64,000 nucleotides of DNA. It comes from Rhodospirillaceae bacterium SYSU D60007 (GTDB lineage Bacteria; Pseudomonadota; Alphaproteobacteria; Reyranellales; Reyranellaceae). The stretch covers positions 1-64,000 of the forward strand of contig QOCQ01000026.1 in NCBI GenBank assembly GCA_003574685.1, written 5' to 3'. The position numbers and the translations under genes are program-made. The notes beneath the pieces were generated by a model. That model had not been told where the DNA came from. It saw only the letters and a list, made by a program, of their open reading frames with translations, and did no database searches. This document shows positions 1 through 64,000 of the stretch, piece after piece. Each line of letters begins with the position of its first letter. Within the stretch, counting starts at the first letter, position 1.

Positions 1-14
1 CGCCGGAAAATTCC

Positions 15-48
15 AGCCGCTGTCGGGGGCGCGCCCCCGACAGCGGCT
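15..48. terminator. 34-nt perfect palindrome, terminator-like
   Basis: The 34 bases are an uninterrupted self-complementary palindrome, so 17 bases pair exactly with the next 17, with a GC-rich core around 24-39. A run of A residues follows at about 60-64, but there is no clear T tract. It probably lies at the 3' end of a gene that begins left of the window, because no ORF of this window reaches it. It could equally be part of an insertion-sequence end together with the direct repeats at 66-108. Confidence 0.4.
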
Positions 49-65
49 GACAACGGCGCAAAAAG

Positions 66-108
66 TGTAACCGATGTATCCGGTCCAAACTGTTACCTAT
101 GTATCCGG
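66..108. mobile_element. Two 18-bp direct repeats, possible insertion-sequence end
   Basis: An 18-base unit at 66-83 (TGTAACCGATGTATCCGG) recurs at 91-108 (TGTTACCTATGTATCCGG) with two mismatches and a 25-base period. I recall such paired sites near the ends of IS481-type elements, where they would bind transposase, but no transposase gene lies inside the window. The element would therefore extend to the left. The assignment rests on the repeat layout alone. Confidence 0.3.
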
Positions 109-117
109 CCGTACACC

Positions 118-189
118 CTCCTCTCCCCGCCTTCGCGGGGAGAGGGTGAAGATGTGTCCATGCCGTAGCGGCTTCGCGGGGAGAAGGCC
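118..189. repeat. Partial family R1 GC-rich hairpin repeat
   Basis: A perfect 10-bp stem (121-130 with 135-144, loop CTTC) is followed by a second half-site ending in GCGGGGAGAAGG. The stem sequence matches the arms of the R1 repeat at 1517-1704, so this looks like a shortened copy of the same dispersed element. No gene is visible between position 1 and the first CDS at 323. Confidence 0.5.
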
Positions 190-322
190 ATAAGATGCGT
201 CGCGATTCATTGGTATCAGCATCACCTGCGAATGCCCTGTGCCGGGAAGCGGCCATGCGCAAGCTTGCTACACCATCGGCGCGTTCAGGGCTACGCTGGC
301 TGCGTTCACCGGAGGAGTCTGG

Positions 323-1480
323 ATGCAGGATGGCGCCGTTGCCCGGCCCTTGCTGTTCACGCCGCTGCCGTTGCGCGGAGTCGTGGCGCGCAACCGCGTG
401 GTGATCTCGCCGATGGTGCAGTACCAGGCCCGCGACGGCTTCGTGAACGACTTCCACATCGTGCATCTGGGAAGCTTTGCCCGCGGGGGCGCCGGCATCG
501 TGTTCACCGAGAATGCCGGCGTGGTGCCCGAAGGCCGTGTCACCGAGATGGATCTCGGCCTTTGGAGCGAAGATCATATCGAGGGCTTGCAGCGGCTGAC
601 TGCCTTCATCCACCGCCAGGGCGCGCTGGCCGGCATACAGCTCACGCACTCTGGCCGCAAGGGTTCGATGCAAAGCGGCCCGGAAGGCAACGGTCCGCTG
701 ACGCCAGCGGATCTTGCGCGCGGCCGCCGGCCATGGCCCGTCGTGGGGCCAACGGCGGAGCCGGTCGGACCGGACTGGCAGGTGCCACGTCAACTGACGC
801 CGGCCGACATTGCCCGGCTGGTCGATGCGTGGGCGCAGGCGGCCCGGCGCGCCGATCGCGCCGGCTTCGATGTCTGCGAGATCCATGGCGCGCACGGTTA
901 TCTGCTGGCGAGCTTCCTGTCGCCCATAAGCAACACACGCAACGATGCCTGGGGCGGCGACCGCGCCGGACGCATGCGCTTTGCGCTGGAGGTGGCGCGT
1001 GCGGTGCGTGCCGCGTGGCCGGCCAACAAGCCGCTGTTCTTTCGCGTATCGGCGCTCGACGGCGCCGGCGGCTGGGATCTGGAGGACACCGTCGTGCTGG
1101 CGGCCGAGCTGAAGGCAAGCGGGGTCGATGTGGTGGATTGCTCCTCCGGCGGGCTGACGGGCACGGCGACCGCCGCACCCATTCCGCGGCATCCCGGCTT
1201 CCAGGTGCCCTACGCCTCGGCAGTGCGCCGCCGCACCGCGGTCGCGACCATGGCGGTCGGGCTGATCCTCGACGGGCCGCAGGCCGAGGCGATCCTGCAG
1301 GAAGGCCACGCCGATCTGGTCGCGATCGGGCGGCAGGCGCTCTATGATCCCTACTGGGCGCTGCACGCGGCGCAAGCACTGGGATGCGATCCCGCCTTCG
1401 CGCTATGGCCCGCCGAAATCGGCTGGTGGCTGGAGAAGCGCTCGAAAATCTTGCAGCCCGCGCCCAAGGCGGCGAAGTGA
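323..1480 (+). CDS. NADH:flavin oxidoreductase, old yellow enzyme family
   Basis: This 385-residue protein is an FMN-dependent TIM-barrel oxidoreductase that reduces activated C=C bonds, probably of an unsaturated carbonyl or acyl-CoA substrate. The family pattern is clear: ISPMVQYQ near residue 29, LTHSGRKG at about 107-114, and EIHGAHGYLLASFLSP at about 187-202, which supplies the substrate-binding histidines, followed by the TRNDAWGG segment. It lacks the C-terminal FeS/FAD domains of the 2,4-dienoyl-CoA reductase type, so it is the short class. I chose the ATG at 323 because GGAGGAG lies at 311-317; an upstream in-frame ATG at 239 has no ribosome site. The substrate is unknown. The luciferase-like gene downstream follows after an R1 repeat, so the two may not be cotranscribed. 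Confidence 0.85.
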   Translation: MQDGAVARPLLFTPLPLRGVVARNRVVISPMVQYQARDGFVNDFHIVHLGSFARGGAGIVFTENAGVVPEGRVTEMDLGLWSEDHIEGLQRLTAFIHRQGALAGIQLTHSGRKGSMQSGPEGNGPLTPADLARGRRPWPVVGPTAEPVGPDWQVPRQLTPADIARLVDAWAQAARRADRAGFDVCEIHGAHGYLLASFLSPISNTRNDAWGGDRAGRMRFALEVARAVRAAWPANKPLFFRVSALDGAGGWDLEDTVVLAAELKASGVDVVDCSSGGLTGTATAAPIPRHPGFQVPYASAVRRRTAVATMAVGLILDGPQAEAILQEGHADLVAIGRQALYDPYWALHAAQALGCDPAFALWPAEIGWWLEKRSKILQPAPKAAK

Positions 1481-1516
1481 GACGTGTTGACTGACATGCT
1501 TCTTGGCGGTGTCTTG

Positions 1517-1704
1517 CCTTCTCCCCGCGCAGGCGGGGAGAAGGTGCCCGAAGGGCGGATGAGGGGCTTCGCGGTGCCGCAACCCGCACAGCTTGCAGAT
1601 TGCGGTGCCGCTCATCCATCGCGTTCCGTCGTACTTGTTGAAAGGCCGCAAAGCCCCTCATCCGGCGCTTCGCGCCACCTTCTCCCCGCCTGCGCCGGGA
1701 GAAG
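1517..1704. repeat. Family R1 long inverted repeat
   Basis: A 12-bp hairpin (1517-1528 with 1533-1544) opens the element. It continues as a long imperfect inverted repeat: the left arm runs through GCCCGAAGGGCGGATGAGGGG and the right arm through CCCCTCATCCGGCGCTTCGCGCC, ending at 1704 with a second small hairpin. The middle is not conserved between copies. Related copies lie at 11439-11703, 14919-15045 and 33714-33835. It sits between two genes of the same direction. Confidence 0.75.
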
Positions 1705-1746
1705 AGAAGATCGCGGGGAGAAGAACTTGAAGGGCCGGAGGTAGGT

Positions 1747-2877
1747 ATGAAGTTCAGCCTGTTCATGTACTGCACCGTCGGGCGCAAGTCGGAGCTTGAG
1801 TCCGGCATGGCCGGACGGCGTCCCGAGCTCTATCAGCGCATGCTGGACGAAATCGCGCAGTATGCGCGCTTTGCCGACGATGCTGGCTATTTCGGCTTCG
1901 GCCACCCGGAGCACCATCTCCAGCTCGAGGGCTTCGAGATCTCCAACGATCCGCGGCTGATGGGCATGTGGCTGGGCAAGCATACGAAGCGGCTGCGCGT
2001 CATCACCTGCGGCTTCGTCTCGACGACGCATAATCCGCTGCGCACGGCCGAGGACATCGCCACCATGGACAACATGCTGGGCGGTCGCTTCGGCGTCGGG
2101 CTGGTGCGCGGCTACCAGGCGCGCTGGGTCGAGAACTTCAAGATGCGCGCCGACCTCAACGCGGTCGGGCCGTGGAACAAGGATTCGCCGGCCGATACCG
2201 CCAACCGAGAATATTTTGCCGAGTTCGTCAATGTCGTGGTCAAGGCGCTGTCGAACGATACGTTCAGCCACGAGGGCAAGTACTGGAACTTCCCGCCGAA
2301 GAATTTCACCAACCCGCACGAGCATCCGGTCTACGTGAAATACGGGCGCGGCGTCGATTCAGACATGCGCATCCGCCAGATCGGCATCGCGCCGCGGCCG
2401 CTGCAAACGCCGCATCCGCCGCTCTATGGCGGGTTCGCCAATTCGATGCGCACGGCGGTGTTCTGGGCACGCTATGGCGGCCGGCCGCTGGTGCTGACTG
2501 ACAACATCCCGTTCTTCGTGAAGCTGTGCGACGCCTACCAGATGGAGGCGGCAAAGCATGGCCGCAGCGTGCCGCGCGGCCATGAGGCGGGCTGGGGTGG
2601 CATCTTCATCTGCGCGCCCACCGATGCGCAGGCCCAGGAGTGGCTCAAGGACATGCTGTGGTTCTGGAATTCCTGGTCGATCCCCTTCGGCAACGGCCTG
2701 CCGGAACTGCTGGTGGGCTCGCCCGATACGATCTCCCGGCGGCTGGAGCAGGTGTATCAGCAGATCCCGGTGGACGAGGTCGTGCTGCTGATTCCGCAGG
2801 GCATCCACGAGCGCGACCAGATCATGACGTCGCTCGAGCTGATGGCCACGAAGGTGATGCCACGCTTTGCGAGCTGA
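1747..2877 (+). CDS. Luciferase-like (LLM class) flavin-dependent oxidoreductase
   Basis: This 376-residue protein of the bacterial luciferase superfamily is probably a reduced-flavin-dependent monooxygenase. Its N-terminus (MKFSLFMYCTVGRK) and the segment FGFGHPEHHLQLEG give the typical first strand and active-site HH region. LGGRFGVGLVRGYQ near residue 115 is the family's glycine-rich turn, and LLVGSPDTISRRLEQ near the C-terminus is the conserved LLM tail. A strong ribosome site (GGAGG) precedes the ATG. The cupin gene downstream begins 10 bases after its stop, so the two form an operon. The substrate cannot be read from the sequence. Confidence 0.85.
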   Translation: MKFSLFMYCTVGRKSELESGMAGRRPELYQRMLDEIAQYARFADDAGYFGFGHPEHHLQLEGFEISNDPRLMGMWLGKHTKRLRVITCGFVSTTHNPLRTAEDIATMDNMLGGRFGVGLVRGYQARWVENFKMRADLNAVGPWNKDSPADTANREYFAEFVNVVVKALSNDTFSHEGKYWNFPPKNFTNPHEHPVYVKYGRGVDSDMRIRQIGIAPRPLQTPHPPLYGGFANSMRTAVFWARYGGRPLVLTDNIPFFVKLCDAYQMEAAKHGRSVPRGHEAGWGGIFICAPTDAQAQEWLKDMLWFWNSWSIPFGNGLPELLVGSPDTISRRLEQVYQQIPVDEVVLLIPQGIHERDQIMTSLELMATKVMPRFAS

Positions 2878-2887
2878 GGGGACTGCG

Positions 2888-3778
2888 ATGCCCGACAGCG
2901 ATGCCGGTTCGCCGTACACGGCACAGAGCCGCTACCTGGCGCCGAGCAACAGCTTCCGCGACAAGCTGCCGCCGGTGCCCGCGCTGGTGTTCACCGCCGA
3001 GCGCGACCGGGCCCTTGATCCTGGAACGCCCACCGCGGCGATCCCGCTCGACATCTCCGACCGGCTGGCGGCGCCGGTGCCGGCCACGACGCCGCTGCTG
3101 CTGGCGCGCTACCTCCGTATCCGGGCCGGCGAGTCGCTGGCGCTGCGCCTGCGCGCCACGGCTTCGATCTGCTACGTGATCCAGGGCTCGGGCCAGACGA
3201 CGGACCGCGGCGACCGGCTGGCGTGGCGCACGGGCGATGTGTTTCGCATTGCCGGCGGCGCCGAGACCATCCACCGGGCAAGGGATGGCGACGCGGTGCT
3301 ATGGCTTGTCAGCAACGAGCCGGAGGTGGCGTTCCACGGGCTGGAGCCGCCGGCCGACGGTCTGCCCCTCGCGCACTATCCGGCGGCCGAGATCCGCCGG
3401 CACCTCGATGCGGTGCGCGCCACGCCCGATCGGGAAGATGCATCCGGCAAGGTCGTGGTGTTCGCGACGGACGCCTACGAGAAGATACTGAGCCTGACGC
3501 CGTCGATGACACTCGCGCTGAACTCGATGGAACCGGGCAAGAGCCAGCGGGCGCACCGGCACAACTCGGTCGCCGTGACCCTGGTTCTGGAAGGCGAGCG
3601 CTGTTACTCGATGATCGACGGCGTGCGGGCGGACTGGCAGCGTTACGCGACCATGATCACGCCGCCGACTGCCGCACACTCCCATCACAACGACGGTGCG
3701 GAACTCGCCACCTTCCTGATCGTGCAGGACGGCGGCTTGTTCTACCACTGCCGCACGATCGGCTTCTCCTTCGCCTGA
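2888..3778 (+). CDS. Bicupin-like cupin domain protein
   Basis: This 296-residue protein appears to hold two cupin barrels. The N-terminal one, about residues 80-140, has IQGSGQT and WRTGDVFRI. The C-terminal one, about 210-290, has HRHNSVAVTLVLEG and the metal-binding HSHHND. The C-terminal histidines suggest a metal-dependent dioxygenase of the gentisate or hydroxynaphthoate type, but the match is general. The ATG at 2888 is preceded by GAGGGG and lies 10 bases after the luciferase-like gene, which suggests cotranscription. Its stop codon directly abuts the stop codon of the convergent DUF35 gene with no base between. Confidence 0.7.
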   Translation: MPDSDAGSPYTAQSRYLAPSNSFRDKLPPVPALVFTAERDRALDPGTPTAAIPLDISDRLAAPVPATTPLLLARYLRIRAGESLALRLRATASICYVIQGSGQTTDRGDRLAWRTGDVFRIAGGAETIHRARDGDAVLWLVSNEPEVAFHGLEPPADGLPLAHYPAAEIRRHLDAVRATPDREDASGKVVVFATDAYEKILSLTPSMTLALNSMEPGKSQRAHRHNSVAVTLVLEGERCYSMIDGVRADWQRYATMITPPTAAHSHHNDGAELATFLIVQDGGLFYHCRTIGFSFA

Positions 3779-4177
3779 CTAGGCCGGGGTGAACATCGGC
3801 AGGGGCGGGCCGCCTTCGGTCGGCTTGAAGACCAGCTTCACGTCCTGGCCGATGCGGAGCTTGTCGAAGTCGCAGTCGACGATGTTGGTCATCATCGTCG
3901 GCCCTTCGGCGAGCGTGACATAGGCCATCGCATAGGGCACCGGTGCGCGGCGCATCACGCTGTAGGAGTAGAGCGTGCCGCGGCCTGACGCGGTGATCCA
4001 TTCCGTCTTGTCGCTGAAGCAGAACGGACAAATGGTGCGCGGATAGTGATGCGCCTCGCCACAGGCGGTGCACTTGCGCACCAGCAGCCGGCCCTGCGCG
4101 GCGGCATCCCAGTATTCCTTCGTTTCGGGGCTGACCGAGGGTGCCGGCAGCTTCCGTTCCTTCGCCTGCGCGGTCAT
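3779..4177 (-). CDS. Zn-ribbon/OB-fold (DUF35) protein, partner of the thiolase-fold gene
   Basis: This 132-residue protein has a rubredoxin-like zinc ribbon (Cys36, Cys39, Cys50, Cys53, in CTACGEAHHYPRTICPFC) followed by an OB fold with the usual SYSVMRRAPVPYAMAYVTL strand. DUF35 proteins act as obligate partners of thiolase-fold enzymes; in steroid side-chain degradation they pair with Ltp2-type aldolases. The gene starts four bases after the thiolase stop codon with GGGAG upstream, so the two are translationally close and almost certainly form a complex. It probably positions an acyl-CoA substrate rather than catalysing the reaction alone. Confidence 0.85.
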   Translation of the reverse strand: MTAQAKERKLPAPSVSPETKEYWDAAAQGRLLVRKCTACGEAHHYPRTICPFCFSDKTEWITASGRGTLYSYSVMRRAPVPYAMAYVTLAEGPTMMTNIVDCDFDKLRIGQDVKLVFKPTEGGPPLPMFTPA

Positions 4178-4181
4178 CGGA

Positions 4182-5354
4182 TCACTCCCTCTCCAGGATC
4201 ACGGTCGAGCTGCCGTGGCGCGAGCCCAGCGAGCCGCCGGTGCCGTGCGCCAGCGCCAGATCGCAGTTCTTCACCTGCACCTTGGGATGCGCCTCGCCGC
4301 GGAGCTGCCGCACGGCCTCCAGCACCTTGGTCAGCCCGCCGCGATTGCCGGGATGATTGCTGCACAACCCGCCGCCATCGGTGTTGAACGGCAGCTTGCC
4401 CGTACCAGCGATCAGATTGCCATCGGCGACGAGTTTGCCGCCCTGCCCCTTCTCGGCAAAGCCCAGATCCTCAAGCTGCATCAGCACGGTGATGGTGAAG
4501 CTGTCATAGATGGAGACGTACTTGATGTCCGAGGGCTTGACCCCGGCCTCGGCGAAGGCGGCCGGCCCGCTGCGCACGGCGCCGCTATAGGTGAGATCGA
4601 CCTTGCCGCCCATCTGGGTCTTGATCCACTCGCCGTGGCCGATGACCTTCACCTTCGGACGCTTGAGGCTCTTCGCCACCTCCGGCGCCACCACGACGAT
4701 GGCGCCGCCGCCATCGGTGATGACGCAGCAATCCAGCCGGTGCAGCGGATCGGCGATCATCGGCGAGCCGACCACGTCCTCGACCGTCACCACGTCGCGC
4801 AGCAGGGCGTGCGGATTGTGCTGCGCATGGTGCGAGGCCGCGACCTTGATCCACGCAAGCTGCTCGCTGGTGGTGCCGTACTGGTGCATGTGACGCATGG
4901 CGCACATCGCGTACATGTTGACCACGGTCGGCCCGTAGGGAAATTCGAACGGCTCGTCAGGCGCCGGCGTGCCGCCGCGACTGCGCGGCACCGTGCCGGT
5001 CGCCATACCCTCGGCGCGCGGCCGTCCCGCCAGCGTGATCAGCGCCACCTTGCACTTGCCGGCGGCGATGGCCTCCAGCGCGTGCCCCACATGCACGATG
5101 TAGGACGAACCACCGCTGTCGGTGGAATCGAAGTGCTTCGGCTTCAGGCCCATGTACTCGACCATCGACATGGGACCCAGGCCCGGAGCGTCGCCGGCAC
5201 AGAAATAGCCGTCAACATCGTCCTTGGTCAGGCCGGCATCCTCGAGCGCGCCCTTGGCGACTTCGGCGTGGATCATCGCCAGCGACTTGTCGGTCGCCAG
5301 GCGCGTGGGATGCTCGTAGATGCCGGCGATATAGGCTTTGCCTTTGAGACTCAT
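4182..5354 (-). CDS. Thiolase-fold protein (SCP2-type, lacks nucleophilic Cys)
   Basis: This 390-residue protein has the thiolase fold of the lipid-transfer SCP2 class. Family landmarks are GLTKDDVDGYFCAG, YVSIYDSFTITVLMQLEDLGF and GGGLCSNHPGNRGG, which carries the catalytic histidine. The position where a true thiolase has its nucleophilic cysteine reads STDSGGSSY (about residues 78-85), with no Cys, and the C-terminal CxG motif is replaced by AHGTGGSLG. With its DUF35 partner this suggests C-C bond lyase (retro-aldol, Ltp2-like) activity rather than thiolysis. I chose the ATG at 5354 because homologues begin at MSLKGKAYIAGI; an upstream in-frame GTG-type extension looks spurious. Confidence 0.8.
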   Translation of the reverse strand: MSLKGKAYIAGIYEHPTRLATDKSLAMIHAEVAKGALEDAGLTKDDVDGYFCAGDAPGLGPMSMVEYMGLKPKHFDSTDSGGSSYIVHVGHALEAIAAGKCKVALITLAGRPRAEGMATGTVPRSRGGTPAPDEPFEFPYGPTVVNMYAMCAMRHMHQYGTTSEQLAWIKVAASHHAQHNPHALLRDVVTVEDVVGSPMIADPLHRLDCCVITDGGGAIVVVAPEVAKSLKRPKVKVIGHGEWIKTQMGGKVDLTYSGAVRSGPAAFAEAGVKPSDIKYVSIYDSFTITVLMQLEDLGFAEKGQGGKLVADGNLIAGTGKLPFNTDGGGLCSNHPGNRGGLTKVLEAVRQLRGEAHPKVQVKNCDLALAHGTGGSLGSRHGSSTVILERE

Positions 5355-5587
5355 GGGCGGCCGTGCTCCCGCTCGCAATCAGGACGGCGCATCGTGGTGC
5401 ATTTGAGAGATACGGTCGAGCATGTGACGCCCGGGTTCATCGCACTGCGGAAAATCGACGTCCCGCCAGCCGCAGGTTCCCTCGAAATCCGCACGGGCGA
5501 CAAAGAGGCGCGCGGTAGCGGTCTCGCAACAACGACCCATATGAGGCCGGCGTGCACCACCGTGCGCAACGATTCAAGGAGGTTTCC

Positions 5588-5893
5588 ATGCGAATGCTGA
5601 TGGCTGCAACGATGGCGCTTTCCGGCACGCTTGTCGCTGGCACCGCACAGGCGCAGTCGACCTACGATCAGAGGACGGGATGGACAGCCAACGACCAGGC
5701 ACAGGCCTGCTACGAGCAGGCGCGCCAGCAAGTGCTGCGGGGCGAGGATCTGAGGGTGTTCATGCAGAACTGTACGAGCCAGGTGGCGCGGCAGCCCGCC
5801 ACAACGGATCTGACACGCGACTGCGATGATCGAACGAAGCTGCTGCGCGGTGAAGAGAAGCGGATGGCCATGCAGGACTGCATGGGCCGCTAG
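5588..5893 (+). CDS. Secreted PsiF-repeat-like protein
   Basis: This 101-residue protein starts with a signal peptide (MRMLMAATMALSGTLVAGTAQAQ) cleaved near AQA-Q, so it is probably periplasmic. The mature part carries two copies of a PsiF-like repeat: a Cys, then a basic/polar helix with LRGE(D/E), and a closing MQ(N/D)C near residues 48-70 and 78-98. PsiF proteins are phosphate-starvation-inducible in enterobacteria, but the repeat's function is not known. An AAGGAGG site at 5576-5582 fixes the start. It stands alone and ends at a strong terminator. Confidence 0.7.
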   Translation: MRMLMAATMALSGTLVAGTAQAQSTYDQRTGWTANDQAQACYEQARQQVLRGEDLRVFMQNCTSQVARQPATTDLTRDCDDRTKLLRGEEKRMAMQDCMGR

Positions 5894-5909
5894 TGGCAGC
5901 TCAAAAGCG

Positions 5910-5948
5910 GAAGGGCGCGCTCAGCAAGGGCGCGCCCTTCTCTTTTTA
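5910..5948. terminator. Bidirectional intrinsic terminator
   Basis: An 11-bp perfect GC-rich stem (5910-5920 with 5930-5940, nine-base loop) is followed by TCTTTTT on the plus strand and preceded by CTCAAAAGC, so it can work in both directions. It separates the PsiF-like gene from the convergent luciferase-like gene, whose stop codon (5946-5948) lies within the T tract. Confidence 0.85.
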
Positions 5949-7145
5949 AGTGGGGACGTCGCGGGCGCCGGGGACGCGTTGGCTGTATTCCTCCGGAATG
6001 GGTTTGCCAGCGTCGATATAGGCCTGCCGGATGGCGGCCACGTTGGGGCCGAAGATCGTGCGGCGGTGCGACTTCGCCCATTCCCGCGAGCCGATCACGG
6101 TATCGAGCGAGCCCTGGAAGCGCGGCATCACCCAGCGCGCGAAGAGCTCATAGCTGCGCAGGGTCTGCTCGCGATTGGCCCATTCATGGGCCCGGAACAT
6201 CACGCCGCCGATGCCGCCCTGGCTCTGCGCGATCAGTCGCTCGATGCCGCGCGCCACGGTGTCGGGCGAGCCCACCAGTGTTGTCCCCATCTTCACGCCT
6301 TCGCGCAGCGGGTCATCAGCACGGCCCGGCGGGCGGCCCAGCGTGTCCTCGAAGTAAGTCACGGTCTCGAGGCGCTCGCCCTTGTGCACCTCGCGCAGCG
6401 CCTGTTCGTCATCCTCGGCCACGTGCATGTTCACGACCAGCCGCCAGTCCCTGCGGTTCATGGTGCGGCCGTGCTTCGCGGCTTCCTCCTCGGCGATCTT
6501 CCACTGGCCGGCCAGCGCATCCGGCCCGCCCGGCAGGCCGGCGCCCAGCGACAGCACGCCCAGCCCGTACTTGCCGGCCACCTGCATGCCCGCCGGAGTG
6601 AGCGTGCTGGCGACCGCGATGGGAAAGCAGGGATCGCTGTACGGCGCGAGCTGCAGGCGCGCGTCGCGCAACTCGAACCAGTCGGTCTTCATCGTCACCG
6701 GCTCCTCGCACTTCAGCAGCCGGGTGATGGCGTCCAGCGACTGATCCATGCGCCGCCGCTGGTCGGCGGGTTCGATGCCCATCATGTAGGCGTCCGACAC
6801 CAGCGCGCCGGGGCCGCAGCCCAGCATGGCGCGCCCGCGCGTCATGTGATCGAGCTGGATGAAGCGGTTCACCACCATCAGCGGATGATGGTAGGGCAGG
6901 CTGGTGACACCGGAGCCCAGCCGTATGTGCTTCGTGCGCTCGGCTGCGGCGGCGATGATCAGCTCCGGCGCGGCGATCAGCTCCCAGCCAGCGGAATGGT
7001 GCTCGCCGATCCACGCTTCGTCGTAGCCCAGATGGTCGAGCCACTGGATCAGTTCCATGTCGCGCGCGATCGCGAGGTTCGGGTTGTCGCCGACGCGATG
7101 GAAGGGTGCGAGGAAGATGCCGAAGATCAGACCCTTGTGCGCCAT
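5946..7145 (-). CDS. Luciferase-like (LLM class) flavin-dependent monooxygenase
   Basis: This 399-residue member of the luciferase superfamily is close to the group often named limonene 1,2-monooxygenase. It shows GIFLAPFHRVGDNP at the start, IGEHHSAGWE near residue 45, IRLGSGVTSLPYHHPLMV near 90, and MTRGRAMLGCGPGAL near 120. It should use reduced FMN supplied by a separate reductase, and none lies next to it. The start at 7145 follows GGGGAG. It is divergent from the acyl-CoA dehydrogenase gene, with about 170 bases of shared promoter region between them. The substrate is unknown. Confidence 0.85.
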   Translation of the reverse strand: MAHKGLIFGIFLAPFHRVGDNPNLAIARDMELIQWLDHLGYDEAWIGEHHSAGWELIAAPELIIAAAAERTKHIRLGSGVTSLPYHHPLMVVNRFIQLDHMTRGRAMLGCGPGALVSDAYMMGIEPADQRRRMDQSLDAITRLLKCEEPVTMKTDWFELRDARLQLAPYSDPCFPIAVASTLTPAGMQVAGKYGLGVLSLGAGLPGGPDALAGQWKIAEEEAAKHGRTMNRRDWRLVVNMHVAEDDEQALREVHKGERLETVTYFEDTLGRPPGRADDPLREGVKMGTTLVGSPDTVARGIERLIAQSQGGIGGVMFRAHEWANREQTLRSYELFARWVMPRFQGSLDTVIGSREWAKSHRRTIFGPNVAAIRQAYIDAGKPIPEEYSQRVPGARDVPT

Positions 7146-7314
7146 TGCGTTCTCCCCTCGCCCTGCGATCCTGTGATGTCAGCGGATTCCGCGGCCCGAA
7201 ACCGCGCCTGCGACCGTGTAGCCCGCGGGGCGGGACGGTGTCGATCCCTGCCGGCTCATGCACTAGATTTCGCCGCAACACAGCCGTGCCGGCTGGACAT
7301 GCATGGAGCGCGCC

Positions 7315-8511
7315 ATGGACCTCAACTTCAGCAAGGCGGATCTCGCCTTCCGCGACGAAGTCCGCACCTTTCTGAAGGAGAACATACCGGCCGAACTGTC
7401 GGAGAAGGTACGCCGCAATCTCCAGCCCAAGCGCGATGACTACCTGACCTTGCACCGCATTCTGTACCGCAAGGGCTGGATCGCGCCCGCCTGGCCGAAA
7501 GAGTATGGCGGGCCGGGTTGGAGCCTGACCCAGCGCTACATCTTCAACGAGGAGCTGGCCTACGCCAACACGCCCCGCATCATGCCGTTCGGCATCCAGA
7601 TGGTCGGGCCCGTCATCTATACTTTCGGCTCGCCGGAACAGAAGGCGAAGTACCTGCCACGCATTCTCTCGGGCGAGGACTGGTGGTGCCAGGGCTACTC
7701 CGAGCCGGGCGCCGGCTCCGATCTCGCCTCGCTGCGCACGCGCGCGGTGCGCGGCGATGACGGCTATATCGTGAACGGCCAGAAGACGTGGACCAGCTTC
7801 GCGCACTATGCCGATCACATGTTCTGCCTGGCGCGCACCAATCCGGAGGCCAGGCCGCAGGACGGCATCTCCTTCCTGTTGATCGACATGCGTCAGCCGG
7901 GCGTGGTGGTGCAGCCGATCGTGACGCTCGATGGTACCAGCGACGTCAACTCCGTGTTCCTGACGGACGTGAAGGTGCCATTCGATGATCTGGTGGGAAA
8001 TGAGAACAAGGGCTGGACCTATGCCAAGTTCCTGCTCGGCCACGAGCGTGCCGGCATTGCCGCGGTCGGCCGCTCCAAGAATGCGCTGCGCCGGCTCAAG
8101 GAGATTGCGCGCAGCGAGCACGTCGGAACGCGCCCGCTGATCGAAGATCGTGACTTCGCCGGCAAGATAGCGCAGGTGGAGATTGATCTCACGGCGCTGG
8201 AGTACATCGAGCTCGACGTCCTGTCGCGCGAAAGCGCCGGGCATGGGCCGGGTGCCGGTGCCTCGATGCTGAAGGTGAAGGGCACCGATGTGCAGCAGGC
8301 GATCACCGAGCTGGTCTGCGAAGCGGTCGGCTACTACGCCGTACCCTACATCAAGCAGGCGCTCCATGACGGCTGGAACGAGCCGCCGATCGGGCCCGAG
8401 TACGCCGCCACGGCGGCGCCCACCTACCACAACTGGCGCAAGGCCTCGATCTACGGCGGCTCGACCGAAGTCCAGAAGAACATCATGGCCAAGATGGTAC
8501 TGGGGCTGTAG
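7315..8511 (+). CDS. Acyl-CoA dehydrogenase family protein
   Basis: This 398-residue FAD enzyme of the acyl-CoA dehydrogenase family has the N-terminal helical domain (FRDEVRTFLKENIP), the middle beta domain with GYSEPGAGSDLASLRTRA and GYIVNGQKTWTS, and the C-terminal helices ending in YGGSTEVQKNIMAKMVLGL. In this clade the usual catalytic Glu of the YEGT motif is Gly (IYGGSTEVQ), as in many long-chain or substrate-specialised relatives, so the base must lie elsewhere. The ATG at 7315 is used because GGAGCG precedes it; an in-frame ATG four codons upstream has no site. The physiological substrate is not evident. Confidence 0.85.
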   Translation: MDLNFSKADLAFRDEVRTFLKENIPAELSEKVRRNLQPKRDDYLTLHRILYRKGWIAPAWPKEYGGPGWSLTQRYIFNEELAYANTPRIMPFGIQMVGPVIYTFGSPEQKAKYLPRILSGEDWWCQGYSEPGAGSDLASLRTRAVRGDDGYIVNGQKTWTSFAHYADHMFCLARTNPEARPQDGISFLLIDMRQPGVVVQPIVTLDGTSDVNSVFLTDVKVPFDDLVGNENKGWTYAKFLLGHERAGIAAVGRSKNALRRLKEIARSEHVGTRPLIEDRDFAGKIAQVEIDLTALEYIELDVLSRESAGHGPGAGASMLKVKGTDVQQAITELVCEAVGYYAVPYIKQALHDGWNEPPIGPEYAATAAPTYHNWRKASIYGGSTEVQKNIMAKMVLGL

Positions 8512-8535
8512 GCAGGAGAGCCTTAGGCAGAAAAG

Positions 8536-8650
8536 CCTTCATGGTGAGCTTCTGTCCAACCATGAAGGCTCTTGCACCGCCGGCCGTGTGAAGCGCTTCA
8601 TGGTTCGAGCCAGCGGATGCGAAGCATCCACCTGTGCTCACCATGAAGCG
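8536..8650. repeat. Family R2 double-hairpin repeat
   Basis: The first hairpin is CCTTCATGGT...ACCATGAAGG (8536-8568). The second, around 8594-8650, starts CGCTTCATGG and closes with CCATGAAGCG; its loop is enlarged and contains GGATGCGAAGCATCC, itself a small palindrome shared with the copy at 37919. The element lies between convergent genes and may end both transcripts. Reading through it gives peptides such as FMVRQAHHE that are often mis-annotated as proteins. Confidence 0.8.
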
Positions 8651-8672
8651 TTCCTTACAAATCGAATGGTGT

Positions 8673-9182
8673 CTACGCCGCGCGGCGGCGGCGGGCGCGG
8701 GTTCGTGCGCCCTTGCGGGCCGCGGCGGACCTGCCGGCCGCACCCTTCGTGCGCACCGCTTTTCGCGCCGCCGCCGAGCGGCTGGAGGCGCTGCGCCGCG
8801 ATGCCGCACGCCGGGTCTGGCGCGATAGCGCCTGCCGCGACGCCGAACTGCGCGGCTCGCGCTTCAGCACGTCGGAAACGGCACGAGACACCCGCGGCCG
8901 CCGCTGTGGGCGGCGCTTGTGCTGGCCAGCCTCCCAGGCGTACCGGGCGCTGCGGCGCGTTGCCTTCTTGGCGCGGCCTTTCCGCGGCGGCGGCAAGTCC
9001 ACGCCGGCGCGGCGCGCCTTTGACAATCCGATTGCCACGGCCTGCCGCGCGGATCGCGCACCGTGCTTGCCGCGGCGAATATCGCGCACTTCCTCACGCA
9101 CAAATTCACCCGCCTGGGTGCTTGGCGCCTTGCCCGCGCGCTTTGCCCTGCGGGCTTTTTCGATGGTTCGCTTCTCGGGCAT
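8673..9182 (-). CDS. Basic DUF6496-like nucleoid-type protein
   Basis: This 169-residue protein is very rich in Arg, Ala and Ser. The first 80 residues match a conserved bacterial domain I know as DUF6496 (STQAGEFVREEV, RRGKHGARSARQAVAIGLSKARRAG), thought to bind DNA. The last 70 or so residues are low-complexity basic repeats of the AAARK/SAAARK type that resemble the tails of H1-like proteins. The start at 9182 has GGAGG eight bases upstream, so the longer reading frame from 9224 is not used. It may help compact DNA in stationary phase or stress; that is inference. Confidence 0.7.
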   Translation of the reverse strand: MPEKRTIEKARRAKRAGKAPSTQAGEFVREEVRDIRRGKHGARSARQAVAIGLSKARRAGVDLPPPRKGRAKKATRRSARYAWEAGQHKRRPQRRPRVSRAVSDVLKREPRSSASRQALSRQTRRAASRRSASSRSAAARKAVRTKGAAGRSAAARKGARTRARRRRAA

Positions 9183-9309
9183 ATGGGTCCTCCATCTACG
9201 CTGGTCGGACGCATGGCAGCACACACCGAAGCGCGAACCACTGCGCCCTCATCCAGCGTGAACGCAGCACCTGCCCGTTTGATCCACGCGATTTTCGACT
9301 CTCTGCGGT

Positions 9310-10107
9310 TTAGCGGCCCTTGAAGACGGGCTGGCGCTTCTCGACGAATGCCTTTGAGGCTTCCTTGTGATCCTCGGTCTCGCCGCTGCGCGTGTGCCCC
9401 CAGGCCTCGAGGTCAAAGACTTCCTTCAGGGAGGCGCTTTCGGCCGCGTTCAGGTTGCGCTTCATGTAGCGATAGGCCACCCGCGGACCGTTGGCCAGGT
9501 TGCGCGCGACCTTCATCGTCTCCTCGCGCAGCTTGTCGTCCGCATAGACGCGGTTCACCACACCCAGACGCAGCGCTTCCTGGGCATCGACCCGTTCGGC
9601 CAGCAGATAGAGCTCGCGCGCCGCGGCCGTGCCGGCAAGCTTGGTCAGGAAGAAGCTGCCACCGAAATCGCCGGCGTAGCCGACATTGGCGAACGCCGTG
9701 GAGATGCGCGCACCGGCGGCCATGAAGCGCATGTCGCAAGCAAGCGCGATGCTGAGTCCGGCGCCCGCTGCCGGCCCGTTGATCATGGCGATGGTGGGCT
9801 TCGGCAGCTCGTGCAGCAGGCGGGAAACCTCCATGCGTTCGCGCAGATCGGCTGCCTTGCTTTCCAGCGTACCGGCGACCGTTTCCGTGCGTTCCGCCAT
9901 GGCCCGCACATCGCCGCCCGAGCAGAAGCCCCGGCCGGCGCCCGTCACGACCACACAGCCCACGGCGTCGTCGGTGGCGATGCGCCGCAGGGTCGTGAGC
10001 AAGGCTTCCAGCATCGGCCGGGAGAGGGCGTTCAGCACGTCCGGCCGGTTCAGGGTGAGAATCGCAACGCCATCCTCGTTGGTTTCGATCAGATGGTCGG
10101 TGGCCAT
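9310..10107 (-). CDS. Enoyl-CoA hydratase/isomerase family protein
   Basis: This 265-residue crotonase-fold protein shows the family signature GAGRGFCSGGDVRAMAER near residue 55 and AMINGPAAGAGLSIALACDMRF near 105, which form the oxyanion hole. The usual first catalytic Glu of hydratases in the AGADI/EL region is not obvious, and the ELYLLAERVDAQEAL segment is typical of isomerase-like members. Translation starts at 10107 after AAGGAGAAGG. It lies 12 bases downstream of the enolase-superfamily gene, so the two are cotranscribed. The exact reaction is not resolved. Confidence 0.85.
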   Translation of the reverse strand: MATDHLIETNEDGVAILTLNRPDVLNALSRPMLEALLTTLRRIATDDAVGCVVVTGAGRGFCSGGDVRAMAERTETVAGTLESKAADLRERMEVSRLLHELPKPTIAMINGPAAGAGLSIALACDMRFMAAGARISTAFANVGYAGDFGGSFFLTKLAGTAAARELYLLAERVDAQEALRLGVVNRVYADDKLREETMKVARNLANGPRVAYRYMKRNLNAAESASLKEVFDLEAWGHTRSGETEDHKEASKAFVEKRQPVFKGR

Positions 10108-10119
10108 GGCCTTCTCCTT

Positions 10120-11286
10120 TCAGGCGTGCGCGTGCTTCGCGACAAAATCCTCGTTGACGGTGATGCCCAGGCCCGGCCGGTCGGGAATCTCGACCATCCC
10201 GTCGCGCACCGGGAAGGACTCCGCGATCAGCTCGTGCAGCATCGGATTGCTGCCCAGCGAATACTCAAGGATGAACCCTGACGGCGAGGTCGCGGCCACG
10301 GCAAGCCCCGCGGCAAAGGCCGGCGCACCCGACCACAGATGCGGCGCCAGCCTCAGGTTGAAGGCCGAAGCGATGGCGGAAATCCGCAGGGCTTCGGTGA
10401 TGCCGCCGGCGATCGCAAGGTCGGGCTGCAGGATGTCGGCGGCGCGCAGCTCCGCCAGCTCGCGGAAATCATGGCGCGTGAACTCGCTTTCGCCGGCGGC
10501 GATCGGCACCGACGACGAAGCGCGCACCTCGGCCATGCCCCGCTTGTCGTCGCCTGACACCGGTTCCTCGAACCACATCAGGTTGCAGTCCTCCACCAGT
10601 CGCGCAAAGGCCCTGGCCTCGGCTACGGTGAAGGTGCCGTGCGCATCGCAGGCAAGGCCGATGTCCGGCCCCAACACGGCTCGGGCGGCACGCACGCGCT
10701 CGGCGGAACGTACCGGCGAGCCATCCATCACGCCCACCCGCATCTTCACGGCGCCGAAGCCGCCCTTCTCGATATACCCCTTGAGTTGCGCCCCGATGTT
10801 CTGTGCATCGGCCCAGCCGCCCGAGGCGTAGGCTGGCATATGGGCGGCACGGCGGCCGCCCAGCAGTCGCCACACCGGCGCGTTCAGCGATTTGCCGAGG
10901 ATGTCCCACAGCGCGATATCGATGCCGCCGATGGCCGACAGGGTGAGGCCGCGACGCCCGAGCTGCGGCATGCCATGGCCGCGCGCGATCGCATGGCCGT
11001 GACGCGGCGCGTTGTACATCACATCCCACAGCCTGCTGATGTCGCGCGGATCCTCGCCCAGCAGAAGCGGCGCCAGATCGTCGCGGATGATCGCGGCAAG
11101 ACCTGCGCATGAGGCGGCCGATCCCACGCCGGCCTTGGCCTCGCCCCAACCCACGAGGCCATCATCAGTCTCGACGCGCACGATCACCGAGTCGAACGAG
11201 GCGACGCGGCCGAAATTGCTGACATGCTGGCCTGACGGTGGAATCGGCACATGCACCCACGTGGCATCGATACGCGCGATCTTCAT
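10120..11286 (-). CDS. Mandelate racemase/muconate lactonizing enzyme family protein
   Basis: This 388-residue enolase-superfamily enzyme abstracts a proton alpha to a carboxylate. It has the capping domain (MKIARIDATWVHVPIPPSG) and a TIM barrel with KMRVGVMDGSP (the catalytic-lysine strand), the metal-ligand strands around LACDAHGTFT and WFEEPVSGDD, and AAGESEFTRHDFRELAELRAADILQPD. The motif order fits the mandelate racemase or galactarate dehydratase subgroups. The start at 11286 is chosen for GGAG upstream and the typical MKI start; 14 extra codons are possible. The enoyl-CoA hydratase-like gene follows in the same operon. The substrate is unassigned. Confidence 0.8.
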   Translation of the reverse strand: MKIARIDATWVHVPIPPSGQHVSNFGRVASFDSVIVRVETDDGLVGWGEAKAGVGSAASCAGLAAIIRDDLAPLLLGEDPRDISRLWDVMYNAPRHGHAIARGHGMPQLGRRGLTLSAIGGIDIALWDILGKSLNAPVWRLLGGRRAAHMPAYASGGWADAQNIGAQLKGYIEKGGFGAVKMRVGVMDGSPVRSAERVRAARAVLGPDIGLACDAHGTFTVAEARAFARLVEDCNLMWFEEPVSGDDKRGMAEVRASSSVPIAAGESEFTRHDFRELAELRAADILQPDLAIAGGITEALRISAIASAFNLRLAPHLWSGAPAFAAGLAVAATSPSGFILEYSLGSNPMLHELIAESFPVRDGMVEIPDRPGLGITVNEDFVAKHAHA

Positions 11287-11438
11287 GGGGCGTTCTCCGA
11301 CCTGACGGTGCCCAAGCTTGCCACGCAACGCCAGCGTTCCTCAAACAGGGATACCCGCGCGGCTTCCATGCGCGGTGGGCATGCCGTTGCCGATAGCCGG
11401 CGCGTGGAAGTCGGCAAGCTGGCATGCATCTTCATCAA

Positions 11439-11703
11439 CCTTCCCCCGGAGGGGGAAGGTGCCCGAAGGGCGGAAGGGGGATGTCTCAACCCGCTCGGCG
11501 TCGCGCATGGGGTGTCGTCATGCCGAGCGCAGCGAGGGATCTTCCGCGAATGACGCACCTGCGTCCGGCCGCGGGAGATCCCTCGCTACGCTGCGCTTTG
11601 CTCGGGATGACGACAGCTATATTCGGCACACAGTACCGACGCCGTGCTTGTTGAGGCATCCCCCTTCCGGCGCTGCGCGCCACCTTCCCCCTCCGGGGGA
11701 AGG
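11439..11703. repeat. Family R1 inverted repeat with nested R3 pair
   Basis: The outer arms (11439-11459 hairpin, and its counterpart ending at 11703) repeat CCTTCCCCC..GGGGGAAGG and continue inward as GTGCCCGAAGGGCGGAAGGGGGAT. Nested inside is an inverted pair of a third repeat: CGTCATGCCGAGCGCAGCGAGGGATC (11516-11541) facing GAGATCCCTCGCT..CTCGGGATGACG (11575-11612). A fragment of the latter recurs at 60549. The element lies in the divergent gap between two enolase-superfamily genes. Confidence 0.75.
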
Positions 11704-11759
11704 TTGTTTGGCCATATGCGGATGCCCTGGGCTAGACTTGCGGGCAGCGGAGGAGCGCC

Positions 11760-12869
11760 ATGAAGATCACCGATGTCACGCTGACGCTGTTTGCCTGGGA
11801 CAACATTCCCGCGACCACCTATGGCAGCCATACCGGCCGCTTCGGCGGCTCCAGCCAGCTCGGACTGCTACGTATCGTCACTGACCAGGGCATCGAGGGC
11901 CACGCCTTCCTCGGCTCGGCCATGAACCCGGCGACGACCGATGGTCAGGGCCTGATCACGCATCTCAAGCCGGCCTTGATGGGGCGCGATCCGCTGGCAC
12001 GCGAGCAGCTCAACCAGGACGTCTGGAAACGACAGCGCGCGGCGGGCGTGCGGCCCATCGGTGCGGTGGACGTGGCGCTGTGGGATCTTGCGGGCAAGGC
12101 GATCGGCCAGCCCATCCACCGGCTGCTGGGGACCTATCGCGAGAGCATTCCTGCCTACGCCAGCTCCGCCGTTCTCGCGTCGCCCGAGGCGTATGCCGAC
12201 GAGGCCGTCCGCTTCCGCGATTCCGGCTGGGCCGCCTACAAGATCCATCCGCCCACCCGCTGGCGCGACGACATCAAGGTGTGCCAGGCCGTGCGCAAGG
12301 CGGTGGGGGACGACTACACCATCATGCTCGATTCGACGTGGAGCTACGACTTCCCCGCAGCCGTGCGCGTCGGGCTCGCGGCACAGGAGCTCGGCTTCCA
12401 CTGGTACGAGGATCCGCTGGCTGACCAGGACATCTACAACTACGTCAAGCTGAAGCAGAAGCTCAGCATCCCGATCCTCGCCACCGAGTATCCGATCACC
12501 GGCTACGAGAGCTACGCGCCCTGGATCATGCTGCAGGCTACCGACTTCCTGCGCGGCGACGTGGCGGTCAAGGGCGGCATCACGACCCTGGTCAAGGCCG
12601 CGCATCTCGCCGAAGCGTTCCGCATGAACTTCGAGGTCCATCACGGCGGCAACTCGCTGAACAACGTCGCCAACCTCCACGTCATCGCCGCCATAAGGAA
12701 CACAGAGTTCTTCGAGGTGCTTCTGCCTGACGGTGCGCAGAAGTACGGCCTTGAGCAGGATATCGTGGTCGGCCGCGACGGGTTGGTGCATGTCCCCAAC
12801 GGCCCTGGACTTGGCGCGGCCATCGATTTCGATCTGATCAAGCGCAAGACCGTCGCGGTCCTCGCATGA
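11760..12869 (+). CDS. Mandelate racemase/muconate lactonizing enzyme family protein
   Basis: This 369-residue enolase-superfamily protein is distinct from its divergent neighbour. It shows VDVALWDLAGKAIGQPIHRLLG, then YKIHPPTRWRDDI (the catalytic-lysine strand), and the metal ligands in MLDSTWSYDF, YEDPLADQD and ATEYPITGYES, followed by the EVHHGGNSLNNVANLH strand with a histidine dyad partner. This arrangement is seen in racemase/dehydratase subgroups acting on sugar acids. The ATG follows GCGGAGGAGC. It is a single-gene unit between R1 and R2 repeats. Its substrate cannot be told. Confidence 0.8.
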   Translation: MKITDVTLTLFAWDNIPATTYGSHTGRFGGSSQLGLLRIVTDQGIEGHAFLGSAMNPATTDGQGLITHLKPALMGRDPLAREQLNQDVWKRQRAAGVRPIGAVDVALWDLAGKAIGQPIHRLLGTYRESIPAYASSAVLASPEAYADEAVRFRDSGWAAYKIHPPTRWRDDIKVCQAVRKAVGDDYTIMLDSTWSYDFPAAVRVGLAAQELGFHWYEDPLADQDIYNYVKLKQKLSIPILATEYPITGYESYAPWIMLQATDFLRGDVAVKGGITTLVKAAHLAEAFRMNFEVHHGGNSLNNVANLHVIAAIRNTEFFEVLLPDGAQKYGLEQDIVVGRDGLVHVPNGPGLGAAIDFDLIKRKTVAVLA

Positions 12870-12907
12870 CCCGGCTCTCCGCTGAGCGACGTTCGGCGGT
12901 AGAAAGT

Positions 12908-12994
12908 CGCTTCATGGTGAGCTTGTCGAACCATGAAGCGGTCCGCACTGCCGTGGTGCGACGCCTTCATGGTTCGACAGGCTCACCATGAAGG
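12908..12994. repeat. Family R2 double-hairpin repeat
   Basis: Two hairpins, 12908-12940 (CGCTTCATGGTGAGCTTG..CCATGAAGCG) and about 12964-12994 (CCTTCATGGTTCGACAGG..CCATGAAGG), are separated by about 23 bases. The layout is the standard R2 one. It follows the enolase-superfamily gene and precedes a luciferase-like gene of the same direction, so it may act as the terminator between them. Confidence 0.8.
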
Positions 12995-13084
12995 CTATTT
13001 CAGCTCTGCGTCTCACCCGCATGTTTCAACAGAGACAGCCGGGTAGTCATGTTCCCGAATGCCGTTCAGAAACCGGAGGATCGT

Positions 13085-13993
13085 GTGGCCTCGCAGCTTC
13101 CCGCCTTGTGCATTATCGCCACGCCCGGCCGCCGGCGCGCCATGATCGACATGGCACGTGAGGCGGAGCGCCGCGGTTATCAGGGCATCTACGTGCCCAG
13201 CCGCTTCAGCAACATGTCGGTCTGCGAAGCGCTCGCCTGGAATACCGAACGGATCGTGTTCGGCACCGCCATCGCGCCGATCTATGCCCGCACCGCTGCG
13301 GATTACGCCGAAGCCACCGCCTTCATGCACGAAATCTCGGGCGGCCGTTTCCGTTTCGGAATTGGTGTTGCCCATGCGCCGGGCCACGCGCGCCACGGTG
13401 TGAGCGTCGGCAAGCCGCTGGCCGACACCCGCGCTTTCGTTGAGAAGTTCCGTGCCCAGGAACAGGGGCCGCAGCCCCCGGTCATCATCGCCGCGCTGCG
13501 GCAGAAGATGGTGGCGCTGGCGGGTGACATCGGCGACGGCGTGGTGTTCGCGAATGCCTGCCGATCGGCGATGCAGAAATCGCTGGCGCATCTGCCCGAG
13601 ACGCGCCGTCGCGACCCTGCATTCTTCATCGGCAACATGATCCCGACCTGCATCAGCGACGACATCGAGGCGGCCAAAGCCGTGAATCGCCGCACGCTCA
13701 GCAGCTATCTCCAGCTCCCCAACTATCGCAACTACTGGAAGGAGTGCGGCTACATCGAGGAGATGGCCGCCATCGAACGCGCGATCACCGAACGGCGTCT
13801 GGACGATCTGCCGAAGCTGATGAGCGACAAATGGCTGGCGGATGTCACCCTCTTTGGTTCCGCAGGCCGGGTACGCGAGGAGCTGGCGGCCTGGTCCGAG
13901 GCGGGCGTGCGCACGCCCATCATCGTTGCCTCATCGGCGAGCGGCCGGCAGGCGCGGGCCATCCAGGAGGTCTTTGACGCTTTCGCAGGCTGA
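13085..13993 (+). CDS. Luciferase-like (LLM class) flavin or F420-dependent oxidoreductase
   Basis: This protein of about 302 residues belongs to the luciferase superfamily. It starts with the first barrel strand PALCIIATPGRRRAM, then YQGIYVPSRFSNMS, RIVFGTAIAPIYARTA, and the glycine turn SGGRFRFGIGVAHAPGHARHGV. Whether it uses FMN or F420 cannot be read, though the short size is like F420-type members. I prefer the GTG at 13085 because GGAGGA lies four bases upstream; an ATG at 13049 would add 12 residues without a ribosome site. The TauD-type gene follows 42 bases downstream and may be cotranscribed. Confidence 0.75.
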   Translation: MASQLPALCIIATPGRRRAMIDMAREAERRGYQGIYVPSRFSNMSVCEALAWNTERIVFGTAIAPIYARTAADYAEATAFMHEISGGRFRFGIGVAHAPGHARHGVSVGKPLADTRAFVEKFRAQEQGPQPPVIIAALRQKMVALAGDIGDGVVFANACRSAMQKSLAHLPETRRRDPAFFIGNMIPTCISDDIEAAKAVNRRTLSSYLQLPNYRNYWKECGYIEEMAAIERAITERRLDDLPKLMSDKWLADVTLFGSAGRVREELAAWSEAGVRTPIIVASSASGRQARAIQEVFDAFAG

Positions 13994-14035
13994 GCGGCGG
14001 GGTACAATCGGGCAAGCAGCCCAGGAGTGAAGACG

Positions 14036-14902
14036 ATGGCACTTGAGATCACGCCGGTAACGCCGGTGGTTGGTGCACAGGTTTCCGGAGTCGATCTGGC
14101 GCGGCTGACCGACGCCGAGTTCGCTGCGATTCGCGATGCGTGGCATCGCAGCGCCTTTGTGCTGGTCCGGGACCAGAAGCTCTCGGATGACGATCTGCTG
14201 GCGTTCAGCCGCCGCTTCGGTGAACTCGACCCGCCGCCCAACCAGGAACGCGGCCGCATCAGCCCGCCCGGCTATCCTGACATCTACGTCGTATCGAACG
14301 TGCTTGACGACAAGGGCGAGCCGATCGGCGCGCTGGGTGCCGGCGAGGCGGCGTGGCACACCGACATGAGCTATCTCGACGAACCACCCGACGCCTCGAT
14401 GCTCTATGCGTTGGAGCTGCCGGCAAGCGGCGGCGACACCTGGTTCTGCGGCATGCAGGCGGCCTATGCCGCCCTGCCCGAAGAACTGAAAGCGAAGATC
14501 CGCGGCCGCCGCATCAAGCATGACGGTACGTACAATTCCGGCGGCTATCTCAGACAGGGCGTGGATCCGACCGACGACCCGCACAAGGCGCCCGGCGCCT
14601 GGCATCCGGCGGTCTGCGTTCATCCGGTAACGGGCGTGCCGGCGCTTTATCTCGGCCGCCGCCGCAACTCCTATATCGAGGGATACACGCCTGCCGAGTC
14701 GGAAGCATTGCTCGATGCGCTCTGGGCGCATGCGATACAGGCCCGCTTCACGCACGCGCATCGCTGGCGCATCGGCGACCTCGTGCTGTGGGACAATCGC
14801 AGCACCATGCACCGGCGCGATCCGTTCGATGCCACCGCCCGGCGCGTCATGCACCGCACCCAGATCAAGGGCAGCGCCCGACCGGTCGCCTACGCGGCGT
14901 AA
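14036..14902 (+). CDS. TauD/TfdA family Fe(II)/2-oxoglutarate dioxygenase
   Basis: This 288-residue dioxygenase hydroxylates a small substrate using iron and 2-oxoglutarate. The iron site is seen as WHTDMSYLDEPP (about residues 106-117, His-X-Asp) with the distal His in the final LWDNRSTMHRRDPFD segment, where the Arg for 2-oxoglutarate follows. The N-terminus ITPVTPVVGAQVSGVDL is typical of TauD/TfdA members. The ATG at 14036 has AGGAG upstream; a GTG nine bases earlier overlaps that site and is less likely. It could release sulfite from a sulfonate or oxidise an aryloxyalkanoate, and nothing nearby decides between these. Confidence 0.85.
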   Translation: MALEITPVTPVVGAQVSGVDLARLTDAEFAAIRDAWHRSAFVLVRDQKLSDDDLLAFSRRFGELDPPPNQERGRISPPGYPDIYVVSNVLDDKGEPIGALGAGEAAWHTDMSYLDEPPDASMLYALELPASGGDTWFCGMQAAYAALPEELKAKIRGRRIKHDGTYNSGGYLRQGVDPTDDPHKAPGAWHPAVCVHPVTGVPALYLGRRRNSYIEGYTPAESEALLDALWAHAIQARFTHAHRWRIGDLVLWDNRSTMHRRDPFDATARRVMHRTQIKGSARPVAYAA

Positions 14903-14918
14903 GTCTATCCTTCATAAG

Positions 14919-15045
14919 CCTTCCCCCGGAGGGGGAAGGTGGCGCGCCAGCGCCGGAAGGGGGATGCCGCCACAAGCACGACGCCGCAGGTGTTGCACCA
15001 TCCCCCTTCCGCCGCTTCGGGGCACCTTCCCCCTCCGGGGGAAGG
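14919..15045. repeat. Family R1 inverted repeat
   Basis: Arms CCTTCCCCC..GGGGGAAGG at 14919-14939 and 15025-15045 enclose a further inverted pair, CGCCGGAAGGGGGATG facing CATCCCCCTTCCGCC. The element lies between the convergent dioxygenase and HU genes, just outside the HU terminator. Confidence 0.75.
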
Positions 15046-15054
15046 ATATGGGCA

Positions 15055-15095
15055 AACGAAAAACGCCCGGCCACTTTGGCCGGGCGCTTTCGTTT
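15055..15095 (-). terminator. Intrinsic terminator of the HU gene
   Basis: A perfect 10-bp stem (15064-15073 with 15077-15086, loop CTT) is followed on the minus strand by GTTTTTCGTT. Outer AACGAAA/TTTCGTT bases also pair, so it can terminate from both sides. It serves the HU gene and probably also the dioxygenase transcript. Confidence 0.85.
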
Positions 15096-15119
15096 GACGG
15101 CTCGGACTGGCCGCGCCGA

Positions 15120-15416
15120 TCAGATGGCTTCCTTCAGGTCCTTGGCGACCCGGAACGCCACCTTCTTGGAAGCCTTGATCTTGATCGGCTCGCCCGTGGC
15201 GGGGTTGCGGCCCATGCGCGCTGGACGATTGCGGACCTGCATGATGCCCAGCCCGGTGATGCGGACCTTGTTGCCCTTTTTGAGGTTCTTGACTGTCAGA
15301 TTGACGAAATCATCGAACAGGGAGCTGACCGCCTTCTTCGACATCTGGTGCTTCTCGGCCAGCTCGGCGAGCAGCTTCGACAGCGGAATTGTGGTGACAG
15401 AAGCCTTCGCAGCCAT
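15120..15416 (-). CDS. HU/IHF family DNA-binding protein
   Basis: This 98-residue nucleoid protein bends DNA as a dimer. The HU fold is shown by the N-terminal helices (SKLLAELAEKHQMSKKAVSSLFDDFVNL) and the DNA-binding beta arm with GRNPATGEPIKIKASKKVAFRVAKDLK, which carries the conserved RNPxTG tip. It is about eight residues longer than standard HU at the N-terminus. The start at 15416 (MAAKAS) has AAGGA upstream; an upstream extension in frame is not credible. It is a monocistronic gene with its own terminator, and paralogues probably exist elsewhere on the chromosome. Confidence 0.9.
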   Translation of the reverse strand: MAAKASVTTIPLSKLLAELAEKHQMSKKAVSSLFDDFVNLTVKNLKKGNKVRITGLGIMQVRNRPARMGRNPATGEPIKIKASKKVAFRVAKDLKEAI

Positions 15417-15789
15417 GGGCTTTTTCCTTCTCTTCAGGGGGCCTCCGCCCGGCCGCACGCCCCAGGGGACGACCGGCGGAGCGCAGTTAGAATACGAAGA
15501 AATCGCCACTGCGCAATGGATATGGTGGGTTCAGGCATCAAAAAACACTGGATTTAGGCCCTTTTCTGGGGATTCCCGCACGTTGAATCCCATTTTTACG
15601 GGCTTTTGGCATACGGACGGCCAGATCAGGATCTCCGCACCCGTTGCGGGCCAGAACACGTAATGATTGCAAGACATCTCATTCAGTGTCGTGGCTACGG
15701 CATCGCACAAGGCTCCCCTTCGCTGGGCGCGGTTCACGGCCCAGGCGAGGGCTATAGACTGACTCCTGCAGAACACGGAGGAAGCGTAA
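15417..15789. other. Non-coding divergent intergenic region
   Basis: No gene, repeat family member or RNA motif is recognisable in these 373 bases between the divergent HU and metallo-hydrolase genes. The segment near 15530-15610 is locally richer in A and T than its surroundings and is the likely place for the HU promoter. The sequence before 15790 contains GGAGGAAGCG, the ribosome site of the metallo-hydrolase. Confidence 0.5.
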
Positions 15790-16671
15790 ATGACGGTGCG
15801 CGGCATCGGAAAGGCATCGATTGCCAAGGTCGAGGAGTTGTGCGGTCCCGGCTTCAAGGCCGGCCGCATGTTTCCACGTTTCAACCAGGAAGCTTTCGAT
15901 GCGCAGAAGCACTGGATGGTTTCCGATCATGTCGAGCCGGGCAGCGACCGGCTGGTGGGCAGCGTGCACACCTGGATCGTGCGCACGCCGCATCACACCA
16001 TCCTGATCGATACGTGCCTGGGCAATCACAAGACGCGCAGCGCGCCCAACTGGAACAATCTCAACACGCCCTTCCTCGACCGCCTTCGTGACGCTGGCGT
16101 CGCACCCGAGAGCGTCGATCTGGTGATGTGCACCCATCTGCATGTCGATCACGTCGGCTGGAACACGAAGCTGGAGAATGGCCGCTGGGTCCCCACGTTC
16201 CCCAACGCGCGCTATCTCTTCGCGCGCAAGGAGTACGCGCACTGGGAGGACGAGCGTCGGCAGAAGGATGCGCAGAGCGTCAATGGCGGCTCGTTTGATG
16301 ACAGCGTGCTGCCGGTGGTCGAGGCGAAGAAGGCGGTTTTCATCGATACTGACCACCAGCCCGACTCGCTGCTGACCATCGAAGAGGCGCCGGGCCATAC
16401 GCCGGGATCAATCGTAATCCGGCTCTCGGATGCCGGCCGTGAAGCCGTGTTCAGCGGCGACATCATGCACCATCCCGTCCAGGTATATTACCCGGAGTGG
16501 TCGAGCCAGTTCTGCTGGGACCAGGACATGTCGGCGCGCTCGCGCCGCAAGGTGCTGGAGCACTGCGCCGAGCATCACAGCCTGCTGTGCCCCGCGCATT
16601 TCCCCGGCGCCAATGCCGGCTACATCCATCGCGCAGGCGATGCCTTCCGCATCGAATGGGACCGGCCATGA
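15790..16671 (+). CDS. Metallo-beta-lactamase fold hydrolase, AHL-lactonase-like
   Basis: This 293-residue MBL-fold hydrolase has the full dizinc motif: THLHVDHVGW near residue 117, HTPGS near 206, and FSGDIMHHP near 222. The layout, with an N-terminal lid and the SVHTWIVRTPHHTILIDT strand, resembles AttM/AiiA-type N-acyl-homoserine lactonases and related lactone hydrolases. It is the first gene of a tight five-gene operon and shares an ATGA overlap with the SMP-30 gene. Next to a second lactonase-type enzyme it more likely opens a catabolic lactone than a quorum signal, but both are possible. Confidence 0.8.
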   Translation: MTVRGIGKASIAKVEELCGPGFKAGRMFPRFNQEAFDAQKHWMVSDHVEPGSDRLVGSVHTWIVRTPHHTILIDTCLGNHKTRSAPNWNNLNTPFLDRLRDAGVAPESVDLVMCTHLHVDHVGWNTKLENGRWVPTFPNARYLFARKEYAHWEDERRQKDAQSVNGGSFDDSVLPVVEAKKAVFIDTDHQPDSLLTIEEAPGHTPGSIVIRLSDAGREAVFSGDIMHHPVQVYYPEWSSQFCWDQDMSARSRRKVLEHCAEHHSLLCPAHFPGANAGYIHRAGDAFRIEWDRP

Positions 16672-17522
16672 CCGCTGAAGCCACCACGCTCGAGGTGCTC
16701 GTCGACGGGCTCACCTTTCCCGAAGGACCGCGCTGGCATAACGGGCGGCTGTGGTTCTCCGATTTCTATTCGCACCGCGTGCTGGCCGTCGATCCCTCGG
16801 GCAAGCTCGAAACCATTGTCGAGGTGCCGCAGCGGCCATCAGGACTGGGCTTCACGCGCGACGGCAAGCTGCTGATCGTGTCGATGCTCGATCGCCGGCT
16901 GCTGCGCCTGGAGGGCGGGCGCCTCGCGGAAGTCGCCGATCTTTCCTCGCTGGCCACCGGCCCCTGCAACGACATGGTCGTTGACGGCCAGGGCCGTGCC
17001 TATGTCGGCAATTTCGGTTTCGACCGGCACAAGGGCGAAGCGGCGCGCACGACCTGCATCATGCGTGTCGATCCGGACGGCAAGGTTACGAAAGCAGCCG
17101 ACGACCTGATGTTCCCCAACGGCACGGTGATCATGCCGGATGGCAAGACTCTGATCGTGGGCGAGACCTTTGCGCATCGCCTGACGGCCTTCGACATCGC
17201 CGCTGACGGCACGCTGTCGAACCGCCGCACCTGGGCGCAGATCGAGGGCTGCTATCCCGACGGCATCTGTCTCGATGCCGAAGGCGCGATCTGGATCTCC
17301 GATCCCTTCGGCCACCGGCTGTTGCGCGTGTTCGAGGGCGGCCGGATCGCGCGCGAGATCCCGCTGGCGCCGCGCGGCGCCTATGCCTGCATGCTGGGCG
17401 GCCCCGACCGGCGTACGCTCTTTGTCTGCACGAACTCCGGCAGCGGCCCGGCAATGGCCGACAAGCGGGACGGGCGTATCGAAACGATGCGCGTCGAAGT
17501 GCCCGGCGCCGGCTGGCCGTGA
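16668..17522 (+). CDS. SMP-30/gluconolactonase family protein
   Basis: This 284-residue six-bladed beta-propeller lactonase contains the family landmarks: LTFPEGPRWHNGRLWFSDFYSHRV at the start (metal-ligand Glu), GPCNDMVVDGQGRAYVGNFGFD near residue 103 (Asn ligand), and PDGICLDAEGAIWISDPFGHRLLR near 198 (Asp ligand). Such enzymes hydrolyse sugar lactones or similar esters. The ATG overlaps the stop codon of the preceding hydrolase (ATGA), which shows translational coupling. The SDR gene follows nine bases later. The substrate is not known. Confidence 0.85.
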   Translation: MTAEATTLEVLVDGLTFPEGPRWHNGRLWFSDFYSHRVLAVDPSGKLETIVEVPQRPSGLGFTRDGKLLIVSMLDRRLLRLEGGRLAEVADLSSLATGPCNDMVVDGQGRAYVGNFGFDRHKGEAARTTCIMRVDPDGKVTKAADDLMFPNGTVIMPDGKTLIVGETFAHRLTAFDIAADGTLSNRRTWAQIEGCYPDGICLDAEGAIWISDPFGHRLLRVFEGGRIAREIPLAPRGAYACMLGGPDRRTLFVCTNSGSGPAMADKRDGRIETMRVEVPGAGWP

Positions 17523-17531
17523 GGTGAAGCG

Positions 17532-18353
17532 ATGACCGATACGCTGCGCGAAAGCGATTCCGGGCTGAGCGGCAAAGTGGCGATCGTCACTGGCGGCGGT
17601 GCCGCCGGCGACGGCATCGGCAACGGCCGTGCCGCGGCGATCCTTCTGGCGCGTGCCGGTACCCGCGTCCTCGTGGTGGACCGCGATTCCGGTCTTGCCC
17701 AACGTACGGTGGACATGATCACGGCCGAAGGCGGCACGGCCAGCGGCTGGGCCGCCGACGTCACCGACGAAAAGCAATGCGAGGCCATGGTTGAGAAGGC
17801 GGTTGCGCTCTATGGCCGGCTGGACTTTCTCGACAACAATGTCGGCATCGGCAGCCGGGGCAGCGTGGTCGAGGAAACGCCCGCGAACTGGCGGCGCCTG
17901 ATGCAGGTCAACGTCGAGACCATGTTCCTGGCGGCGAAACATGCCATTCCGGCCATGATCCGGACCGCGGGCGGCGGTGCGATCGTCAACGTCTCCTCGA
18001 TCTCTGCGCTGCGGCCGCGTGGGCTGACGGCCTACACGACTTCCAAGGGCGCGGTGATCGCCCTGACCCGCGCCATGGCAGTGGACCATGGTCCCGACGG
18101 CATCCGCGTGAACTGCGTGGCGCCGGGGCCGGTCTACACGCCCATGGTCTACGCGCCGGGTATGAGCCATGCGGCGCGCGACCAGCGCCGGCGCGCCTCC
18201 GTGCTGGGCCGCGAAGGCACGGGCTGGGATGTCGGCCACGCCGTGCGTTTCCTGCTGTCGGACCACGCCCGCTACATCACCGGCCAGACGCTGGTTGTCG
18301 ATGGCGGCACGACGCTGGTGGGCCCCTCGCGCGAGTCACAGCCGCAACACTGA
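17532..18353 (+). CDS. SDR family NAD(P)-dependent oxidoreductase
   Basis: This 273-residue short-chain dehydrogenase has the cofactor motif VTGGGAAGDGIGNGRA near residue 20. The loop is expanded compared with TGxxxGIG and is shared with the second SDR of this operon. Other motifs are the NNVG segment, VNVSSISALRP with the catalytic Ser, and YTTSKGAV with the catalytic Tyr and Lys. The Asp in VVDRDSG after the second strand predicts NAD(H) preference. It lies 9 bases after the SMP-30 gene and 12 bases before the next, inside the operon. It probably oxidises a hydroxyl group of the operon's substrate. Confidence 0.85.
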   Translation: MTDTLRESDSGLSGKVAIVTGGGAAGDGIGNGRAAAILLARAGTRVLVVDRDSGLAQRTVDMITAEGGTASGWAADVTDEKQCEAMVEKAVALYGRLDFLDNNVGIGSRGSVVEETPANWRRLMQVNVETMFLAAKHAIPAMIRTAGGGAIVNVSSISALRPRGLTAYTTSKGAVIALTRAMAVDHGPDGIRVNCVAPGPVYTPMVYAPGMSHAARDQRRRASVLGREGTGWDVGHAVRFLLSDHARYITGQTLVVDGGTTLVGPSRESQPQH

Positions 18354-18365
18354 CCGGGAGCCCCC

Positions 18366-18917
18366 ATGGCGCGCTTCGAGTATCTGACAAAAGCTGATCT
18401 TGCGCCGGAGAACCAGGATCTGCTGGCACGCGACATCGCGCTGTTTCGCATCCTGGCACACAGCCCCGCCGCCGCCCGCGCGTTTCACGGCCTGGGCCGC
18501 TACATCCGCTTCGGCAGCAAGCTCGACGGCCGCCTGCGCGAGCTTGCCATCCTGCAGGTGGGCTATCTCACGCGCTCGGCTTACGAGTATTCGCACCATA
18601 TCAAGATCGGCTTCGGTTTCGGCGTCACCGAAAGCGACATCCGCGCGATGATCGACGAGACCGCCGGCCGGTCGTCGGACCTCGAGCCGCTGGCGAAGAC
18701 AGTGCTGCGCGGCGCGCGCGAGATGACGCAGGACCTTGCCATGTCGGACAGCACCTTTGCCGAGCTGCGCCGTCATCTGGGCAAGGAACACTTGCTTGAT
18801 CTCGTGATCACCATCGCCTTCTACAACGCCGTCGTGCGCGTGCTGGCGACCATGGAGATCGACGTCGAGCCGGAATACCAGAAGTACCTGGAGCAATTTC
18901 CGCTGCCGGCAGCCTGA
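18366..18917 (+). CDS. Carboxymuconolactone decarboxylase family protein
   Basis: This 183-residue helical protein of the CMD/AhpD superfamily is marked by RLRELAILQVGYLTRSAYEYSHHIKIG (residues about 57-83), with the conserved Glu and the terminal His. It lacks the CxxC of AhpD-type peroxidase partners, so it is probably not a thiol reductant; gamma-carboxymuconolactone decarboxylase-like chemistry is more likely. The position between two SDR genes in the lactonase operon suggests a role in handling a lactone or beta-keto acid intermediate. It starts at ATG with GGGAG upstream. Confidence 0.75.
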   Translation: MARFEYLTKADLAPENQDLLARDIALFRILAHSPAAARAFHGLGRYIRFGSKLDGRLRELAILQVGYLTRSAYEYSHHIKIGFGFGVTESDIRAMIDETAGRSSDLEPLAKTVLRGAREMTQDLAMSDSTFAELRRHLGKEHLLDLVITIAFYNAVVRVLATMEIDVEPEYQKYLEQFPLPAA

Positions 18918-18934
18918 CACAGGAGGAGAGCGCC

Positions 18935-19735
18935 ATGCGTCTGGCCAACAAGACAGCCATCATCGTCGGCGCCGGCCAGGGGCCCGGGGAAGGCATGGGC
19001 AATGGCCGCGCCACGGCGCTGCGCTTTGCGCAAGAAGGCGCGAAGGTGATGGCGGTCGACCGCGACCTCGCCTCGGCGCAGGCGACGGTGGCCATGATCG
19101 CCAGGGACGGCGGCGAAGCCGTGGCGTTCGAGGCGGATGTCACGAACGAAGCAACCTTGGCCGCCATGGTCGCCGAGGCGGAGCGGCGCTGGGGCCGCAT
19201 CGACGTGCTGCATTACAATGTCGGTGTCAGCATCGCGGGCGGAGACGCACCGCCTGCCGAGATCACGCAGGAAGCCTTCGATCGCGTGGTGGCGATCAAC
19301 CTGCGCGGTACGGTGTTGGCCTGCAAGCACGTGCTGCCGGTGATGCGCCGCCAGCAATCGGGTGTGATCATCAATATCTCGTCGATGGCAGCGTGGACCG
19401 ACTATCCCTTCGTTGCCTACAAGGCCACGAAATCGGCGATGATCGCCTTCACCGAGCAGCTCGCGATCCAGAACGCCGCTTACGGCATCCGCGCCAACGT
19501 CATCCTGCCCGGCCTGATGGATACGCCCATGGCCGTCGACACGCGCGCCCGCACCGGCAACCGCAGCCGCGCCGAGGTCGCCGCCGAGCGCGACGCCAAG
19601 GTGCCGCTGCGCCGCAAGATGGGCACGGCCTGGGATGTCGCCAACGCCGCCCTGTTCCTCGCCTCCGATGAGGCGAACTTCATCACCGGCGTCGCCCTGC
19701 CCGTCGACGGCGGCTCCAGCGTCCGCGTGGGGTGA
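18935..19735 (+). CDS. SDR family NAD(P)-dependent oxidoreductase
   Basis: This 266-residue short-chain dehydrogenase is paralogous to the one at 17532. It has IVGAGQGPGEGMGNGRA near residue 12 (the same expanded cofactor loop), the HYNVG segment, INISSMAAWTDYP with the catalytic Ser, and YKATKSAMIAF with Tyr and Lys. VDRDLASA after the second strand indicates NAD(H). AGGAGGAG precedes the start. It ends the operon, so the operon supplies two dehydrogenases, which would allow two successive oxidations of a substrate that is also handled as a lactone. Confidence 0.85.
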   Translation: MRLANKTAIIVGAGQGPGEGMGNGRATALRFAQEGAKVMAVDRDLASAQATVAMIARDGGEAVAFEADVTNEATLAAMVAEAERRWGRIDVLHYNVGVSIAGGDAPPAEITQEAFDRVVAINLRGTVLACKHVLPVMRRQQSGVIINISSMAAWTDYPFVAYKATKSAMIAFTEQLAIQNAAYGIRANVILPGLMDTPMAVDTRARTGNRSRAEVAAERDAKVPLRRKMGTAWDVANAALFLASDEANFITGVALPVDGGSSVRVG

Positions 19736-19783
19736 GGGCCAGCTTCAACCAGCAGAACAGTCGCGCAAATTTTTCTGCACTGC

Positions 19784-19823
19784 CATTGACATTCGGTGAT
19801 GATGACATCATTTACTGTCAATG
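19784..19823 (+). promoter_or_regulatory. MerR-type promoter with long spacer and nested palindromes
   Basis: TTGACA at 19786-19791 and TTTACT at 19811-19816 are separated by 19 bases, the long spacer typical of MerR-regulated promoters. Inside the spacer lies a dyad, ATGATG-A-CATCAT (19799-19811). An outer pair CATTGACA (19784-19791) and TGTCAATG (19816-19823) is arranged almost about the same centre. The predicted transcription start falls at or next to the ATG at 19821 and no ribosome site is visible, which suggests a leaderless, autoregulated mRNA. Confidence 0.55.
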
Positions 19824-20507
19824 ACAGACTACGATGGCACTTTTGCACAAGCCGATTGGACCGGCAACGCTGACGACCTCGCAAGGGAAGCGGGCCGGAT
19901 CCTCACATCCCGCGGCATTTCCGGTGAGGCTCCCAACGAGCGCCTGGTCCGGGACTACGTACAACGCGGAATAGTCGGTCGTCCCGAACCGCGCGGCAAG
20001 GAAGCAATTTATGGCCGGCGGCAGTTGCTGGAACTGGTGGTCGCACGCGTACTGGTCAAGGATGGCTGGCCGCTGGCAAAGATCGGAGAACATCTTCCAG
20101 GCGCGCCGGATCACGAGCTACTTGCGTTGATCCCCGATGAGGTAGGCGCAAATCCCGCGCTCGCGGCTACCCGCCGTCTGCGGTTCGAGAGCAGGCAACC
20201 AGGCGGTCAGCCGCCGCTGCCCCGGAGCTATAACCGCCCCGCCTCGCCGGTCGCTCCGAACTTCAATTTACGGGCCGCACGAACCACGAGGCTGCAAGCC
20301 GAACTGAGGAGCGCCCTGGCACGGCTTGGCATGGACCCCGCCGGGCCGGCTGCCGAGCAGGTCACGCTGATCGCCATCGCACCCTGGTGTCAGGTTCTCG
20401 TCGAATCGGCCCGCCTTCAGCGCGTGACCATCGACGAGGCAGAAGAGGTTGGGCGAGCGGTGACCGCAAGTCTGCTCGACCCCGCGATTCGCAGAGGAGG
20501 CAAATAA
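19821..20507 (+). CDS. MerR-like HTH transcriptional regulator
   Basis: This 228-residue protein has an N-terminal winged-helix segment of MerR type: the ERLVRDYVQRGIVGRP helix-turn with YGRRQLLELVVARVLVKDGWPLAKIGEHL covers residues about 40-95. The linker from about 110 to 150 is proline-rich. The C-terminal 75 residues look helical and match no ligand domain I know. The gene begins directly at a palindromic MerR-like promoter and ends in a TAATG overlap with the VWA-domain gene, so the two are translationally coupled and probably functionally linked. Confidence 0.7.
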   Translation: MTDYDGTFAQADWTGNADDLAREAGRILTSRGISGEAPNERLVRDYVQRGIVGRPEPRGKEAIYGRRQLLELVVARVLVKDGWPLAKIGEHLPGAPDHELLALIPDEVGANPALAATRRLRFESRQPGGQPPLPRSYNRPASPVAPNFNLRAARTTRLQAELRSALARLGMDPAGPAAEQVTLIAIAPWCQVLVESARLQRVTIDEAEEVGRAVTASLLDPAIRRGGK

Positions 20508-21840
20508 TGTCCGGTATCGAACTTGGCCTCGTTCCGTTGCGGGCGGCGCTACGTGAAGAGTGCGACAATACCGTCGACGTGCTGCTGCGGGCAAAGGCGC
20601 CCGCAGCCCCATCTGGCGGCAATCGGCAGATGCCACTCAATCTCGCTCTGGTCATTGACCGCTCTGGATCAATGGCAGGCCGTGCCCTCCACGAAGCCAA
20701 GCGCTGTGCTGCAATGATCATTGATAGTGTTTCGCCAACCGATCGTTGCAGCCTCGTTGTTTACGATGATGACAGTGATGTCCTCGTGCCCGCGCAGCCT
20801 GTGGGAGACCGCGCAGCCTTTCGAAACGCGCTCAGCAGTATCGAACCCGGTGGCAGGACAGCATTGTACGATGGCTGGCTGACAGGTGCAGAGCAGGTAG
20901 CAACCGCATCCGACAATACAAGACTCTCCCGGGTACTTTTGCTTTCGGATGGAATGGCAAACGTGGGTATGAGCGCGCCCCACCAAATTGCCCGGCGCTG
21001 TGCCGAGCTGGCCGCGGCCGGAGTCAGCACTTCGACCTATGGTCTCGGGCAGAATTTCAATGAAGAACTGATGACGGCGATGGCCGTGGAGGGCCAGGGT
21101 AATCCCCATTACGGCCAAACCGCTGAGGACCTGGAAGATCCATTCCGGCAGGAACTCGATCTGGTGCGGGCGCTTTGTGCGCGTGCACTTCGGCTCGCAA
21201 GCACGCCGGGGGCGGGCATTGGCGTCGAAATCCTGAACAACTATCCCATCGATGCAGAGGGCCGAAGCCTGCTGCCGGACCTGGCCTATGGCAGTGAGGC
21301 GTGGGCGCTGATCCGGCTGACAGTCCCGCGAGATGTCGTGCACTCGGCGGATGTCGTCCATCTGCTCACCGCCACCATCGAGTATCGTGATCTCGAGGGA
21401 GAAAGCAGGCTGGCAGGTCCGGTGCACCTCAGGCTGCCACGGTTACCGGCGGATGCATTCGCTGCGGTTGCACCTGACGACCTGGTCGTGCGCCGTCTGG
21501 CGGAAGTGCGGGCTGCAAGCGTACAGGAGCAGGCGCGCCGCGCCGCACGCGACGGCGATTGGTCGCGTGTCCAGCATCTGCTGAGCGAGCTGCGTGCCGA
21601 AGTCGGGCAACATCCCTGGCTTGCCGCCTCAATCGATCAGCTGGAGCGGTATGCGCGCGAACGCCAGACACAGCATTTCGCCAGGAGGCGCAGTACAAGG
21701 CCAACAGGATGCGTACCCGGCTCACGCCCTTGGACGAATCCTCCGACTGGTCGCAGTCCAGGGAAGCGGCTCAGGCCTCGTTCCTGCGTCGCAAGCGCGA
21801 ACAAGGACGACGCTTCGGCTCCGAAGACGAGAATGGCTGA
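20507..21840 (+). CDS. VWA-domain protein with a frameshift near its 3' end
   Basis: The von Willebrand A domain lies at residues about 43-220. It has a complete MIDAS metal site: DRSGSMAG (Asp51, Ser53, Ser55), the Thr in GGRTALYDG and the Asp in LLSDGMANVG. The second half resembles the C-terminal part of VIT/VWA and Ca-activated-channel-like proteins. At about residue 390 the frame is lost: the frame -1 sequence from 21676 (FRQEAQYKANRMRTRL... to ...GSEDENG, stop at 21840) continues the family-type tail, while the uninterrupted frame runs on to 21913 as low-complexity sequence. Loss of one T from a TTTT run at 21676-21678 explains it. With that base restored the protein would have 444 residues. 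It starts in a TAATG overlap with the MerR-like gene. Confidence 0.75.
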
Positions 21841-21841
21841 G

Positions 21842-21875
21842 CCTCCGCAAAAAAACCGGATGACGCGGAGGTTTT
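21842..21875 (+). terminator. Intrinsic terminator after the VWA gene
   Basis: CCTCCGC (21842-21848) pairs with GCGGAGG (21865-21871), and TTTT follows. The loop is 16 bases, so it is of moderate strength. Its place just after the stop at 21840 supports that stop, rather than 21913, as the true gene end. Confidence 0.6.
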
Positions 21876-21944
21876 CGCGCGGCCCTTGGTGTGCCGCTTC
21901 AAACGGCCCTTGACCGAGGCGGCCGGACGGGCGAGACCGCCGGC

Positions 21945-22505
21945 ATGAGCAAGGCGTTTACCCGCGAGAACGACGAGGTCGAGGACGATCTGGCGGACGA
22001 TGTTCCGTCGCTGCCGGCGGGTGTGAAGAATTACATCACGCCGCAGGGATTTGATCGCCTTCGGCAGGAGATGCTGAACCTGATGAACGTCGAGCGGCCC
22101 GAGGTCGTGAAGGTGGTCGCGTGGGCAGCCTCAAACGGCGACCGGTCCGAGAACGGCGATTATCTCTATGGCAAGAAGCGATTGCGGGAGATTGACCGGC
22201 GCATCCGCTTCCTGGGCAAGCGGCTGGAAAGCGCGGAGGTCGTGGACCCGGCGCGGCAGCCGCGGCGCGAGCAGGTGTTCTTTGGTGCCACCGTCACCTA
22301 CGTCAACAGCCGGGACGAGGAGCACACCATCACCATCGTCGGCGCCGACGAGGTTGATCTCGAGCGCGGCCATGTGAGCTGGATCTCGCCCGTGGCACGC
22401 GCCCTGCTGAAGGCGCAGGTCGGCGATGCCGTCCAGGTGCGCACGCCGGCCGGTCTCGATACGCTGGAAGTGCTCGCGATCCGCTACCCCCAGCCGCAGG
22501 GATAG
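21945..22505 (+). CDS. greB: Transcription elongation factor GreB
   Basis: This 186-residue GreA/GreB family protein has an N-terminal coiled coil with the basic GreB-type patch (GDRSENGDYLYGKKRLREIDRRIRFLGKRLESAEVVDP) and a C-terminal FKBP-like domain (VFFGATVTYVNSRDEEHTITIVGADEVD). It binds the RNA polymerase secondary channel and stimulates cleavage of backtracked RNA. The acidic tip residues (Asp and Glu of NGDRSENGDY) are present. An N-terminal extension of about 25 residues is acidic. Homologues start at MSKAFTRE, so I place the start at 21945. A separate GreA is encoded at 62743. Confidence 0.9.
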   Translation: MSKAFTRENDEVEDDLADDVPSLPAGVKNYITPQGFDRLRQEMLNLMNVERPEVVKVVAWAASNGDRSENGDYLYGKKRLREIDRRIRFLGKRLESAEVVDPARQPRREQVFFGATVTYVNSRDEEHTITIVGADEVDLERGHVSWISPVARALLKAQVGDAVQVRTPAGLDTLEVLAIRYPQPQG

Positions 22506-22510
22506 GTGCG

Positions 22511-23581
22511 TCAGCGCCAGGGCTCGACAAGGATTTTGGTGTGGCGTTCGGGATTGCCCAGCTCATCGAACGCCGCCTTCACGCCGTCCACGCCTACCTT
22601 GCCGGTGATCAGCGCGCCGGCATCCACATCGCCTTCGGCGATCAGGCGCAGCGCCCGTGCGAACTCTTCGGGCGTATAGCCCAGCACGAACTGTACGTTC
22701 AGTTCCTTGCTGATACCGAACATCGGCTCGATCCGGTCGGCTTCCATGCAGACGCCGACCACCACGATGCGGGCTCCTCGCGGGACAGCCCCGAAGATCT
22801 GCTGCAGCATGCCGGGCACGCCCACGCACTCGAAGACGAGTGCCCGTTTGCCCGCGGGTGCGCCACCCATGAGCGAACCCGCGGAGTCATCGAAACCTCC
22901 GCGATCCGCCCAGGCGCGGTACGCCGACACCTCGGCCGGATTGACCACCTCATCGGCGCCCATCTGGGCCGCCAGCCGCCGGCGGGCAGGCGAAAAGTCG
23001 GCGGCGATGATGGGACCGAGCCCCTTTAGCCGCAGCGCCGCGACCACGGCCAGTCCGACCGGGCCGCAGCCAACGACCAGCGGCACTTCTTCACCCGTGA
23101 CGTTCGCCTTCTCGACGGCGTGGATGCCGACGGCCAGCGGTTCGGTGAGCGCTGCATGCTCCGCGGCCAGCCCGTTCGGGACCTCGACCAGCAGGGATTC
23201 GCACAGCACCATGCGTTCGGCAAAGCCGCCAGGGTAGTCGTTGGAATAGCCGACGGTGCGCGGCCCCTGCGCCGTCGGCACCACGGGGACAGAGCACACC
23301 CGGGCACCCGGCCTCAGGCGGCGTTCGGTATCGGGTCCAAAGTCAAGGAGCTCGGCGCAGAACTCGTGACCGAAGACGATGTCGCGCGACAGGTCCATGG
23401 GCTGCCGCCCGCCGATACGCCGCGTGACTTCAACCATGTGCGGGCCGTGCTTGTGGGCATGCAGATCCGAGCCGCAGATGCCGCAGGCCAGCGTTTTCAC
23501 AAGAACCTGCCCGGAAGCCGGCACCGGATCCGGCAGCGTATCCACCACCAGATCACCTTGCCTGAGTATCGCCGCGCGCAT
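22511..23581 (-). CDS. Zinc-binding alcohol dehydrogenase family protein (MDR)
   Basis: This 356-residue medium-chain dehydrogenase/reductase keeps the catalytic zinc motifs CGICGSDLHAHKHG (residue 34 on) and GHEFCAEL near 70, and has the Rossmann segment PLVVGCGPVGLAVVAALRLKG near 165. The four-cysteine loop that binds the structural zinc is absent: after GARVCSVPVV the sequence goes directly to GPRTVGYSND. It is probably an NAD-dependent alcohol or polyol dehydrogenase. AAGGACGAGG precedes the start. It converges with greB, with stops six bases apart, and is divergent from the acyl-carrier cassette. Confidence 0.8.
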   Translation of the reverse strand: MRAAILRQGDLVVDTLPDPVPASGQVLVKTLACGICGSDLHAHKHGPHMVEVTRRIGGRQPMDLSRDIVFGHEFCAELLDFGPDTERRLRPGARVCSVPVVPTAQGPRTVGYSNDYPGGFAERMVLCESLLVEVPNGLAAEHAALTEPLAVGIHAVEKANVTGEEVPLVVGCGPVGLAVVAALRLKGLGPIIAADFSPARRRLAAQMGADEVVNPAEVSAYRAWADRGGFDDSAGSLMGGAPAGKRALVFECVGVPGMLQQIFGAVPRGARIVVVGVCMEADRIEPMFGISKELNVQFVLGYTPEEFARALRLIAEGDVDAGALITGKVGVDGVKAAFDELGNPERHTKILVEPWR

Positions 23582-23756
23582 GGCCTCGTCCTTTGATGTT
23601 TCAGTTTAGGAAGCATCGCACAGTTTATCCGGTCCGCGGGCGACCGGATTGCCTCACGAGAACGGCCGAAAACGTTGACTCTGCGTATGCATGCAGGCAT
23701 TGCATTCAGCGAGGCGTGCGTTCTCTCAAAAGGTCAGCTTGGGTACGGGGGCTTTC

Positions 23757-24017
23757 GTGACATCCGTGACCGATTCGATCCGGGAGGTTCTCCGGGAGGG
23801 TGGCGCGCTGCCGGTCGACATCGCGACGCTGGACGATGCCGACGACCTCTACGCCGCGGGACTGACGTCCCATGCGACGGTAAACCTCATGCTGGGTCTC
23901 GAGGAGAAGTTCGACATCGAGTTCCCCGACCATCTGTTGCGGCGCCGCACCTTCGAAAGCATCGCCAGCATCCGCGCCGCCATTACCGAATTGCTGGGCA
24001 ACGAAGTCGCGGCATGA
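23757..24017 (+). CDS. Acyl carrier protein of the aminoacyl-carrier cassette
   Basis: This 86-residue carrier protein has the phosphopantetheine site in LYAAGLTSHATVNLML (Ser38), and acidic helix II and III residues (LEEKFDIEFPDHLL). The attachment motif reads GLTS rather than the usual DSL found in fatty acid synthase ACP, as in dedicated carriers. I chose the GTG at 23757 because it gives the normal ACP length; an ATG at 23691 would add 22 residues. Its stop overlaps the start of the next gene (ATGA). It probably carries the amino acid loaded by the ligase at 25171. Confidence 0.85.
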   Translation: MTSVTDSIREVLREGGALPVDIATLDDADDLYAAGLTSHATVNLMLGLEEKFDIEFPDHLLRRRTFESIASIRAAITELLGNEVAA

Positions 24018-25174
24018 GCGAGTTGCTGCAGCGGGCGCGGCGGGTCGGCGCCGAGGTCGCTGCCAGGCACGCTGCGGCTGTCGATGCCGAGGCGCGCTTT
24101 CCGCACGAGGCTTTCGCCGCCCTGAAGGCCGAGAAGCTGCTGGGCGTGATGGTGCCCGCCGAGTTCGGCGGCGCGGGCGCATCCATCCCGGAGGTGCTGG
24201 CCCTGTGCCATGCGCTGGGGCAGTCCTGCGCCTCGACGGCGATGATTTTCGCCATGCACCAGATCCAGGTGGCCTGCATCGTGCGGCATGGCCAGCAGAG
24301 CGCCTGGCATCGTGCGCTGCTGCAACGCCTCGCCGGCGAGCAGATGCTACTTGCTTCGGCGACCTCCGAGGCGGGCGTCGGCGGCGACGTGCGCAGCAGC
24401 GTCTGCGCCGTGGAGGTCGAGGGTGAGCGCTTCAGCCTGAGCAAGAACGCCACCGTCATCTCCTACGGTGCCGATGCCGACGGCATCCTGGCGACGGCCC
24501 GGCGCACGCCGGAGTCCCCAGCTTCCGACCAGGTGATCGTCGTGGTTCTGAAGGACGGCTACCGGCTGGAGCAGACCTCGACCTGGGACACGCTGGGCAT
24601 GCGTGGCACCTGCAGCAATGGATACTGGCTGCACGCCGAAGGCGATGCGCGGCAGATCCTGCCGCTGCCCTACGCCGACATCTCGGCGCAGACCATGCTG
24701 CCGACCTCGCATCTGACGTGGAGCAGTCTCTGGCTGGGCATCGCCACGGATGCCGTATCGCGCGCCCGCGCTTTCGTACGGGCCGAAGCGCGCCGCAAGG
24801 CCGGCACCGTGCCGGCCGGGGCGCTGCGCCTGGCCGAGGCCGTGAACCTGCTGCAGCTCATGCGCTCGAACGTGGTGGCCGCCGCGCGGCAATACGAGGC
24901 TGCGCTGGGCTCGGCCGAGCGCCTGACCGCGCTGTCCTTCGCCGTGGCGATGAACAACCTCAAGACCGGCACCTCGCAGATGGCGGTCCAGGTGGTGAAC
25001 CACGCCCTGCTGATCTGCGGCATCGCCGGCTACCGCAACGATTCGGATTTCAGCGTCTGCCGTCATCTGCGCGACGCGCATTCCGCCGCCCTGATGGTCA
25101 ACAACGACCGCATCCTCGCCAACACGGCGAACCTGCTGCTGGTCCTTAAGGACGACCCGGGGCTGTTCCCGTGA
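24014..25174 (+). CDS. Acyl-CoA dehydrogenase-fold enzyme of the aminoacyl-carrier cassette
   Basis: This 386-residue protein keeps the acyl-CoA dehydrogenase fold: [21 protein letters not shown] near residue 40, [16 protein letters not shown] near 120, and [11 protein letters not shown] near 195. The C-terminal region reads [33 protein letters not shown], so the YEGT-type motif with the catalytic Glu is replaced by MVNND. It therefore may not be a classical alpha,beta-dehydrogenase, and oxidation or hydroxylation of a carrier-bound aminoacyl group is an alternative. It is coupled to the carrier gene upstream (ATGA) and to the ligase downstream (GTGA), so the three are made together. Confidence 0.8.
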
Positions 25175-26100
25175 ACGCCCACGCCGAGCTAGGCCAGGCC
25201 CAGGCCGCCTTTCGCGACGCGCTGATCGCGCACGGGCTGCTGATCCCGATGGGGGTCGACGGGCTCTACGGGCGCAGCGGTACCTTCGAGGAGGTGATCG
25301 AGCGGTTCAACGCGCTGGTCACGCGCCATGGCGGCCATGAAGGCGCCGAGATCATGCGCTTCCCGCCCTCCATCAGCCGGCAGGTCTTCGAGGAAAGCGG
25401 CTATCTCAAGAGCTTCCCGCAGCTCGCGGGCACCGTGCACAGCTTCATGGGCAACGACCGGGACCACCAGGCGCTGATCGAGAAGCTGCTGGCGAAAGAG
25501 GACTGGACCGCGGGCCAGAAGGCAACGCAGGTGGTGCTGACGCCGGCGGCCTGCTACCCGCTCTACCCTGTCGTGGCGGCGCGGGGACCGCTGCCCGCCG
25601 AGGGCGCGCTGCTCGATGTCTATTCCTGGTGCTTCCGCCATGAACCCTCGATCGACCCGGCGCGCATGCAGCAATTCCGCCAGCGCGAGTACGTGCGCAT
25701 CGGCACCGCCGCGCAGGTGATGGCCTTCCGCCAGCTCTGGATCGACCGCGGCACGGCGATCATGTCATCGCTGGGCATTCCCCTGCACGTCGATGTCGCC
25801 AACGATCCGTTCTTCGGCCGGGCGGGCCGCATGCTGGCCGCCAACCAGCGCGACCAGACGCTGAAGTTCGAGCTGCTGGTGCCGATCACCAGCAGCGAAA
25901 AGCCGACCGCCTGTCTCAGCTTCAACTATCACCAGGATCATTTCGGCCATGCCTGGGGGCTGCGCACGCATGACGGCGGCACCGCGCACACGGCCTGCGT
26001 CGGCTTCGGGGTGGAGCGCATCGCGCTGGCCCTTTTCAGGCACCACGGCCTCGACGTGAAGGCCTGGCCGCAGGCCGTGCGCGACCAGCTCTGGGGCTGA
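25171..26100 (+). CDS. Amino acid:[carrier protein] ligase, SerRS-like
   Basis: This 309-residue class II aminoacyl-tRNA-synthetase-like catalytic core has no tRNA-binding domain. The zinc site typical of the atypical-SerRS group is present: Cys128 (AACYPLYP), Glu173 (RQREYVRIG, which is also motif 2) and Cys276 (HTACVGFG). Motif 3 is [12 protein letters not shown]. Bradyrhizobium and Agrobacterium homologues are known to activate glycine or alanine and load it onto a carrier protein instead of tRNA. The overlap GTGA with the upstream gene, and the nearby ACP and DUF1839 genes, support this role. It should not be called seryl-tRNA synthetase. Confidence 0.88.
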
Positions 26101-26102
26101 CC

Positions 26103-27083
26103 ATGAGCGGCGTGCGCCTGCTGGCGATCGACCCCGCCACGTATCGCCCGCACGCGCTGCATGCGCCGGATCGCGTCTGGCTGGAAACGAATTGCTATGT
26201 CGACGTCTGGATCGAGGTGCTGCACGCCTTTGGCCTGGAGCCGCTGGCGGCGCTGGGCTTCACCGTCGGCCAGGACTTTGAAGGCGATCACTTCACCTTC
26301 TTCAAGTTCCCGCCCGAAGACCTGCGCGCCCTGTTCGGCCTGTCGGTGCAGGAGCTGGCGATCTACGACACGGTCGAAGGCCACGCGCTGGAGCAGCTCC
26401 GCCGCGGCCGCCTGCCGCTGGTCGAGGTCGACAGCTACTACCTGCCCGATACGCGCGGCACCGCCTATCGGCGGGCCCATGTGAAATCCACCATCGGGAT
26501 CGCCGCCCTCGATATCGATGCGCGCCGTATGGGTTATTTTCACAATACCGGGTACCATGCCGTCGAGGGCGAAGATTTCGACGGCCTCTTTCGCCGCCTG
26601 CCGGCACAGCAGGATCAGCCTGACGTGCTGTTTCCCTATGTCGAATTCGTCAAGCGTGATGGCCGTACGCTCGAAGGAAACGCCCTTCTTTCCGCTGCGC
26701 TGGCGCTGCTGAAGGATCACCTCGCGCGGCGGCCTGCCGGAGCCTTCGCGAGGTTCCGTGCCGATTTCCCCCGGCATCTCGAAATGCTGGCAGCACGCTC
26801 GCTCGACTATTTCCATCTCTATGCCTTCAACGTGCTGCGCCAGCTTGGCGCCAATTTCGAGCTTCTCGGCAGCCATATCCGGTGGCTCGGCAGCCACGGC
26901 GAAAGCGGTCTGGAAGGTGCGGCGGAAGGCTGCCTGCTGGTGGCGGAAGGTGCCAAGGCGCTGCAGTTCCAGCTGGCCCGCGCGGTGAACCGCAAGAAAT
27001 TTGGCGACTATGGCCCGGCGCTCGACGAGCTGGAGCGCGCCCACGATCTCGTGCTCAAAACGCTCGCCCGCCGCTACGGCTGA
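26103..27083 (+). CDS. DUF1839 family protein, probable BtrH-like acyltransferase
   Basis: This 326-residue protein is of the DUF1839 family, which usually accompanies amino acid:carrier ligases. The N-terminal half has a papain-like layout: Cys31 in LETNCYVDVWIEVLHA, Asp110 in PLVEVDSYYLPDT, and His126 in YRRAHVKSTIGI, followed by YFHNTGYHAVEG. This resembles the BtrH N-terminal domain that moves an acyl group from a carrier protein to an acceptor in butirosin synthesis. The second half is helical and of unknown role. It starts two bases after the ligase stop. The acceptor of a transferred aminoacyl group is unknown. Confidence 0.75.
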   Translation: MSGVRLLAIDPATYRPHALHAPDRVWLETNCYVDVWIEVLHAFGLEPLAALGFTVGQDFEGDHFTFFKFPPEDLRALFGLSVQELAIYDTVEGHALEQLRRGRLPLVEVDSYYLPDTRGTAYRRAHVKSTIGIAALDIDARRMGYFHNTGYHAVEGEDFDGLFRRLPAQQDQPDVLFPYVEFVKRDGRTLEGNALLSAALALLKDHLARRPAGAFARFRADFPRHLEMLAARSLDYFHLYAFNVLRQLGANFELLGSHIRWLGSHGESGLEGAAEGCLLVAEGAKALQFQLARAVNRKKFGDYGPALDELERAHDLVLKTLARRYG

Positions 27084-27239
27084 TCCCCCGCGAAAGGCAC
27101 TTGCCCTGGGACGCTCCAGGACGTGATCGCACGTCCTCTTTCCGTCACTTGTCCGCTTCCGGCGGCTATGGTTAATGCTGCGCGTTCACGCCATGGCCGC
27201 TTTCGGCATGCGGCGTGCAGCTTCAGGAGCCCCTCTCGC

Positions 27240-28124
27240 ATGTTTGCCCTTCCGCGCGCCGCGCGCACCGCCCTCCTGCTGGCACTGGTTGCGGCCGCGC
27301 CGGCTTTCGCCCAGACGCCGCCAGCGGCCACCCCGCCCGCCGATCCCGTCGTGGCGACGGTCAACGGCCAGACGATCAGGCTGTCGGACGTCGTGGCGGC
27401 ACAGGCGGACCTCCCCCAGCAGTATCGCGGTCTGCCGCTGGAGCGTCTGTATCCGGCACTGCTGGAGCGCATGATCGACGCCAAGCTGCAGCTCGCCGAA
27501 GCGCGCAAGGCCAAGGTAGAGGACACCGAGGCCTACAAGAAGCGTCTGGCCAGTCTGGAGGAGCGCCTCCTGCAGGAACAATACCTGGTGCAGGAGATCG
27601 AGAAGCGCGTCACGCCCAAGGCGCTGAAGGAAGCCTACGACAAGAAGCTCCGCGACATCCCGCCGGAGGAAGAGGTCAAGGCGCGCCACATCCTGGTCGC
27701 GGATGAAGCAGCGGCCAAGGCCGTGATCGAGGACCTGAAGAAGGGCGGCGACTTCGAGAAGATCGCGAAGGACAAGTCCACCGACAAGGCCTCCGGCGCC
27801 CAGGGCGGTGATCTCGGCTGGTTCAAGAAGGGCGACATGGTCAAGGAGTTCGCCGAAGCGGCCTTCATGCTCAAGAAGGGCGAAACCACCCAGACGCCGA
27901 TAAAGAGCCAGTTCGGCTATCACATCATCCGCCTCGATGACCGCCGCGCCGCGGCGCCGCCGTCCATGGAGGAGATGGAAGAAGAGCTGCGCGCCGAGCT
28001 GTCCCGCGAAGCCTATGGCCAGATGATGGAAGGGCTGCGCAAGAACGCAAAGATCGAGAAGTTCAACATGGACGGCTCCAAGCCTTCGGAGACGCCGCCG
28101 GCACCGCCCGGCAACAAGAAATAG
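27240..28124 (+). CDS. Parvulin-type peptidylprolyl isomerase (SurA/PrsA-like foldase)
   Basis: This 294-residue secreted folding factor has a signal peptide (MFALPRAARTALLLALVAAAPAFAQ), an N-terminal SurA-like domain beginning DPVVATVNGQTIRLSDV, and a parvulin domain at about residues 137-250 with VKARHILVADEAAAKAV, GGDLGWFKKGDMVKEFAEAAF and SQFGYHIIRLDDRR, the full catalytic pattern. It helps outer-membrane or periplasmic proteins fold. Its C-terminus is proline-rich and basic. AGGAG precedes the start. The order foldase, argJ, mutT is a common alphaproteobacterial arrangement. Confidence 0.9.
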   Translation: MFALPRAARTALLLALVAAAPAFAQTPPAATPPADPVVATVNGQTIRLSDVVAAQADLPQQYRGLPLERLYPALLERMIDAKLQLAEARKAKVEDTEAYKKRLASLEERLLQEQYLVQEIEKRVTPKALKEAYDKKLRDIPPEEEVKARHILVADEAAAKAVIEDLKKGGDFEKIAKDKSTDKASGAQGGDLGWFKKGDMVKEFAEAAFMLKKGETTQTPIKSQFGYHIIRLDDRRAAAPPSMEEMEEELRAELSREAYGQMMEGLRKNAKIEKFNMDGSKPSETPPAPPGNKK

Positions 28125-28305
28125 GAAGTTCCGGCATCCCGCCATCGCACCAATCGCGGCCCACGTGGCGGCCTGCGATAAAGGCGCGACTTTGCCTTGG
28201 CATTTGGTGTAGGCTTGCGAGCAGGGTTCGGCGCGTTCCTGCGGGGCGCGCCGCCGTTTTGGGGTCCCTGCGCGACAAACATCAATACAAGGCCTCGAAG
28301 CGCCA

Positions 28306-29544
28306 ATGAACGCACCGCCTTCCGTATCGCCGCTGGCGCCCGCAGCGACGCCGACACTGCCCCGGATCGCGGGCGTGAAGCTGGGCGCGGTCGAGGCCAA
28401 CATCCGCTACAGGGGACGGACCGACCTCATGCTGGCCGTCATGCCGGCGGGCGCGGTGATCGCGGGTGTGCTGACCAGGTCGAAGACCGCCTCGGCGCCC
28501 GTGGAGTGGTGCCGCAAGAACCTGTCCCGCGGCAAGGTGCGGGCCATTCTGGCCAACGCGGGCAACGCCAACGCCTTTACGGGCAAGGCCGGCGACAAGT
28601 CCGTCGAGGAGGCCACGCGCGCGGTGGCCCAGGCGCTGGGCTGCGCACGCAACGAGGTGTTCATGGCCTCGACCGGCGTTATTGGCGAGCCGCTCGATCC
28701 GGCGCCCTTCGCGAAACACGTGCCGGCTCTCGTCAAGGCAGTGCGCGAGGATGGCTGGCGGGACGCCGCCGCCGCCATCATGACGACGGACACGTTCCCG
28801 AAGCTGGCAACGCGGCGCTGCAAGATCGGCGAGGGCACGGTCACCATCAACGGCTTCGCCAAGGGCTCGGGCATGATCGCGCCGGACATGGCGACCATGC
28901 TGGCCTTCGCCTTCACCGATGCGAAGATACCGGCCCCGACATTGCAGAAGCTGCTGTCGGATGCCGCCGACAAGTCGTTCAACTGCATCACGGTGGACGG
29001 CGATACCTCCACCAGCGACACGCTGTTGCTGGTCGCCACGGGAGCCGCCCGCCACGCGCGCATCGAAGAAGCCGATGATCCGATGCTGGCCGACTTCCGG
29101 CGGGCGCTCGATGAACTGATGATCGAATTGGCCCAGCTTGTCGCCCGCGACGGCGAAGGCGCGTCCAAGTTCGTGACGATCAATGTCAGCGGCGCCACCA
29201 GCAACGGTGCTGCGCGCAAGATCGGCCTGTCGGTGGCCAACTCGCCGCTGGTCAAGACGGCCATCGCCGGCGAGGACGCCAACTGGGGCCGCATCGTTAT
29301 GGCTGTCGGCAAGTCGGGCGAAAAGGCCGACCGCGACAAGCTGCGCATTTCCATCGGTGGCGTGCGTATCACCGATGGCGGCCAGGTGGTGCCGAAATAC
29401 GACGAGACGCCCGTGGTAAAGCACATCAAGGGCCGCGAGGTGACGATCGACATCGAGCTGGGGCTGGGTCGCGGCAAGTGCACCGTATGGACCTGCGACC
29501 TGACACACCGCTACATCGACATCAACGGCAGCTACCGCAGCTAG
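28306..29544 (+). CDS. argJ: Bifunctional glutamate N-acetyltransferase/amino-acid acetyltransferase ArgJ
   Basis: This 412-residue enzyme transfers acetyl from N-acetylornithine to glutamate and can also use acetyl-CoA, closing the cycle in arginine synthesis. The autocleavage and nucleophile motif is GMIAPDMATMLAF, in which Thr197 becomes the N-terminus of the beta chain. ANAGNANAFTG near residue 83, ASTGVIGEPL near 121 and the final VWTCDLTHRYIDINGSYRS are family hallmarks. The length is normal. It follows the foldase gene after about 180 bases with no gene between and is probably cotranscribed with mutT downstream. Confidence 0.93.
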   Translation: MNAPPSVSPLAPAATPTLPRIAGVKLGAVEANIRYRGRTDLMLAVMPAGAVIAGVLTRSKTASAPVEWCRKNLSRGKVRAILANAGNANAFTGKAGDKSVEEATRAVAQALGCARNEVFMASTGVIGEPLDPAPFAKHVPALVKAVREDGWRDAAAAIMTTDTFPKLATRRCKIGEGTVTINGFAKGSGMIAPDMATMLAFAFTDAKIPAPTLQKLLSDAADKSFNCITVDGDTSTSDTLLLVATGAARHARIEEADDPMLADFRRALDELMIELAQLVARDGEGASKFVTINVSGATSNGAARKIGLSVANSPLVKTAIAGEDANWGRIVMAVGKSGEKADRDKLRISIGGVRITDGGQVVPKYDETPVVKHIKGREVTIDIELGLGRGKCTVWTCDLTHRYIDINGSYRS

Positions 29545-29566
29545 CGCGCTGTACGCCCGGACGGCG

Positions 29567-30022
29567 ATGAGTTCTCCCGATCCCTTCGAAGCCTGCGCCG
29601 GCGGGCCGCCACCGTTGGGCGGGCGCAGGCTGGTGCTGGTCGCGGCCGTGGCGCTGATCGATGCCGACGGGCGCGTGCTGATTGCCCAGCGCCCCGCCGG
29701 CAAGCCGATGGCCGGGCTGTGGGAGTTCCCCGGCGGCAAGGTCGACGAAGGCGAGACGCCGGAGGAGGCGCTGGTCCGCGAGCTGCACGAGGAGCTGGGC
29801 ATCGAAACCAGGGAAAGCTGCCTGGCGCCGATCGCCTTCGCCTCGCACGGCTACGAAAGCTTCCACCTGCTGATGCCGCTTTATGCCTGCCGCCAATGGC
29901 GCGGCATCCCGCGTCCGCGCGAAGGCCAGGCGCTGAAATGGGTGGCCGTCCCTGCCTTGCGCGACTACCCGATGCCGCCCGCCGACCTGCCGCTGGTCGC
30001 GCAACTGCGCGATTTGCTCTGA
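29567..30022 (+). CDS. mutT: Nudix hydrolase MutT, 8-oxo-dGTP diphosphatase
   Basis: This 151-residue nucleotide-pool sanitising enzyme shows the Nudix box GGKVDEGETPEEALVRELHEELGI at residues about 54-77, with the REXXEEXG core intact. It sits directly after argJ, 22 bases apart, as in many alphaproteobacteria. The N-terminal 25 residues before LVLVAAVALIDADGRVLIAQRP are variable, so the start could lie slightly downstream. It probably removes oxidised dGTP. Confidence 0.88.
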   Translation: MSSPDPFEACAGGPPPLGGRRLVLVAAVALIDADGRVLIAQRPAGKPMAGLWEFPGGKVDEGETPEEALVRELHEELGIETRESCLAPIAFASHGYESFHLLMPLYACRQWRGIPRPREGQALKWVAVPALRDYPMPPADLPLVAQLRDLL

Positions 30023-30090
30023 TCTGACGCCACCATATGGCGCAAAAGCTTCCGCCGCGGCGAAGGCTGTCGAGAGACAGTGTCGAGTAG

Positions 30091-30177
30091 CCTTCATGGT
30101 GAGCTTGTCGAACCATGAAGGCGTCGCACAGCGGCAGCGTGAGCTGCTTCATGGTTCGACAAGCTCACCATGAAGCA
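30091..30177. repeat. Family R2 double-hairpin repeat
   Basis: Two hairpins, CCTTCATGGTGAGCTTG..ACCATGAAGG (30091 on) and TGCTTCATGGTTCGACAAG..ATGAAGCA (ending 30177), are separated by about 21 bases. The element lies between the convergent mutT and membrane-protein genes, so it may serve both as terminator. Confidence 0.8.
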
Positions 30178-30196
30178 GGTTTTCTAGCGCCCGCGG

Positions 30197-31009
30197 TCAG
30201 GGCGGTGGTTGCCGCAGCGGGCCGCCGGGGGCCCAGCCGGTCAGCGCACGGAAGATCAGCGCCTGGACCGTGACCAGCGGTGCGATGCAGACGTAGGCGA
30301 AGGTTTCGGACAGCAGTGTTACCACCAACCATGGGCCTGCCGTCAGGGGCCCGCCGAAAATGCCCAGCGACAGGGCCAGCAGCATCGCGGTGGCAATCGC
30401 CTTCACGATCATGCCGATGATCATCAGCAGCAGCAGCGCGAACAGGATCGCGGGCCCATTGCCCTTGCCGTAGCGCCATGACAGATGCGGCGACCACGCC
30501 ATGTCCACCGACGGGGCCACCAGACCGAAGCTCAGGCGCAGGGCGATGATGGCCGTGATGGTGAAGGCCACGCCGACCGGCATGGCCGAGGCCACACCCG
30601 GCGGCAGCGGACCCGATGCCGGCACCTCCATGGGCCATGGCATCAGCAGCCAGAACAAGGCGTGCAGGATGATCGGTATGGCCGAAATCAGCAGCAACTG
30701 ACCGAGATAGCCCTGCTCGCGCGCCGTCCAGCCGAAGCCCGGCGTGCCACTCACCGCCGCTGGCCCCAGCAGAACCAGCCTGTACCACGCAACGGCAAAC
30801 ATGGCCGTCGGGATAAAGTCGACCAGCTTGATGGCCATCGCTTCCAGCGGCTCGATCCGTTCCCCGCTGATCCAGCGACCGGCCAGTTGCAAGCCCACAC
30901 TGATGATGGTCGGCACCAGAATGATGTCGAGCAGAGCCCGTATGTTGCCGGTCACCCGGCTGAAGGCCTCGGTGATCAGGTCGGAGAAGACGAGTCGCGG
31001 CGGTTCCAC
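30197..31009 (-). CDS. Hypothetical multi-pass inner-membrane protein
   Basis: This protein of about 270 residues has roughly six hydrophobic segments, for example IILVPTIISVGLQLAG, FAVAWYRLVLLGPAAV, LLLISAIPIILHALFWLL, GVAFTITAIIALRLSFGLV and LFALLLLMIIGMIVKAI. I do not recognise a domain. The N-terminus is uncertain: there is no ATG near the conserved start, and a GTG at 31009 (VEPPRLVFSDL) or a TTG at about 31030 could serve. It lies downstream of the methyltransferase gene on the same strand, about 40 bases apart, and may be cotranscribed. Confidence 0.55.
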   Translation of the reverse strand: MEPPRLVFSDLITEAFSRVTGNIRALLDIILVPTIISVGLQLAGRWISGERIEPLEAMAIKLVDFIPTAMFAVAWYRLVLLGPAAVSGTPGFGWTAREQGYLGQLLLISAIPIILHALFWLLMPWPMEVPASGPLPPGVASAMPVGVAFTITAIIALRLSFGLVAPSVDMAWSPHLSWRYGKGNGPAILFALLLLMIIGMIVKAIATAMLLALSLGIFGGPLTAGPWLVVTLLSETFAYVCIAPLVTVQALIFRALTGWAPGGPLRQPPP

Positions 31010-31052
31010 GCCAACAAGATAGGAAGCCAAAGGGGGCCTGCGCCAGTAGAGA

Positions 31053-31985
31053 CTAGCGCCCCGCCTTCTCCCCGGCCGGGCGCTCGATGGTGCCCAGCGC
31101 GTCGGCGAGGCGGGTTGTCGCCGTTCCGGGCCGCAGCGGCCGGGGCTGGGCGGCGTGCGGGGCCCAGCCATGCAGGTACAGCACTTCGAAACTGGCGGCG
31201 ACACGCCCGTCGGGGCCGGCATGGCGCGCCTCGTAGATCGCCGCCGCCCGGGCCAGCACCTCGCGCCGCGTCAGGACCATGCGGCGCTCCCGCACGGCAT
31301 TGCTTTCGGCCATGGCCCGCAGATCGCGCATCAGCGCCAGGGCATCCGCGTAGCGGACCTCGATGGTTTCCGTGTCCGCCACCGGCATGGCAAAGCCCGC
31401 CCGCTGCAGAAGGCCGGCGGCATCGCGCAACTGGGCGAACGGCGAAACCCGCGGGCTGAGGCCGCCAGCGACGTCGCTTTCAGCCTGCGCCAGCGCCTGG
31501 CGCAATTGCCACAGGGTTTCCCCACCCAGTAGCGCCGCGAGGAAGAGCCCGTCGGGCTTGAGCGCACGGCAAATCTGGGTCAGCGCGCCCGGCAGGTCAT
31601 TGACCCAGTGCAGCGCCATCGCACTCAGCACGAGATCGACCGATGCGGGCGCCAGCGGGAGCAGTTCCTCATCCGCAACGACGGCAGGACCATTGGCCGC
31701 GGCCCGGCGGGCAAACTCCAGCGCGCCATCGAGGGCCATAAGCGTCCCGATACCACCGCGCCGGATGCCGTCAGGACGCATCAGGGCCGCGCCGATTTCG
31801 CCGCCGTGACAACCGAGATCGACGGCAAGCGGAAACGTGCGCCGGACATCGTCAAGTCGCTCGACCAGCCGCCCGGCAATCTCGCGCTTCAAAAACGCGG
31901 CCCCGTTCCAGTCCCGGGCCGCGCGCTCCCGCCGCCGCCGCACCAGATCACGGTCAAAGACCAGCATGGGGTCAGGCGTTGTCAT
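31053..31985 (-). CDS. Class I SAM-dependent methyltransferase domain protein (NDUFAF5/BioC-like)
   Basis: This 310-residue protein begins with FDRDLVRRRRERAARDW, the hallmark of the alphaproteobacterial group related to mitochondrial NDUFAF5. SAM-binding motif I is AVDLGCHGGEIGAAL near residue 55, and VDLVLSAMALHWVNDLPGAL near 117 is motif II/III. NDUFAF5 hydroxylates an arginine in complex I, and the bacterial role is not settled; BioC-like malonyl-ACP methylation is the other reading. It is divergent from the aldolase gene. In many alphaproteobacteria this gene is divergent from comF, and here an aldolase gene lies between them. Confidence 0.75.
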   Translation of the reverse strand: MTTPDPMLVFDRDLVRRRRERAARDWNGAAFLKREIAGRLVERLDDVRRTFPLAVDLGCHGGEIGAALMRPDGIRRGGIGTLMALDGALEFARRAAANGPAVVADEELLPLAPASVDLVLSAMALHWVNDLPGALTQICRALKPDGLFLAALLGGETLWQLRQALAQAESDVAGGLSPRVSPFAQLRDAAGLLQRAGFAMPVADTETIEVRYADALALMRDLRAMAESNAVRERRMVLTRREVLARAAAIYEARHAGPDGRVAASFEVLYLHGWAPHAAQPRPLRPGTATTRLADALGTIERPAGEKAGR

Positions 31986-32093
31986 GGACCTCTTCTACCC
32001 CTGTCTCTCGCATCAGGCCACGCGGCACTCGCTCGACAGCAGGCATCCCGAGCCGCTATGTCTGGTGCCGCCGCCTGCTTGCCAGGAGACACA

Positions 32094-32735
32094 ATGTCGC
32101 CCGAAAGCCGCGCCCGCGAGGAGATCTGCCGGATTGGCGAGAGCCTGTACCGCCGCGGCTACACGGTGGGCTCTGCCGGCAACATCAGCGCCCGGCTCGA
32201 CGATGGTTTTCTGATCACGCCGACCGACGCCTGCCTCGGCTTCCTCGACCCGGCCTCCCTGGCCAGGCTGGATCGCGACGGAACCCAGATTTCTGGCGCG
32301 CGTGCGTCGAAAACTATCCTGCTGCACCGGGCGATCTACGACGCCCGGCCGGATGCCAGGGGCATGGTGCACACGCATTCGACCAGCCTCGTAGCCCTCA
32401 CCATGCTGCCGAGCATCGACCCCAACGATGTCCTGCCGCCGATCACACCCTATTTCGTGATGAAGGTCGGCCACGTGCCGATGATCCCCTACCGGCGGCC
32501 CGGCGATCCTGCCGTGATCGACCTTGTGCTGGCCCATGCGGATGGCGTGCGGGCCGTGCTGCTGGAGCGTCTCGGGCCACTGGTCTGGCATGACAGCGTA
32601 TCGGCCGCCTGTTACGCGCTGGAGGAGCTGGAGGAAACCGCGAAGCTGTGGCTGCTGCTGCGCGAGGTACGGCCGCCGCCGCTGACGCAGGCGCAAATCG
32701 ACGACATCTGCCGCACATTCGGCGTCCGGTACTGA
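32094..32735 (+). CDS. Class II aldolase/adducin family protein
   Basis: This 213-residue zinc aldolase or decarboxylase has the class II motif GYTVGSAGNISARLDDGFLITPTDACLGFLDP, the catalytic Glu region, and the zinc-binding MVHTHSTSLVALT near residue 90 with the third His later in the chain. The pattern resembles OtnC-type 3-oxo-tetronate 4-phosphate decarboxylases. CCAGGAG precedes the ATG at 32094; longer upstream reading frames overlap the methyltransferase gene and are spurious. It starts eight bases before comF, so the pair are cotranscribed, although their functions look unrelated. Confidence 0.8.
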   Translation: MSPESRAREEICRIGESLYRRGYTVGSAGNISARLDDGFLITPTDACLGFLDPASLARLDRDGTQISGARASKTILLHRAIYDARPDARGMVHTHSTSLVALTMLPSIDPNDVLPPITPYFVMKVGHVPMIPYRRPGDPAVIDLVLAHADGVRAVLLERLGPLVWHDSVSAACYALEELEETAKLWLLLREVRPPPLTQAQIDDICRTFGVRY

Positions 32736-32742
32736 ACGCGCC

Positions 32743-33498
32743 ATGGATTTGCGCCAGGCGGCCCGCCAATACGCCAGCATGGCACTCGATGCCTTGCTGC
32801 CGCCGCTGTGCCTGTCCTGCCGCGCGGCGGTTGATTCACCGGGCGCGCTGTGCGCCGCCTGCTGGTCGAAGATCGAGTTCATTGCCGCGCCGCTCTGCGC
32901 CTGCTGCGGCTTTCCGCTGGAGATCGCAACGGACGCTGATGCGCTGTGCGCCGCCTGCCTCGCCCGCCCGCCGCGCTATCGCCGGGCGCGCGCCGTCTTC
33001 CGCTACACTGACGACTCGCGCCATCTCGTTCTGATGTTCAAGCACGCGGATCGTCTGGATCCGGTGCCCACCTTCGGACGCTGGCTGACCCGGGCCGGCG
33101 CGGCGCTGCTGGCCGATGCCGATCTGGTCGCGCCGGTGCCGCTGCATCGCTGGCGGCTGCTGTGGCGGCGCTACAATCAATCGGCCGAGCTGGCGCGCGC
33201 GATCGGACGGGCAAGCGACAGGCGTGTCGTACCGGATCTGCTGGTGCGCCACCGCCGCACACCTTCACAGGCCGAGCTGACCGCCCGCGAACGGCAACGC
33301 AACGTAGCCGGAGCGTTCCGCCTGAACGGCCGCCACCGCGAATTGGTACGCGACAGAACGGTCCTGCTGGTTGATGACGTGCTGACGACCGGCGCAACCG
33401 TCGAGGCATGTACCCGCACCCTGCTGCGCGCCGGCGCCACCGCCGTCGACGTCCTCACCCTGGCCCGCGTGGTCCGCCCGCAGGTCCGGGTGCCGTAA
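32743..33498 (+). CDS. comF: ComF family phosphoribosyltransferase-like protein
   Basis: This 251-residue protein has the N-terminal zinc fingers (Cys23/26/37/40, then CACCG and CAAC near 52-72) followed by a type I phosphoribosyltransferase domain with the PRPP motif VLLVDDVLTTGATVEAC near residue 206. ComF proteins are needed for DNA uptake in naturally competent bacteria; in alphaproteobacteria they are widespread and the role is less clear. In related genomes comF is normally followed by grxC and a nitrilase-family gene. Those two lie 9 kb away here, after the sulfur genes. Confidence 0.85.
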   Translation: MDLRQAARQYASMALDALLPPLCLSCRAAVDSPGALCAACWSKIEFIAAPLCACCGFPLEIATDADALCAACLARPPRYRRARAVFRYTDDSRHLVLMFKHADRLDPVPTFGRWLTRAGAALLADADLVAPVPLHRWRLLWRRYNQSAELARAIGRASDRRVVPDLLVRHRRTPSQAELTARERQRNVAGAFRLNGRHRELVRDRTVLLVDDVLTTGATVEACTRTLLRAGATAVDVLTLARVVRPQVRVP

Positions 33499-33556
33499 CC
33501 TGATTACTCGCCTCGCTCCGCTGACGCATACAAGGCGAGGTACAGCGCCGAAATAG

Positions 33557-33643
33557 CCTTCATGGTGAGCCTGTCGAACCATGAAGGCGCCGCGGGGCGG
33601 CCGTGCGGGCTGCTTCATGGTTCGACAGGCTCACCATGAAGCA
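33557..33643. repeat. Family R2 double-hairpin repeat
   Basis: Hairpins CCTTCATGGTGAGCCTG..ACCATGAAGG (33557 on) and TGCTTCATGGTTCGACAGG..ATGAAGCA (ending 33643) flank a 22-base spacer. This copy lies directly 3' of comF and close to an R1 copy, so two different repeat families mark the left edge of the sulfur gene block. Confidence 0.8.
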
Positions 33644-33713
33644 GTTTTCTGTCGGCGACAGTCGCTCAGCGGAGCCAGCCGGGTAACCAGATTCGCATAC
33701 GGCCTCAGCACCT

Positions 33714-33835
33714 CCTTCCCCCGGAGGGGGAAGGTGCCCGAAGGGCGGAAGGGGGATCTCTCAACCCGTGCCGCCGTACTTGTTGAGGCATCCCCCTTCC
33801 GGCGCTGCGCGCCACCTTCCCCCTCCGGGGGAAGG
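33714..33835. repeat. Family R1 inverted repeat
   Basis: Arms CCTTCCCCC..GGGGGAAGG at 33714-33735 and at 33815-33835, with the inner pair GCCCGAAGGGCGGAAGGGGGAT facing CATCCCCCTTCCGGCGCTGCGC. It lies between the convergent comF and cysA genes. Confidence 0.75.
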
Positions 33836-33870
33836 CTTACAAAGAGGTGGTGAGCCGCGGCCGCCGTCCG

Positions 33871-34989
<1,119 letters not shown>

Positions 34990-34990
34990 G

Positions 34991-35848
34991 TCAGTGCCCC
35001 TGCCGCCGGAGTCCTGCCCCGGTCTGCCATTCGATCACTGCCTTGGCCGTCAGCGTCACCAGCGCCAGCAGCGCCAGCAGCGAGGCGACGGCGAAGGACG
35101 CGACGAAATTGTACTCGTTGTAGAGGATCTCGACATGCAGCGGCATGGTGTTGGTCAGCCCGCGGATATGTCCCGACACGACGGATACGGCGCCGAACTC
35201 GCCCATGGCGCGCGCATTGCACAGCAGCACGCCATAGAGCAGCCCCCAGCGGATATTGGGCAGGGTCACGCGGCGGAAGGTCTGCCACCCCGAGGCACCC
35301 AGCACCAGCGCGGCCTCCTCTTCGTCGGTCCCCTGTTCCTGCATCAGCGGGATCAGCTCGCGTGCCACGAAGGGAAACGTCACGAAGATCGTCGCCAGCA
35401 CGATGCCGGGTATGGCGAAGATCACCTTGAATCCGGCCTCCGAAAGAAACGGCCCCAGCCAACCCTGAAGACCGAAGAGCAGCACGTAGATCAGCCCTGA
35501 AATCACCGGCGACACTGAAAACGGCAGGTCAATCAGCGTGATCAGCAGGCTTCTGCCGCGGAACTCGAACTTGGCGATGGCCCATGCCGCCACCACGCCA
35601 AACACCAGGTTCAGCGGCACGGCAATCGCTGCGACCGTGAGCGTGAGCCCGATCGCTGCCCGCGCATCCGGCTCGGTCAGCGCCGCAAGATAGGCGCCGA
35701 CACCCTGGCGAAGGGCTTCGGTGAAGACCGTCACCAGCGGCAAGACGATGAAGAGACTCACAAACGCCAGCCCGATCGCGATCAGCGTCCAGCGCACGGC
35801 GCGCGGTTCAGATCGGCTGTCGATGGCCGGCCGTCGTGCAGATGGCAT
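34991..35848 (-). CDS. cysW: Sulfate ABC transporter permease CysW
   Basis: This 285-residue permease has about six membrane helices. The coupling EAA loop is [25 protein letters not shown] near residue 175, and [20 protein letters not shown] near 215 is a CysW signature. It pairs with CysT and contacts CysA. The gene overlaps neither neighbour but is separated from each by one to three bases, so translation is tightly coupled. Confidence 0.92.
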
Positions 35849-35851
35849 GCG

Positions 35852-36877
35852 CTAGCTCCGCTCGAGGTGGCGACGCGACCAGCGCTGCAGAAGATTGATC
35901 GCCAGTAACATGACGAAGGAAATCAGCAGCATGACGGATGCCACCGCGGTCGCCTCGCCGTAGGCATATTCCTCCAGCTTGATCACGATCAGCAGCGGGG
36001 CGATCTCCGAAACCATCGGCAGGTTGCCGGCAATGAAAATCACCGAACCGTACTCGCCCACCGCGCGTGCGAAGGCGAGCGCCACGCCGGTAGCCAGTGC
36101 CGGAAACAGGCTGGGCACAATGACTCGCACAATGGTCTGCCAGCGGCTGGCACCCAGGCATGCGGCCGCTTCCTCGATTTCGGCCGGCAGATCCTGCAGC
36201 ACCGGCTCGATGGTGCGCACCACGAATGGCAGGCCGATGAACACCAGGGCGACGAAGACGCCCAGCGGCGTGAAGGCCACCTTGATGCCCAGGGCAGCCA
36301 GCGGTGCGCCCAGCCAGCCATTCTCGGCATAGAGAGCCGTGAGCGAGATGCCCGCGACCGCCGTCGGCAGGGCGAACGGCACATCGACCAGCGCATCGAC
36401 CAGACGCCGGCCGGGAAAGCTGTAACGCACCAGCACCCAGGCCAGAAGCGAACCGAAGACCGCGTTCGTCAGCGCCGCGGCCAGCGAAGCGCCGAAGCTG
36501 AGCCGCAACGCCGCCAGCACACGATCGGACGTGACCGCATCGAGGAACTGCGAGGCATCGAGACTCGCCGCGCGCGCGAACAGCGCCACCAGCGGGATCA
36601 GGACGATGAGGCCCAGCCATGCCAGCGTGATGCCAAGCGTCAGGCCGAACCCGGGAATGATGCTGCGGGGACGCCACGACAGCGTGCGGCGGGCAGAAGG
36701 CGCAGCTCGATCAGGTTCTAAAGCGCCGATCGGATCCGGTGCCCTGGTCAGGACGAGCGCCTCCCCGCGCGCACCGCTGGCGAAGCCCTCGCGGTCGTTT
36801 TCCAAGCGTCGCGCATAATCATGGGCGAGCCACGGCGCGCGGTCCAGCAGGACCGTGGAGGCTGAACGAGGTTGCAT
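35852..36877 (-). CDS. cysT: Sulfate ABC transporter permease CysT, with N-terminal extension
   Basis: This 341-residue permease has the CysT core from GFGLTLGITLAWLGLIVLIPLVALF, the EAA loop PAEIEEAAACLGASRWQTIVRVIVPSL, and ARAVGEYGSVIFIAGNLP near the C-terminal helices. It carries about 70 residues ahead of the first helix, where most CysT proteins have 10-20; that stretch is polar and Arg/Asp-rich. The start at ATG 36877 is supported by an AGGA overlapping the stop of the sulfate-binding protein gene. An internal alternative start with a ribosome site is not evident. Confidence 0.9.
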   Translation of the reverse strand: MQPRSASTVLLDRAPWLAHDYARRLENDREGFASGARGEALVLTRAPDPIGALEPDRAAPSARRTLSWRPRSIIPGFGLTLGITLAWLGLIVLIPLVALFARAASLDASQFLDAVTSDRVLAALRLSFGASLAAALTNAVFGSLLAWVLVRYSFPGRRLVDALVDVPFALPTAVAGISLTALYAENGWLGAPLAALGIKVAFTPLGVFVALVFIGLPFVVRTIEPVLQDLPAEIEEAAACLGASRWQTIVRVIVPSLFPALATGVALAFARAVGEYGSVIFIAGNLPMVSEIAPLLIVIKLEEYAYGEATAVASVMLLISFVMLLAINLLQRWSRRHLERS

Positions 36878-36883
36878 CACGTC

Positions 36884-37891
36884 CTAACGTCTGGACTTGA
36901 AAAGGCGGTCGAACATGCCGCCGTCAGCGAAGTGGTGCTTTTGCGCAGCCTGCCAGCCGCCGAAAACCGTATCGATGGTGAACAGATCGATCTTCGGAAA
37001 AGTCGTGGCATATTTTCCGGCAAGCTGGGCGTCACGCGGCCGGTAGTAGTGCCTGGCCACGATCTCCTGGCCGGCGGGCGTGTACAGGAACTCGAGATAG
37101 GCCTGGGCGACTGCGCGCGTGCCGCGGCGGTCCACGACCTTGTCGACCAGTGCGACCGACGGCTCCGCCACGATGCTGACACTTGGGACGACGATTTCCA
37201 GCTTGTCCTTGCCCAGCTCGTTGATGGCGAGGAACGCTTCGTTCTCCCACGCCAGCAGCACGTCGCCTACCCCACGCTGCACGAACGTGATGGTCGAACC
37301 GCGCGCGCCGGTGTCGAGGACCGGCGTGTTGGCGTAGATCTCGCCGACGAATTTCTCGGCCTTCGCGGCATCGCCGCCTTCGGCACGCAGGGCGTAACCC
37401 CATGCTGCAAGATAGTTCCAGCGCGCACCGCCCGAAGTCTTGGGATTGGGCGTGATGACCTTGATCCCCGGTCGCGCCAGATCGTTCCAATCCTTGATTC
37501 CCCTGGGATTGCCGGCACGCACGAGGAACACGATCGTGGACGTATAAGGCGCGCTGTTCTCGGGCAGCCGGCGTTGCCAGTCACGCGCCAGCAGCCCGCG
37601 TTCGGCAATGGCATCAATATCGTAGGCCAGCGCCAGCGTTACGACGTCCGCTTCAAGGCCATCGATCACCGAGCGCGTCTGGCGCCCCGAGCCGCCGTGT
37701 GATTGCCGGATCGCGACCGACTGACCGCTTTTCTGCTGCCAGAACTTGCCGAAAGCGGCGTTGAACTCCTGATAGAGCTCGCGCGTCGGGTCGTAGGAAA
37801 CGTTCAGCAACTGCACCTGCTGTGCTGCAGCGGCCCGTGGCAATGCCAGCGCAGCGCCGGCCGACAGCACAACCCCCCGCCGTCGCATCAT
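36884..37891 (-). CDS. Sulfate ABC transporter substrate-binding protein
   Basis: This 335-residue periplasmic receptor has a Sec signal peptide ([24 protein letters not shown]). Mature sequence motifs are [53 protein letters not shown] and [20 protein letters not shown], the last two being the sulfate-ligating loops of Sbp/CysP. GGAGG lies upstream of the ATG. It starts the transport half of the block, after an R2 repeat that separates it from cysNC. Thiosulfate is also a possible ligand; the sequence does not say which. Confidence 0.92.
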
Positions 37892-37918
37892 GACTCGTCC
37901 TCCTTCATGTCAGAGAAC

Positions 37919-38029
37919 CGCTTCATGGTGAGCACAGGTGGATGCTTCGCATCCACCGGGTCGAACCATGAAGCGGCCCGCGCTGCAGCTGTGCGATGCC
38001 TTCATGGTTCGACAAGCTCACCATGAAGG
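37919..38029. repeat. Family R2 double-hairpin repeat, long-loop variant
   Basis: The first hairpin has the enlarged loop with GGATGCTTCGCATCC, as in the copy at 8536. The second (CCTTCATGGTTCGACAAG..CCATGAAGG, ending 38029) is standard. It lies between cysNC and the sulfate-binding protein gene, both on the minus strand, so it could reduce read-through between the assimilation and the uptake genes. Confidence 0.8.
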
Positions 38030-38059
38030 CAATTTCGACACCGTGCCTGCATTGCCTCT

Positions 38060-39964
38060 TCAGGTCAGGACCGCGCCCCATCCGCCGTGGCGGTCATGGC
38101 GTCCAAGGCTGCATCTCTCCTCCACGAAAGCGACCAGCGCCTCGATCGAGCGCGCCGCCGCTTCGGCCGTGGTGTCGAGCACGATATCGGCCTGCACCGG
38201 CGCTTCATAGGGCGCTGAAACGCCGGTGAACGCGGTCACCTCGCCGCTGGCCGCCAGCCGGTAGAGTCCCTTGGGATCGCGCTGGCGGCAGAGATCTATG
38301 TCGGCGCGCACATACACTTCATGGAAGTCCTCGCCGATGATCTGGCGGGCCTCCGCGCGATCGCGGGCATAGGGCGAGATCAGCGCGGCCAGCACGATCA
38401 CCCCGCTTTCGGCCATCAGCCGCGCCACATGTGCCGTGCGGCGCAGATTTTCAGCGCGGTCCTCGCGCGTGAAGCCGAGATCGGCGTTGAGCCCGTCGCG
38501 CACATTGTCGCCGTCCAGAATCTGCACCTGCCAGCCCTCGTCGAACAGCCGGCGCAGGACACCATTGGCGATCGTCGACTTGCCGGATCCGGACAAGCCG
38601 GTCAGCCAGAGCACCGCACCGCGGTGACCATTGCGCTTCTCACGCTCGGCGCGGGCGACGCTTGCCTGGACCGCGACCACGCTGCGGCTGGAGCGCTGCA
38701 GGACGCGCTCGACGATAAAGCCGCCAACAACCTTGTAGTCGCTCACCAGAACGCCCCGCCCGCTGCGGGGATTGTCGGCGAAGGTGTCGAGGTAGAACGG
38801 CTGCGTCGAGCGCAGGACAATCTCGGCGACACCGTTGCGCTCGACCTGGGTCGCCGGCCCCGAGGCCAGCGTCTCGACATCGATGACCTGCTCGATCGCT
38901 GCCGCTGTGACATCGACATTGGCGGTGCCGTAACGCGCGCGCAGCCGGCGACCAGCGTGCAGTGGTGTCTCGTCGAACCAGAAGACCCGCACGGCAACGG
39001 CATGACTCGCCACGGGCGCCGAGTCCTGGCTCGTCAGAAGATGGCCGCGCTGGGCAAAGACGTCTTCATCCAGGGCGAGGGCAACGCTGTCGCCGGCACC
39101 TGCCGTGCGGCGGGGTTCGTGCCGGTTCCATGCCTCGATGCTGGCCACACGCGCGCGCCGCCCTGTCGGGCTCAGCCGCACGGCATCTCCGACCGAGACC
39201 TGGCCGCTCTCGATCCGTCCGACAATGACTCGCCGGTCGTCCAGCCTGTAGACATCCTGCACCGGCAAACACAGCGGCGCATCAATCGGCGAGAGACGGC
39301 GCGCAAGGCCATCCAGCGCCTGCGTCAGCGTGGGGCCGCCATACCACGGCATCGCCGTGCTGCGCGTCGCTATGTTGTCGCCGTGCCGGGCCGAAACCGG
39401 CACCACGGCCCGCGGCCGGATACCGATCTCGTTGAGATAGGCGGCGATCTCCCCCTCGACCTCCGCGAAGCGATGCTGGTCATGGTCCACCAGGTCCATC
39501 TTGTTGACAGCAACTGCCACCTGCGCCACGCCAAGGAGGTGCAGCAGATAGGCGTGGCGCCGGGTCTGCTCGGAGACGCCCAGCTTGCCATCGACCACCA
39601 GCACGGCGCCGTGTGCGCGCGAGGCGCCGGTCACCATGTTCTTGAGAAATTCCTTGTGACCCGGGGCATCGATGATGACGTAGCGGCGCTGCGCCGTGCG
39701 GAACCAGATTTGTGTGACGTCGACCGTGATGCCCTGATCCCGCTCGACCTGAAGCGCATCCAGCACGAACGACCACTCGAACGCGAGGTTTCGTTTCTCC
39801 GACACCGCGCGAAGCTGCTCGAGCTTGCCGTCGGGCAGTGAGTCCGTGTCGTGCAACAGGCGGCCCACGAGAGTCGATTTGCCGTGATCGACATGGCCCA
39901 CGATAACGATGGGAAAGGCGCGCCTGTCCGCTGCGCGCGCATCCTTGATGGAGATCGCACTCAT
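38060..39964 (-). CDS. cysNC: Bifunctional sulfate adenylyltransferase subunit 1/APS kinase (CysNC)
   Basis: This 634-residue fusion joins a GTPase subunit of ATP sulfurylase to APS kinase. The CysN part has the G1 box [15 protein letters not shown] near residue 23, [11 protein letters not shown] near 97 and NKMDLVD near 151, plus two beta-barrel domains. The APS kinase part begins at about residue 450 with the P-loop [13 protein letters not shown], and [24 protein letters not shown] is its substrate-binding segment. It works with CysD to make APS and then PAPS. The start of cysNC lies one base from the stop of cysD. NodQ of rhizobia has the same architecture. Confidence 0.93.
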
Positions 39965-39965
39965 C

Positions 39966-40760
39966 TCACATGTACCCCGCTACGCGCAGACGCTCGAAGG
40001 CATCTTCTGAATCATGGTCCATCGCCCGGCCCGCGCGCTCGGGCGTACGGATGGTTTCAAGCTCGGCGACGATGGCATCGATATCGCGGGCATTGCTGTC
40101 GATCGGGAAGGTGATGCCGATCTCGCCCAGCGAGCGGAAGCGCTTGCCGTTGCTGGCGAAGTACAGCGGAACAACGGGGATGCTCTCGCGGCGGATGTAG
40201 CGCCAGATGTCGAGCTCGGTCCAGTGCAGCAGGGGGTGCACCCGCACATGCGTACCGGGCGGAAACTCGGCATTGTAGAGGTTCCAGAACTCGGGCGGCT
40301 GGTCGCGGAAATCCCATTCGCCGTCGCTGCGCCGCGGGCTGAAGACGCGCTCCTTGGCGCGCGTTGCCTGCTCGTCGCGGCGAATGCCGGCGATGATGCC
40401 GCCGAAGCCGTATTTGGCGAGCGCCTGCTTCAGACCCGCAGTTTTGCGCGCGGCCAGCCGGGAGTTCGGCGGCAAGGTTGGATCAATCTCCTCGATGGGC
40501 GGGCAGGCATCGGCGATCAGGTCGAGGTTCCATTCCCGCACGTAGCGGTCGCGGAAGGCGTAGGTCTCGGGAAACTCCAGGCCGGTGTCGAGATGCATCA
40601 CGGGAAACGGCACGCGGCCCAGAAAGGCCTTCCTGGCCAGCCAGATCATCACGTTGGAGTCCTTGCCCAGCGACCACAGCATCGCGATGCGGTCGATGCG
40701 GCTATAGGTCTCGCGCAGGATGTAGATGCTTTCCGCCTCGAGCCAGTCCAGGTCGTCCAT
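39966..40760 (-). CDS. cysD: Sulfate adenylyltransferase subunit 2 CysD
   Basis: This 264-residue ATP pyrophosphatase-type subunit forms APS from ATP and sulfate with the CysN part of the neighbour. It has a PP-loop-like [19 protein letters not shown] near residue 29, [10 protein letters not shown] near 60, [23 protein letters not shown] and [31 protein letters not shown]. The ATG at 40760 overlaps the stop codon of cysH (TGATG), so the reductase, CysD and CysNC are translationally coupled. A longer frame upstream to 40877 lies inside cysH and is not used. Confidence 0.93.
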
Positions 40761-41497
40761 CACTCTTCTCCACGCAGCGGCGGCACCAGCGACAGGTGAA
40801 TGCCGCACTCGGTCTTGTTCAGGCCGCGCCAGCGTCCCGCGCGGCGGTCTTCGCCGGCCAGGGTGGGGGCGGAGCACGGCATGCAGCCGATCGAGGTGTA
40901 GCCGTCGGCTTCGAGCAGGTGGCGCGGCAGGTTGTGCGCCGCGAAGTAGCCTTCGATGTCCTCAGGGCTCCAGTCGGCCAGGGGATTGAGCTTCGTGCGG
41001 CCATCCGCCTGCTCGACGGCCGCCAGCCCGGCGCGGCGATCGCCGTGAAACCGCTTGCGGCCGTTGATCCAGGCATCGAAGCCGGCCAGCGCCTGCGACA
41101 GCGGTTCGACCTTGCGCAGCGCGCAGCAGGCATCCGGGTCGCGCCGCCACAGATCGCCGTCCGGATCGATGGCAGCGAGGCGTGCCGGATCCGGCTGGAT
41201 CGTGCGCACGTTGCGCAGGCCCAGCCGCGCTGTCAGCAGGTCGCGATAGCGCAGCGTTTCGGAGAACAGCTTCAGGGTATCGACGAACAGCACCGGGGTC
41301 GCCGGATCAATCGACGCCACCAGGTGCAGCAACACCGCCGCTTCCGTGCCGAACGACGACACCAGCGCAATGCGTCCGCGCCAGGTCTCCTGGATTGCGG
41401 CACGCAGAAACTCGCGGGTGGCGCGATGGCGGGCCCGTCGCACCGGCTCGTCCGGCGGAGACGGCTTTCGCGGCAGGAAAACGGCGTTGGGGACCAC
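40760..41497 (-). CDS. cysH: Phosphoadenylyl/adenylyl-sulfate reductase CysH
   Basis: This 245-residue assimilatory reductase converts (P)APS to sulfite using thioredoxin. Nucleotide binding is at SSFGTEAAVLLHLV. The cysteine pattern Cys124-Cys125 (ACCALRKVEPL) and Cys205-Cys208 (IGCMPCSAPT) is that of the 4Fe-4S class, which can use APS, and the C-terminal ECGIH holds the catalytic Cys231. I use the GTG at 41497 because GAGGAG lies seven bases upstream; the open frame continues to a TTG at 41554. It leads the operon and reads away from an AT-rich regulatory gap. Confidence 0.9.
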   Translation of the reverse strand: MVPNAVFLPRKPSPPDEPVRRARHRATREFLRAAIQETWRGRIALVSSFGTEAAVLLHLVASIDPATPVLFVDTLKLFSETLRYRDLLTARLGLRNVRTIQPDPARLAAIDPDGDLWRRDPDACCALRKVEPLSQALAGFDAWINGRKRFHGDRRAGLAAVEQADGRTKLNPLADWSPEDIEGYFAAHNLPRHLLEADGYTSIGCMPCSAPTLAGEDRRAGRWRGLNKTECGIHLSLVPPLRGEE

Positions 41498-41561
41498 GTG
41501 AGGAACTCCTCGACAGGAGCACTTCGAATAAGCGATTCCACGCTGTTTAATCAAGATAAAA

Positions 41562-41600
41562 TATCTATTGATAATGTGAATTATGTCTATTTACATAGAC
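41562..41600. promoter_or_regulatory. AT-rich divergent regulatory region with two inverted repeats
   Basis: The gap between cysH and the FAD oxidase gene contains a strongly AT-rich patch (about 41548-41600) in an otherwise GC-rich chromosome. Two dyads are visible: TATC-TATT-GATA (41562-41573) and GTCTAT-TTAC-ATAGAC (41585-41600), followed by a GTCTAA half-site at about 41606. These are candidates for an operator controlling the sulfate assimilation operon, the divergent oxidase, or both. The regulator is not in the window. Confidence 0.5.
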
Positions 41601-41665
41601 AGAACGTCTAATCGGTTCGCACGCCTTCAGGCTATTGTGTCCCTTTCTCCCGGAGCGAAAATCGC

Positions 41666-42763
41666 ATGCATGTGATCGTCGTCGGCGCCGGCATTTCCGG
41701 CCTGAGCACGTCCTGGGCGCTGGCAAAACGCGGGCACCGCGTGACCTTGCTCGAGCGGGATGCCATCCCCAACCCGCTGGGCGCGTCCGGCGACCATCAC
41801 CGCATCATCCGGCGCGCCTATGGGGCAATGGATGGCTACACCAGGCGCATGAGCGAGGCGTTCGCCGCCTGGGACGAGCTGTGGGGCGATCTGGGCGCGG
41901 AGCATGTGGCGCGTGTCGGATGCATGGGGATTGTCCGAGCACCGGGCGACAAGGCCGACCAGTACCGCGAGGGCCTCGCGCGCGGTGGTTATCCGTTCGA
42001 GACGCTGAAACGCGACGCCGCGCTGGCGCGGTTCCCCTACTTCGATCCCGGGGGTTTTCGCGATATCTTCATCTCGCCCGAGGGCGGCGCCCTGCTGTGC
42101 CTGAACATCGCCGCCGACGTGCTCCGCTGGCTGCGCAGCAAGGGGGTATCCGTACGCGAGCACGCAACAGTGCAGGCGATCGACCCGGCAGCCCCGGCAG
42201 CCGTGCTGGCGAACGGCGAAAAGATCTCTGCGGATGCGCTCGTCGTAACAGCAGGCGCATGGGTGACGGGCCTGGTGCCCGAACTGAAGGACCGTCTGGC
42301 CAGCAAGCGGACCTATGTCGTCTATCTGGAGCCGCCGGCCGACTTCCGCGCTGCGTGGGAGCGCACGCCGGCCATTCCCGGTGTCGGACTCGACATCGGC
42401 GGCTACATCCTGCCGCCGGTCGCGGGCACTGACCTGAAGTTCGGCGCCGGAGCGACCCGGACGGACTGGATCGCCGAAACGTCTTTCGAGCTGCCGGACG
42501 ACGCGGGCGAAACGCTGCGGGACCTGTTCGCCCCGCTGTTCACGCGCCTGGCCGACTACCGCGTCAAGCGGGTGCGCAAATGCGTCTACACCTTCACCGC
42601 CGACGAGCGCTTCTTCGCCATCCGCCAGGGCGCCGCCTGGATCGTCTCCGCCTGCTCCGGCCATGGCTACAAGTTCGGCGCTGCCATTGGCCGGCGCGTC
42701 GCGGATGCGGTCGAGACCGGCGACGACAAGTCGCTGGTTGCATGGCTGGAGGCCCGCGATTGA
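41666..42763 (+). CDS. FAD-dependent amino-acid oxidase, SolA/sarcosine oxidase family
   Basis: This 365-residue monomeric sarcosine oxidase-like flavoprotein has the dinucleotide-binding motif VVGAGISGLSTSWALAKRGHRVTLLER at the N-terminus and, near residue 40, GASGDHHRIIRRAYG, where related enzymes bind FAD covalently through a Cys elsewhere. RFFAIRQGAAWIVSACSGHGYKFGAAIGRRVAD is the C-terminal FAD/substrate segment. It oxidises an N-methyl amino acid, sarcosine or a similar secondary amine. It is divergent from cysH across the AT-rich region and could share its regulation. The precise substrate is not resolved. Confidence 0.8.
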   Translation: MHVIVVGAGISGLSTSWALAKRGHRVTLLERDAIPNPLGASGDHHRIIRRAYGAMDGYTRRMSEAFAAWDELWGDLGAEHVARVGCMGIVRAPGDKADQYREGLARGGYPFETLKRDAALARFPYFDPGGFRDIFISPEGGALLCLNIAADVLRWLRSKGVSVREHATVQAIDPAAPAAVLANGEKISADALVVTAGAWVTGLVPELKDRLASKRTYVVYLEPPADFRAAWERTPAIPGVGLDIGGYILPPVAGTDLKFGAGATRTDWIAETSFELPDDAGETLRDLFAPLFTRLADYRVKRVRKCVYTFTADERFFAIRQGAAWIVSACSGHGYKFGAAIGRRVADAVETGDDKSLVAWLEARD

Positions 42764-42829
42764 CAGGGCACAAGGCTGGCCAACCGACGTTGCCATTCAT
42801 ATAGTCGCTGCAATTCCCCGGAGACGACC

Positions 42830-43090
42830 GTGGCCAGGATCGAGATCTACACCACACCCTTTTGCGGCTACTGCGCGCGCGCCAAGGCCCTGCTCGACAG
42901 CAAGGGCGTCAGCTATGAGGAGCGCGACGTGATGATGGATGACAAGGCGCGGGCCGAAATGCGCGCACGCGCCAACCGCACCTCCGTGCCACAGATCTTC
43001 ATCGATGGCCAGCACATCGGCGGCAGCGACGAGCTGGCAGCGCTCGAGGCCGAGGGCAAGCTGGATCCGCTGCTGGCGGGCAAGCCCTGA
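42830..43090 (+). CDS. grxC: Glutaredoxin 3 (GrxC)
   Basis: This 86-residue glutathione-dependent dithiol oxidoreductase has the CGYC active site at residues 12-15 (TTPFCGYCARAKALLD), TSVPQIFIDGQHIGGSDEL for glutathione binding, and standard length. It starts at a GTG with CCGGAGAC upstream. In many alphaproteobacteria it lies directly after comF; here it is followed by its usual nitrilase-family neighbour with 26 bases between. It reduces disulfides and glutathionylated proteins in the cytoplasm. Confidence 0.92.
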   Translation: MARIEIYTTPFCGYCARAKALLDSKGVSYEERDVMMDDKARAEMRARANRTSVPQIFIDGQHIGGSDELAALEAEGKLDPLLAGKP

Positions 43091-43116
43091 AACCAGCAAC
43101 GCGCAAGGAGCGGCGC

Positions 43117-43977
43117 ATGGACGCGAGGTTCACGGTCGGCCTTATTCAGGTCAACGCCACGAACGAAATGGCGCCCAATATCCGCTTCATCGAGGAGCAG
43201 ACGCGGCGTGCCTGCGATGCGGGCGCGCAGTTCGTGATGACGCCGGAGAACTCGACGCTGATCGGCGCCAACCGCGCCGACACCCTGGCCAAGGCGCAGC
43301 CTGAGGACACCCACGAATCGCTGCTGGCCATGCGGGCACTGGCGCGCGACTGCGGCATCTGGTTCCTGCTGGGCTCGATCCACGTGAAGGTGGAGCCGGA
43401 ACGCAACGCCAACCGCTCCTACCTGATCGACCCGGCAGGAGATGTCGTCGCCAGCTACGACAAGATCCACATGTTCGACGTGCAGCTTGCCGGCGGCGAA
43501 TCCTATCGCGAATCCTCGACCTTCCGCCCCGGCGACAGAACGGTCATCGCCCAAACGCCCTGGGGCCGGCTGGGCATGACGATCTGCTACGACCTGCGCT
43601 TTCCCCATCTCTATCGCGATCTGGCGCATGCCGGCGCCGAAATGATCTCAATCCCGTCGTCCTTCACCGTGCCGACGGGCCGCGCTCACTGGCATGTGCT
43701 GCTGCGCGCGCGGGCGATCGAGACGGGCTGTTTCGTGTTTGCGCCAGCGCAGGTTGGCACGCACGCCGCCAACCGCAAGACCTATGGCCACTCGCTGGTC
43801 GTGGCACCCTGGGGCGAGGTGCTGGCCGATGCCGGCGGCGAGCAGCCGGGCTTCGTCACCGCGCAGATCGACATGGCGAAGATCGAGGAGGCCCGCAAGG
43901 CCGTGCCCTCCCTGACGCATGACCGCCCCTATGCCCCGCCGGCCACCGTCGGCAGCACGCAGAAGGCAGCGGAATAG
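43117..43977 (+). CDS. Carbon-nitrogen hydrolase (Nit/omega-amidase family)
   Basis: This 286-residue nitrilase-superfamily amidase has the complete catalytic triad: Glu44 (MTPENSTLIG), Lys116 (YDKIHMFDV) and Cys157 (GMTICYDLRFPHLYR). The sequence groups with Nit1/Nit2-type deaminated-glutathione amidases, which repair a transaminase side product, and pairing with glutaredoxin fits that. CAAGGAG precedes the start. The genes grxC and this one are the conserved downstream part of the comF locus. Confidence 0.87.
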   Translation: MDARFTVGLIQVNATNEMAPNIRFIEEQTRRACDAGAQFVMTPENSTLIGANRADTLAKAQPEDTHESLLAMRALARDCGIWFLLGSIHVKVEPERNANRSYLIDPAGDVVASYDKIHMFDVQLAGGESYRESSTFRPGDRTVIAQTPWGRLGMTICYDLRFPHLYRDLAHAGAEMISIPSSFTVPTGRAHWHVLLRARAIETGCFVFAPAQVGTHAANRKTYGHSLVVAPWGEVLADAGGEQPGFVTAQIDMAKIEEARKAVPSLTHDRPYAPPATVGSTQKAAE

Positions 43978-44004
43978 CCCCGATCGAGAGCCCTGCCGCC
44001 TCGT

Positions 44005-44304
44005 CTAGCGTCCGTCGAATCGTGGCACATCCTTGCGCTTGATTGTTGCCGCCATCGACTGGATCGTCTGCAATGCGCGCGTCATCTCCACATCCGACGC
44101 CGGCTTGCCGCGGGCGCGGCCGCTGATGGCGCGGCCGGTCTGCCGTGCATCGTCGATCACCGATCGTACAAAGGTGCCTGCGCCGGGAACCGCCCTGCCG
44201 AGATTCTCCAGCAGGGCCATCAATACGAGTTCATGGGCGATCAGCCAGCCCTTCAGCCGGTGAATCTCGGCCTGCAGTTCTTCGACTGAAGGTTTCTCCG
44301 CCAT
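44005..44304 (-). CDS. Small hypothetical protein with helical N-terminus
   Basis: This 99-residue protein with no recognised domain begins MAEKPSVEELQAEIHRLKGWLIAHELVLMALLENLG, a probable amphipathic or coiled-coil segment, and ends in a basic tail. It is conserved enough in pattern to look real: the start at 44304 has GGGAG upstream and the gene lies convergent to the amidase. It is divergent from the Mpo1-like gene. Function unknown. Confidence 0.5.
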   Translation of the reverse strand: MAEKPSVEELQAEIHRLKGWLIAHELVLMALLENLGRAVPGAGTFVRSVIDDARQTGRAISGRARGKPASDVEMTRALQTIQSMAATIKRKDVPRFDGR

Positions 44305-44382
44305 TTCCGATCTCCCGTGATGAACGATGGCAACGCTCCGGCCCGTAAATGGTGCTACGCTGAACTGCCTTGGAGGTCTGCC

Positions 44383-44889
44383 ATGAGCACCCATTCCTTC
44401 TTTGCCCGCCAGCTTGCCGGCTATGCGGCCGTGCATCGCGATCCGCGCAACAAGGCGACCCATTTTGTCGGAATTCCGATCATCATCTTCTCGTTGCTGT
44501 TGATCCTGGCGCTGTGGCGGGTTCCGGCGGCCGGCGGATTTGCGAGTGGCGCACTGACCGTGGGGCTGGTGGCGATCGCCGGCTGGATCGCGCTGGATGT
44601 CGGCATCGGGCTGGCGATGGCGCTGGTCATGATCCCGTTATGGCTGGCCGCCGAATGGCTCGCAGCACGGCTGGGCAGTTCGGGCACCTGGATCGCCTTT
44701 GCAGCCCTGTTCACCGGCGGCTGGATACTGCAATTCCTTGGCCACCATTATGAGGGTCGTCGGCCCGCCCTGATCGACAACATCTTCCAGGGCTTCATCG
44801 GGCCGATGTTCCTTGTCGCCGAGGCCATGGTGGCGCTGGGCTGGCGCCGCGACCTGCACAAGGCCATGGGTCACGTTGAGGTGACTTGA
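44383..44889 (+). CDS. Mpo1-like (DUF962) membrane protein
   Basis: This 168-residue protein has four hydrophobic helices and the histidines of the DUF962/Mpo1 family: VHRDPRNKATHFVGIP (His18, His27) and LQFLGHHYEGRRPAL (His121, His122). Yeast Mpo1 is an iron-dependent dioxygenase that shortens 2-hydroxy fatty acids by one carbon. The bacterial members are probably inner-membrane lipid enzymes with the same iron site. GGAGG at 44372-44376 fixes the start. It is a single-gene unit. Confidence 0.8.
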   Translation: MSTHSFFARQLAGYAAVHRDPRNKATHFVGIPIIIFSLLLILALWRVPAAGGFASGALTVGLVAIAGWIALDVGIGLAMALVMIPLWLAAEWLAARLGSSGTWIAFAALFTGGWILQFLGHHYEGRRPALIDNIFQGFIGPMFLVAEAMVALGWRRDLHKAMGHVEVT

Positions 44890-44953
44890 AGGGAGGCCGG
44901 CCTGCCGGCACTTAGATGCAGGAACCGGCCACCAAGGGACGAGGGCCTGACCG

Positions 44954-45916
44954 ATGCTCATCAAGCGCAGACGTGGGTGGGAGCTGCCCGAAAGCGCGGC
45001 CACGCCGGAGTCCGTCTATTTCAACCGGCGCGCCATTCTGGGTGGCATGGGGCTTGCGACGATCGGAAGTGTCCTGCCCGTGACGACGGCGCGGGCCGAG
45101 CAGCCGGATCCCTCGGCGAAGCTGTACCCGGTTGCCCGCAACGCAAAGTATACGCTCGACCGGCCGATCACTCCCGAGAAGCTGGCGACGACCTACAATA
45201 ATTTTTACGAGTTCGGTTCGCACAAGAGCATCTGGCGGGACGCCCAGCGCCGCCTCAAGGTGCGACCGTGGACCGTCAAGATCGACGGCATGGTCGGCCG
45301 GCCGATGGAGCTGGGCGTCGACGATCTGCTGGCGAAGATGCCGCTGGAGGAGCGGCTCTACCGGCTGCGCTGTGTCGAGGCCTGGTCGATGGCCATCCCC
45401 TATAGCGGTTTTCCCCTGAAGGCGCTGGTCGATCTGGCGCAACCGCAATCGGGCGCGAAATATCTGGTCATGCAGACGCTGTCCAATCCCACCATGTTCC
45501 CGGGACAGCGCGAGTTCTACTATCCCTGGCCCTACACCGAGGGTCTCACCATCGCCGAAGCCGTCAACGAGCTCTCGTTCATCGCCACCGGCCTCTACGG
45601 CAAGCCGATCCCGGCGCAGAACGGCGCACCGCTGCGGCTGGTGGCACCGTGGAAGTACGGTTTCAAGCACGTGAAGTCGATCGTCAGCTTCACCTTCAGC
45701 GACAAGCGACCGGTGACGTTCTGGGAGAAGCTGGTACCGCAGGAGTACGGTTTCTGGGCCAACATCAACCCGGAGGTCCCGCATCCGCGCTGGAGTCAGG
45801 CGACCGAGAAGGTGATCGGCAGTGACGAGCGCGTGCCTACCCAGCTCTATAATGGCTACGGGGAGTTTGTCGCCGGCCTCTACAAGGACCTGACGAGCGA
45901 GAAACTCTTTATGTAG
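44954..45916 (+). CDS. msrP: Protein-methionine-sulfoxide reductase catalytic subunit MsrP
   Basis: This 320-residue periplasmic molybdoenzyme repairs oxidised methionines in envelope proteins. A Tat-type signal (NRRAILGGMGLATIGSV, Arg25-Arg26) precedes the mature protein. The molybdopterin ligand is Cys140 in LYRLRCVEAWSMAIPYSGFPL, and MQTLSNPTMFPGQREFYYPWPYTEGL and APWKYGFKHVKSIVSFTF are MsrP signatures. The heme membrane subunit gene msrQ, usually adjacent, is not present here. The next gene encodes an enoyl-CoA hydratase, so electron supply must come from elsewhere. Confidence 0.9.
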   Translation: MLIKRRRGWELPESAATPESVYFNRRAILGGMGLATIGSVLPVTTARAEQPDPSAKLYPVARNAKYTLDRPITPEKLATTYNNFYEFGSHKSIWRDAQRRLKVRPWTVKIDGMVGRPMELGVDDLLAKMPLEERLYRLRCVEAWSMAIPYSGFPLKALVDLAQPQSGAKYLVMQTLSNPTMFPGQREFYYPWPYTEGLTIAEAVNELSFIATGLYGKPIPAQNGAPLRLVAPWKYGFKHVKSIVSFTFSDKRPVTFWEKLVPQEYGFWANINPEVPHPRWSQATEKVIGSDERVPTQLYNGYGEFVAGLYKDLTSEKLFM

Positions 45917-46036
45917 CCAGCCTGTCCGGACGGCCGGTCTTCATGTCATGCCCGCCTTGCGCCATGCCGGCTCGACGCCCGCCGCATGCCCTGCCTATGC
46001 TTCGACTCAACGAGGGGACGGACGCGGAGGGCGCCG

Positions 46037-46798
46037 GTGGGCAAGATCATCATCGAGAAGAGCGGCCCGGTCACCACTGTGTGGCTGAACCGGCCGGAAA
46101 AGCGCAATGCGCTTGATGCCGAGCTCCTGCAAGACGTGAAGCATGCCTTCACGGCGCCCGTCGCGGCCGACGACCGGGTGATTGTCATTCGCGGGAAGGG
46201 CAATGTGTTCTGCGCCGGACTGGACATGTCCGAGCGGCGCGAAACCATCGGCAGCGGTGCGGCGAGCGGCATCGAGGACATGCTGCACGCGATCGAACTC
46301 AATCCGCTGCCGGTTGTCGCCGTCGTGCAGGGCGATGCGATTGCCGGCGGCAACGAGCTGGCGCTGCACTGCGATCTGGTGATCGCCAGCGACCAGGCGC
46401 GCTTTGGCATGTCCCTGGCCCAGGTCGGTCTGGCGCCCAACTGGTTCCTCGCCAAGAAGCTGATGGAAGTGCTTGGCCCGGTGCTGACGCGCGAGATGCT
46501 GCTGCTGGGCGACCCCTTGCCGGCGAGCCGGCTGCATGCGCTGGGCATCATCGCGCGCTGCGTGCCGGCCTCCGAGCTGGAGGCTGCGGCGCAGAAGATC
46601 ATCGACCGCCTTGCCGCCAACGCCCCGCTGTCGCTGCGTGCCATGAAGGGCCTTACGGTACGCCAGCTTCAGTTCCGCGATGCCATCCCGCACGACGACA
46701 TTGATGCGCAGGTGCGCGCCGCCATGCAAAGCCAGGACGCGCAGGAAGGCATGAAGGCGCGCCTGGAGAAACGCACGGCCGTGTTCAGGGGACGCTGA
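46037..46798 (+). CDS. Enoyl-CoA hydratase/isomerase family protein
   Basis: This 253-residue crotonase-family protein has GKGNVFCAGLDMSERR near residue 52 and VVQGDAIAGGNELALHCDLVIAS near 95, which form the oxyanion hole and CoA site. The second catalytic Glu position (SLAQVGLAPNWFLA) is not Glu, so it may be an isomerase or other crotonase activity rather than a classical hydratase. The GTG at 46037 follows GGAGG; a longer frame from 45986 would add 17 poorly conserved residues. It is not obviously in an operon. Confidence 0.83.
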   Translation: MGKIIIEKSGPVTTVWLNRPEKRNALDAELLQDVKHAFTAPVAADDRVIVIRGKGNVFCAGLDMSERRETIGSGAASGIEDMLHAIELNPLPVVAVVQGDAIAGGNELALHCDLVIASDQARFGMSLAQVGLAPNWFLAKKLMEVLGPVLTREMLLLGDPLPASRLHALGIIARCVPASELEAAAQKIIDRLAANAPLSLRAMKGLTVRQLQFRDAIPHDDIDAQVRAAMQSQDAQEGMKARLEKRTAVFRGR

Positions 46799-46831
46799 GC
46801 AAATGCGACCACAAGCACCGACCCGCCGGAA

Positions 46832-46923
46832 GCGCGCTACTCCAGTGGCGCCTCGGCCGGCAGGGCCGATCCCGATTGATGGTATCCGGCGCTGCGCGCC
46901 GGTGCGCCACTGGAGTGGCGCGC
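46832..46923. repeat. 20-bp inverted repeat with a 52-base centre
   Basis: GCGCGCTACTCCAGTGGCGC (46832-46851) pairs with GCGCCACTGGAGTGGCGCGC (46904-46923), with a single wobble mismatch. The centre contains a second weak hairpin. It lies between the enoyl-CoA hydratase gene and the GIY-YIG-like gene and differs from families R1 and R2. No T run follows, so it is a poor terminator. Confidence 0.6.
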
Positions 46924-46936
46924 TCCCGGCCATGCC

Positions 46937-47272
46937 ATGAAGTTGCGTCTAGACAAGCCCTGGACCGCGCTGACGGCCGAGAACGTTGCACGGCTGCCGG
47001 GGCAGCTTGGCGTCTACCAGATCGCCGATGCCGACGGCATCATCGTGCACATTGGCTATGCGGGTGGCCGCTCGCGCCTGGGACTGCGCAGCGAACTGCA
47101 GAGCGAGCTCGACGCGCGCGGCGCGGGCTATGGCTTCCGCGTCGAGGTCAACATGCAATACGCGAGCCGCTACCTCGAGCTGCTCATGCTGCATCGCGCT
47201 GACACCGGTGCGCTGCCACGCGACAACGCCGCTAGTCCCCCCGCCCGCCTGGGCCGACTCAGCCCGCGCTGA
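46937..47272 (+). CDS. Small protein with GIY-YIG-like fold
   Basis: This 111-residue protein has an N-terminal LGVYQIADADGIIVHIGYAGGRSRLGLRSEL, which has the spacing of a GIY-YIG nuclease core (strand GVY, strand IGYA, then basic helix). The conserved Arg would be in the RSRLGLRSE helix, and a Glu follows near residue 81 in NMQYASRYLELLML. Whether it is an active nuclease cannot be told from this. It starts with no strong ribosome site just ahead of an acyl-CoA dehydrogenase gene and ends 14 bases before it. Confidence 0.5.
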   Translation: MKLRLDKPWTALTAENVARLPGQLGVYQIADADGIIVHIGYAGGRSRLGLRSELQSELDARGAGYGFRVEVNMQYASRYLELLMLHRADTGALPRDNAASPPARLGRLSPR

Positions 47273-47285
47273 ACCGGAGCCGTCC

Positions 47286-48452
47286 ATGGATTTCGAGCCC
47301 TCTGCCGAGCAGCAGATGCTGATCGACAATGTACGCCGCTTCGTGCGCGAGGAGATCCTGCCGCTGGAAGCCAAGCTCGATCCCGATGCCGCGGAGCTCG
47401 ATCCTGCGGACCATGCGCGGCTGGTCGAAAAAACGAAGGCCATGGGCCTCTATGGCATCGACATCCCCCACGAGTTCGGCGGCCCTGATATCGACATCGT
47501 CACCCGCACGCTGCTCGCCATCGAGATGGCACAGCACCGCGCCGGGCTCTATGCGCCCTGCTACGGCACTTTCGGCGGTGCCGGCCTGGCGCAGATCTTC
47601 GAAGCCAACGAGGACCAGAAGGAGCGCTATCTCTACCCAACGCTGCGCGGCGAAAAGAAGGCTTTCTTCGGCCTCACCGAACCGTCGGGCGGCAGCGATC
47701 CGGCGCGCGCCATCCGCACCCGCGCCGAGCGCAAGGACAATGGCTGGGTGATCAACGGCAGCAAGATCTTCATCTCCGGTGCGGACCGGGCGCAGTACGG
47801 GATTGTCTTCGCGCGCACCGACGCTTCGAAAGGACGCGGCGGCATCACCTGCTTCATCGTCGATCACGATACGCCCGGTTTCCATGTGCGCCGCGTCGTG
47901 CACACGCTGCGCTCGTCGAGCTATGCCACCGAGCTGGAGTTCAAGGATTGCTGGGTCTCCGACCACCAGGTGCTGGGCGAGGTCAACAAGGGCTTTGCCG
48001 TGGCCAATGACCGGCTGACCCGCCAGCGCATCCCCTACGCCGCGGCCTGCATCGGCGTCGCCATCGCCGCGCACGAGATGGCGATCGAATGGGCAAAGAT
48101 GCGCGAAACCTTTGGCGCACGGCTGGCCGAACGGCAGGCGATCCAGTGGATGCTGGTGGACAACGAGCTCGACATCCGCACTGCCCGACTGTTCACGTTG
48201 CAGGCGGCGGAGAAGGCGCGCCGCGGACTGCCCTTCCGCACCGAGGCCGCGATCGCCAAGCTGACCGCTTCCGAGGGCGGCTGGCGGGTGGTCGACCGCT
48301 CGATGCAGATCCACGGCGGTATGGGCATGACCAAGGATCTGCCGCTGGAGCGCTGGTACCGCGAGATGCGCATCCGGCGCGTCGGCGAAGGCCCCAGCGA
48401 AGTGCAGCGCATGCTGATCGCCCGCGAGATTCTCGGCACCAGCGCGCGGTGA
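47286..48452 (+). CDS. Acyl-CoA dehydrogenase family protein
   Basis: This 388-residue acyl-CoA dehydrogenase has the FAD segments FFGLTEPSGGSDPARAIRTRA near residue 123 and the C-terminal helices with MQIHGGMGMTKDLPLERWYREMRIRRVGEGPSEVQRM. The GEGPSEVQ motif preserves the catalytic Glu, unlike the enzymes at 7315 and 24014. The N-terminus is the standard DFEPSAEQQMLIDNVRRFVREEI. It is followed 12 bases later by a CoA-transferase gene, so this pair should act on the same acyl group. The substrate chain is unknown. Confidence 0.87.
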   Translation: MDFEPSAEQQMLIDNVRRFVREEILPLEAKLDPDAAELDPADHARLVEKTKAMGLYGIDIPHEFGGPDIDIVTRTLLAIEMAQHRAGLYAPCYGTFGGAGLAQIFEANEDQKERYLYPTLRGEKKAFFGLTEPSGGSDPARAIRTRAERKDNGWVINGSKIFISGADRAQYGIVFARTDASKGRGGITCFIVDHDTPGFHVRRVVHTLRSSSYATELEFKDCWVSDHQVLGEVNKGFAVANDRLTRQRIPYAAACIGVAIAAHEMAIEWAKMRETFGARLAERQAIQWMLVDNELDIRTARLFTLQAAEKARRGLPFRTEAAIAKLTASEGGWRVVDRSMQIHGGMGMTKDLPLERWYREMRIRRVGEGPSEVQRMLIAREILGTSAR

Positions 48453-48464
48453 GGGAAACACACG

Positions 48465-49586
48465 ATGATCCCCGGTATCCTGAGCGGCGTGAGGGTGGTG
48501 GAGTTCGGCCAGAACCTGGCCGGACCCTATTGCGGGCAGATCCTCGCCTTCCTCGGCGCCGATGTGGTGAAGGTCGAACGGCCTGACGGCGACGACGCGC
48601 GCAAATGGGGGCCGCCTTTCGTCGACGGCGCCGCGACTGGCTTCATCGCGCTCAACCGCGGCAAGAAGTCGATCACAGTGGATCTCGGCGATCCGGCGCA
48701 ACGCAAGGCACTGGTCGAACGCATCGGCGCGGCCGACGTGTTCGTGCACAACCTGCGCGCCGACGTGCCCGCGAAATTTGGCATCGACGCTGCCAGCCTG
48801 TGCCAGCGCTTCCCGCACCTGATCTATGCCGACCTCGGCGCCTTCGGCCATACCGGACCGTGGGCTCAGCGGCCGGGTTACGAGCCGATCATCCAGGCAG
48901 TCGCCGGGCTGATCTCGCTCAACGGCGATCCCTCGGGCCCGCCGGCACGCATCGGCGTTTCGATCATCGATCTCAGCACCGGCATGTGGACGGCCATCGG
49001 CATTCTTGCCGCGCTGTGGCGCAAGGCGCAGACCGGCGAGGGCTGCATCGTCAACACCTCGTTGTTCGAGACCGGGCTGATGTGGGCGTCCAACCACATT
49101 GCCCAGTACTCGACGACCGGCAAAGTGCCACCGCGGCAGGGCACCGGCCATCCCTCGCTGACTCCCTACCAGGCCTTCGAGTGCAGCGACGGGCCGCTGA
49201 TGATCTGCCCCGGCAATGACCGGCTGTGGCGCAAGTTCGCCGAGGCGCTGGGCCACCCCGAGTGGCCCGATGATCCGCGCTTCCGCACCAATCCCGAGCG
49301 CATGCAGCACCGCGCACTGCTGCTGGGCATGATCGGCGACATCATGAAGCAACAGAGCCGCGCGCACTGGAGCGAGAAGCTCGATGCGCTGGGCGTACCC
49401 AACGGCCCGCTCAACTCCGTGCCCGAGGTGATGGCGCTGGCGCAGGTCGCGGCGTTGGCGATGTTCAGCCGGCCCTATGCCGACGCGCCCAGCCTGTTCC
49501 ACGGCCTGCCCATCTCGTTCGATGGCCAGCGCGCCGGTGACGATTCGCGCGCACCCGGTATCGGCGAGCACAACGGGCAAGCGTAG
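48465..49586 (+). CDS. CaiB/BaiF family CoA-transferase (class III)
   Basis: This 373-residue class III CoA-transferase moves CoA between carboxylates. Typical motifs are RVVEFGQNLAGPYCGQILAFLGADVVKVERPDGDDAR at the start, FIALNRGKKSITVDL near 55, YADLGAFGHTGPWAQRPGYEPIIQAVAG near 123, and IIDLSTGMWTAIGI with the catalytic Asp. It follows the acyl-CoA dehydrogenase in a probable two-gene operon. Donor and acceptor acids cannot be identified. Confidence 0.87.
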   Translation: MIPGILSGVRVVEFGQNLAGPYCGQILAFLGADVVKVERPDGDDARKWGPPFVDGAATGFIALNRGKKSITVDLGDPAQRKALVERIGAADVFVHNLRADVPAKFGIDAASLCQRFPHLIYADLGAFGHTGPWAQRPGYEPIIQAVAGLISLNGDPSGPPARIGVSIIDLSTGMWTAIGILAALWRKAQTGEGCIVNTSLFETGLMWASNHIAQYSTTGKVPPRQGTGHPSLTPYQAFECSDGPLMICPGNDRLWRKFAEALGHPEWPDDPRFRTNPERMQHRALLLGMIGDIMKQQSRAHWSEKLDALGVPNGPLNSVPEVMALAQVAALAMFSRPYADAPSLFHGLPISFDGQRAGDDSRAPGIGEHNGQA

Positions 49587-49664
49587 TCCGTTGTCACCCG
49601 ATTGCCGGTCATCCTACACTGCCGCAACAAAAAGACAGGGCAGGCTGCAAACGGGAGGAAATCC

Positions 49665-50492
49665 ATGATCATGATCGGACGCCTCTGGGGCGTGCTGCTC
49701 GCCATTGTCACGGCGGCCTTGGCCAGTGCCGCCTGGGCACAGGGTGGCAAGACCGAGGTGCTTTGGCTCGGACAAGCCGCCGTCAAGATCACCTCACCGG
49801 GCGGCAAGGTGATCGTAATCGATCCCTTCCTGACCCGGAACCCCAAGACGCCGGAGCAATACAAGAACCTCGACGCGCTCGGGAAGGTCGACTTCATCCT
49901 GGTGACGCACGCACACGGCGATCACCTCGGCGACGCGCCGGACCTTGCCAAGAAGCTGAAGGTGCCGATGGTCGGACCGGCCGGGATGAACCAGTCGCTG
50001 GTATCGCTGGGCGTGCTGCCCTCGGAGCTGGCGCCGCGCATGAACAAGGGCGGCACCATCATGCCGCTGGGCCCCGGGATCAAGATCACCATGACGCGTG
50101 CCGAGCACAGCTCCGAACTGCTCTGGAAGAACCCCGAAACCGGCAAGATGGAAACCCATGTCGGCGGCGAGCCTGTCGGCTTCATCATCGAGCTGGAGAA
50201 CGGCTTCAAGATCTACCACATGGGCGATACCGGCCTGTTCGGGGACATGCGCTTCATCGGTGAGTACTACAAGCCCGATCTGATCCTCGTACCGATCGGC
50301 GGGCATTTCGTGATGGATCCGAAGGACGCCGCGGTCGCCACGCGCGACTACCTGAAACCAAAGTACGCGCTGCCGTTCCACTACGGCACCTTCCCGCCGC
50401 TGAAAGGCACGCCGCAGGAATACATGGCGGCCCTGGGCAACACGACGACCAAGGTGTTCCCGATCAATCCGGGCGAAAAGCTGGAGTTCTGA
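49665..50492 (+). CDS. Exported metallo-beta-lactamase fold hydrolase (UPF0173-like)
   Basis: This 275-residue MBL-fold protein has a clear signal peptide (MIMIGRLWGVLLAIVTAALASAAWA), so it is periplasmic, while most UPF0173/YtnP-type relatives are cytoplasmic. The metal motif is THAHGDHLGDA near residue 85, with HMGDTGLFGDMRFIGEYY and PFHYGTFP as the later ligands. It lies alone, followed by an R2 repeat. Lactonase, phosphodiesterase or ribonuclease-Z-like roles are all possible. Confidence 0.8.
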   Translation: MIMIGRLWGVLLAIVTAALASAAWAQGGKTEVLWLGQAAVKITSPGGKVIVIDPFLTRNPKTPEQYKNLDALGKVDFILVTHAHGDHLGDAPDLAKKLKVPMVGPAGMNQSLVSLGVLPSELAPRMNKGGTIMPLGPGIKITMTRAEHSSELLWKNPETGKMETHVGGEPVGFIIELENGFKIYHMGDTGLFGDMRFIGEYYKPDLILVPIGGHFVMDPKDAAVATRDYLKPKYALPFHYGTFPPLKGTPQEYMAALGNTTTKVFPINPGEKLEF

Positions 50493-50511
50493 ACCCAGTC
50501 ATTCGAGAAAA

Positions 50512-50598
50512 GGCTTTATGGTGAGCTTTGTCGAACCATGAAGCGGCGCCGCTGCGGCCGTGCAACGCCTTCATGGTTCGACAGGTTCACCATGAAGG
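50512..50598. repeat. Family R2 double-hairpin repeat
   Basis: Hairpins GGCTTTATGGTGAGCTTTG..CCATGAAGC (50512 on) and CCTTCATGGTTCGACAGG..CCATGAAGG (ending 50598) are separated by about 20 bases. It lies between the convergent metallo-hydrolase and M20 peptidase genes. Confidence 0.78.
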
Positions 50599-50607
50599 CT
50601 TGGCTGG

Positions 50608-51765
50608 CTATGGAGCCCGGGGCGTTATGTCCGACCCCAGGGTTTCGAACAGCCCGGCGATGAGCCGCGCATGCGGCGCGAGCGAGGGGACCAGCAGGTG
50701 CTCCTCGTGCGTATGCGCGCCGCCGCCATCGACGCCCAAGCCATCGAGCGTGGCGATTCCCATCGCGCCTGTGAAATTGCCGTCGCTGCCGCCGCCGAAC
50801 TGGCCATGCCGCAGATCGAAGCCGATATCGGCGGCCAGCCGCTGCGCCTGCGCATAAAGCGCCATCGTGCCTTCATGGGCGCGGAACAGCGGCCGCACCG
50901 GGCCGGGCTCGACTTCGATACGCACGCCATCGGCCTCGCCGGCCAGCCCCAGCATGTTGCGCCGGACACGCTCGACGCTCTCTTCCGTGGGCGAAACGCA
51001 GAGCACCTGCGCATGGCATTCGATGGGCACGACGTTCACCCATTGGCCGCCCTGGACCACGCCCACGGCATAGGTTTCGCCCGTCTCGAAATCGCTCATC
51101 GCTTCGATTGTCCCGATCAGCCGTGCCATGGCGCTGATGGCGCTGCGGCCCTGGAGGTTGGTGGCGCCGGCATGCGCCGGCCGGCCGTAGGTCGCGATCC
51201 GGAACCGCTGGAACGCGTGCCGGCCGGTGACGGCGGTGCCGCCGCGCGACGGCTCGGGCACCAGCACGTAACGATGACGTGCCGCCTCGGCCTCGATCAT
51301 GGCACGCGTCGTGGGGCTGCCGACCTCTTCGTCGGAGATGAACAGGAAGGTGACGGACAGAGCCGGCCGGCCTCGCTGGCGCAGTGTCTCCTTCAGCGCG
51401 TGCACCGCCAGGTACATGCCCCCTTTCATGTCGAAAATGCCCGGACCGTAAACGCGCTCCCCCTTGCGGCGCACCGGCAACCTGGTCTCGATGGTGCCCA
51501 CGGGGTGAACCGTGTCGAGGTGCCCCAGCACGAGAATGCCGGGCCCTTCCCGCTCGCCACCGATCGTTGCCCGCAGGCAGTCGCCATAGCCGTCCACGCC
51601 GGCAATCCGTTCGACGGCTGCGCCCAGCGCCTGCATCTCGACAGCGGCAGCATCCATCATCCGGTTGACCGCCGACGGATCATAGGTCGGGCTTTCGATC
51701 CGCACCCACCGGAGGATACCCGCCAGGATCTCTTCGGGATCGAAGGCATTGCGTGGCGCCGTCAT
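50608..51765 (-). CDS. M20 family metallopeptidase (glutamate carboxypeptidase-like)
   Basis: This 385-residue dizinc peptidase is of the carboxypeptidase G2/ArgE group. Catalytic motifs are ILVLGHLDTVHPVG near residue 78, IFDMKGGMYLAVHA near 112, the Glu pair FISDEEVGSPTT near 141, and a metal ligand in VLVPEPSRGGTAVTGRHAF; the distal His is in GGGAHTHEEHLLV. The central dimerisation domain (ATYGRPAHAGATNLQGRSAI) is intact. A moderate ribosome site precedes the ATG. It removes C-terminal glutamate-like residues from an unknown substrate. Confidence 0.87.
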   Translation of the reverse strand: MTAPRNAFDPEEILAGILRWVRIESPTYDPSAVNRMMDAAAVEMQALGAAVERIAGVDGYGDCLRATIGGEREGPGILVLGHLDTVHPVGTIETRLPVRRKGERVYGPGIFDMKGGMYLAVHALKETLRQRGRPALSVTFLFISDEEVGSPTTRAMIEAEAARHRYVLVPEPSRGGTAVTGRHAFQRFRIATYGRPAHAGATNLQGRSAISAMARLIGTIEAMSDFETGETYAVGVVQGGQWVNVVPIECHAQVLCVSPTEESVERVRRNMLGLAGEADGVRIEVEPGPVRPLFRAHEGTMALYAQAQRLAADIGFDLRHGQFGGGSDGNFTGAMGIATLDGLGVDGGGAHTHEEHLLVPSLAPHARLIAGLFETLGSDITPRAP

Positions 51766-51851
51766 GAATGTCTTTCCCGTCAGCCATACCGGATCCTGAT
51801 TACCCGGCTGGCGCGCTGATGCATACGTTCAACGCGCAGCGTCGAAAAGAG

Positions 51852-51938
51852 CCTTCATGGTGAGCTTGTCGAACCATGAAGGTGGCGCAGACTGGCAGTG
51901 CGGGCCGCTTCATGGTTCGACAGGCTCACCATGAAGCG
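51852..51938. repeat. Family R2 double-hairpin repeat
   Basis: Hairpins CCTTCATGGTGAGCTTG..ACCATGAAGG (51852 on) and CGCTTCATGGTTCGACAGG..ATGAAGCG (ending 51938), with about 23 bases between. This is the only copy in a divergent gap, between the M20 peptidase and the VOC gene. The remaining sequence up to 52051 shows no further feature. Confidence 0.78.
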
Positions 51939-52051
51939 GTTCTGACACCGGCAGAGCCAGTCGGACAATCAGGAACTGGATTGTGAGTGTAGGCTGTTCA
52001 CCGTCAACAGATGATGCTGAAGTGGGCCCGGATGCTGCTATGAGGTTTGCC

Positions 52052-52894
52052 ATGGTCCTTCCTGCCGCCACGCTTGACCACGTGGTGATCAATGCCCGCG
52101 ACGATATGGACCGGGCGGCCGACACCTATCGCCGGCTGGGATTCACCCTCACTGAGCGCGGCTATCACTCGCTGGGCTCGATGAACCACCTGGCGATGTT
52201 CGGGACGGACTATCTCGAACTGATTGCCGTTCCAAAGGGCGCCACCAGCGGCCGCCTCGACCTGCTGGGCTTCTCGACAGGCCTGAACGGGCTGGTCTTC
52301 GGCAGCGAGGATTCGGCGGCGACCTATGCCGCGCTGAACGCGGCGGAAGTACCGGTCGACCCGCCGGTGGAGTTCACGCGCCCTGTGCGTGTCGACGGGC
52401 AGGAGCACGAGGCGCGGTTCCGCACCGTGCGCATGAAGGCCGGTGTCGTTCCCTACGGGCGCGTCTATTTCTGCCACCACTTCACGCGCCATCTGGTCTG
52501 GCGGGACGCATGGCGCCACCATGCCAACGGCGCCGTGGCCGTGGTCCGCGCGTTGATCGTCGAGCCCGATCCGGCAGCGGCTGTGCGGCTCTACGCCCGG
52601 ATGTTCGGCGAGGAGCTGACCCGGGACATCACGGGCGGCAAGGCGCTGGTGATCGGCAACTCCCGCTTCGACATCGTGACGCCAGCCGAACTGCAGCGGC
52701 AATTCGGCGATGCCAGCCCCGATCCCGAAGGCCGCGCCGCCTACATGGCCGGACTGACCTTGCGCACCACGTCCTTGGCCCGGGCGGCCGGCGCGTTGCG
52801 CAGCAATGGCGTGGACGGTGTGACTACCGACAAGCAGCGCCTGGTTGTGCCGGCGCGCCTCGCCTTCAACGCCACCCTGGAGTTCGTGGAGTAG
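52052..52894 (+). CDS. VOC family (glyoxalase/dioxygenase superfamily) protein
   Basis: This 280-residue protein carries two betaalphabetabetabeta units: residues 5-120, beginning [32 protein letters not shown], and 160-270. The family comprises glyoxalases, extradiol dioxygenases and small-molecule binders; the first unit has His7 and a further candidate Glu in YLELIAV. ATG 52052 is favoured because AGG is spaced eight bases upstream, with an in-frame ATG four codons before. It is the first gene of a run with an acyl-CoA ligase starting two bases after it. Confidence 0.75.
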
Positions 52895-52896
52895 GC

Positions 52897-54411
52897 ATGC
52901 CCGTCCGCAATCTGGGCGACGCGATCTCCCGCTCGGTACCGCCGGAGTCGGTAGCGCTCATCGATACCGGCGGCGATGGCCGTCCCGAGCGGGTCTACAG
53001 CTACGCCGACGTGATCCGGCAGAGCGGCGCCGTGGCCCGTGGCCTGCTGCGGCGCGGCCTGAAACGCGGCGAGCGGGTCGCGATCCTCTCGGCCAACCGC
53101 GCCGAATACCTCTTCACCTTTCTCGGCACGATGCAGGCCGGTCTCGTCGCGGTGCCGGTCAACTACAAGCTGCCGGCGGAAACAGTGCGCTACGTGCTGG
53201 AGGATTGCGATGCGCGGCTGGTTGTCGGCGACGCAACACGCCTGCCGCTGGCATCGGCAACACTCCCTCGCGTGGACTACGATTCGGCCGGTGCCGACGG
53301 CTTCGCCGCGCTGCTGGACGAGGGCACGTTCGAGCCGGCCGATGTGGATCCGGCAGAGGACGCGATGTTCCTCTACACGTCAGGATCGACGGGACGGCCC
53401 AAGGGCGTCGTGCTCTCACACTACTCGCACCTCTGGGCGATCTCCTGCCGTCCCCGCCGCCCGGGCCCTCCCGGCCGAAGGGCGCTGGTGGCCGCACCGC
53501 TCTATCACATGAACGGCCTTGCCATGTGCCAGACGACGCTGGCGCAGGGCGACACGATCGTATTGCTGCCGCAGTTCACCGCGCGCGGGTATATCGAGGC
53601 CGCCGCGCGGCACAAGGCCAACTTTCTCACATCCGTGCCGACCATGATCGCCATGATGCTGCGCGAGCGCGAGCTTCTGGTGGCCATGGACCTGTCGTCG
53701 GTGGAGGCCATCCGCATGGGCTCGGCACCCGTGACGCAAGCGCTGATCGATCAGGTGCGCGCCGTATTTCCACGGGCGCTGATCACCAACGGCTACGGCA
53801 CGACCGAGGCCGGGCCCGTCGTGTTCGGACCGCACCCGCAGGGCATCGCACAACCCGAGCTGTCCGTCGGCTATCCGCATCCTGCCGTCGCGCTTCGGCT
53901 GGTGCGCGACGGACACGAAGTATCCGACGAAGGCGAGCTGGAGATGCGTTGCGGTGCGCTGATGACGCGCTATCACAAGCTGCCGGAAGCCACCGCGCGC
54001 GTGCTGACGCCCGACGGCTATTACCGCACCGGCGATGTCTTCCGCCGCGACAGGCAGGGCTTCTTCTATTTCGTGGGCCGGGTTGACGACATGTTCGTGT
54101 GCGGCGGGGAGAACATCTATCCCGGCGAGGTCGAGAAGATGCTTGAGCGGCACCCCGGCATTCATCAGGCCGCGGTCATCCCTGTGCCCGACGAGCTGAA
54201 AGGACACAAGCCGGTGGCGTTTGTGGTTCCGATGCCGGGAACAAGTCTCGACGAACAGGCCGTGAAGACCCATGCGCTCGCCAATGCGCCGGCCTACCAG
54301 CATCCGCGGCGTGTGATCTTCGTTGACGAGCTGCCGCTGGCCGGCACGAACAAGATCGACAAGCGCGCGCTGGCACAACGCGCTGCCACCGAGAACCTCA
54401 CCGGAGCCTGA
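52897..54411 (+). CDS. AMP-dependent acyl-CoA synthetase
   Basis: This 504-residue adenylate-forming ligase activates a carboxylic acid as an acyl-CoA. It has the P-loop [17 protein letters not shown] near residue 161, [12 protein letters not shown] near 296, [20 protein letters not shown], and the terminal catalytic lysine in [10 protein letters not shown]. The order and spacing are those of 4-coumarate or fatty-acid CoA ligases of the small type. It overlaps nothing but follows the VOC gene by two bases and is 12 bases before the quinone-oxidoreductase-like gene. The acid is unknown. Confidence 0.88.
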
Positions 54412-54423
54412 GGGGACACGAGC

Positions 54424-55437
54424 ATGAAAGCAGCAGTGATCCGCGAGCATGGCGGTCTGGACCGCGTCAATATCGAGCACGATTTTCCCGACCCGACAGC
54501 GGGCGAGGGCGACGTGATCGTGGCCGTGAAGGCATCATCACTGAACTACCATGACGTTTTCACCCGGCGCGGCATGCCCGGCATCAAGGTGCCGTTGCCC
54601 TGCATCATGGGGCTCGACGTCGCCGGCGAGATCGCCGAGGTGGGTCCCGGGGTCGCCGGCTGGAAGCGCGGCGACCGCGTGCTGGTCGATCCCATCAATC
54701 GCGTCGAAGGCGGGCTGATGGGCGAGACGATCCATGGCGGCCTCGCGGAACTGTGCCGGGCGCGCGCCCATCAACTGATCCGCATTCCGGAGAACGTCTC
54801 GTTTGCGGATGCCGCCGCCCTGCCGGTCGCCTACGGCACGGCGCTGCGCATGATGCGCACCAATGGCCACGTCTCCGCCGGCGAGAAGGTGCTGATCCTG
54901 GGCGCCAGTGGCGGCGTCGGCGTGTGTTGCGTGCAGCTTGCCAAGCTCGCTGACGCCGAGGTGATCGCCTGCGCCGGCACCGACGCCAAGGCCGCCCGCC
55001 TCGCGGCGCTGGGCGCGGACAGGACGATCAACTACACCGAGAAGGATTTTGTCGAGGAGATCCACAGGCTCTACGGCAAACCGACCCGCCGCGGCTCAGG
55101 CACCGATCGAGGCGTTGACGTGGTCGTGAACTACACCGGCGGCGACACCTGGGTGAAATCGCTGCGCGTGCTGAAGGTCGGCGGCCGGCTGCTGACCTGC
55201 GGCGCCACGGCAGGGTTCGATCCGAAGGAAGACATACGCTTCATCTGGACCTTCGAACTGAAGGTGCTGGGCTCCAACGGCTGGGCGCGCAGCGACATAC
55301 TGACGCTGCTGGAGCTGGTCCAGCAAGGCAAGCTGAAGGTTCTGATCGACAAGATCTATCCGCTGTCCGAGGCGCGCGAAGCGCTGCGCGTGATTGAGGA
55401 TCGCGCGGTGTTTGGCAAGGTCGTGGTCGCGCCCTGA
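54424..55437 (+). CDS. Zinc-independent quinone oxidoreductase-like MDR protein
   Basis: This 337-residue medium-chain oxidoreductase lacks the catalytic zinc Cys/His motif and has MKAAVIREHGGLDRVNIEH, a GxGxxG-like VLILGASGGVGVCCVQLAKLADAEV near residue 157, and LKVLGSNGWARSDIL near 278. It should use NADPH to reduce quinones or enoyl carbonyls, as zeta-crystallin does. AGGGGA lies before the ATG. It is the last gene of the VOC, ligase, reductase group, which probably processes one substrate. Confidence 0.85.
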   Translation: MKAAVIREHGGLDRVNIEHDFPDPTAGEGDVIVAVKASSLNYHDVFTRRGMPGIKVPLPCIMGLDVAGEIAEVGPGVAGWKRGDRVLVDPINRVEGGLMGETIHGGLAELCRARAHQLIRIPENVSFADAAALPVAYGTALRMMRTNGHVSAGEKVLILGASGGVGVCCVQLAKLADAEVIACAGTDAKAARLAALGADRTINYTEKDFVEEIHRLYGKPTRRGSGTDRGVDVVVNYTGGDTWVKSLRVLKVGGRLLTCGATAGFDPKEDIRFIWTFELKVLGSNGWARSDILTLLELVQQGKLKVLIDKIYPLSEAREALRVIEDRAVFGKVVVAP

Positions 55438-55460
55438 CATTGCAGTGAAGCGAAGGCAGA

Positions 55461-55484
55461 CCGGCGGCGCCGCCGCGGTTTTGT
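55461..55484 (+). terminator. Weak GC-rich hairpin after the oxidoreductase gene
   Basis: CCGGCGGC..GCCGCCGCGG forms a GC-rich dyad around 55463-55474 and TTTTG follows. The stem is imperfect, but its position 25 bases after the stop makes it a plausible terminator. No gene is seen in the 166 bases up to 55604. Confidence 0.35.
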
Positions 55485-55603
55485 TGCCATGCCGTTACAA
55501 AATCGCCGCATAAGTCCTCTTGCCTAGCGCCGAATGATCACAGGCTGGGTGCCTCGCGCTGCCCTATGTTCGTGCGGGGCCAAAGGGCGCGAGCGGGCAT
55601 TTC

Positions 55604-56581
55604 ATGCACTATCGGTCAGTACGCGATCTCACCGAGCATGTTCGGGAGTGGAGCGAACGATTGCCACCGGAGATTGACCTCGTGGTCGGCATCCCCCGCA
55701 GCGGCCTGCTCGTTGCCAATCTGGTCGCGCTCTACCGCAATATCCCGATGACCGACGTCGAAGGGCTGCTGGCCGGCAGGCTACTCAGTGCCGGCAAGAG
55801 AATCACGCCGGAGCAAGCCGTGCTCTCGCATGACAGGCCCCGGCAGATTCTTGTCGTGGACGATTCGCTCTGGTCTGGCGGCCAGTTGGGCAAGGTACGG
55901 GACCGCATCACCGCGGCAGCGTTGCCCCACAGCGTTCGCTACGGCGCCGTCTATGTGGTGCCGGAGTCCACGCGCCTGGTGGACACGTTTCACAGCAAGG
56001 TGCCGATCCCGCGCGTATTCGAGTGGAACATCCTGCACCATCCCCTGCTGGGCATGAGTTGCGTGTCCTTCGAAGCGCTGGCCGGTCAGCCGGCGAATGG
56101 CGATCTGCTGCCGCCGCGGCTGCAGCCCACGTACAGGATCAGCCACATCGTCGCCATGCAGCCGCCGGAGGCAGAGGCTGGTATCCGCGAGTGGCTCGAC
56201 CGACACGCCATCGCGTACGACCAGCTTGTGCTTGTCCCGCCCGGCGATCTCAACAGCGATGCCGTCATCAGCCGCAAGGCGGAGATCTATCGTACGACCC
56301 GGTCGTGGCTCTACTTCGAGATCACCTCAGAGTCGGCATCGCGCCTCGCCCTTGCCACGCGCCGGCCCGTGTTCGCGCTGGATACGTGGGAGATGCTGTA
56401 CCCAGGCTGGCAGGGCGCGACGTCAAGCCGGATGCCGCTCTGGATGCGTGCCACCGTGCGCATGCGGCAGAAGGCGAAGGAGTCGCTCGCGGCCGTGCGA
56501 AGTGTACGCGGCGGCCAGCCCCAAACAGTCGATACTCCCGGGCCTGTTGCGCGCCGGGGTCCCGACCTGCCTGCGAGGTGA
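55604..56581 (+). CDS. Phosphoribosyltransferase-HAD-like fusion, degenerate copy
   Basis: This 325-residue protein has an N-terminal phosphoribosyltransferase-like fold (MHYRSVRDLTEHVREW, IDLVVGIPRSGLLVANLVALY, ILVVDDSLWSGGQLG) and a C-terminal HAD-like half (ISRKAEIYRTTRSWLYFEITSES). Compared with its downstream paralogue, two sites are worn: the PRPP loop is DDSLWSGG rather than DDSIRTGR, and the HAD nucleophile stretch DIDGVL is replaced by SFEALAG, so the two Asp residues are lost. It may be a regulatory or binding form. Such proteins are often found near polysaccharide genes, but none are nearby. Its TGA lies five bases ahead of the next gene's proposed start. Confidence 0.7.
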   Translation: MHYRSVRDLTEHVREWSERLPPEIDLVVGIPRSGLLVANLVALYRNIPMTDVEGLLAGRLLSAGKRITPEQAVLSHDRPRQILVVDDSLWSGGQLGKVRDRITAAALPHSVRYGAVYVVPESTRLVDTFHSKVPIPRVFEWNILHHPLLGMSCVSFEALAGQPANGDLLPPRLQPTYRISHIVAMQPPEAEAGIREWLDRHAIAYDQLVLVPPGDLNSDAVISRKAEIYRTTRSWLYFEITSESASRLALATRRPVFALDTWEMLYPGWQGATSSRMPLWMRATVRMRQKAKESLAAVRSVRGGQPQTVDTPGPVARRGPDLPAR

Positions 56582-56585
56582 TGCC

Positions 56586-57551
56586 ATTCACTATCGATCG
56601 ATCGCCGATCTCGCGGCTGCCATCAACCGATCACTTGTCTGCATTCCCCCCGATATCGACCTCGTGGTGGGTGTGCCACGCAGCGGGATGGTCGCGGCGA
56701 CGGCCATTGCCCTGAAGCTGGAGCGACCGCTGGCCGATCTCTGGGGCTATGCGGAGGGCCGCTTGCTACGGCACGGCAACTACCGCTCGCCCGGAACCGG
56801 GCGTGCGGACCACGCCGGACGCCAGCACATCCTGCTGGTGGACGACAGCATTCGCACCGGCCGGACACTGGCGGAAGCGCATGCCCTGCTGGCGGCCATG
56901 CAGCCCCCGCCCGCGCGGATCACAACGTTCGTCGGGTTCGCGTCGGAGGAAGCGGCGAAAAATGCCGACGTGGTGTGCGAGCACGTGCCGGCGCCGTGGC
57001 TTTTCGAGTGGTCGATGCTGCACGATCCCGATCTTGCGCGCTGCTGCGTCGATATCGACGGCGTGCTCTGCTGCGACCCGACGGCGGAGGAGAACGACGA
57101 CGGCCCGCGCTATCTGGGCTTCCTGGACGGTGCCAGGCCGCTGATGCTGCCCAGCCAGCCGGTCGGCACGCTGGTCACCGCCCGGCTCGAGAAGTATCGC
57201 CGTCCCACCGAAGCCTGGCTGGCACGCAACGGCGTGCGCTACCAGAAGCTTGAGATGCTTGACCTGCCGTCCGCGGAGATGCGCTTGCGGCGCGGCATCC
57301 ACGCGCGCTTCAAGGCAGACGTGTACCGGCGCGCCGGACGGGAGCTATTCATCGAAAGCGACCCGGGGCAGGCCGCAGAGATCGCCATGCGTTCCGGGCT
57401 GCCAGTCGTCTGCGCGTCCGACGGCACCCTCGTTTCCCCGGGCGCCGTCCGAGCGCCCCGCCAACGGCTTCGACGCTTCCTCTCGGCCGGACGCGCCGCC
57501 CCGCGCAAGCTGGCCAGCCTGTTCCTGGAGCGCGGTCACTCAAGGCCCTAG
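56586..57551 (+). CDS. Phosphoribosyltransferase-HAD fusion, intact copy
   Basis: This protein of about 321 residues has an intact PRPP loop (ILLVDDSIRTGRTLAEA, near residue 80) and an intact HAD motif I (CCVDIDGVLCCDP, near 158), with FKADVYRRAGRELFIESDPGQA as the later HAD lysine/acid region. I place the start at ATT 56586 because the homologous first residues are (I/M)HYRS, as in the paralogue, and GAGGTGAT lies just upstream; the only alternatives are TTG at 56547 and poor codons. The gene follows directly after the first copy. A role in nucleotide or sugar-phosphate turnover is likely but unproven. Confidence 0.7.
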   Translation: MHYRSIADLAAAINRSLVCIPPDIDLVVGVPRSGMVAATAIALKLERPLADLWGYAEGRLLRHGNYRSPGTGRADHAGRQHILLVDDSIRTGRTLAEAHALLAAMQPPPARITTFVGFASEEAAKNADVVCEHVPAPWLFEWSMLHDPDLARCCVDIDGVLCCDPTAEENDDGPRYLGFLDGARPLMLPSQPVGTLVTARLEKYRRPTEAWLARNGVRYQKLEMLDLPSAEMRLRRGIHARFKADVYRRAGRELFIESDPGQAAEIAMRSGLPVVCASDGTLVSPGAVRAPRQRLRRFLSAGRAAPRKLASLFLERGHSRP

Positions 57552-57584
57552 GACCGGCTTGCGGCAATCCCAACTTCGCATGGC

Positions 57585-57705
57585 AAAAGAAAAGGCCGGG
57601 TCACGAGGACCCGGCCAAGTCAAACAGGGAGGCTTCACGTCTGGGAGACGTAGGATCCGAAGATCCTTGCCCGGGAAAGACCCCGAGCCCACTGCCGTTG
57701 CGCGC
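57585..57705 (-). ncRNA. Probable AbcR-type (alpha-r15) trans-acting small RNA
   Basis: Reading the minus strand, the region has a hairpin ACGTCTCCCAGACGT (about 57637-57651) whose loop displays CUCCCA, a second unpaired CCUCCCUG stretch, and a perfect rho-independent terminator (57594-57602 with 57608-57616) followed by TTTTCTTTT. CUCCCA-type anti-Shine-Dalgarno motifs are the mark of AbcR1/AbcR2 regulators of ABC-transporter mRNAs. In Agrobacterium the abcR genes lie next to the vtlR/lsrB LysR gene, as here. The 5' end is estimated from the usual size of about 115 nt; no promoter is assigned. Confidence 0.6.
57590..57616 (-). terminator. Intrinsic terminator of the small RNA
   Basis: GGCCGGGTC (57594-57602) pairs with GACCCGGCC (57608-57616), with a five-base loop. 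On the minus strand TTTTCTTTT follows, so transcription ends leftward. It is too far from the LysR stop (about 227 bases) to be just that gene's terminator. Confidence 0.8.
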
Positions 57706-57843
57706 AATACCGCGCATCAGTAGTGAACCGAACATGGGCCGGAGAGTGCTTGTTTACTAGGGGGATTAACTCATCACAGCCATGCGGACCGGACATTACC
57801 CTTGCGGAAATGCAGGTATGCGCAAAATCCGGGCCAATTCCGC

Positions 57844-58734
57844 CTAGAAACGCGTCTCCGCCACCTTGCGCAGCAGGAAGTCACGGAAGACGGCAATGCG
57901 CTTGGAGTGCCTGAGTTCTTCAGGATAGGTGAAGAAAACATCCGTCGTGCGAACATTGACCTCGGGCAGGACCTGCACCAGCTTCGTTGATTGTCGCGCC
58001 AGGTAGTCTGGCAGCGAGGCGATACCCAGGCCATTTTCGACCGCGCGGAAGATGCCGTAGGTGTTGTTGACCCGCAGCACCACCTTGCGCGGCTTGCTAT
58101 CCGGGTTTCCTGCCTGCAGCAGCCAGTTGACATTCTGCACCGGCGCGCGGGCATCTTCGCCGAAAATGATCAGCCTGTGGTTGTCGAGGTCCGACACCTT
58201 CATGGGCTTGCCATGCTTTTCGATGTAGGCCGGCGCCGCATAGACGTGGCTATGCACCGTCATCAGATGGCGCTGCACCAGGCCTGGCTGGCGCGGGGCG
58301 ATGAAACGCAGCGCCACATCGGCTTCGCGCATGCCCAGATCCAGCTCGTTGTCCGACAGGATCAGGCTGACGTCGATCTCGGGATAGGTCGTAATGAATT
58401 CGTGGATCTGTGGCGTCAGCCATACCGAGCCGAAGCCGATGGCCGAGGTGATCTTCAGCCGGCCGACCGGCTTGTCCTGGTTGGCATGAAGCAGCGCCTC
58501 GGCGGTCGCGACCTTGCCGGCCATCTCGCGCGCCGTGCGATACAGCAGCTCGCCCTGCTCGGTCAGGATCAGACCCCTGGCGTGGCGATGAAAGAGCATC
58601 ACGCCAAGCTGTTCCTCCAGCGCCCCGATCTGGCGGCTGATGGCCGACTGGCTGAGTTTGAGCTGATCACCCGCATGCGTGAAGCTGCCCGCGTCTGCCA
58701 CCGCGTGGAAGATGCGCAGCTTGTCCCAGTCCAT
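57844..58734 (-). CDS. lsrB: LysR family transcriptional regulator, LsrB/VtlR-like
   Basis: This 296-residue LysR regulator has the N-terminal winged helix MDWDKLRIFHAVADAGSFTHAGDQLKLSQSAISRQIGALEEQLG and the substrate-binding domain. The opening DWDKLRIFHAV and the trxB neighbour fit the LsrB/VtlR group, which in rhizobia and Brucella controls redox stress, lipopolysaccharide and the AbcR2 small RNA. GGGAGGAAG precedes the ATG. It reads towards the small-RNA candidate, its probable target. The effector is not known here. Confidence 0.82.
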   Translation of the reverse strand: MDWDKLRIFHAVADAGSFTHAGDQLKLSQSAISRQIGALEEQLGVMLFHRHARGLILTEQGELLYRTAREMAGKVATAEALLHANQDKPVGRLKITSAIGFGSVWLTPQIHEFITTYPEIDVSLILSDNELDLGMREADVALRFIAPRQPGLVQRHLMTVHSHVYAAPAYIEKHGKPMKVSDLDNHRLIIFGEDARAPVQNVNWLLQAGNPDSKPRKVVLRVNNTYGIFRAVENGLGIASLPDYLARQSTKLVQVLPEVNVRTTDVFFTYPEELRHSKRIAVFRDFLLRKVAETRF

Positions 58735-58796
58735 TGTAAGCTTCCTCCCTGACCCCTCGGCGCGCCGCGCGGGGGATTGTCTTGCCTGTTTGACGG

Positions 58797-60445
<1,649 letters not shown>

Positions 60446-60548
60446 CGATCGCCGCCTTGCTCCTGGCGCCAGGGAGGGAATGCCGGCGCACGGATTCTGT
60501 TGTGGAGATGGAGTCGCAACACCGCCCTGCCGTGCCCTGCCAAGGGTG

Positions 60549-60579
60549 GGGAGATCGCTCGCTGCGCTCGGGATGACGA
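60549..60579. repeat. Short R3 repeat fragment
   Basis: GGAGATCGCTCGCTGCGCTCGGGATGACGA matches, with small differences, the right arm of the R3 pair nested in the repeat at 11439-11703. Only a single half is present here, next to the stop of the enoyl-CoA hydratase gene. Confidence 0.55.
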
Positions 60580-60584
60580 GATCA

Positions 60585-61379
60585 CTAGCTTCCCTTGAAG
60601 GCAGGCTTGCGCTTTTCCATGAAGGCAGTGCGGCCTTCGCGGTAGTCGTCGCTGGCGAAACAGGCGTCGACGGCGGTCTGCACGACTGCAAGATCGCGCT
60701 TGTCCGGATCCTTCGTGGCGGCATTGATCGCCATCTTCGCCGCCTTGATGGTGAGCGGTGCGTTGCCGGCAATCGTGGCGGCGTACTTGCGTACGTAGGA
60801 CTCCACGTCAGCGACCGGCAGGACGCGATTGACCAGCCCCATGATACGCGCTTCTTCGGCAGTGAACTGGCGCGCCGTATAGAAGATCTCCTTCGCAAAC
60901 GATGGCCCGACAACATCGACCAGGCGCTTGATGCCGGCATAGGCGTAGCCGAGGCCCAGCCGTGCTGCCGGCACGGCGAATGTCGAGGTATCGCCGCAAA
61001 TGCGCAAATCGGCCGTCAAAGCCAGCCCCAGGCCGCCGCCGATACAGTAGCCGCGGATCATCGCAATGGTCGGCTTGGTGGCATTGATCAGCGCTGTATT
61101 GGCGCGGTCGCCCGCTTCGTTGTAGATCTTGATGGCGTCGGCCGTGCCGCGCTTCTGCTCGAACTCTGAAATGTCGGCGCCCGACACGAACGCCTTCTCG
61201 CCCGCCCCGGTCATGACGATAACGCGGACATCGGGATCGGCCTCGAAGGCGGCGATGATCTTCGGCACGGCCACCCACATGTCGTAGGACACGGCGTTCA
61301 GTTTTTCCGGCTGATTGAAGATCAGCCAGCCGATGCCGTGCTCCTTGCGCGCAATCATCCTGGTCGTGCCGGTATCCAT
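60585..61379 (-). CDS. Enoyl-CoA hydratase/isomerase family protein
   Basis: This 264-residue crotonase-family protein has TGAGEKAFVSGADISEFEQKRGTA near residue 60 and AMIRGYCIGGGLGLALTADLRICGD near 105, and an intact hydrated-CoA pocket. Its C-terminal EGRTAFMEKRKPAFKGS is a common tail. GAGGAG precedes ATG 61379; 27 further codons upstream are unlikely. It lies 34 bases after the CoA-transferase gene on the same strand, so the two genes are cotranscribed and act on one acyl group. Confidence 0.87.
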   Translation of the reverse strand: MDTGTTRMIARKEHGIGWLIFNQPEKLNAVSYDMWVAVPKIIAAFEADPDVRVIVMTGAGEKAFVSGADISEFEQKRGTADAIKIYNEAGDRANTALINATKPTIAMIRGYCIGGGLGLALTADLRICGDTSTFAVPAARLGLGYAYAGIKRLVDVVGPSFAKEIFYTARQFTAEEARIMGLVNRVLPVADVESYVRKYAATIAGNAPLTIKAAKMAINAATKDPDKRDLAVVQTAVDACFASDDYREGRTAFMEKRKPAFKGS

Positions 61380-61413
61380 GGGATCTCCTCGGAAGCTCGT
61401 GGCCGGGTTCGCG

Positions 61414-62598
61414 TCAGATGACGTTGCGCCGGCGGAGGTCGGCAATCCGCGCCGCGTCATAGCCCAGGTCGCGCAGAATGGAATCGGTATGCTCGCCGCA
61501 TTCCGGCGTCGGCCGGTCGATGACGCTGGGCGTGCGGCTCAGCCGCACGGCCTGGTCCACCACTGCGACATCGCCCCTCGAAGGGTGCGGCAGCGGCGCG
61601 GCGGCGCGGACATGCTTTACCTGGGGATCGGCGAACACCTGGTCGATGGTGTAGATCGGACCGCAGGGCACGCTCGCCTTGTTCAGCCGCGCAATCAGAT
61701 CGGCGCTTGTGTACTTGCGGCTGTACTCCGCGATGTCGGCATTGAGCTGCTTGCGGTTCTTCGAACGGTCGGCGTCCGTACGGTAGGCGGGATTGTCGAA
61801 CAGGCTTTGCGCGTCGAGCGCCGCACAGAAGCGCTTCCAGATGTGCTGGCCCGACGCAGCGATGTTGATGTGGCCGTCCCGGGTCGGGAACACCCCCGTG
61901 GGAATGCTGGTGGGGTGATCATTGCCGGCCTGGCCCGGCACCTCGCCATTGACCAGCCAGCGCGCCGCCTGGAAATCGAGCATGGCGATCTGGGCCTGCA
62001 GCAGCGAGGTGTGCACGCATTGGCCCTCGCCGGACTGCTCGCGTTCCAGCAGCGCAACCAGCACGCCCATGGCCGCGAAAATGCCAGCCGTCAGATCGGC
62101 GACGGGGATGCCGACCCGCACCGGCCCCTGTCCCGGCAGGCCGGTAATCGACATCAGGCCGCCCATCCCCTGGGCGACCTGATCGAAGCCGGGCAGCAAG
62201 GCATAGGGACCATCCTGCCCGAAGCCGGAAATGCTGGCATAGACGAGACGCTTGTTGATCTTGCGCAGCGACTCGTAGTCAACCCCCAGCCGGTGCTTTA
62301 CGTCCGGCCGGTAGTTCTCGACGACGACGTCGGCATCCGCGGCCAGCGCCTTGAAGATCTCGACCGCCTCCGGCTCCTTGAGGTTGAGCGTCATGCTGCG
62401 CTTGTTGCGATGCAGGTTCCAGAAGTCCGGCCCGTGGCGCGGACCGCCCATACCCTCGCCCTCGGCGGCAGAGGGCGGCATCTCGATCTTGATGACGTCC
62501 GCACCCCAGTCGGCGAGCTGGCGCACGCAGGTCGGGCCGGCGCGCACGCGCGTGAGATCAAGCACTTTGAAGCGCGCCAGCGGTCCTCTTCCGGCCAT
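61414..62598 (-). CDS. CaiB/BaiF family CoA-transferase (class III)
   Basis: This 394-residue class III CoA-transferase contains GPLARFKVLDLTRVRAGPTCVRQLADWGADVIKIE, RNKRSMTLNLKEPEAVEIF, ASISGFGQDGPYALLPGFDQVAQGMGG, and IPVADLTAGIFAAMGVLVALLEREQSGEGQ with the catalytic Asp. It is the upstream gene of a two-gene operon with the enoyl-CoA hydratase. GGGAGG precedes ATG 62598. It is a different subfamily from the one at 48465. Confidence 0.88.
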   Translation of the reverse strand: MAGRGPLARFKVLDLTRVRAGPTCVRQLADWGADVIKIEMPPSAAEGEGMGGPRHGPDFWNLHRNKRSMTLNLKEPEAVEIFKALAADADVVVENYRPDVKHRLGVDYESLRKINKRLVYASISGFGQDGPYALLPGFDQVAQGMGGLMSITGLPGQGPVRVGIPVADLTAGIFAAMGVLVALLEREQSGEGQCVHTSLLQAQIAMLDFQAARWLVNGEVPGQAGNDHPTSIPTGVFPTRDGHINIAASGQHIWKRFCAALDAQSLFDNPAYRTDADRSKNRKQLNADIAEYSRKYTSADLIARLNKASVPCGPIYTIDQVFADPQVKHVRAAAPLPHPSRGDVAVVDQAVRLSRTPSVIDRPTPECGEHTDSILRDLGYDAARIADLRRRNVI

Positions 62599-62685
62599 GC
62601 AGGTTTCCTCCCGGCTCCTCTGGACAACACGTAGCACCCCGACCCGCACCGGGCGAGTGCTGCCAGCGCACGGCGCCTGCGCACC

Positions 62686-62717
62686 AAAAGCAAAACGCCC
62701 GGCCTCGGCCGGGCGTT
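62686..62717 (-). terminator. Intrinsic terminator of greA
   Basis: AACGCCCGGCC (62694-62704) pairs with GGCCGGGCGTT (62707-62717). On the minus strand GTTTTGCTTTT follows. It lies about 26 bases past the greA stop. Confidence 0.85.
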
Positions 62718-62742
62718 GCGCGATGCTTGCAGCAGGACAGCG

Positions 62743-63219
62743 TCACTTGAACTGGACCTGCATCACCTCATAGCTCTTCGTGCCGCTGGGCGTCTGCACT
62801 TCCACGGTGTCGCCCACCGTCTTGCCGATCAGGGCGCGGCCCAGCGGGGCAGTAATGGATATCCTGTTCTTGGCCAGATCGGCCTCGAACGGCCCGACGA
62901 TCTGGTAACGAACCTCCTCGTCAGTGTCCTCGTCGGCCAGCTTTACCGTGGCGCCGAACTTGATGACCTTGCCGCCCTTGAGTTTGGCGACGTCGATGAT
63001 GTCGGCGCGCGCGATCACGTCCTCGAGCTCACTGATCCGCCCCTCGACGAAACCCTGACGTTCGCGCGCGGCAGCATACTCGGCGTTTTCCGAAAGGTCG
63101 CCATGGGTACGCGCCTCCGAAATCTGCCGAATGATACTCGGCCGCTCGGTCGTCTTGAGGTTCTTCAGCTCCTCTTCGAGGGCTTTGAACCCGGCGGGCG
63201 TCATGGGAACCTTTTCCAT
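62743..63219 (-). CDS. greA: Transcription elongation factor GreA
   Basis: This 158-residue factor starts [22 protein letters not shown] and has the coiled-coil tip [36 protein letters not shown] with the acidic residues that coordinate magnesium in the polymerase channel, then the FKBP-like domain. It rescues stalled RNA polymerase. There is no strong ribosome site before ATG 63219, and a perfect terminator ends only 16 bases upstream of it, so its transcript must read through that hairpin or start inside it. Confidence 0.92.
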
Positions 63220-63234
63220 CTGGCGATCCGTGGG

Positions 63235-63264
63235 AAAAAAGAAACGGCCGGCCTCGGGGCCGGC
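63235..63264 (-). terminator. Terminator just upstream of greA
   Basis: A seven-base GC stem (63247-63253 with 63258-63264, loop TCGG) is followed on the minus strand by CGTTTCTTTTTT. It lies 65 bases past the EamA transporter stop and 16 bases before the greA start codon. It could end the transporter transcript or act as an attenuator in the greA leader. Confidence 0.75.
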
Positions 63265-63328
63265 TCATTGCGGACACTATACTTGGATTTGGGGGTCCGG
63301 GGAACCCGCCGCAAGGGGTATCAGCCGG

Positions 63329-64000
63329 TCACGGTTTGACCTCGGCGGCTGCGGTTCTGACCGGCGCCCGGCGGACCCTCTCCCGGTGCGAGATATAAAG
63401 GGCGCTGGCGAAGATCACCGCCGCGCCGATGAAGGTCCACACGCTAGGCTGCTGGCTGAACAGCAAAAATCCGAACAGGGTGTTCCAGATCAGCGACAGG
63501 AACCCGATCGGCTGAACGGCCGAAATTTCCGCCACCTGATACCCGTACTGCATCACCAGATGCCCGACGGTGCCGAAGAAGCCCGCCAGCAGGAACCAGC
63601 CCACATGTTCCCAGCTCGGGGTCTGCCAGAAAAGCACCGCGAAAGGAGCCGCGAAGACCACAATAAAGATCGTCTGCCAGATCACGATTGTGTCGGCATC
63701 GTCGGTATGGGCCAGCGCCTTGGCCATGAGGTTGGATGCAGAGAAGAGCGGTGTGGATGCCAGCGCCGCCAGTACGCCAATGCCCAGCTCTGTGAAGCCG
63801 GGACGCACGATCAGCATGGCGCCGGCAAAACCGACCAGCACCGCCATCCAGCGCCGCAGCCGCACATCCTCGCCCAGGAACAGCGCTGCCCCTAAAGTGA
63901 TGAAAATCGGGCCCGTGAAGCCGAGGGCAGTGATATCGGCCAGGGTGATCAGCGGCAGCGCCACGAACCAGAGCTGCATGCCACCGCTGTGCAGGGCACC
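63329..64000 (-). CDS. EamA family (DMT) transporter, truncated by the window edge
   Basis: This partial drug/metabolite transporter has at least 224 residues, the N-terminus lying beyond 64000. Several helices are visible (ALGFTGPIFITLGAALFLGED, GVLAALASTPLFSASNLMAKAL, TIFIVVFAAPFAVLFW, HVGWFLLAGFFGTVGHLVM, VWTFIGAAVIFASALYI), with the EamA pattern. The first ATG in the window at 63979 is internal, since GALHSGG upstream continues the helix. The substrate is unknown; many EamA proteins export amino acids or nucleosides. The terminator at 63235-63264 follows its stop. Confidence 0.8.
   Translation of the reverse strand, partial: GALHSGGMQLWFVALPLITLADITALGFTGPIFITLGAALFLGEDVRLRRWMAVLVGFAGAMLIVRPGFTELGIGVLAALASTPLFSASNLMAKALAHTDDADTIVIWQTIFIVVFAAPFAVLFWQTPSWEHVGWFLLAGFFGTVGHLVMQYGYQVAEISAVQPIGFLSLIWNTLFGFLLFSQQPSVWTFIGAAVIFASALYISHRERVRRAPVRTAAAEVKP

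Follow-up and report, generated by a model that had tools for sequence, protein, structure and literature searches.

A split aminoacyl-carrier-protein cassette with a predicted role in acylating surface-polysaccharide amino sugars in Rhodospirillaceae bacterium SYSU D60007

Four adjacent genes in the analysed stretch of DNA (64,000 nucleotides of contig QOCQ01000026.1, hereafter the window), together with two partner genes at other places in the genome, resemble a system by which an amino acid is loaded onto a carrier protein, probably oxidised there and then transferred to an amino sugar of a surface polysaccharide. We lean towards the view that the cassette carries out loading, oxidation and transfer within a cytosolic system acylating an amino sugar, most likely an exopolysaccharide building block or a lipid-linked unit. 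The same scheme was predicted earlier and independently (PMC2922099, accessible text). The view of the initial annotation that product and role are undescribed had to be given up, since the neighbourhood and an aminoacylating DUF1839 protein were predicted in 2010 (PMC2922099), and DUF1839 was classed as papain-like in 2023 (PMC10318531), according to the accessible parts of both papers. In a note in proof, Aravind, de Souza and Iyer predicted that the DUF1839 protein Atu2574 aminoacylates a cell-surface sugar amine. Their neighbourhood has the same components (amino acid:[carrier protein] ligase, acyl carrier protein (ACP), redox enzyme, Atu2574 and glycosidase), with the redox enzyme modifying the aminoacyl group and the DUF1839 protein amidating the surface-sugar amine. 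In contrast to that neighbourhood, the glycosidase is unlinked in the window's clade. Furthermore, the accessible text gives Atu2574 no fold and describes the redox enzyme as a Rossmann-fold protein, whereas an acyl-CoA dehydrogenase (ACAD) fold was found here. The core idea thus dates from 2010, when it was put forward as a prediction, and it keeps that status here. The window represents a new, split member of that system, in which the absence of the catalytic base from the flavoenzyme is newly noted; also new compared to earlier literature are the match of DUF1839 to the CcbD fold and a six-gene census.

Features of the cassette, with positions in the window
Feature	Position	Strand	Evidence
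Dedicated aminoacyl carrier protein (ACP), 86 aa, GTG start	23757..24017	+	NF005480/PRK07081 over cut-off; nearest solved relatives 4h2w_C and Agrobacterium Atu2571 (2jq4)
Codon of carrier Ser38 (GLTS), presumed phosphopantetheine attachment site	23868..23870	+	PF00550 match
ACAD-fold flavoenzyme, 386 aa, without both canonical catalytic Glu	24014..25174	+	Pfam, AF2 model
Amino acid:[carrier protein] ligase, 309 aa, class II aaRS paralogue	25171..26100	+	NF005479/PRK07080, 4h2w, 3mey
DUF1839, 326 aa, predicted CcbD-like aminoacyl transferase	26103..27083	+	PF08893, AF2 model, fold match
Codon of DUF1839 Cys31, presumed nucleophile	26193..26195	+	Cys in 96/98 family members

All four genes were found where the initial annotation had placed them, on the plus strand and with the coupling it described: the flavoenzyme gene starts in an ATGA overlap, the ligase gene in a GTGA overlap, and two bases separate the latter from the DUF1839 gene. 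The carrier serine reported there is Ser38 of the ACP, which scored 109 bits against its profile (cut-off 72). The ligase reached 516 bits against its curated profile (cut-off 357), and its residues 19–307 align with the structures of the Bradyrhizobium amino acid:[carrier protein] ligase (4h2w, E 8e-100; 3mey, E 1e-96), with which the window's proteins share the ligase and carrier families, the zinc-site residues and the class II motifs. C128, E173 and C276, identical in this alignment, fit a Cys-Glu-Cys zinc site and are taken by us to be the zinc ligands; together with motif 2 (FRHE) and motif 3 (GFGVER), they bear out the annotated site and motifs. The protein contains no tRNA-binding domain. 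Ligases of this type were reportedly found by Mocibob in 2010 to load glycine or alanine. Loading of either amino acid onto a carrier by relatives is also given in the accessible text of PMC9437257. By analogy with these relatives, for which the step is established, the ligase would very probably adenylate a small amino acid (Gly or Ala) and load it onto the phosphopantetheine of the ACP.

The ACAD fold assigned to the second gene product was confirmed by matches above cut-off to the Pfam domains Acyl-CoA_dh_N and _1 (the middle domain scored below cut-off) and by the AF2 model (pLDDT 92), which matches ACADs and flavin monooxygenases with Z 43.1 to 39.7 in a fold search. At the positions presumed to hold the catalytic base in MCAD and IVD, the enzyme carries V362 and S232. 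A catalytic glutamate was sought at both positions throughout the family alignment and found at neither, the MCAD position being Ile or Val in 92/92 letters and the IVD position Ser, Thr or Ala in at least 91 of 93. With both glutamates missing, an ordinary beta-oxidation acyl-CoA dehydrogenase is ruled out. The flavoenzyme gene adjoins that of the ligase in all 28 genomes whose ligase exceeds the cut-off. ColB1 (7xp7, Z 42.1) and prolyl-ACP dehydrogenase (4irn, E 1e-14), oxidases of carrier-bound amino acids, have the ACAD fold and, presumably, a carrier-bound aminoacyl substrate in common with the flavoenzyme, which lacks Glu at both usual base positions. Oxidation of the carrier-bound amino acid is plausible, and such a step in the pathway appears reasonably likely. 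If glycine is loaded, oxidation would have to take place at C-alpha or N (imine/2-oxo or N-hydroxy product), since glycine has no beta-carbon. The literature searched yielded no biochemical work on either the flavoenzyme or DUF1839.

DUF1839 belongs to PF08893 (432 bits, gathering score 22.5). Its AF2 model (pLDDT 89.8) has the CcbD/CtaG-type fold, matching CcbD (7yn1) with Z 20.5 and rmsd 3.4 over 286 of 326 residues, followed by CtaG (Z 18.3) and AziU2/U3 (Z 18.0, i.e. at most 2.5 behind CcbD), while unrelated folds reached Z 8.3 or less. With Foldseek, the 15 best matches had E values of 4e-7 to 8e-4, AziU2/U3 being the top one (E 4e-7). AziU2/U3 presumably belongs to azinomycin aziridine biosynthesis, so that the fold alone does not prove transfer. 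Relatives in the PDB were reached by fold search only and not by sequence: a single-query search (E 0.015 to a phosphatase) and a profile search (E 0.22 to a cysteine protease over 43 positions) gave nothing convincing.

Three residues are nearly invariant in the DUF1839 family, namely Cys31 (96/98), Thr/Ser129 (97/98) and His147 (98/98). N-terminal gaps in three proteins are start-calling errors, the Cys being encoded at all three loci; the two operon copies without Cys31 (G328 and G255) occur in genomes with a second copy that has it. The accessible text of PMC10318531 (2023) describes a papain-like C(T/S)H triad for DUF1839, which presumably corresponds to these residues, an assignment made here. 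His147 and Ser/Thr129 appear swapped compared to the canonical order, as that text states for DUF1839. CcbD couples carrier-bound proline to the amine of a thiooctose as an amide, using a Cys-His-Glu ping-pong mechanism (PMC12945683, accessible text). DUF1839 shares with the lincosamide condensing enzyme CcbD/LmbD the fold over the 286 residues, a carrier-bound amino acid as presumed donor and a catalytic Cys near the N-terminus, at 10–12% identity. In contrast to the Cys-His-Glu of CcbD, DUF1839 combines Cys with apparently swapped His and Ser/Thr; because the His seems to occupy another position, the chemistry may differ. The transferase role proposed in the initial annotation is likely in view of the modelled CcbD fold. 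Fold, conserved residues and gene context suggest that the acyl group is probably transferred to Cys31 of DUF1839 and from there to an amine, with which it forms an amide in the manner of CcbD.

DUF1839 was found in 16 of 398 proteobacterial genomes, and the ligase gene is adjacent in all 16, so that a chance gene order is ruled out. The dedicated ACP, ligase and DUF1839 are conserved together. The four-gene unit stood only in part: the genes are conserved together, but the conserved unit comprises five to six genes, including a GH2 glycosidase and a hydrolase pair outside the window. A GH2 orthologue (at least 1239 bits; best 2 candidates scored per genome) is present in the same 16 genomes, whereas the other 382 reach 222 bits at most, and the fused hydrolase pair (best 3 candidates) in the same 16 and one of the other 382. 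Since the query alignments include 14 of the 16 genomes for GH2 (A2) and nine for the hydrolase pair (A4), where presence is given by construction, the informative results are their absence from other genomes, the presence of GH2 in G000 and G107, and that of the hydrolase pair in the seven genomes outside A4. GH2 follows DUF1839 in 15/16 genomes. In the window's genome it lies on another contig, i.e. the system is split, and OpgC-like and SGNH genes are the neighbours of GH2 and the hydrolase pair. All 14 aligned members share two Glu that agree with the catalytic positions of GH2 and are presumed to be catalytic; one of them, however, faces a Cys in beta-mannosidase 5n6u (one solved alignment). 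An exo-glucosaminidase is unsupported, the best-scoring solved enzymes being beta-mannosidases. Tentatively, GH2 and the hydrolase pair might trim, transglycosylate or edit the acylated sugar.

The gene neighbourhoods were compared in 97 loci, which are not independent (L036 of G249 and L131, being equal in length, appear to represent one contig); the 80 with names were the top-ranking ones among at least 562 confirmed loci. Gene families other than those of the five-gene cassette occur in at most 51/97 loci. The survey of flanking genes for acceptor candidates suggested in the initial annotation thus recovered the cassette genes as conserved but no acceptor-making gene conserved everywhere; no other transferase family conserved in the cassette was found. 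In Bradyrhizobium, too, an acyl-CoA dehydrogenase gene carries the locus number (bll0958) that comes after bll0957 (PMC10888616, accessible text). Six Bradyrhizobium-like loci (family f8; genus inferred) differ in having a protein of about 291 aa instead of DUF1839, for which the one copy searched (L046) gave no Pfam, NCBIfam or PDB match. By a crude hydropathy scan, a hydrophobic N-terminal stretch is absent from the ACP, flavoenzyme, ligase and DUF1839 (98/98 DUF1839 proteins) and present in only 2/89 GH2 proteins, so that the system probably works in the cytosol.

Gene context suggests a link to exopolysaccharides. The cassette lies within 15 kb of a Wzz or Bac_transf gene in 7/16 genomes (expected 0.55, P about 4e-7) and the hydrolase gene in 8/16 (expected 0.53, P about 1e-8), P values that overstate independence because four of the seven near cassettes belong to one family (f66). 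In 7/16 genomes, including that of the window, neither is within this distance. A flippase-hydrolase gene fusion was detected in L031, with a same-length homologue in L033 (two genomes, one genus). Literature searches on decorated polysaccharides or a described cluster of these genes gave nothing usable. From context and precedent, the chances are about even that the acyl group is accepted by an amino sugar on its way into a surface polysaccharide.

Instead of a polysaccharide decoration, the product might be a small, diffusible aminoacyl-sugar metabolite resembling the lincosamides. CtaG and AziU, two of the three closest folds, are presumably enzymes of small-molecule pathways, the proteins are probably cytosolic, and no Wzz or Bac_transf gene is found near the window's cassette. 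The third, CcbD, likewise comes from a small-molecule pathway (PMC12945683, accessible text). The exopolysaccharide neighbours in 7/16 genomes, the flippase-hydrolase fusion and the OpgC-like acyltransferase beside GH2 in the window's genome make such a metabolite unlikely, as does the lack of an exporter among the families in more than 51/97 loci, rarer families being only partly identified.

Other alternatives concern DUF1839 itself. That it rearranges or hydrolyses the acyl chain on the carrier, as an AziU-like enzyme, and leaves transfer to another protein would agree with the rank of AziU2/U3 among the fold matches and with a triad order seemingly unlike that of CcbD; it is quite improbable given that the cassette contains no conserved family of transferases besides DUF1839 and that the AziU pathway presumably uses a different acyl group. 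Least credible is an acyl-CoA-dependent processing of cell-wall glycans, as proposed from genomic context in 2023 (PMC10318531, accessible text): none of the 98 DUF1839 proteins has a hydrophobic segment in the hydropathy scan, a dedicated ACP and ligase are adjacent, and the best fold matches are carrier-dependent enzymes. Amide transfer to a surface-polysaccharide amino sugar is preferred. A more specific version, in which a tRNA-synthetase-derived carrier system oxidises glycine by means of the base-less flavoenzyme and a CcbD-type enzyme places an unusual acyl amide on exopolysaccharide amino sugars of soil Alpha- and Betaproteobacteria, is a doubtful proposal; no description of this chemistry was found in the literature searched. 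If the preferred reading is right, an aminoacyl or oxidised aminoacyl amide would be added to the known surface-sugar chemistry of bacteria. The purpose of bacterial amino acid:[carrier protein] ligases was open at their description in 2010 and is not settled by the later literature found; the six-gene co-occurrence, the CcbD-fold transferase and the exopolysaccharide context allow for concrete tests of it.

Searches for repeats upstream of the cassette and for promoter or terminator patterns across it gave nothing above chance. The divergent zinc alcohol dehydrogenase gene (22511–23581, minus strand) was rejected as a partner, since just three of the 97 loci (the window, L064 and L065) have a member of its family beside the cassette. 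One gene caller placed the ACP start at 23766; the start at 23757 yields the protein of 86 aa, a length likewise called in L064 and L065.

The four genes of the cassette lie on the forward strand of the window and are coupled by the ATGA and GTGA overlaps and the two-base gap that the initial annotation had described. In profile matches, the carrier, the ligase and the DUF1839 protein each score above their family's curated cut-off. One flank carries GreA-like and divergent zinc-ADH genes, the other genes for a PpiC-type isomerase, ArgJ and a NUDIX protein, none of which has an evident functional tie to the cassette. Among the 80 top-ranked of 562 confirmed named loci, the nearest cassettes are those of Vineibacter terrae and Reyranella sp. 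CPCC 100927 (DUF1839 81–83% identical), which makes the source organism a probable relative within the Reyranellaceae.

Features of the cassette in the window and of related loci (L, locus; G, genome)
Feature	Location	Size or score	Remark
Whole cassette	window 23757-27083, +		four genes
Carrier protein		86 residues	Ser38 within GLTS motif
ACAD-fold flavoenzyme		386 residues	ATGA overlap with carrier gene
Ligase		309 residues	GTGA overlap with ACAD-fold gene
DUF1839 protein		326 residues	starts two bases past ligase
OpgC-like acyltransferase	L145:18142-19380	416 bits	upstream of GH2, genome of the window
SGNH/NonGDSL gene	L144:233-1000		upstream of GH2, genome of the window
DUF1839 pairs of G328 and G255	L030:7400-8380 and 12231-13196; L044:10434-11420 with L029:88-1125
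Protein after ligase	L046:11040-11915	~291 aa	Bradyrhizobium-like, without DUF1839
Flippase-hydrolase gene	L031:14387-17698	1103 aa	Polysacc_synt_3 domain joined to hydrolase pair
Homologue of the flippase-hydrolase gene	L033:1956-5267	same length	domains known from L031 alone
EF-P-, EpmA- and EpmB-like genes	L031:4880-6990		near carrier gene, named by eye

The product and role of the cassette, initially regarded as undescribed, were predicted in 2010, when a note in proof by Aravind, de Souza and Iyer (PMC2922099) proposed that the DUF1839 protein Atu2574 links the carried amino acid as an amide to the amino group of a cell-surface sugar. According to this note, which also names glycosidase and liposaccharide genes, the redox enzyme alters the aminoacyl group, probably by monooxygenation. 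The explanation favored here is therefore not a new idea; it supports the 2010 prediction by fold, census and positional statistics, and the cassette of the window is a new, split member of the predicted system. No experimental test of the aminoacyl-carrier/DUF1839 system was found in the literature searched, in which a single paper mentions DUF1839 by name.

The AlphaFold2 model of the DUF1839 protein is confident (mean pLDDT 89.8, pTM 0.89), and Foldseek gives 15 matches with E up to 0.001, all of them AziU2-U3, CtaG or CcbD. When Foldseek's own matches were re-scored with VIA-align, CcbD ranked highest (Z 20.5, rmsd 3.4, 286 residues), followed by CtaG (18.3) and AziU2/U3 (18.0), while the next match was an unrelated designed protein (8.3). 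The acceptor of CcbD is termed an amino sugar in PMC4351081. Cys31 is found in 96 of 98 DUF1839 proteins (93 plus three with mis-called starts), His147 occurs in all of them, and 97 have Thr or Ser at position 129. A 2023 paper on the papain-like class gives the DUF1839 triad as C(T/S)H with the places of His and Ser/Thr swapped (PMC10318531); Cys31, Ser/Thr129 and His147 fit this triad, the assignment of these residues being our own. The two proteins lacking Cys31 come from the operon copies in G328 and G255, which we infer to be Burkholderiaceae; the second copy of each genome has Cys31, and an enzyme/pseudoenzyme pair is possible.

In a census of 398 genomes from the phylum, DUF1839 was found in 16; the ligase exceeds its own cut-off in 28, and 44 have a ligase match with E of 0.001 or lower. 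The 28 include every genome with DUF1839, which is always adjacent to the ligase, and each of the 28 has the flavoenzyme gene next to the ligase gene (the window and loci L030 to L056). By tblastn, no flavoenzyme relative was found in seven loci (L057 to L063) from the 16 genomes with a below-cut-off ligase only. Since the 12 of the 28 genomes that lack DUF1839 retain ligase and flavoenzyme with differing neighbors, these two are the core of the system, with DUF1839 as one ending among several. The protein following the ligase in L046, with equivalents in L048, L050, L054, L055 and L056, is of no known family and is a candidate alternative transferase or acceptor.

Of 97 loci, made up of the window, 16 taken from whole genomes and the 80 highest-ranking of the 562 named ones, 83 had calls for all five of carrier, flavoenzyme, ligase, DUF1839 and the glycosidase GH2. 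Median gaps were -4 between carrier and flavoenzyme (88 pairs), -4 between ligase and DUF1839 (95 pairs) and 30 between DUF1839 and GH2 (88 pairs). GH2 was called in 89 loci; the exceptions are the window, L064, L065, L071, L079, L086, L029 and L139. The contig stops within ~1.2 kb past DUF1839 in L071, L079 and L086, and L029 is a second DUF1839 copy. In L139 (Caballeronia sordidicola S170) the DUF1839 reading frame is open, flavoenzyme and GH2 are present only as fragments, and tblastn gave no ligase or carrier match within the locus; here the cassette is decaying.

The genome of the window carries GH2 on another contig (C12, 1271 bits), preceded by the OpgC-like and SGNH genes and followed by a fused hydrolase pair. 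The Reyranella and Vineibacter genomes share this arrangement, again with GH2 and cassette on separate contigs. The OpgC-like and SGNH/NonGDSL domains form one chain in L150. Within the census, a GH2 orthologue at 1239 bits or above was found in the 16 DUF1839 genomes and no others; five further genomes give general matches only (178–222 bits). The hydrolase pair occurs in these 16 and in G322; in both members that were tested, a single chain resembles exosortase-A-associated hydrolases 2 and 1, with scores below their cut-offs. In GH2, E417 and E498 (L031 numbering) are invariant in 14 of 14 aligned members and presumably fit the GH2 catalytic positions; aligned with 5n6u, E498 faces Glu and E417 faces Cys.

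The base-less flavoenzyme would, through its reaction, determine which acyl group is delivered. Its AlphaFold2 model (pLDDT 92) scores almost alike against ordinary acyl-CoA dehydrogenases, flavin monooxygenases (DszC, for instance) and ColB1, which acts on a carrier (Z 43.1 to 39.7 across the 50 matches listed), so the chemistry is not decided by the fold. The top profile match is cyclohexene-carboxyl-CoA dehydrogenase 7p98 (E 3e-27); amino-sugar N-oxygenases (DnmZ, a nitrososynthase; E ~1e-20) and prolyl-ACP dehydrogenase (E 1e-14) are among those ranking lower. At the position that aligns with the MCAD-type catalytic Glu, 92 of 92 letters are Ile or Val, and at the IVD-type position no fewer than 91 of 93 are Ser, Thr or Ala. 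His82 (90/90) and His233 (93/93) are conserved and could stand in for the missing Glu. The Bradyrhizobium ligase loads glycine; were this so here, C-alpha/C-beta desaturation would be impossible, leaving oxidation at nitrogen or C-alpha.

Genes for Wzz (PF02706) and Bac_transf (PF02397) were mapped in the 16 DUF1839 genomes, with 15 kb taken as proximity. The cassette is near them in seven (G262, G307, G382, G249, G255, G324 and G328; 0.55 expected, P ~4e-7) and the hydrolase gene in eight (0.53 expected, P ~1e-8), the true significance being lower because four of the seven near cassettes come from one family. The hydrolase gene is near them yet unlinked from the cassette in G191 and G107, and in seven genomes, including that of the window, neither is near. 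Among the neighbors of the P. xenovorans cassette (L112), one passes the cut-off for an undecaprenyl-phosphate glucose phosphotransferase (512 bits) and another, a Wzc-like polysaccharide autokinase, passes that of TIGR01007. The EF-P-, EpmA- and EpmB-like genes of L031, also seen in L033, L035, L037 and L126, look like a further synthetase-paralogue aminoacylation system next to the cassette.
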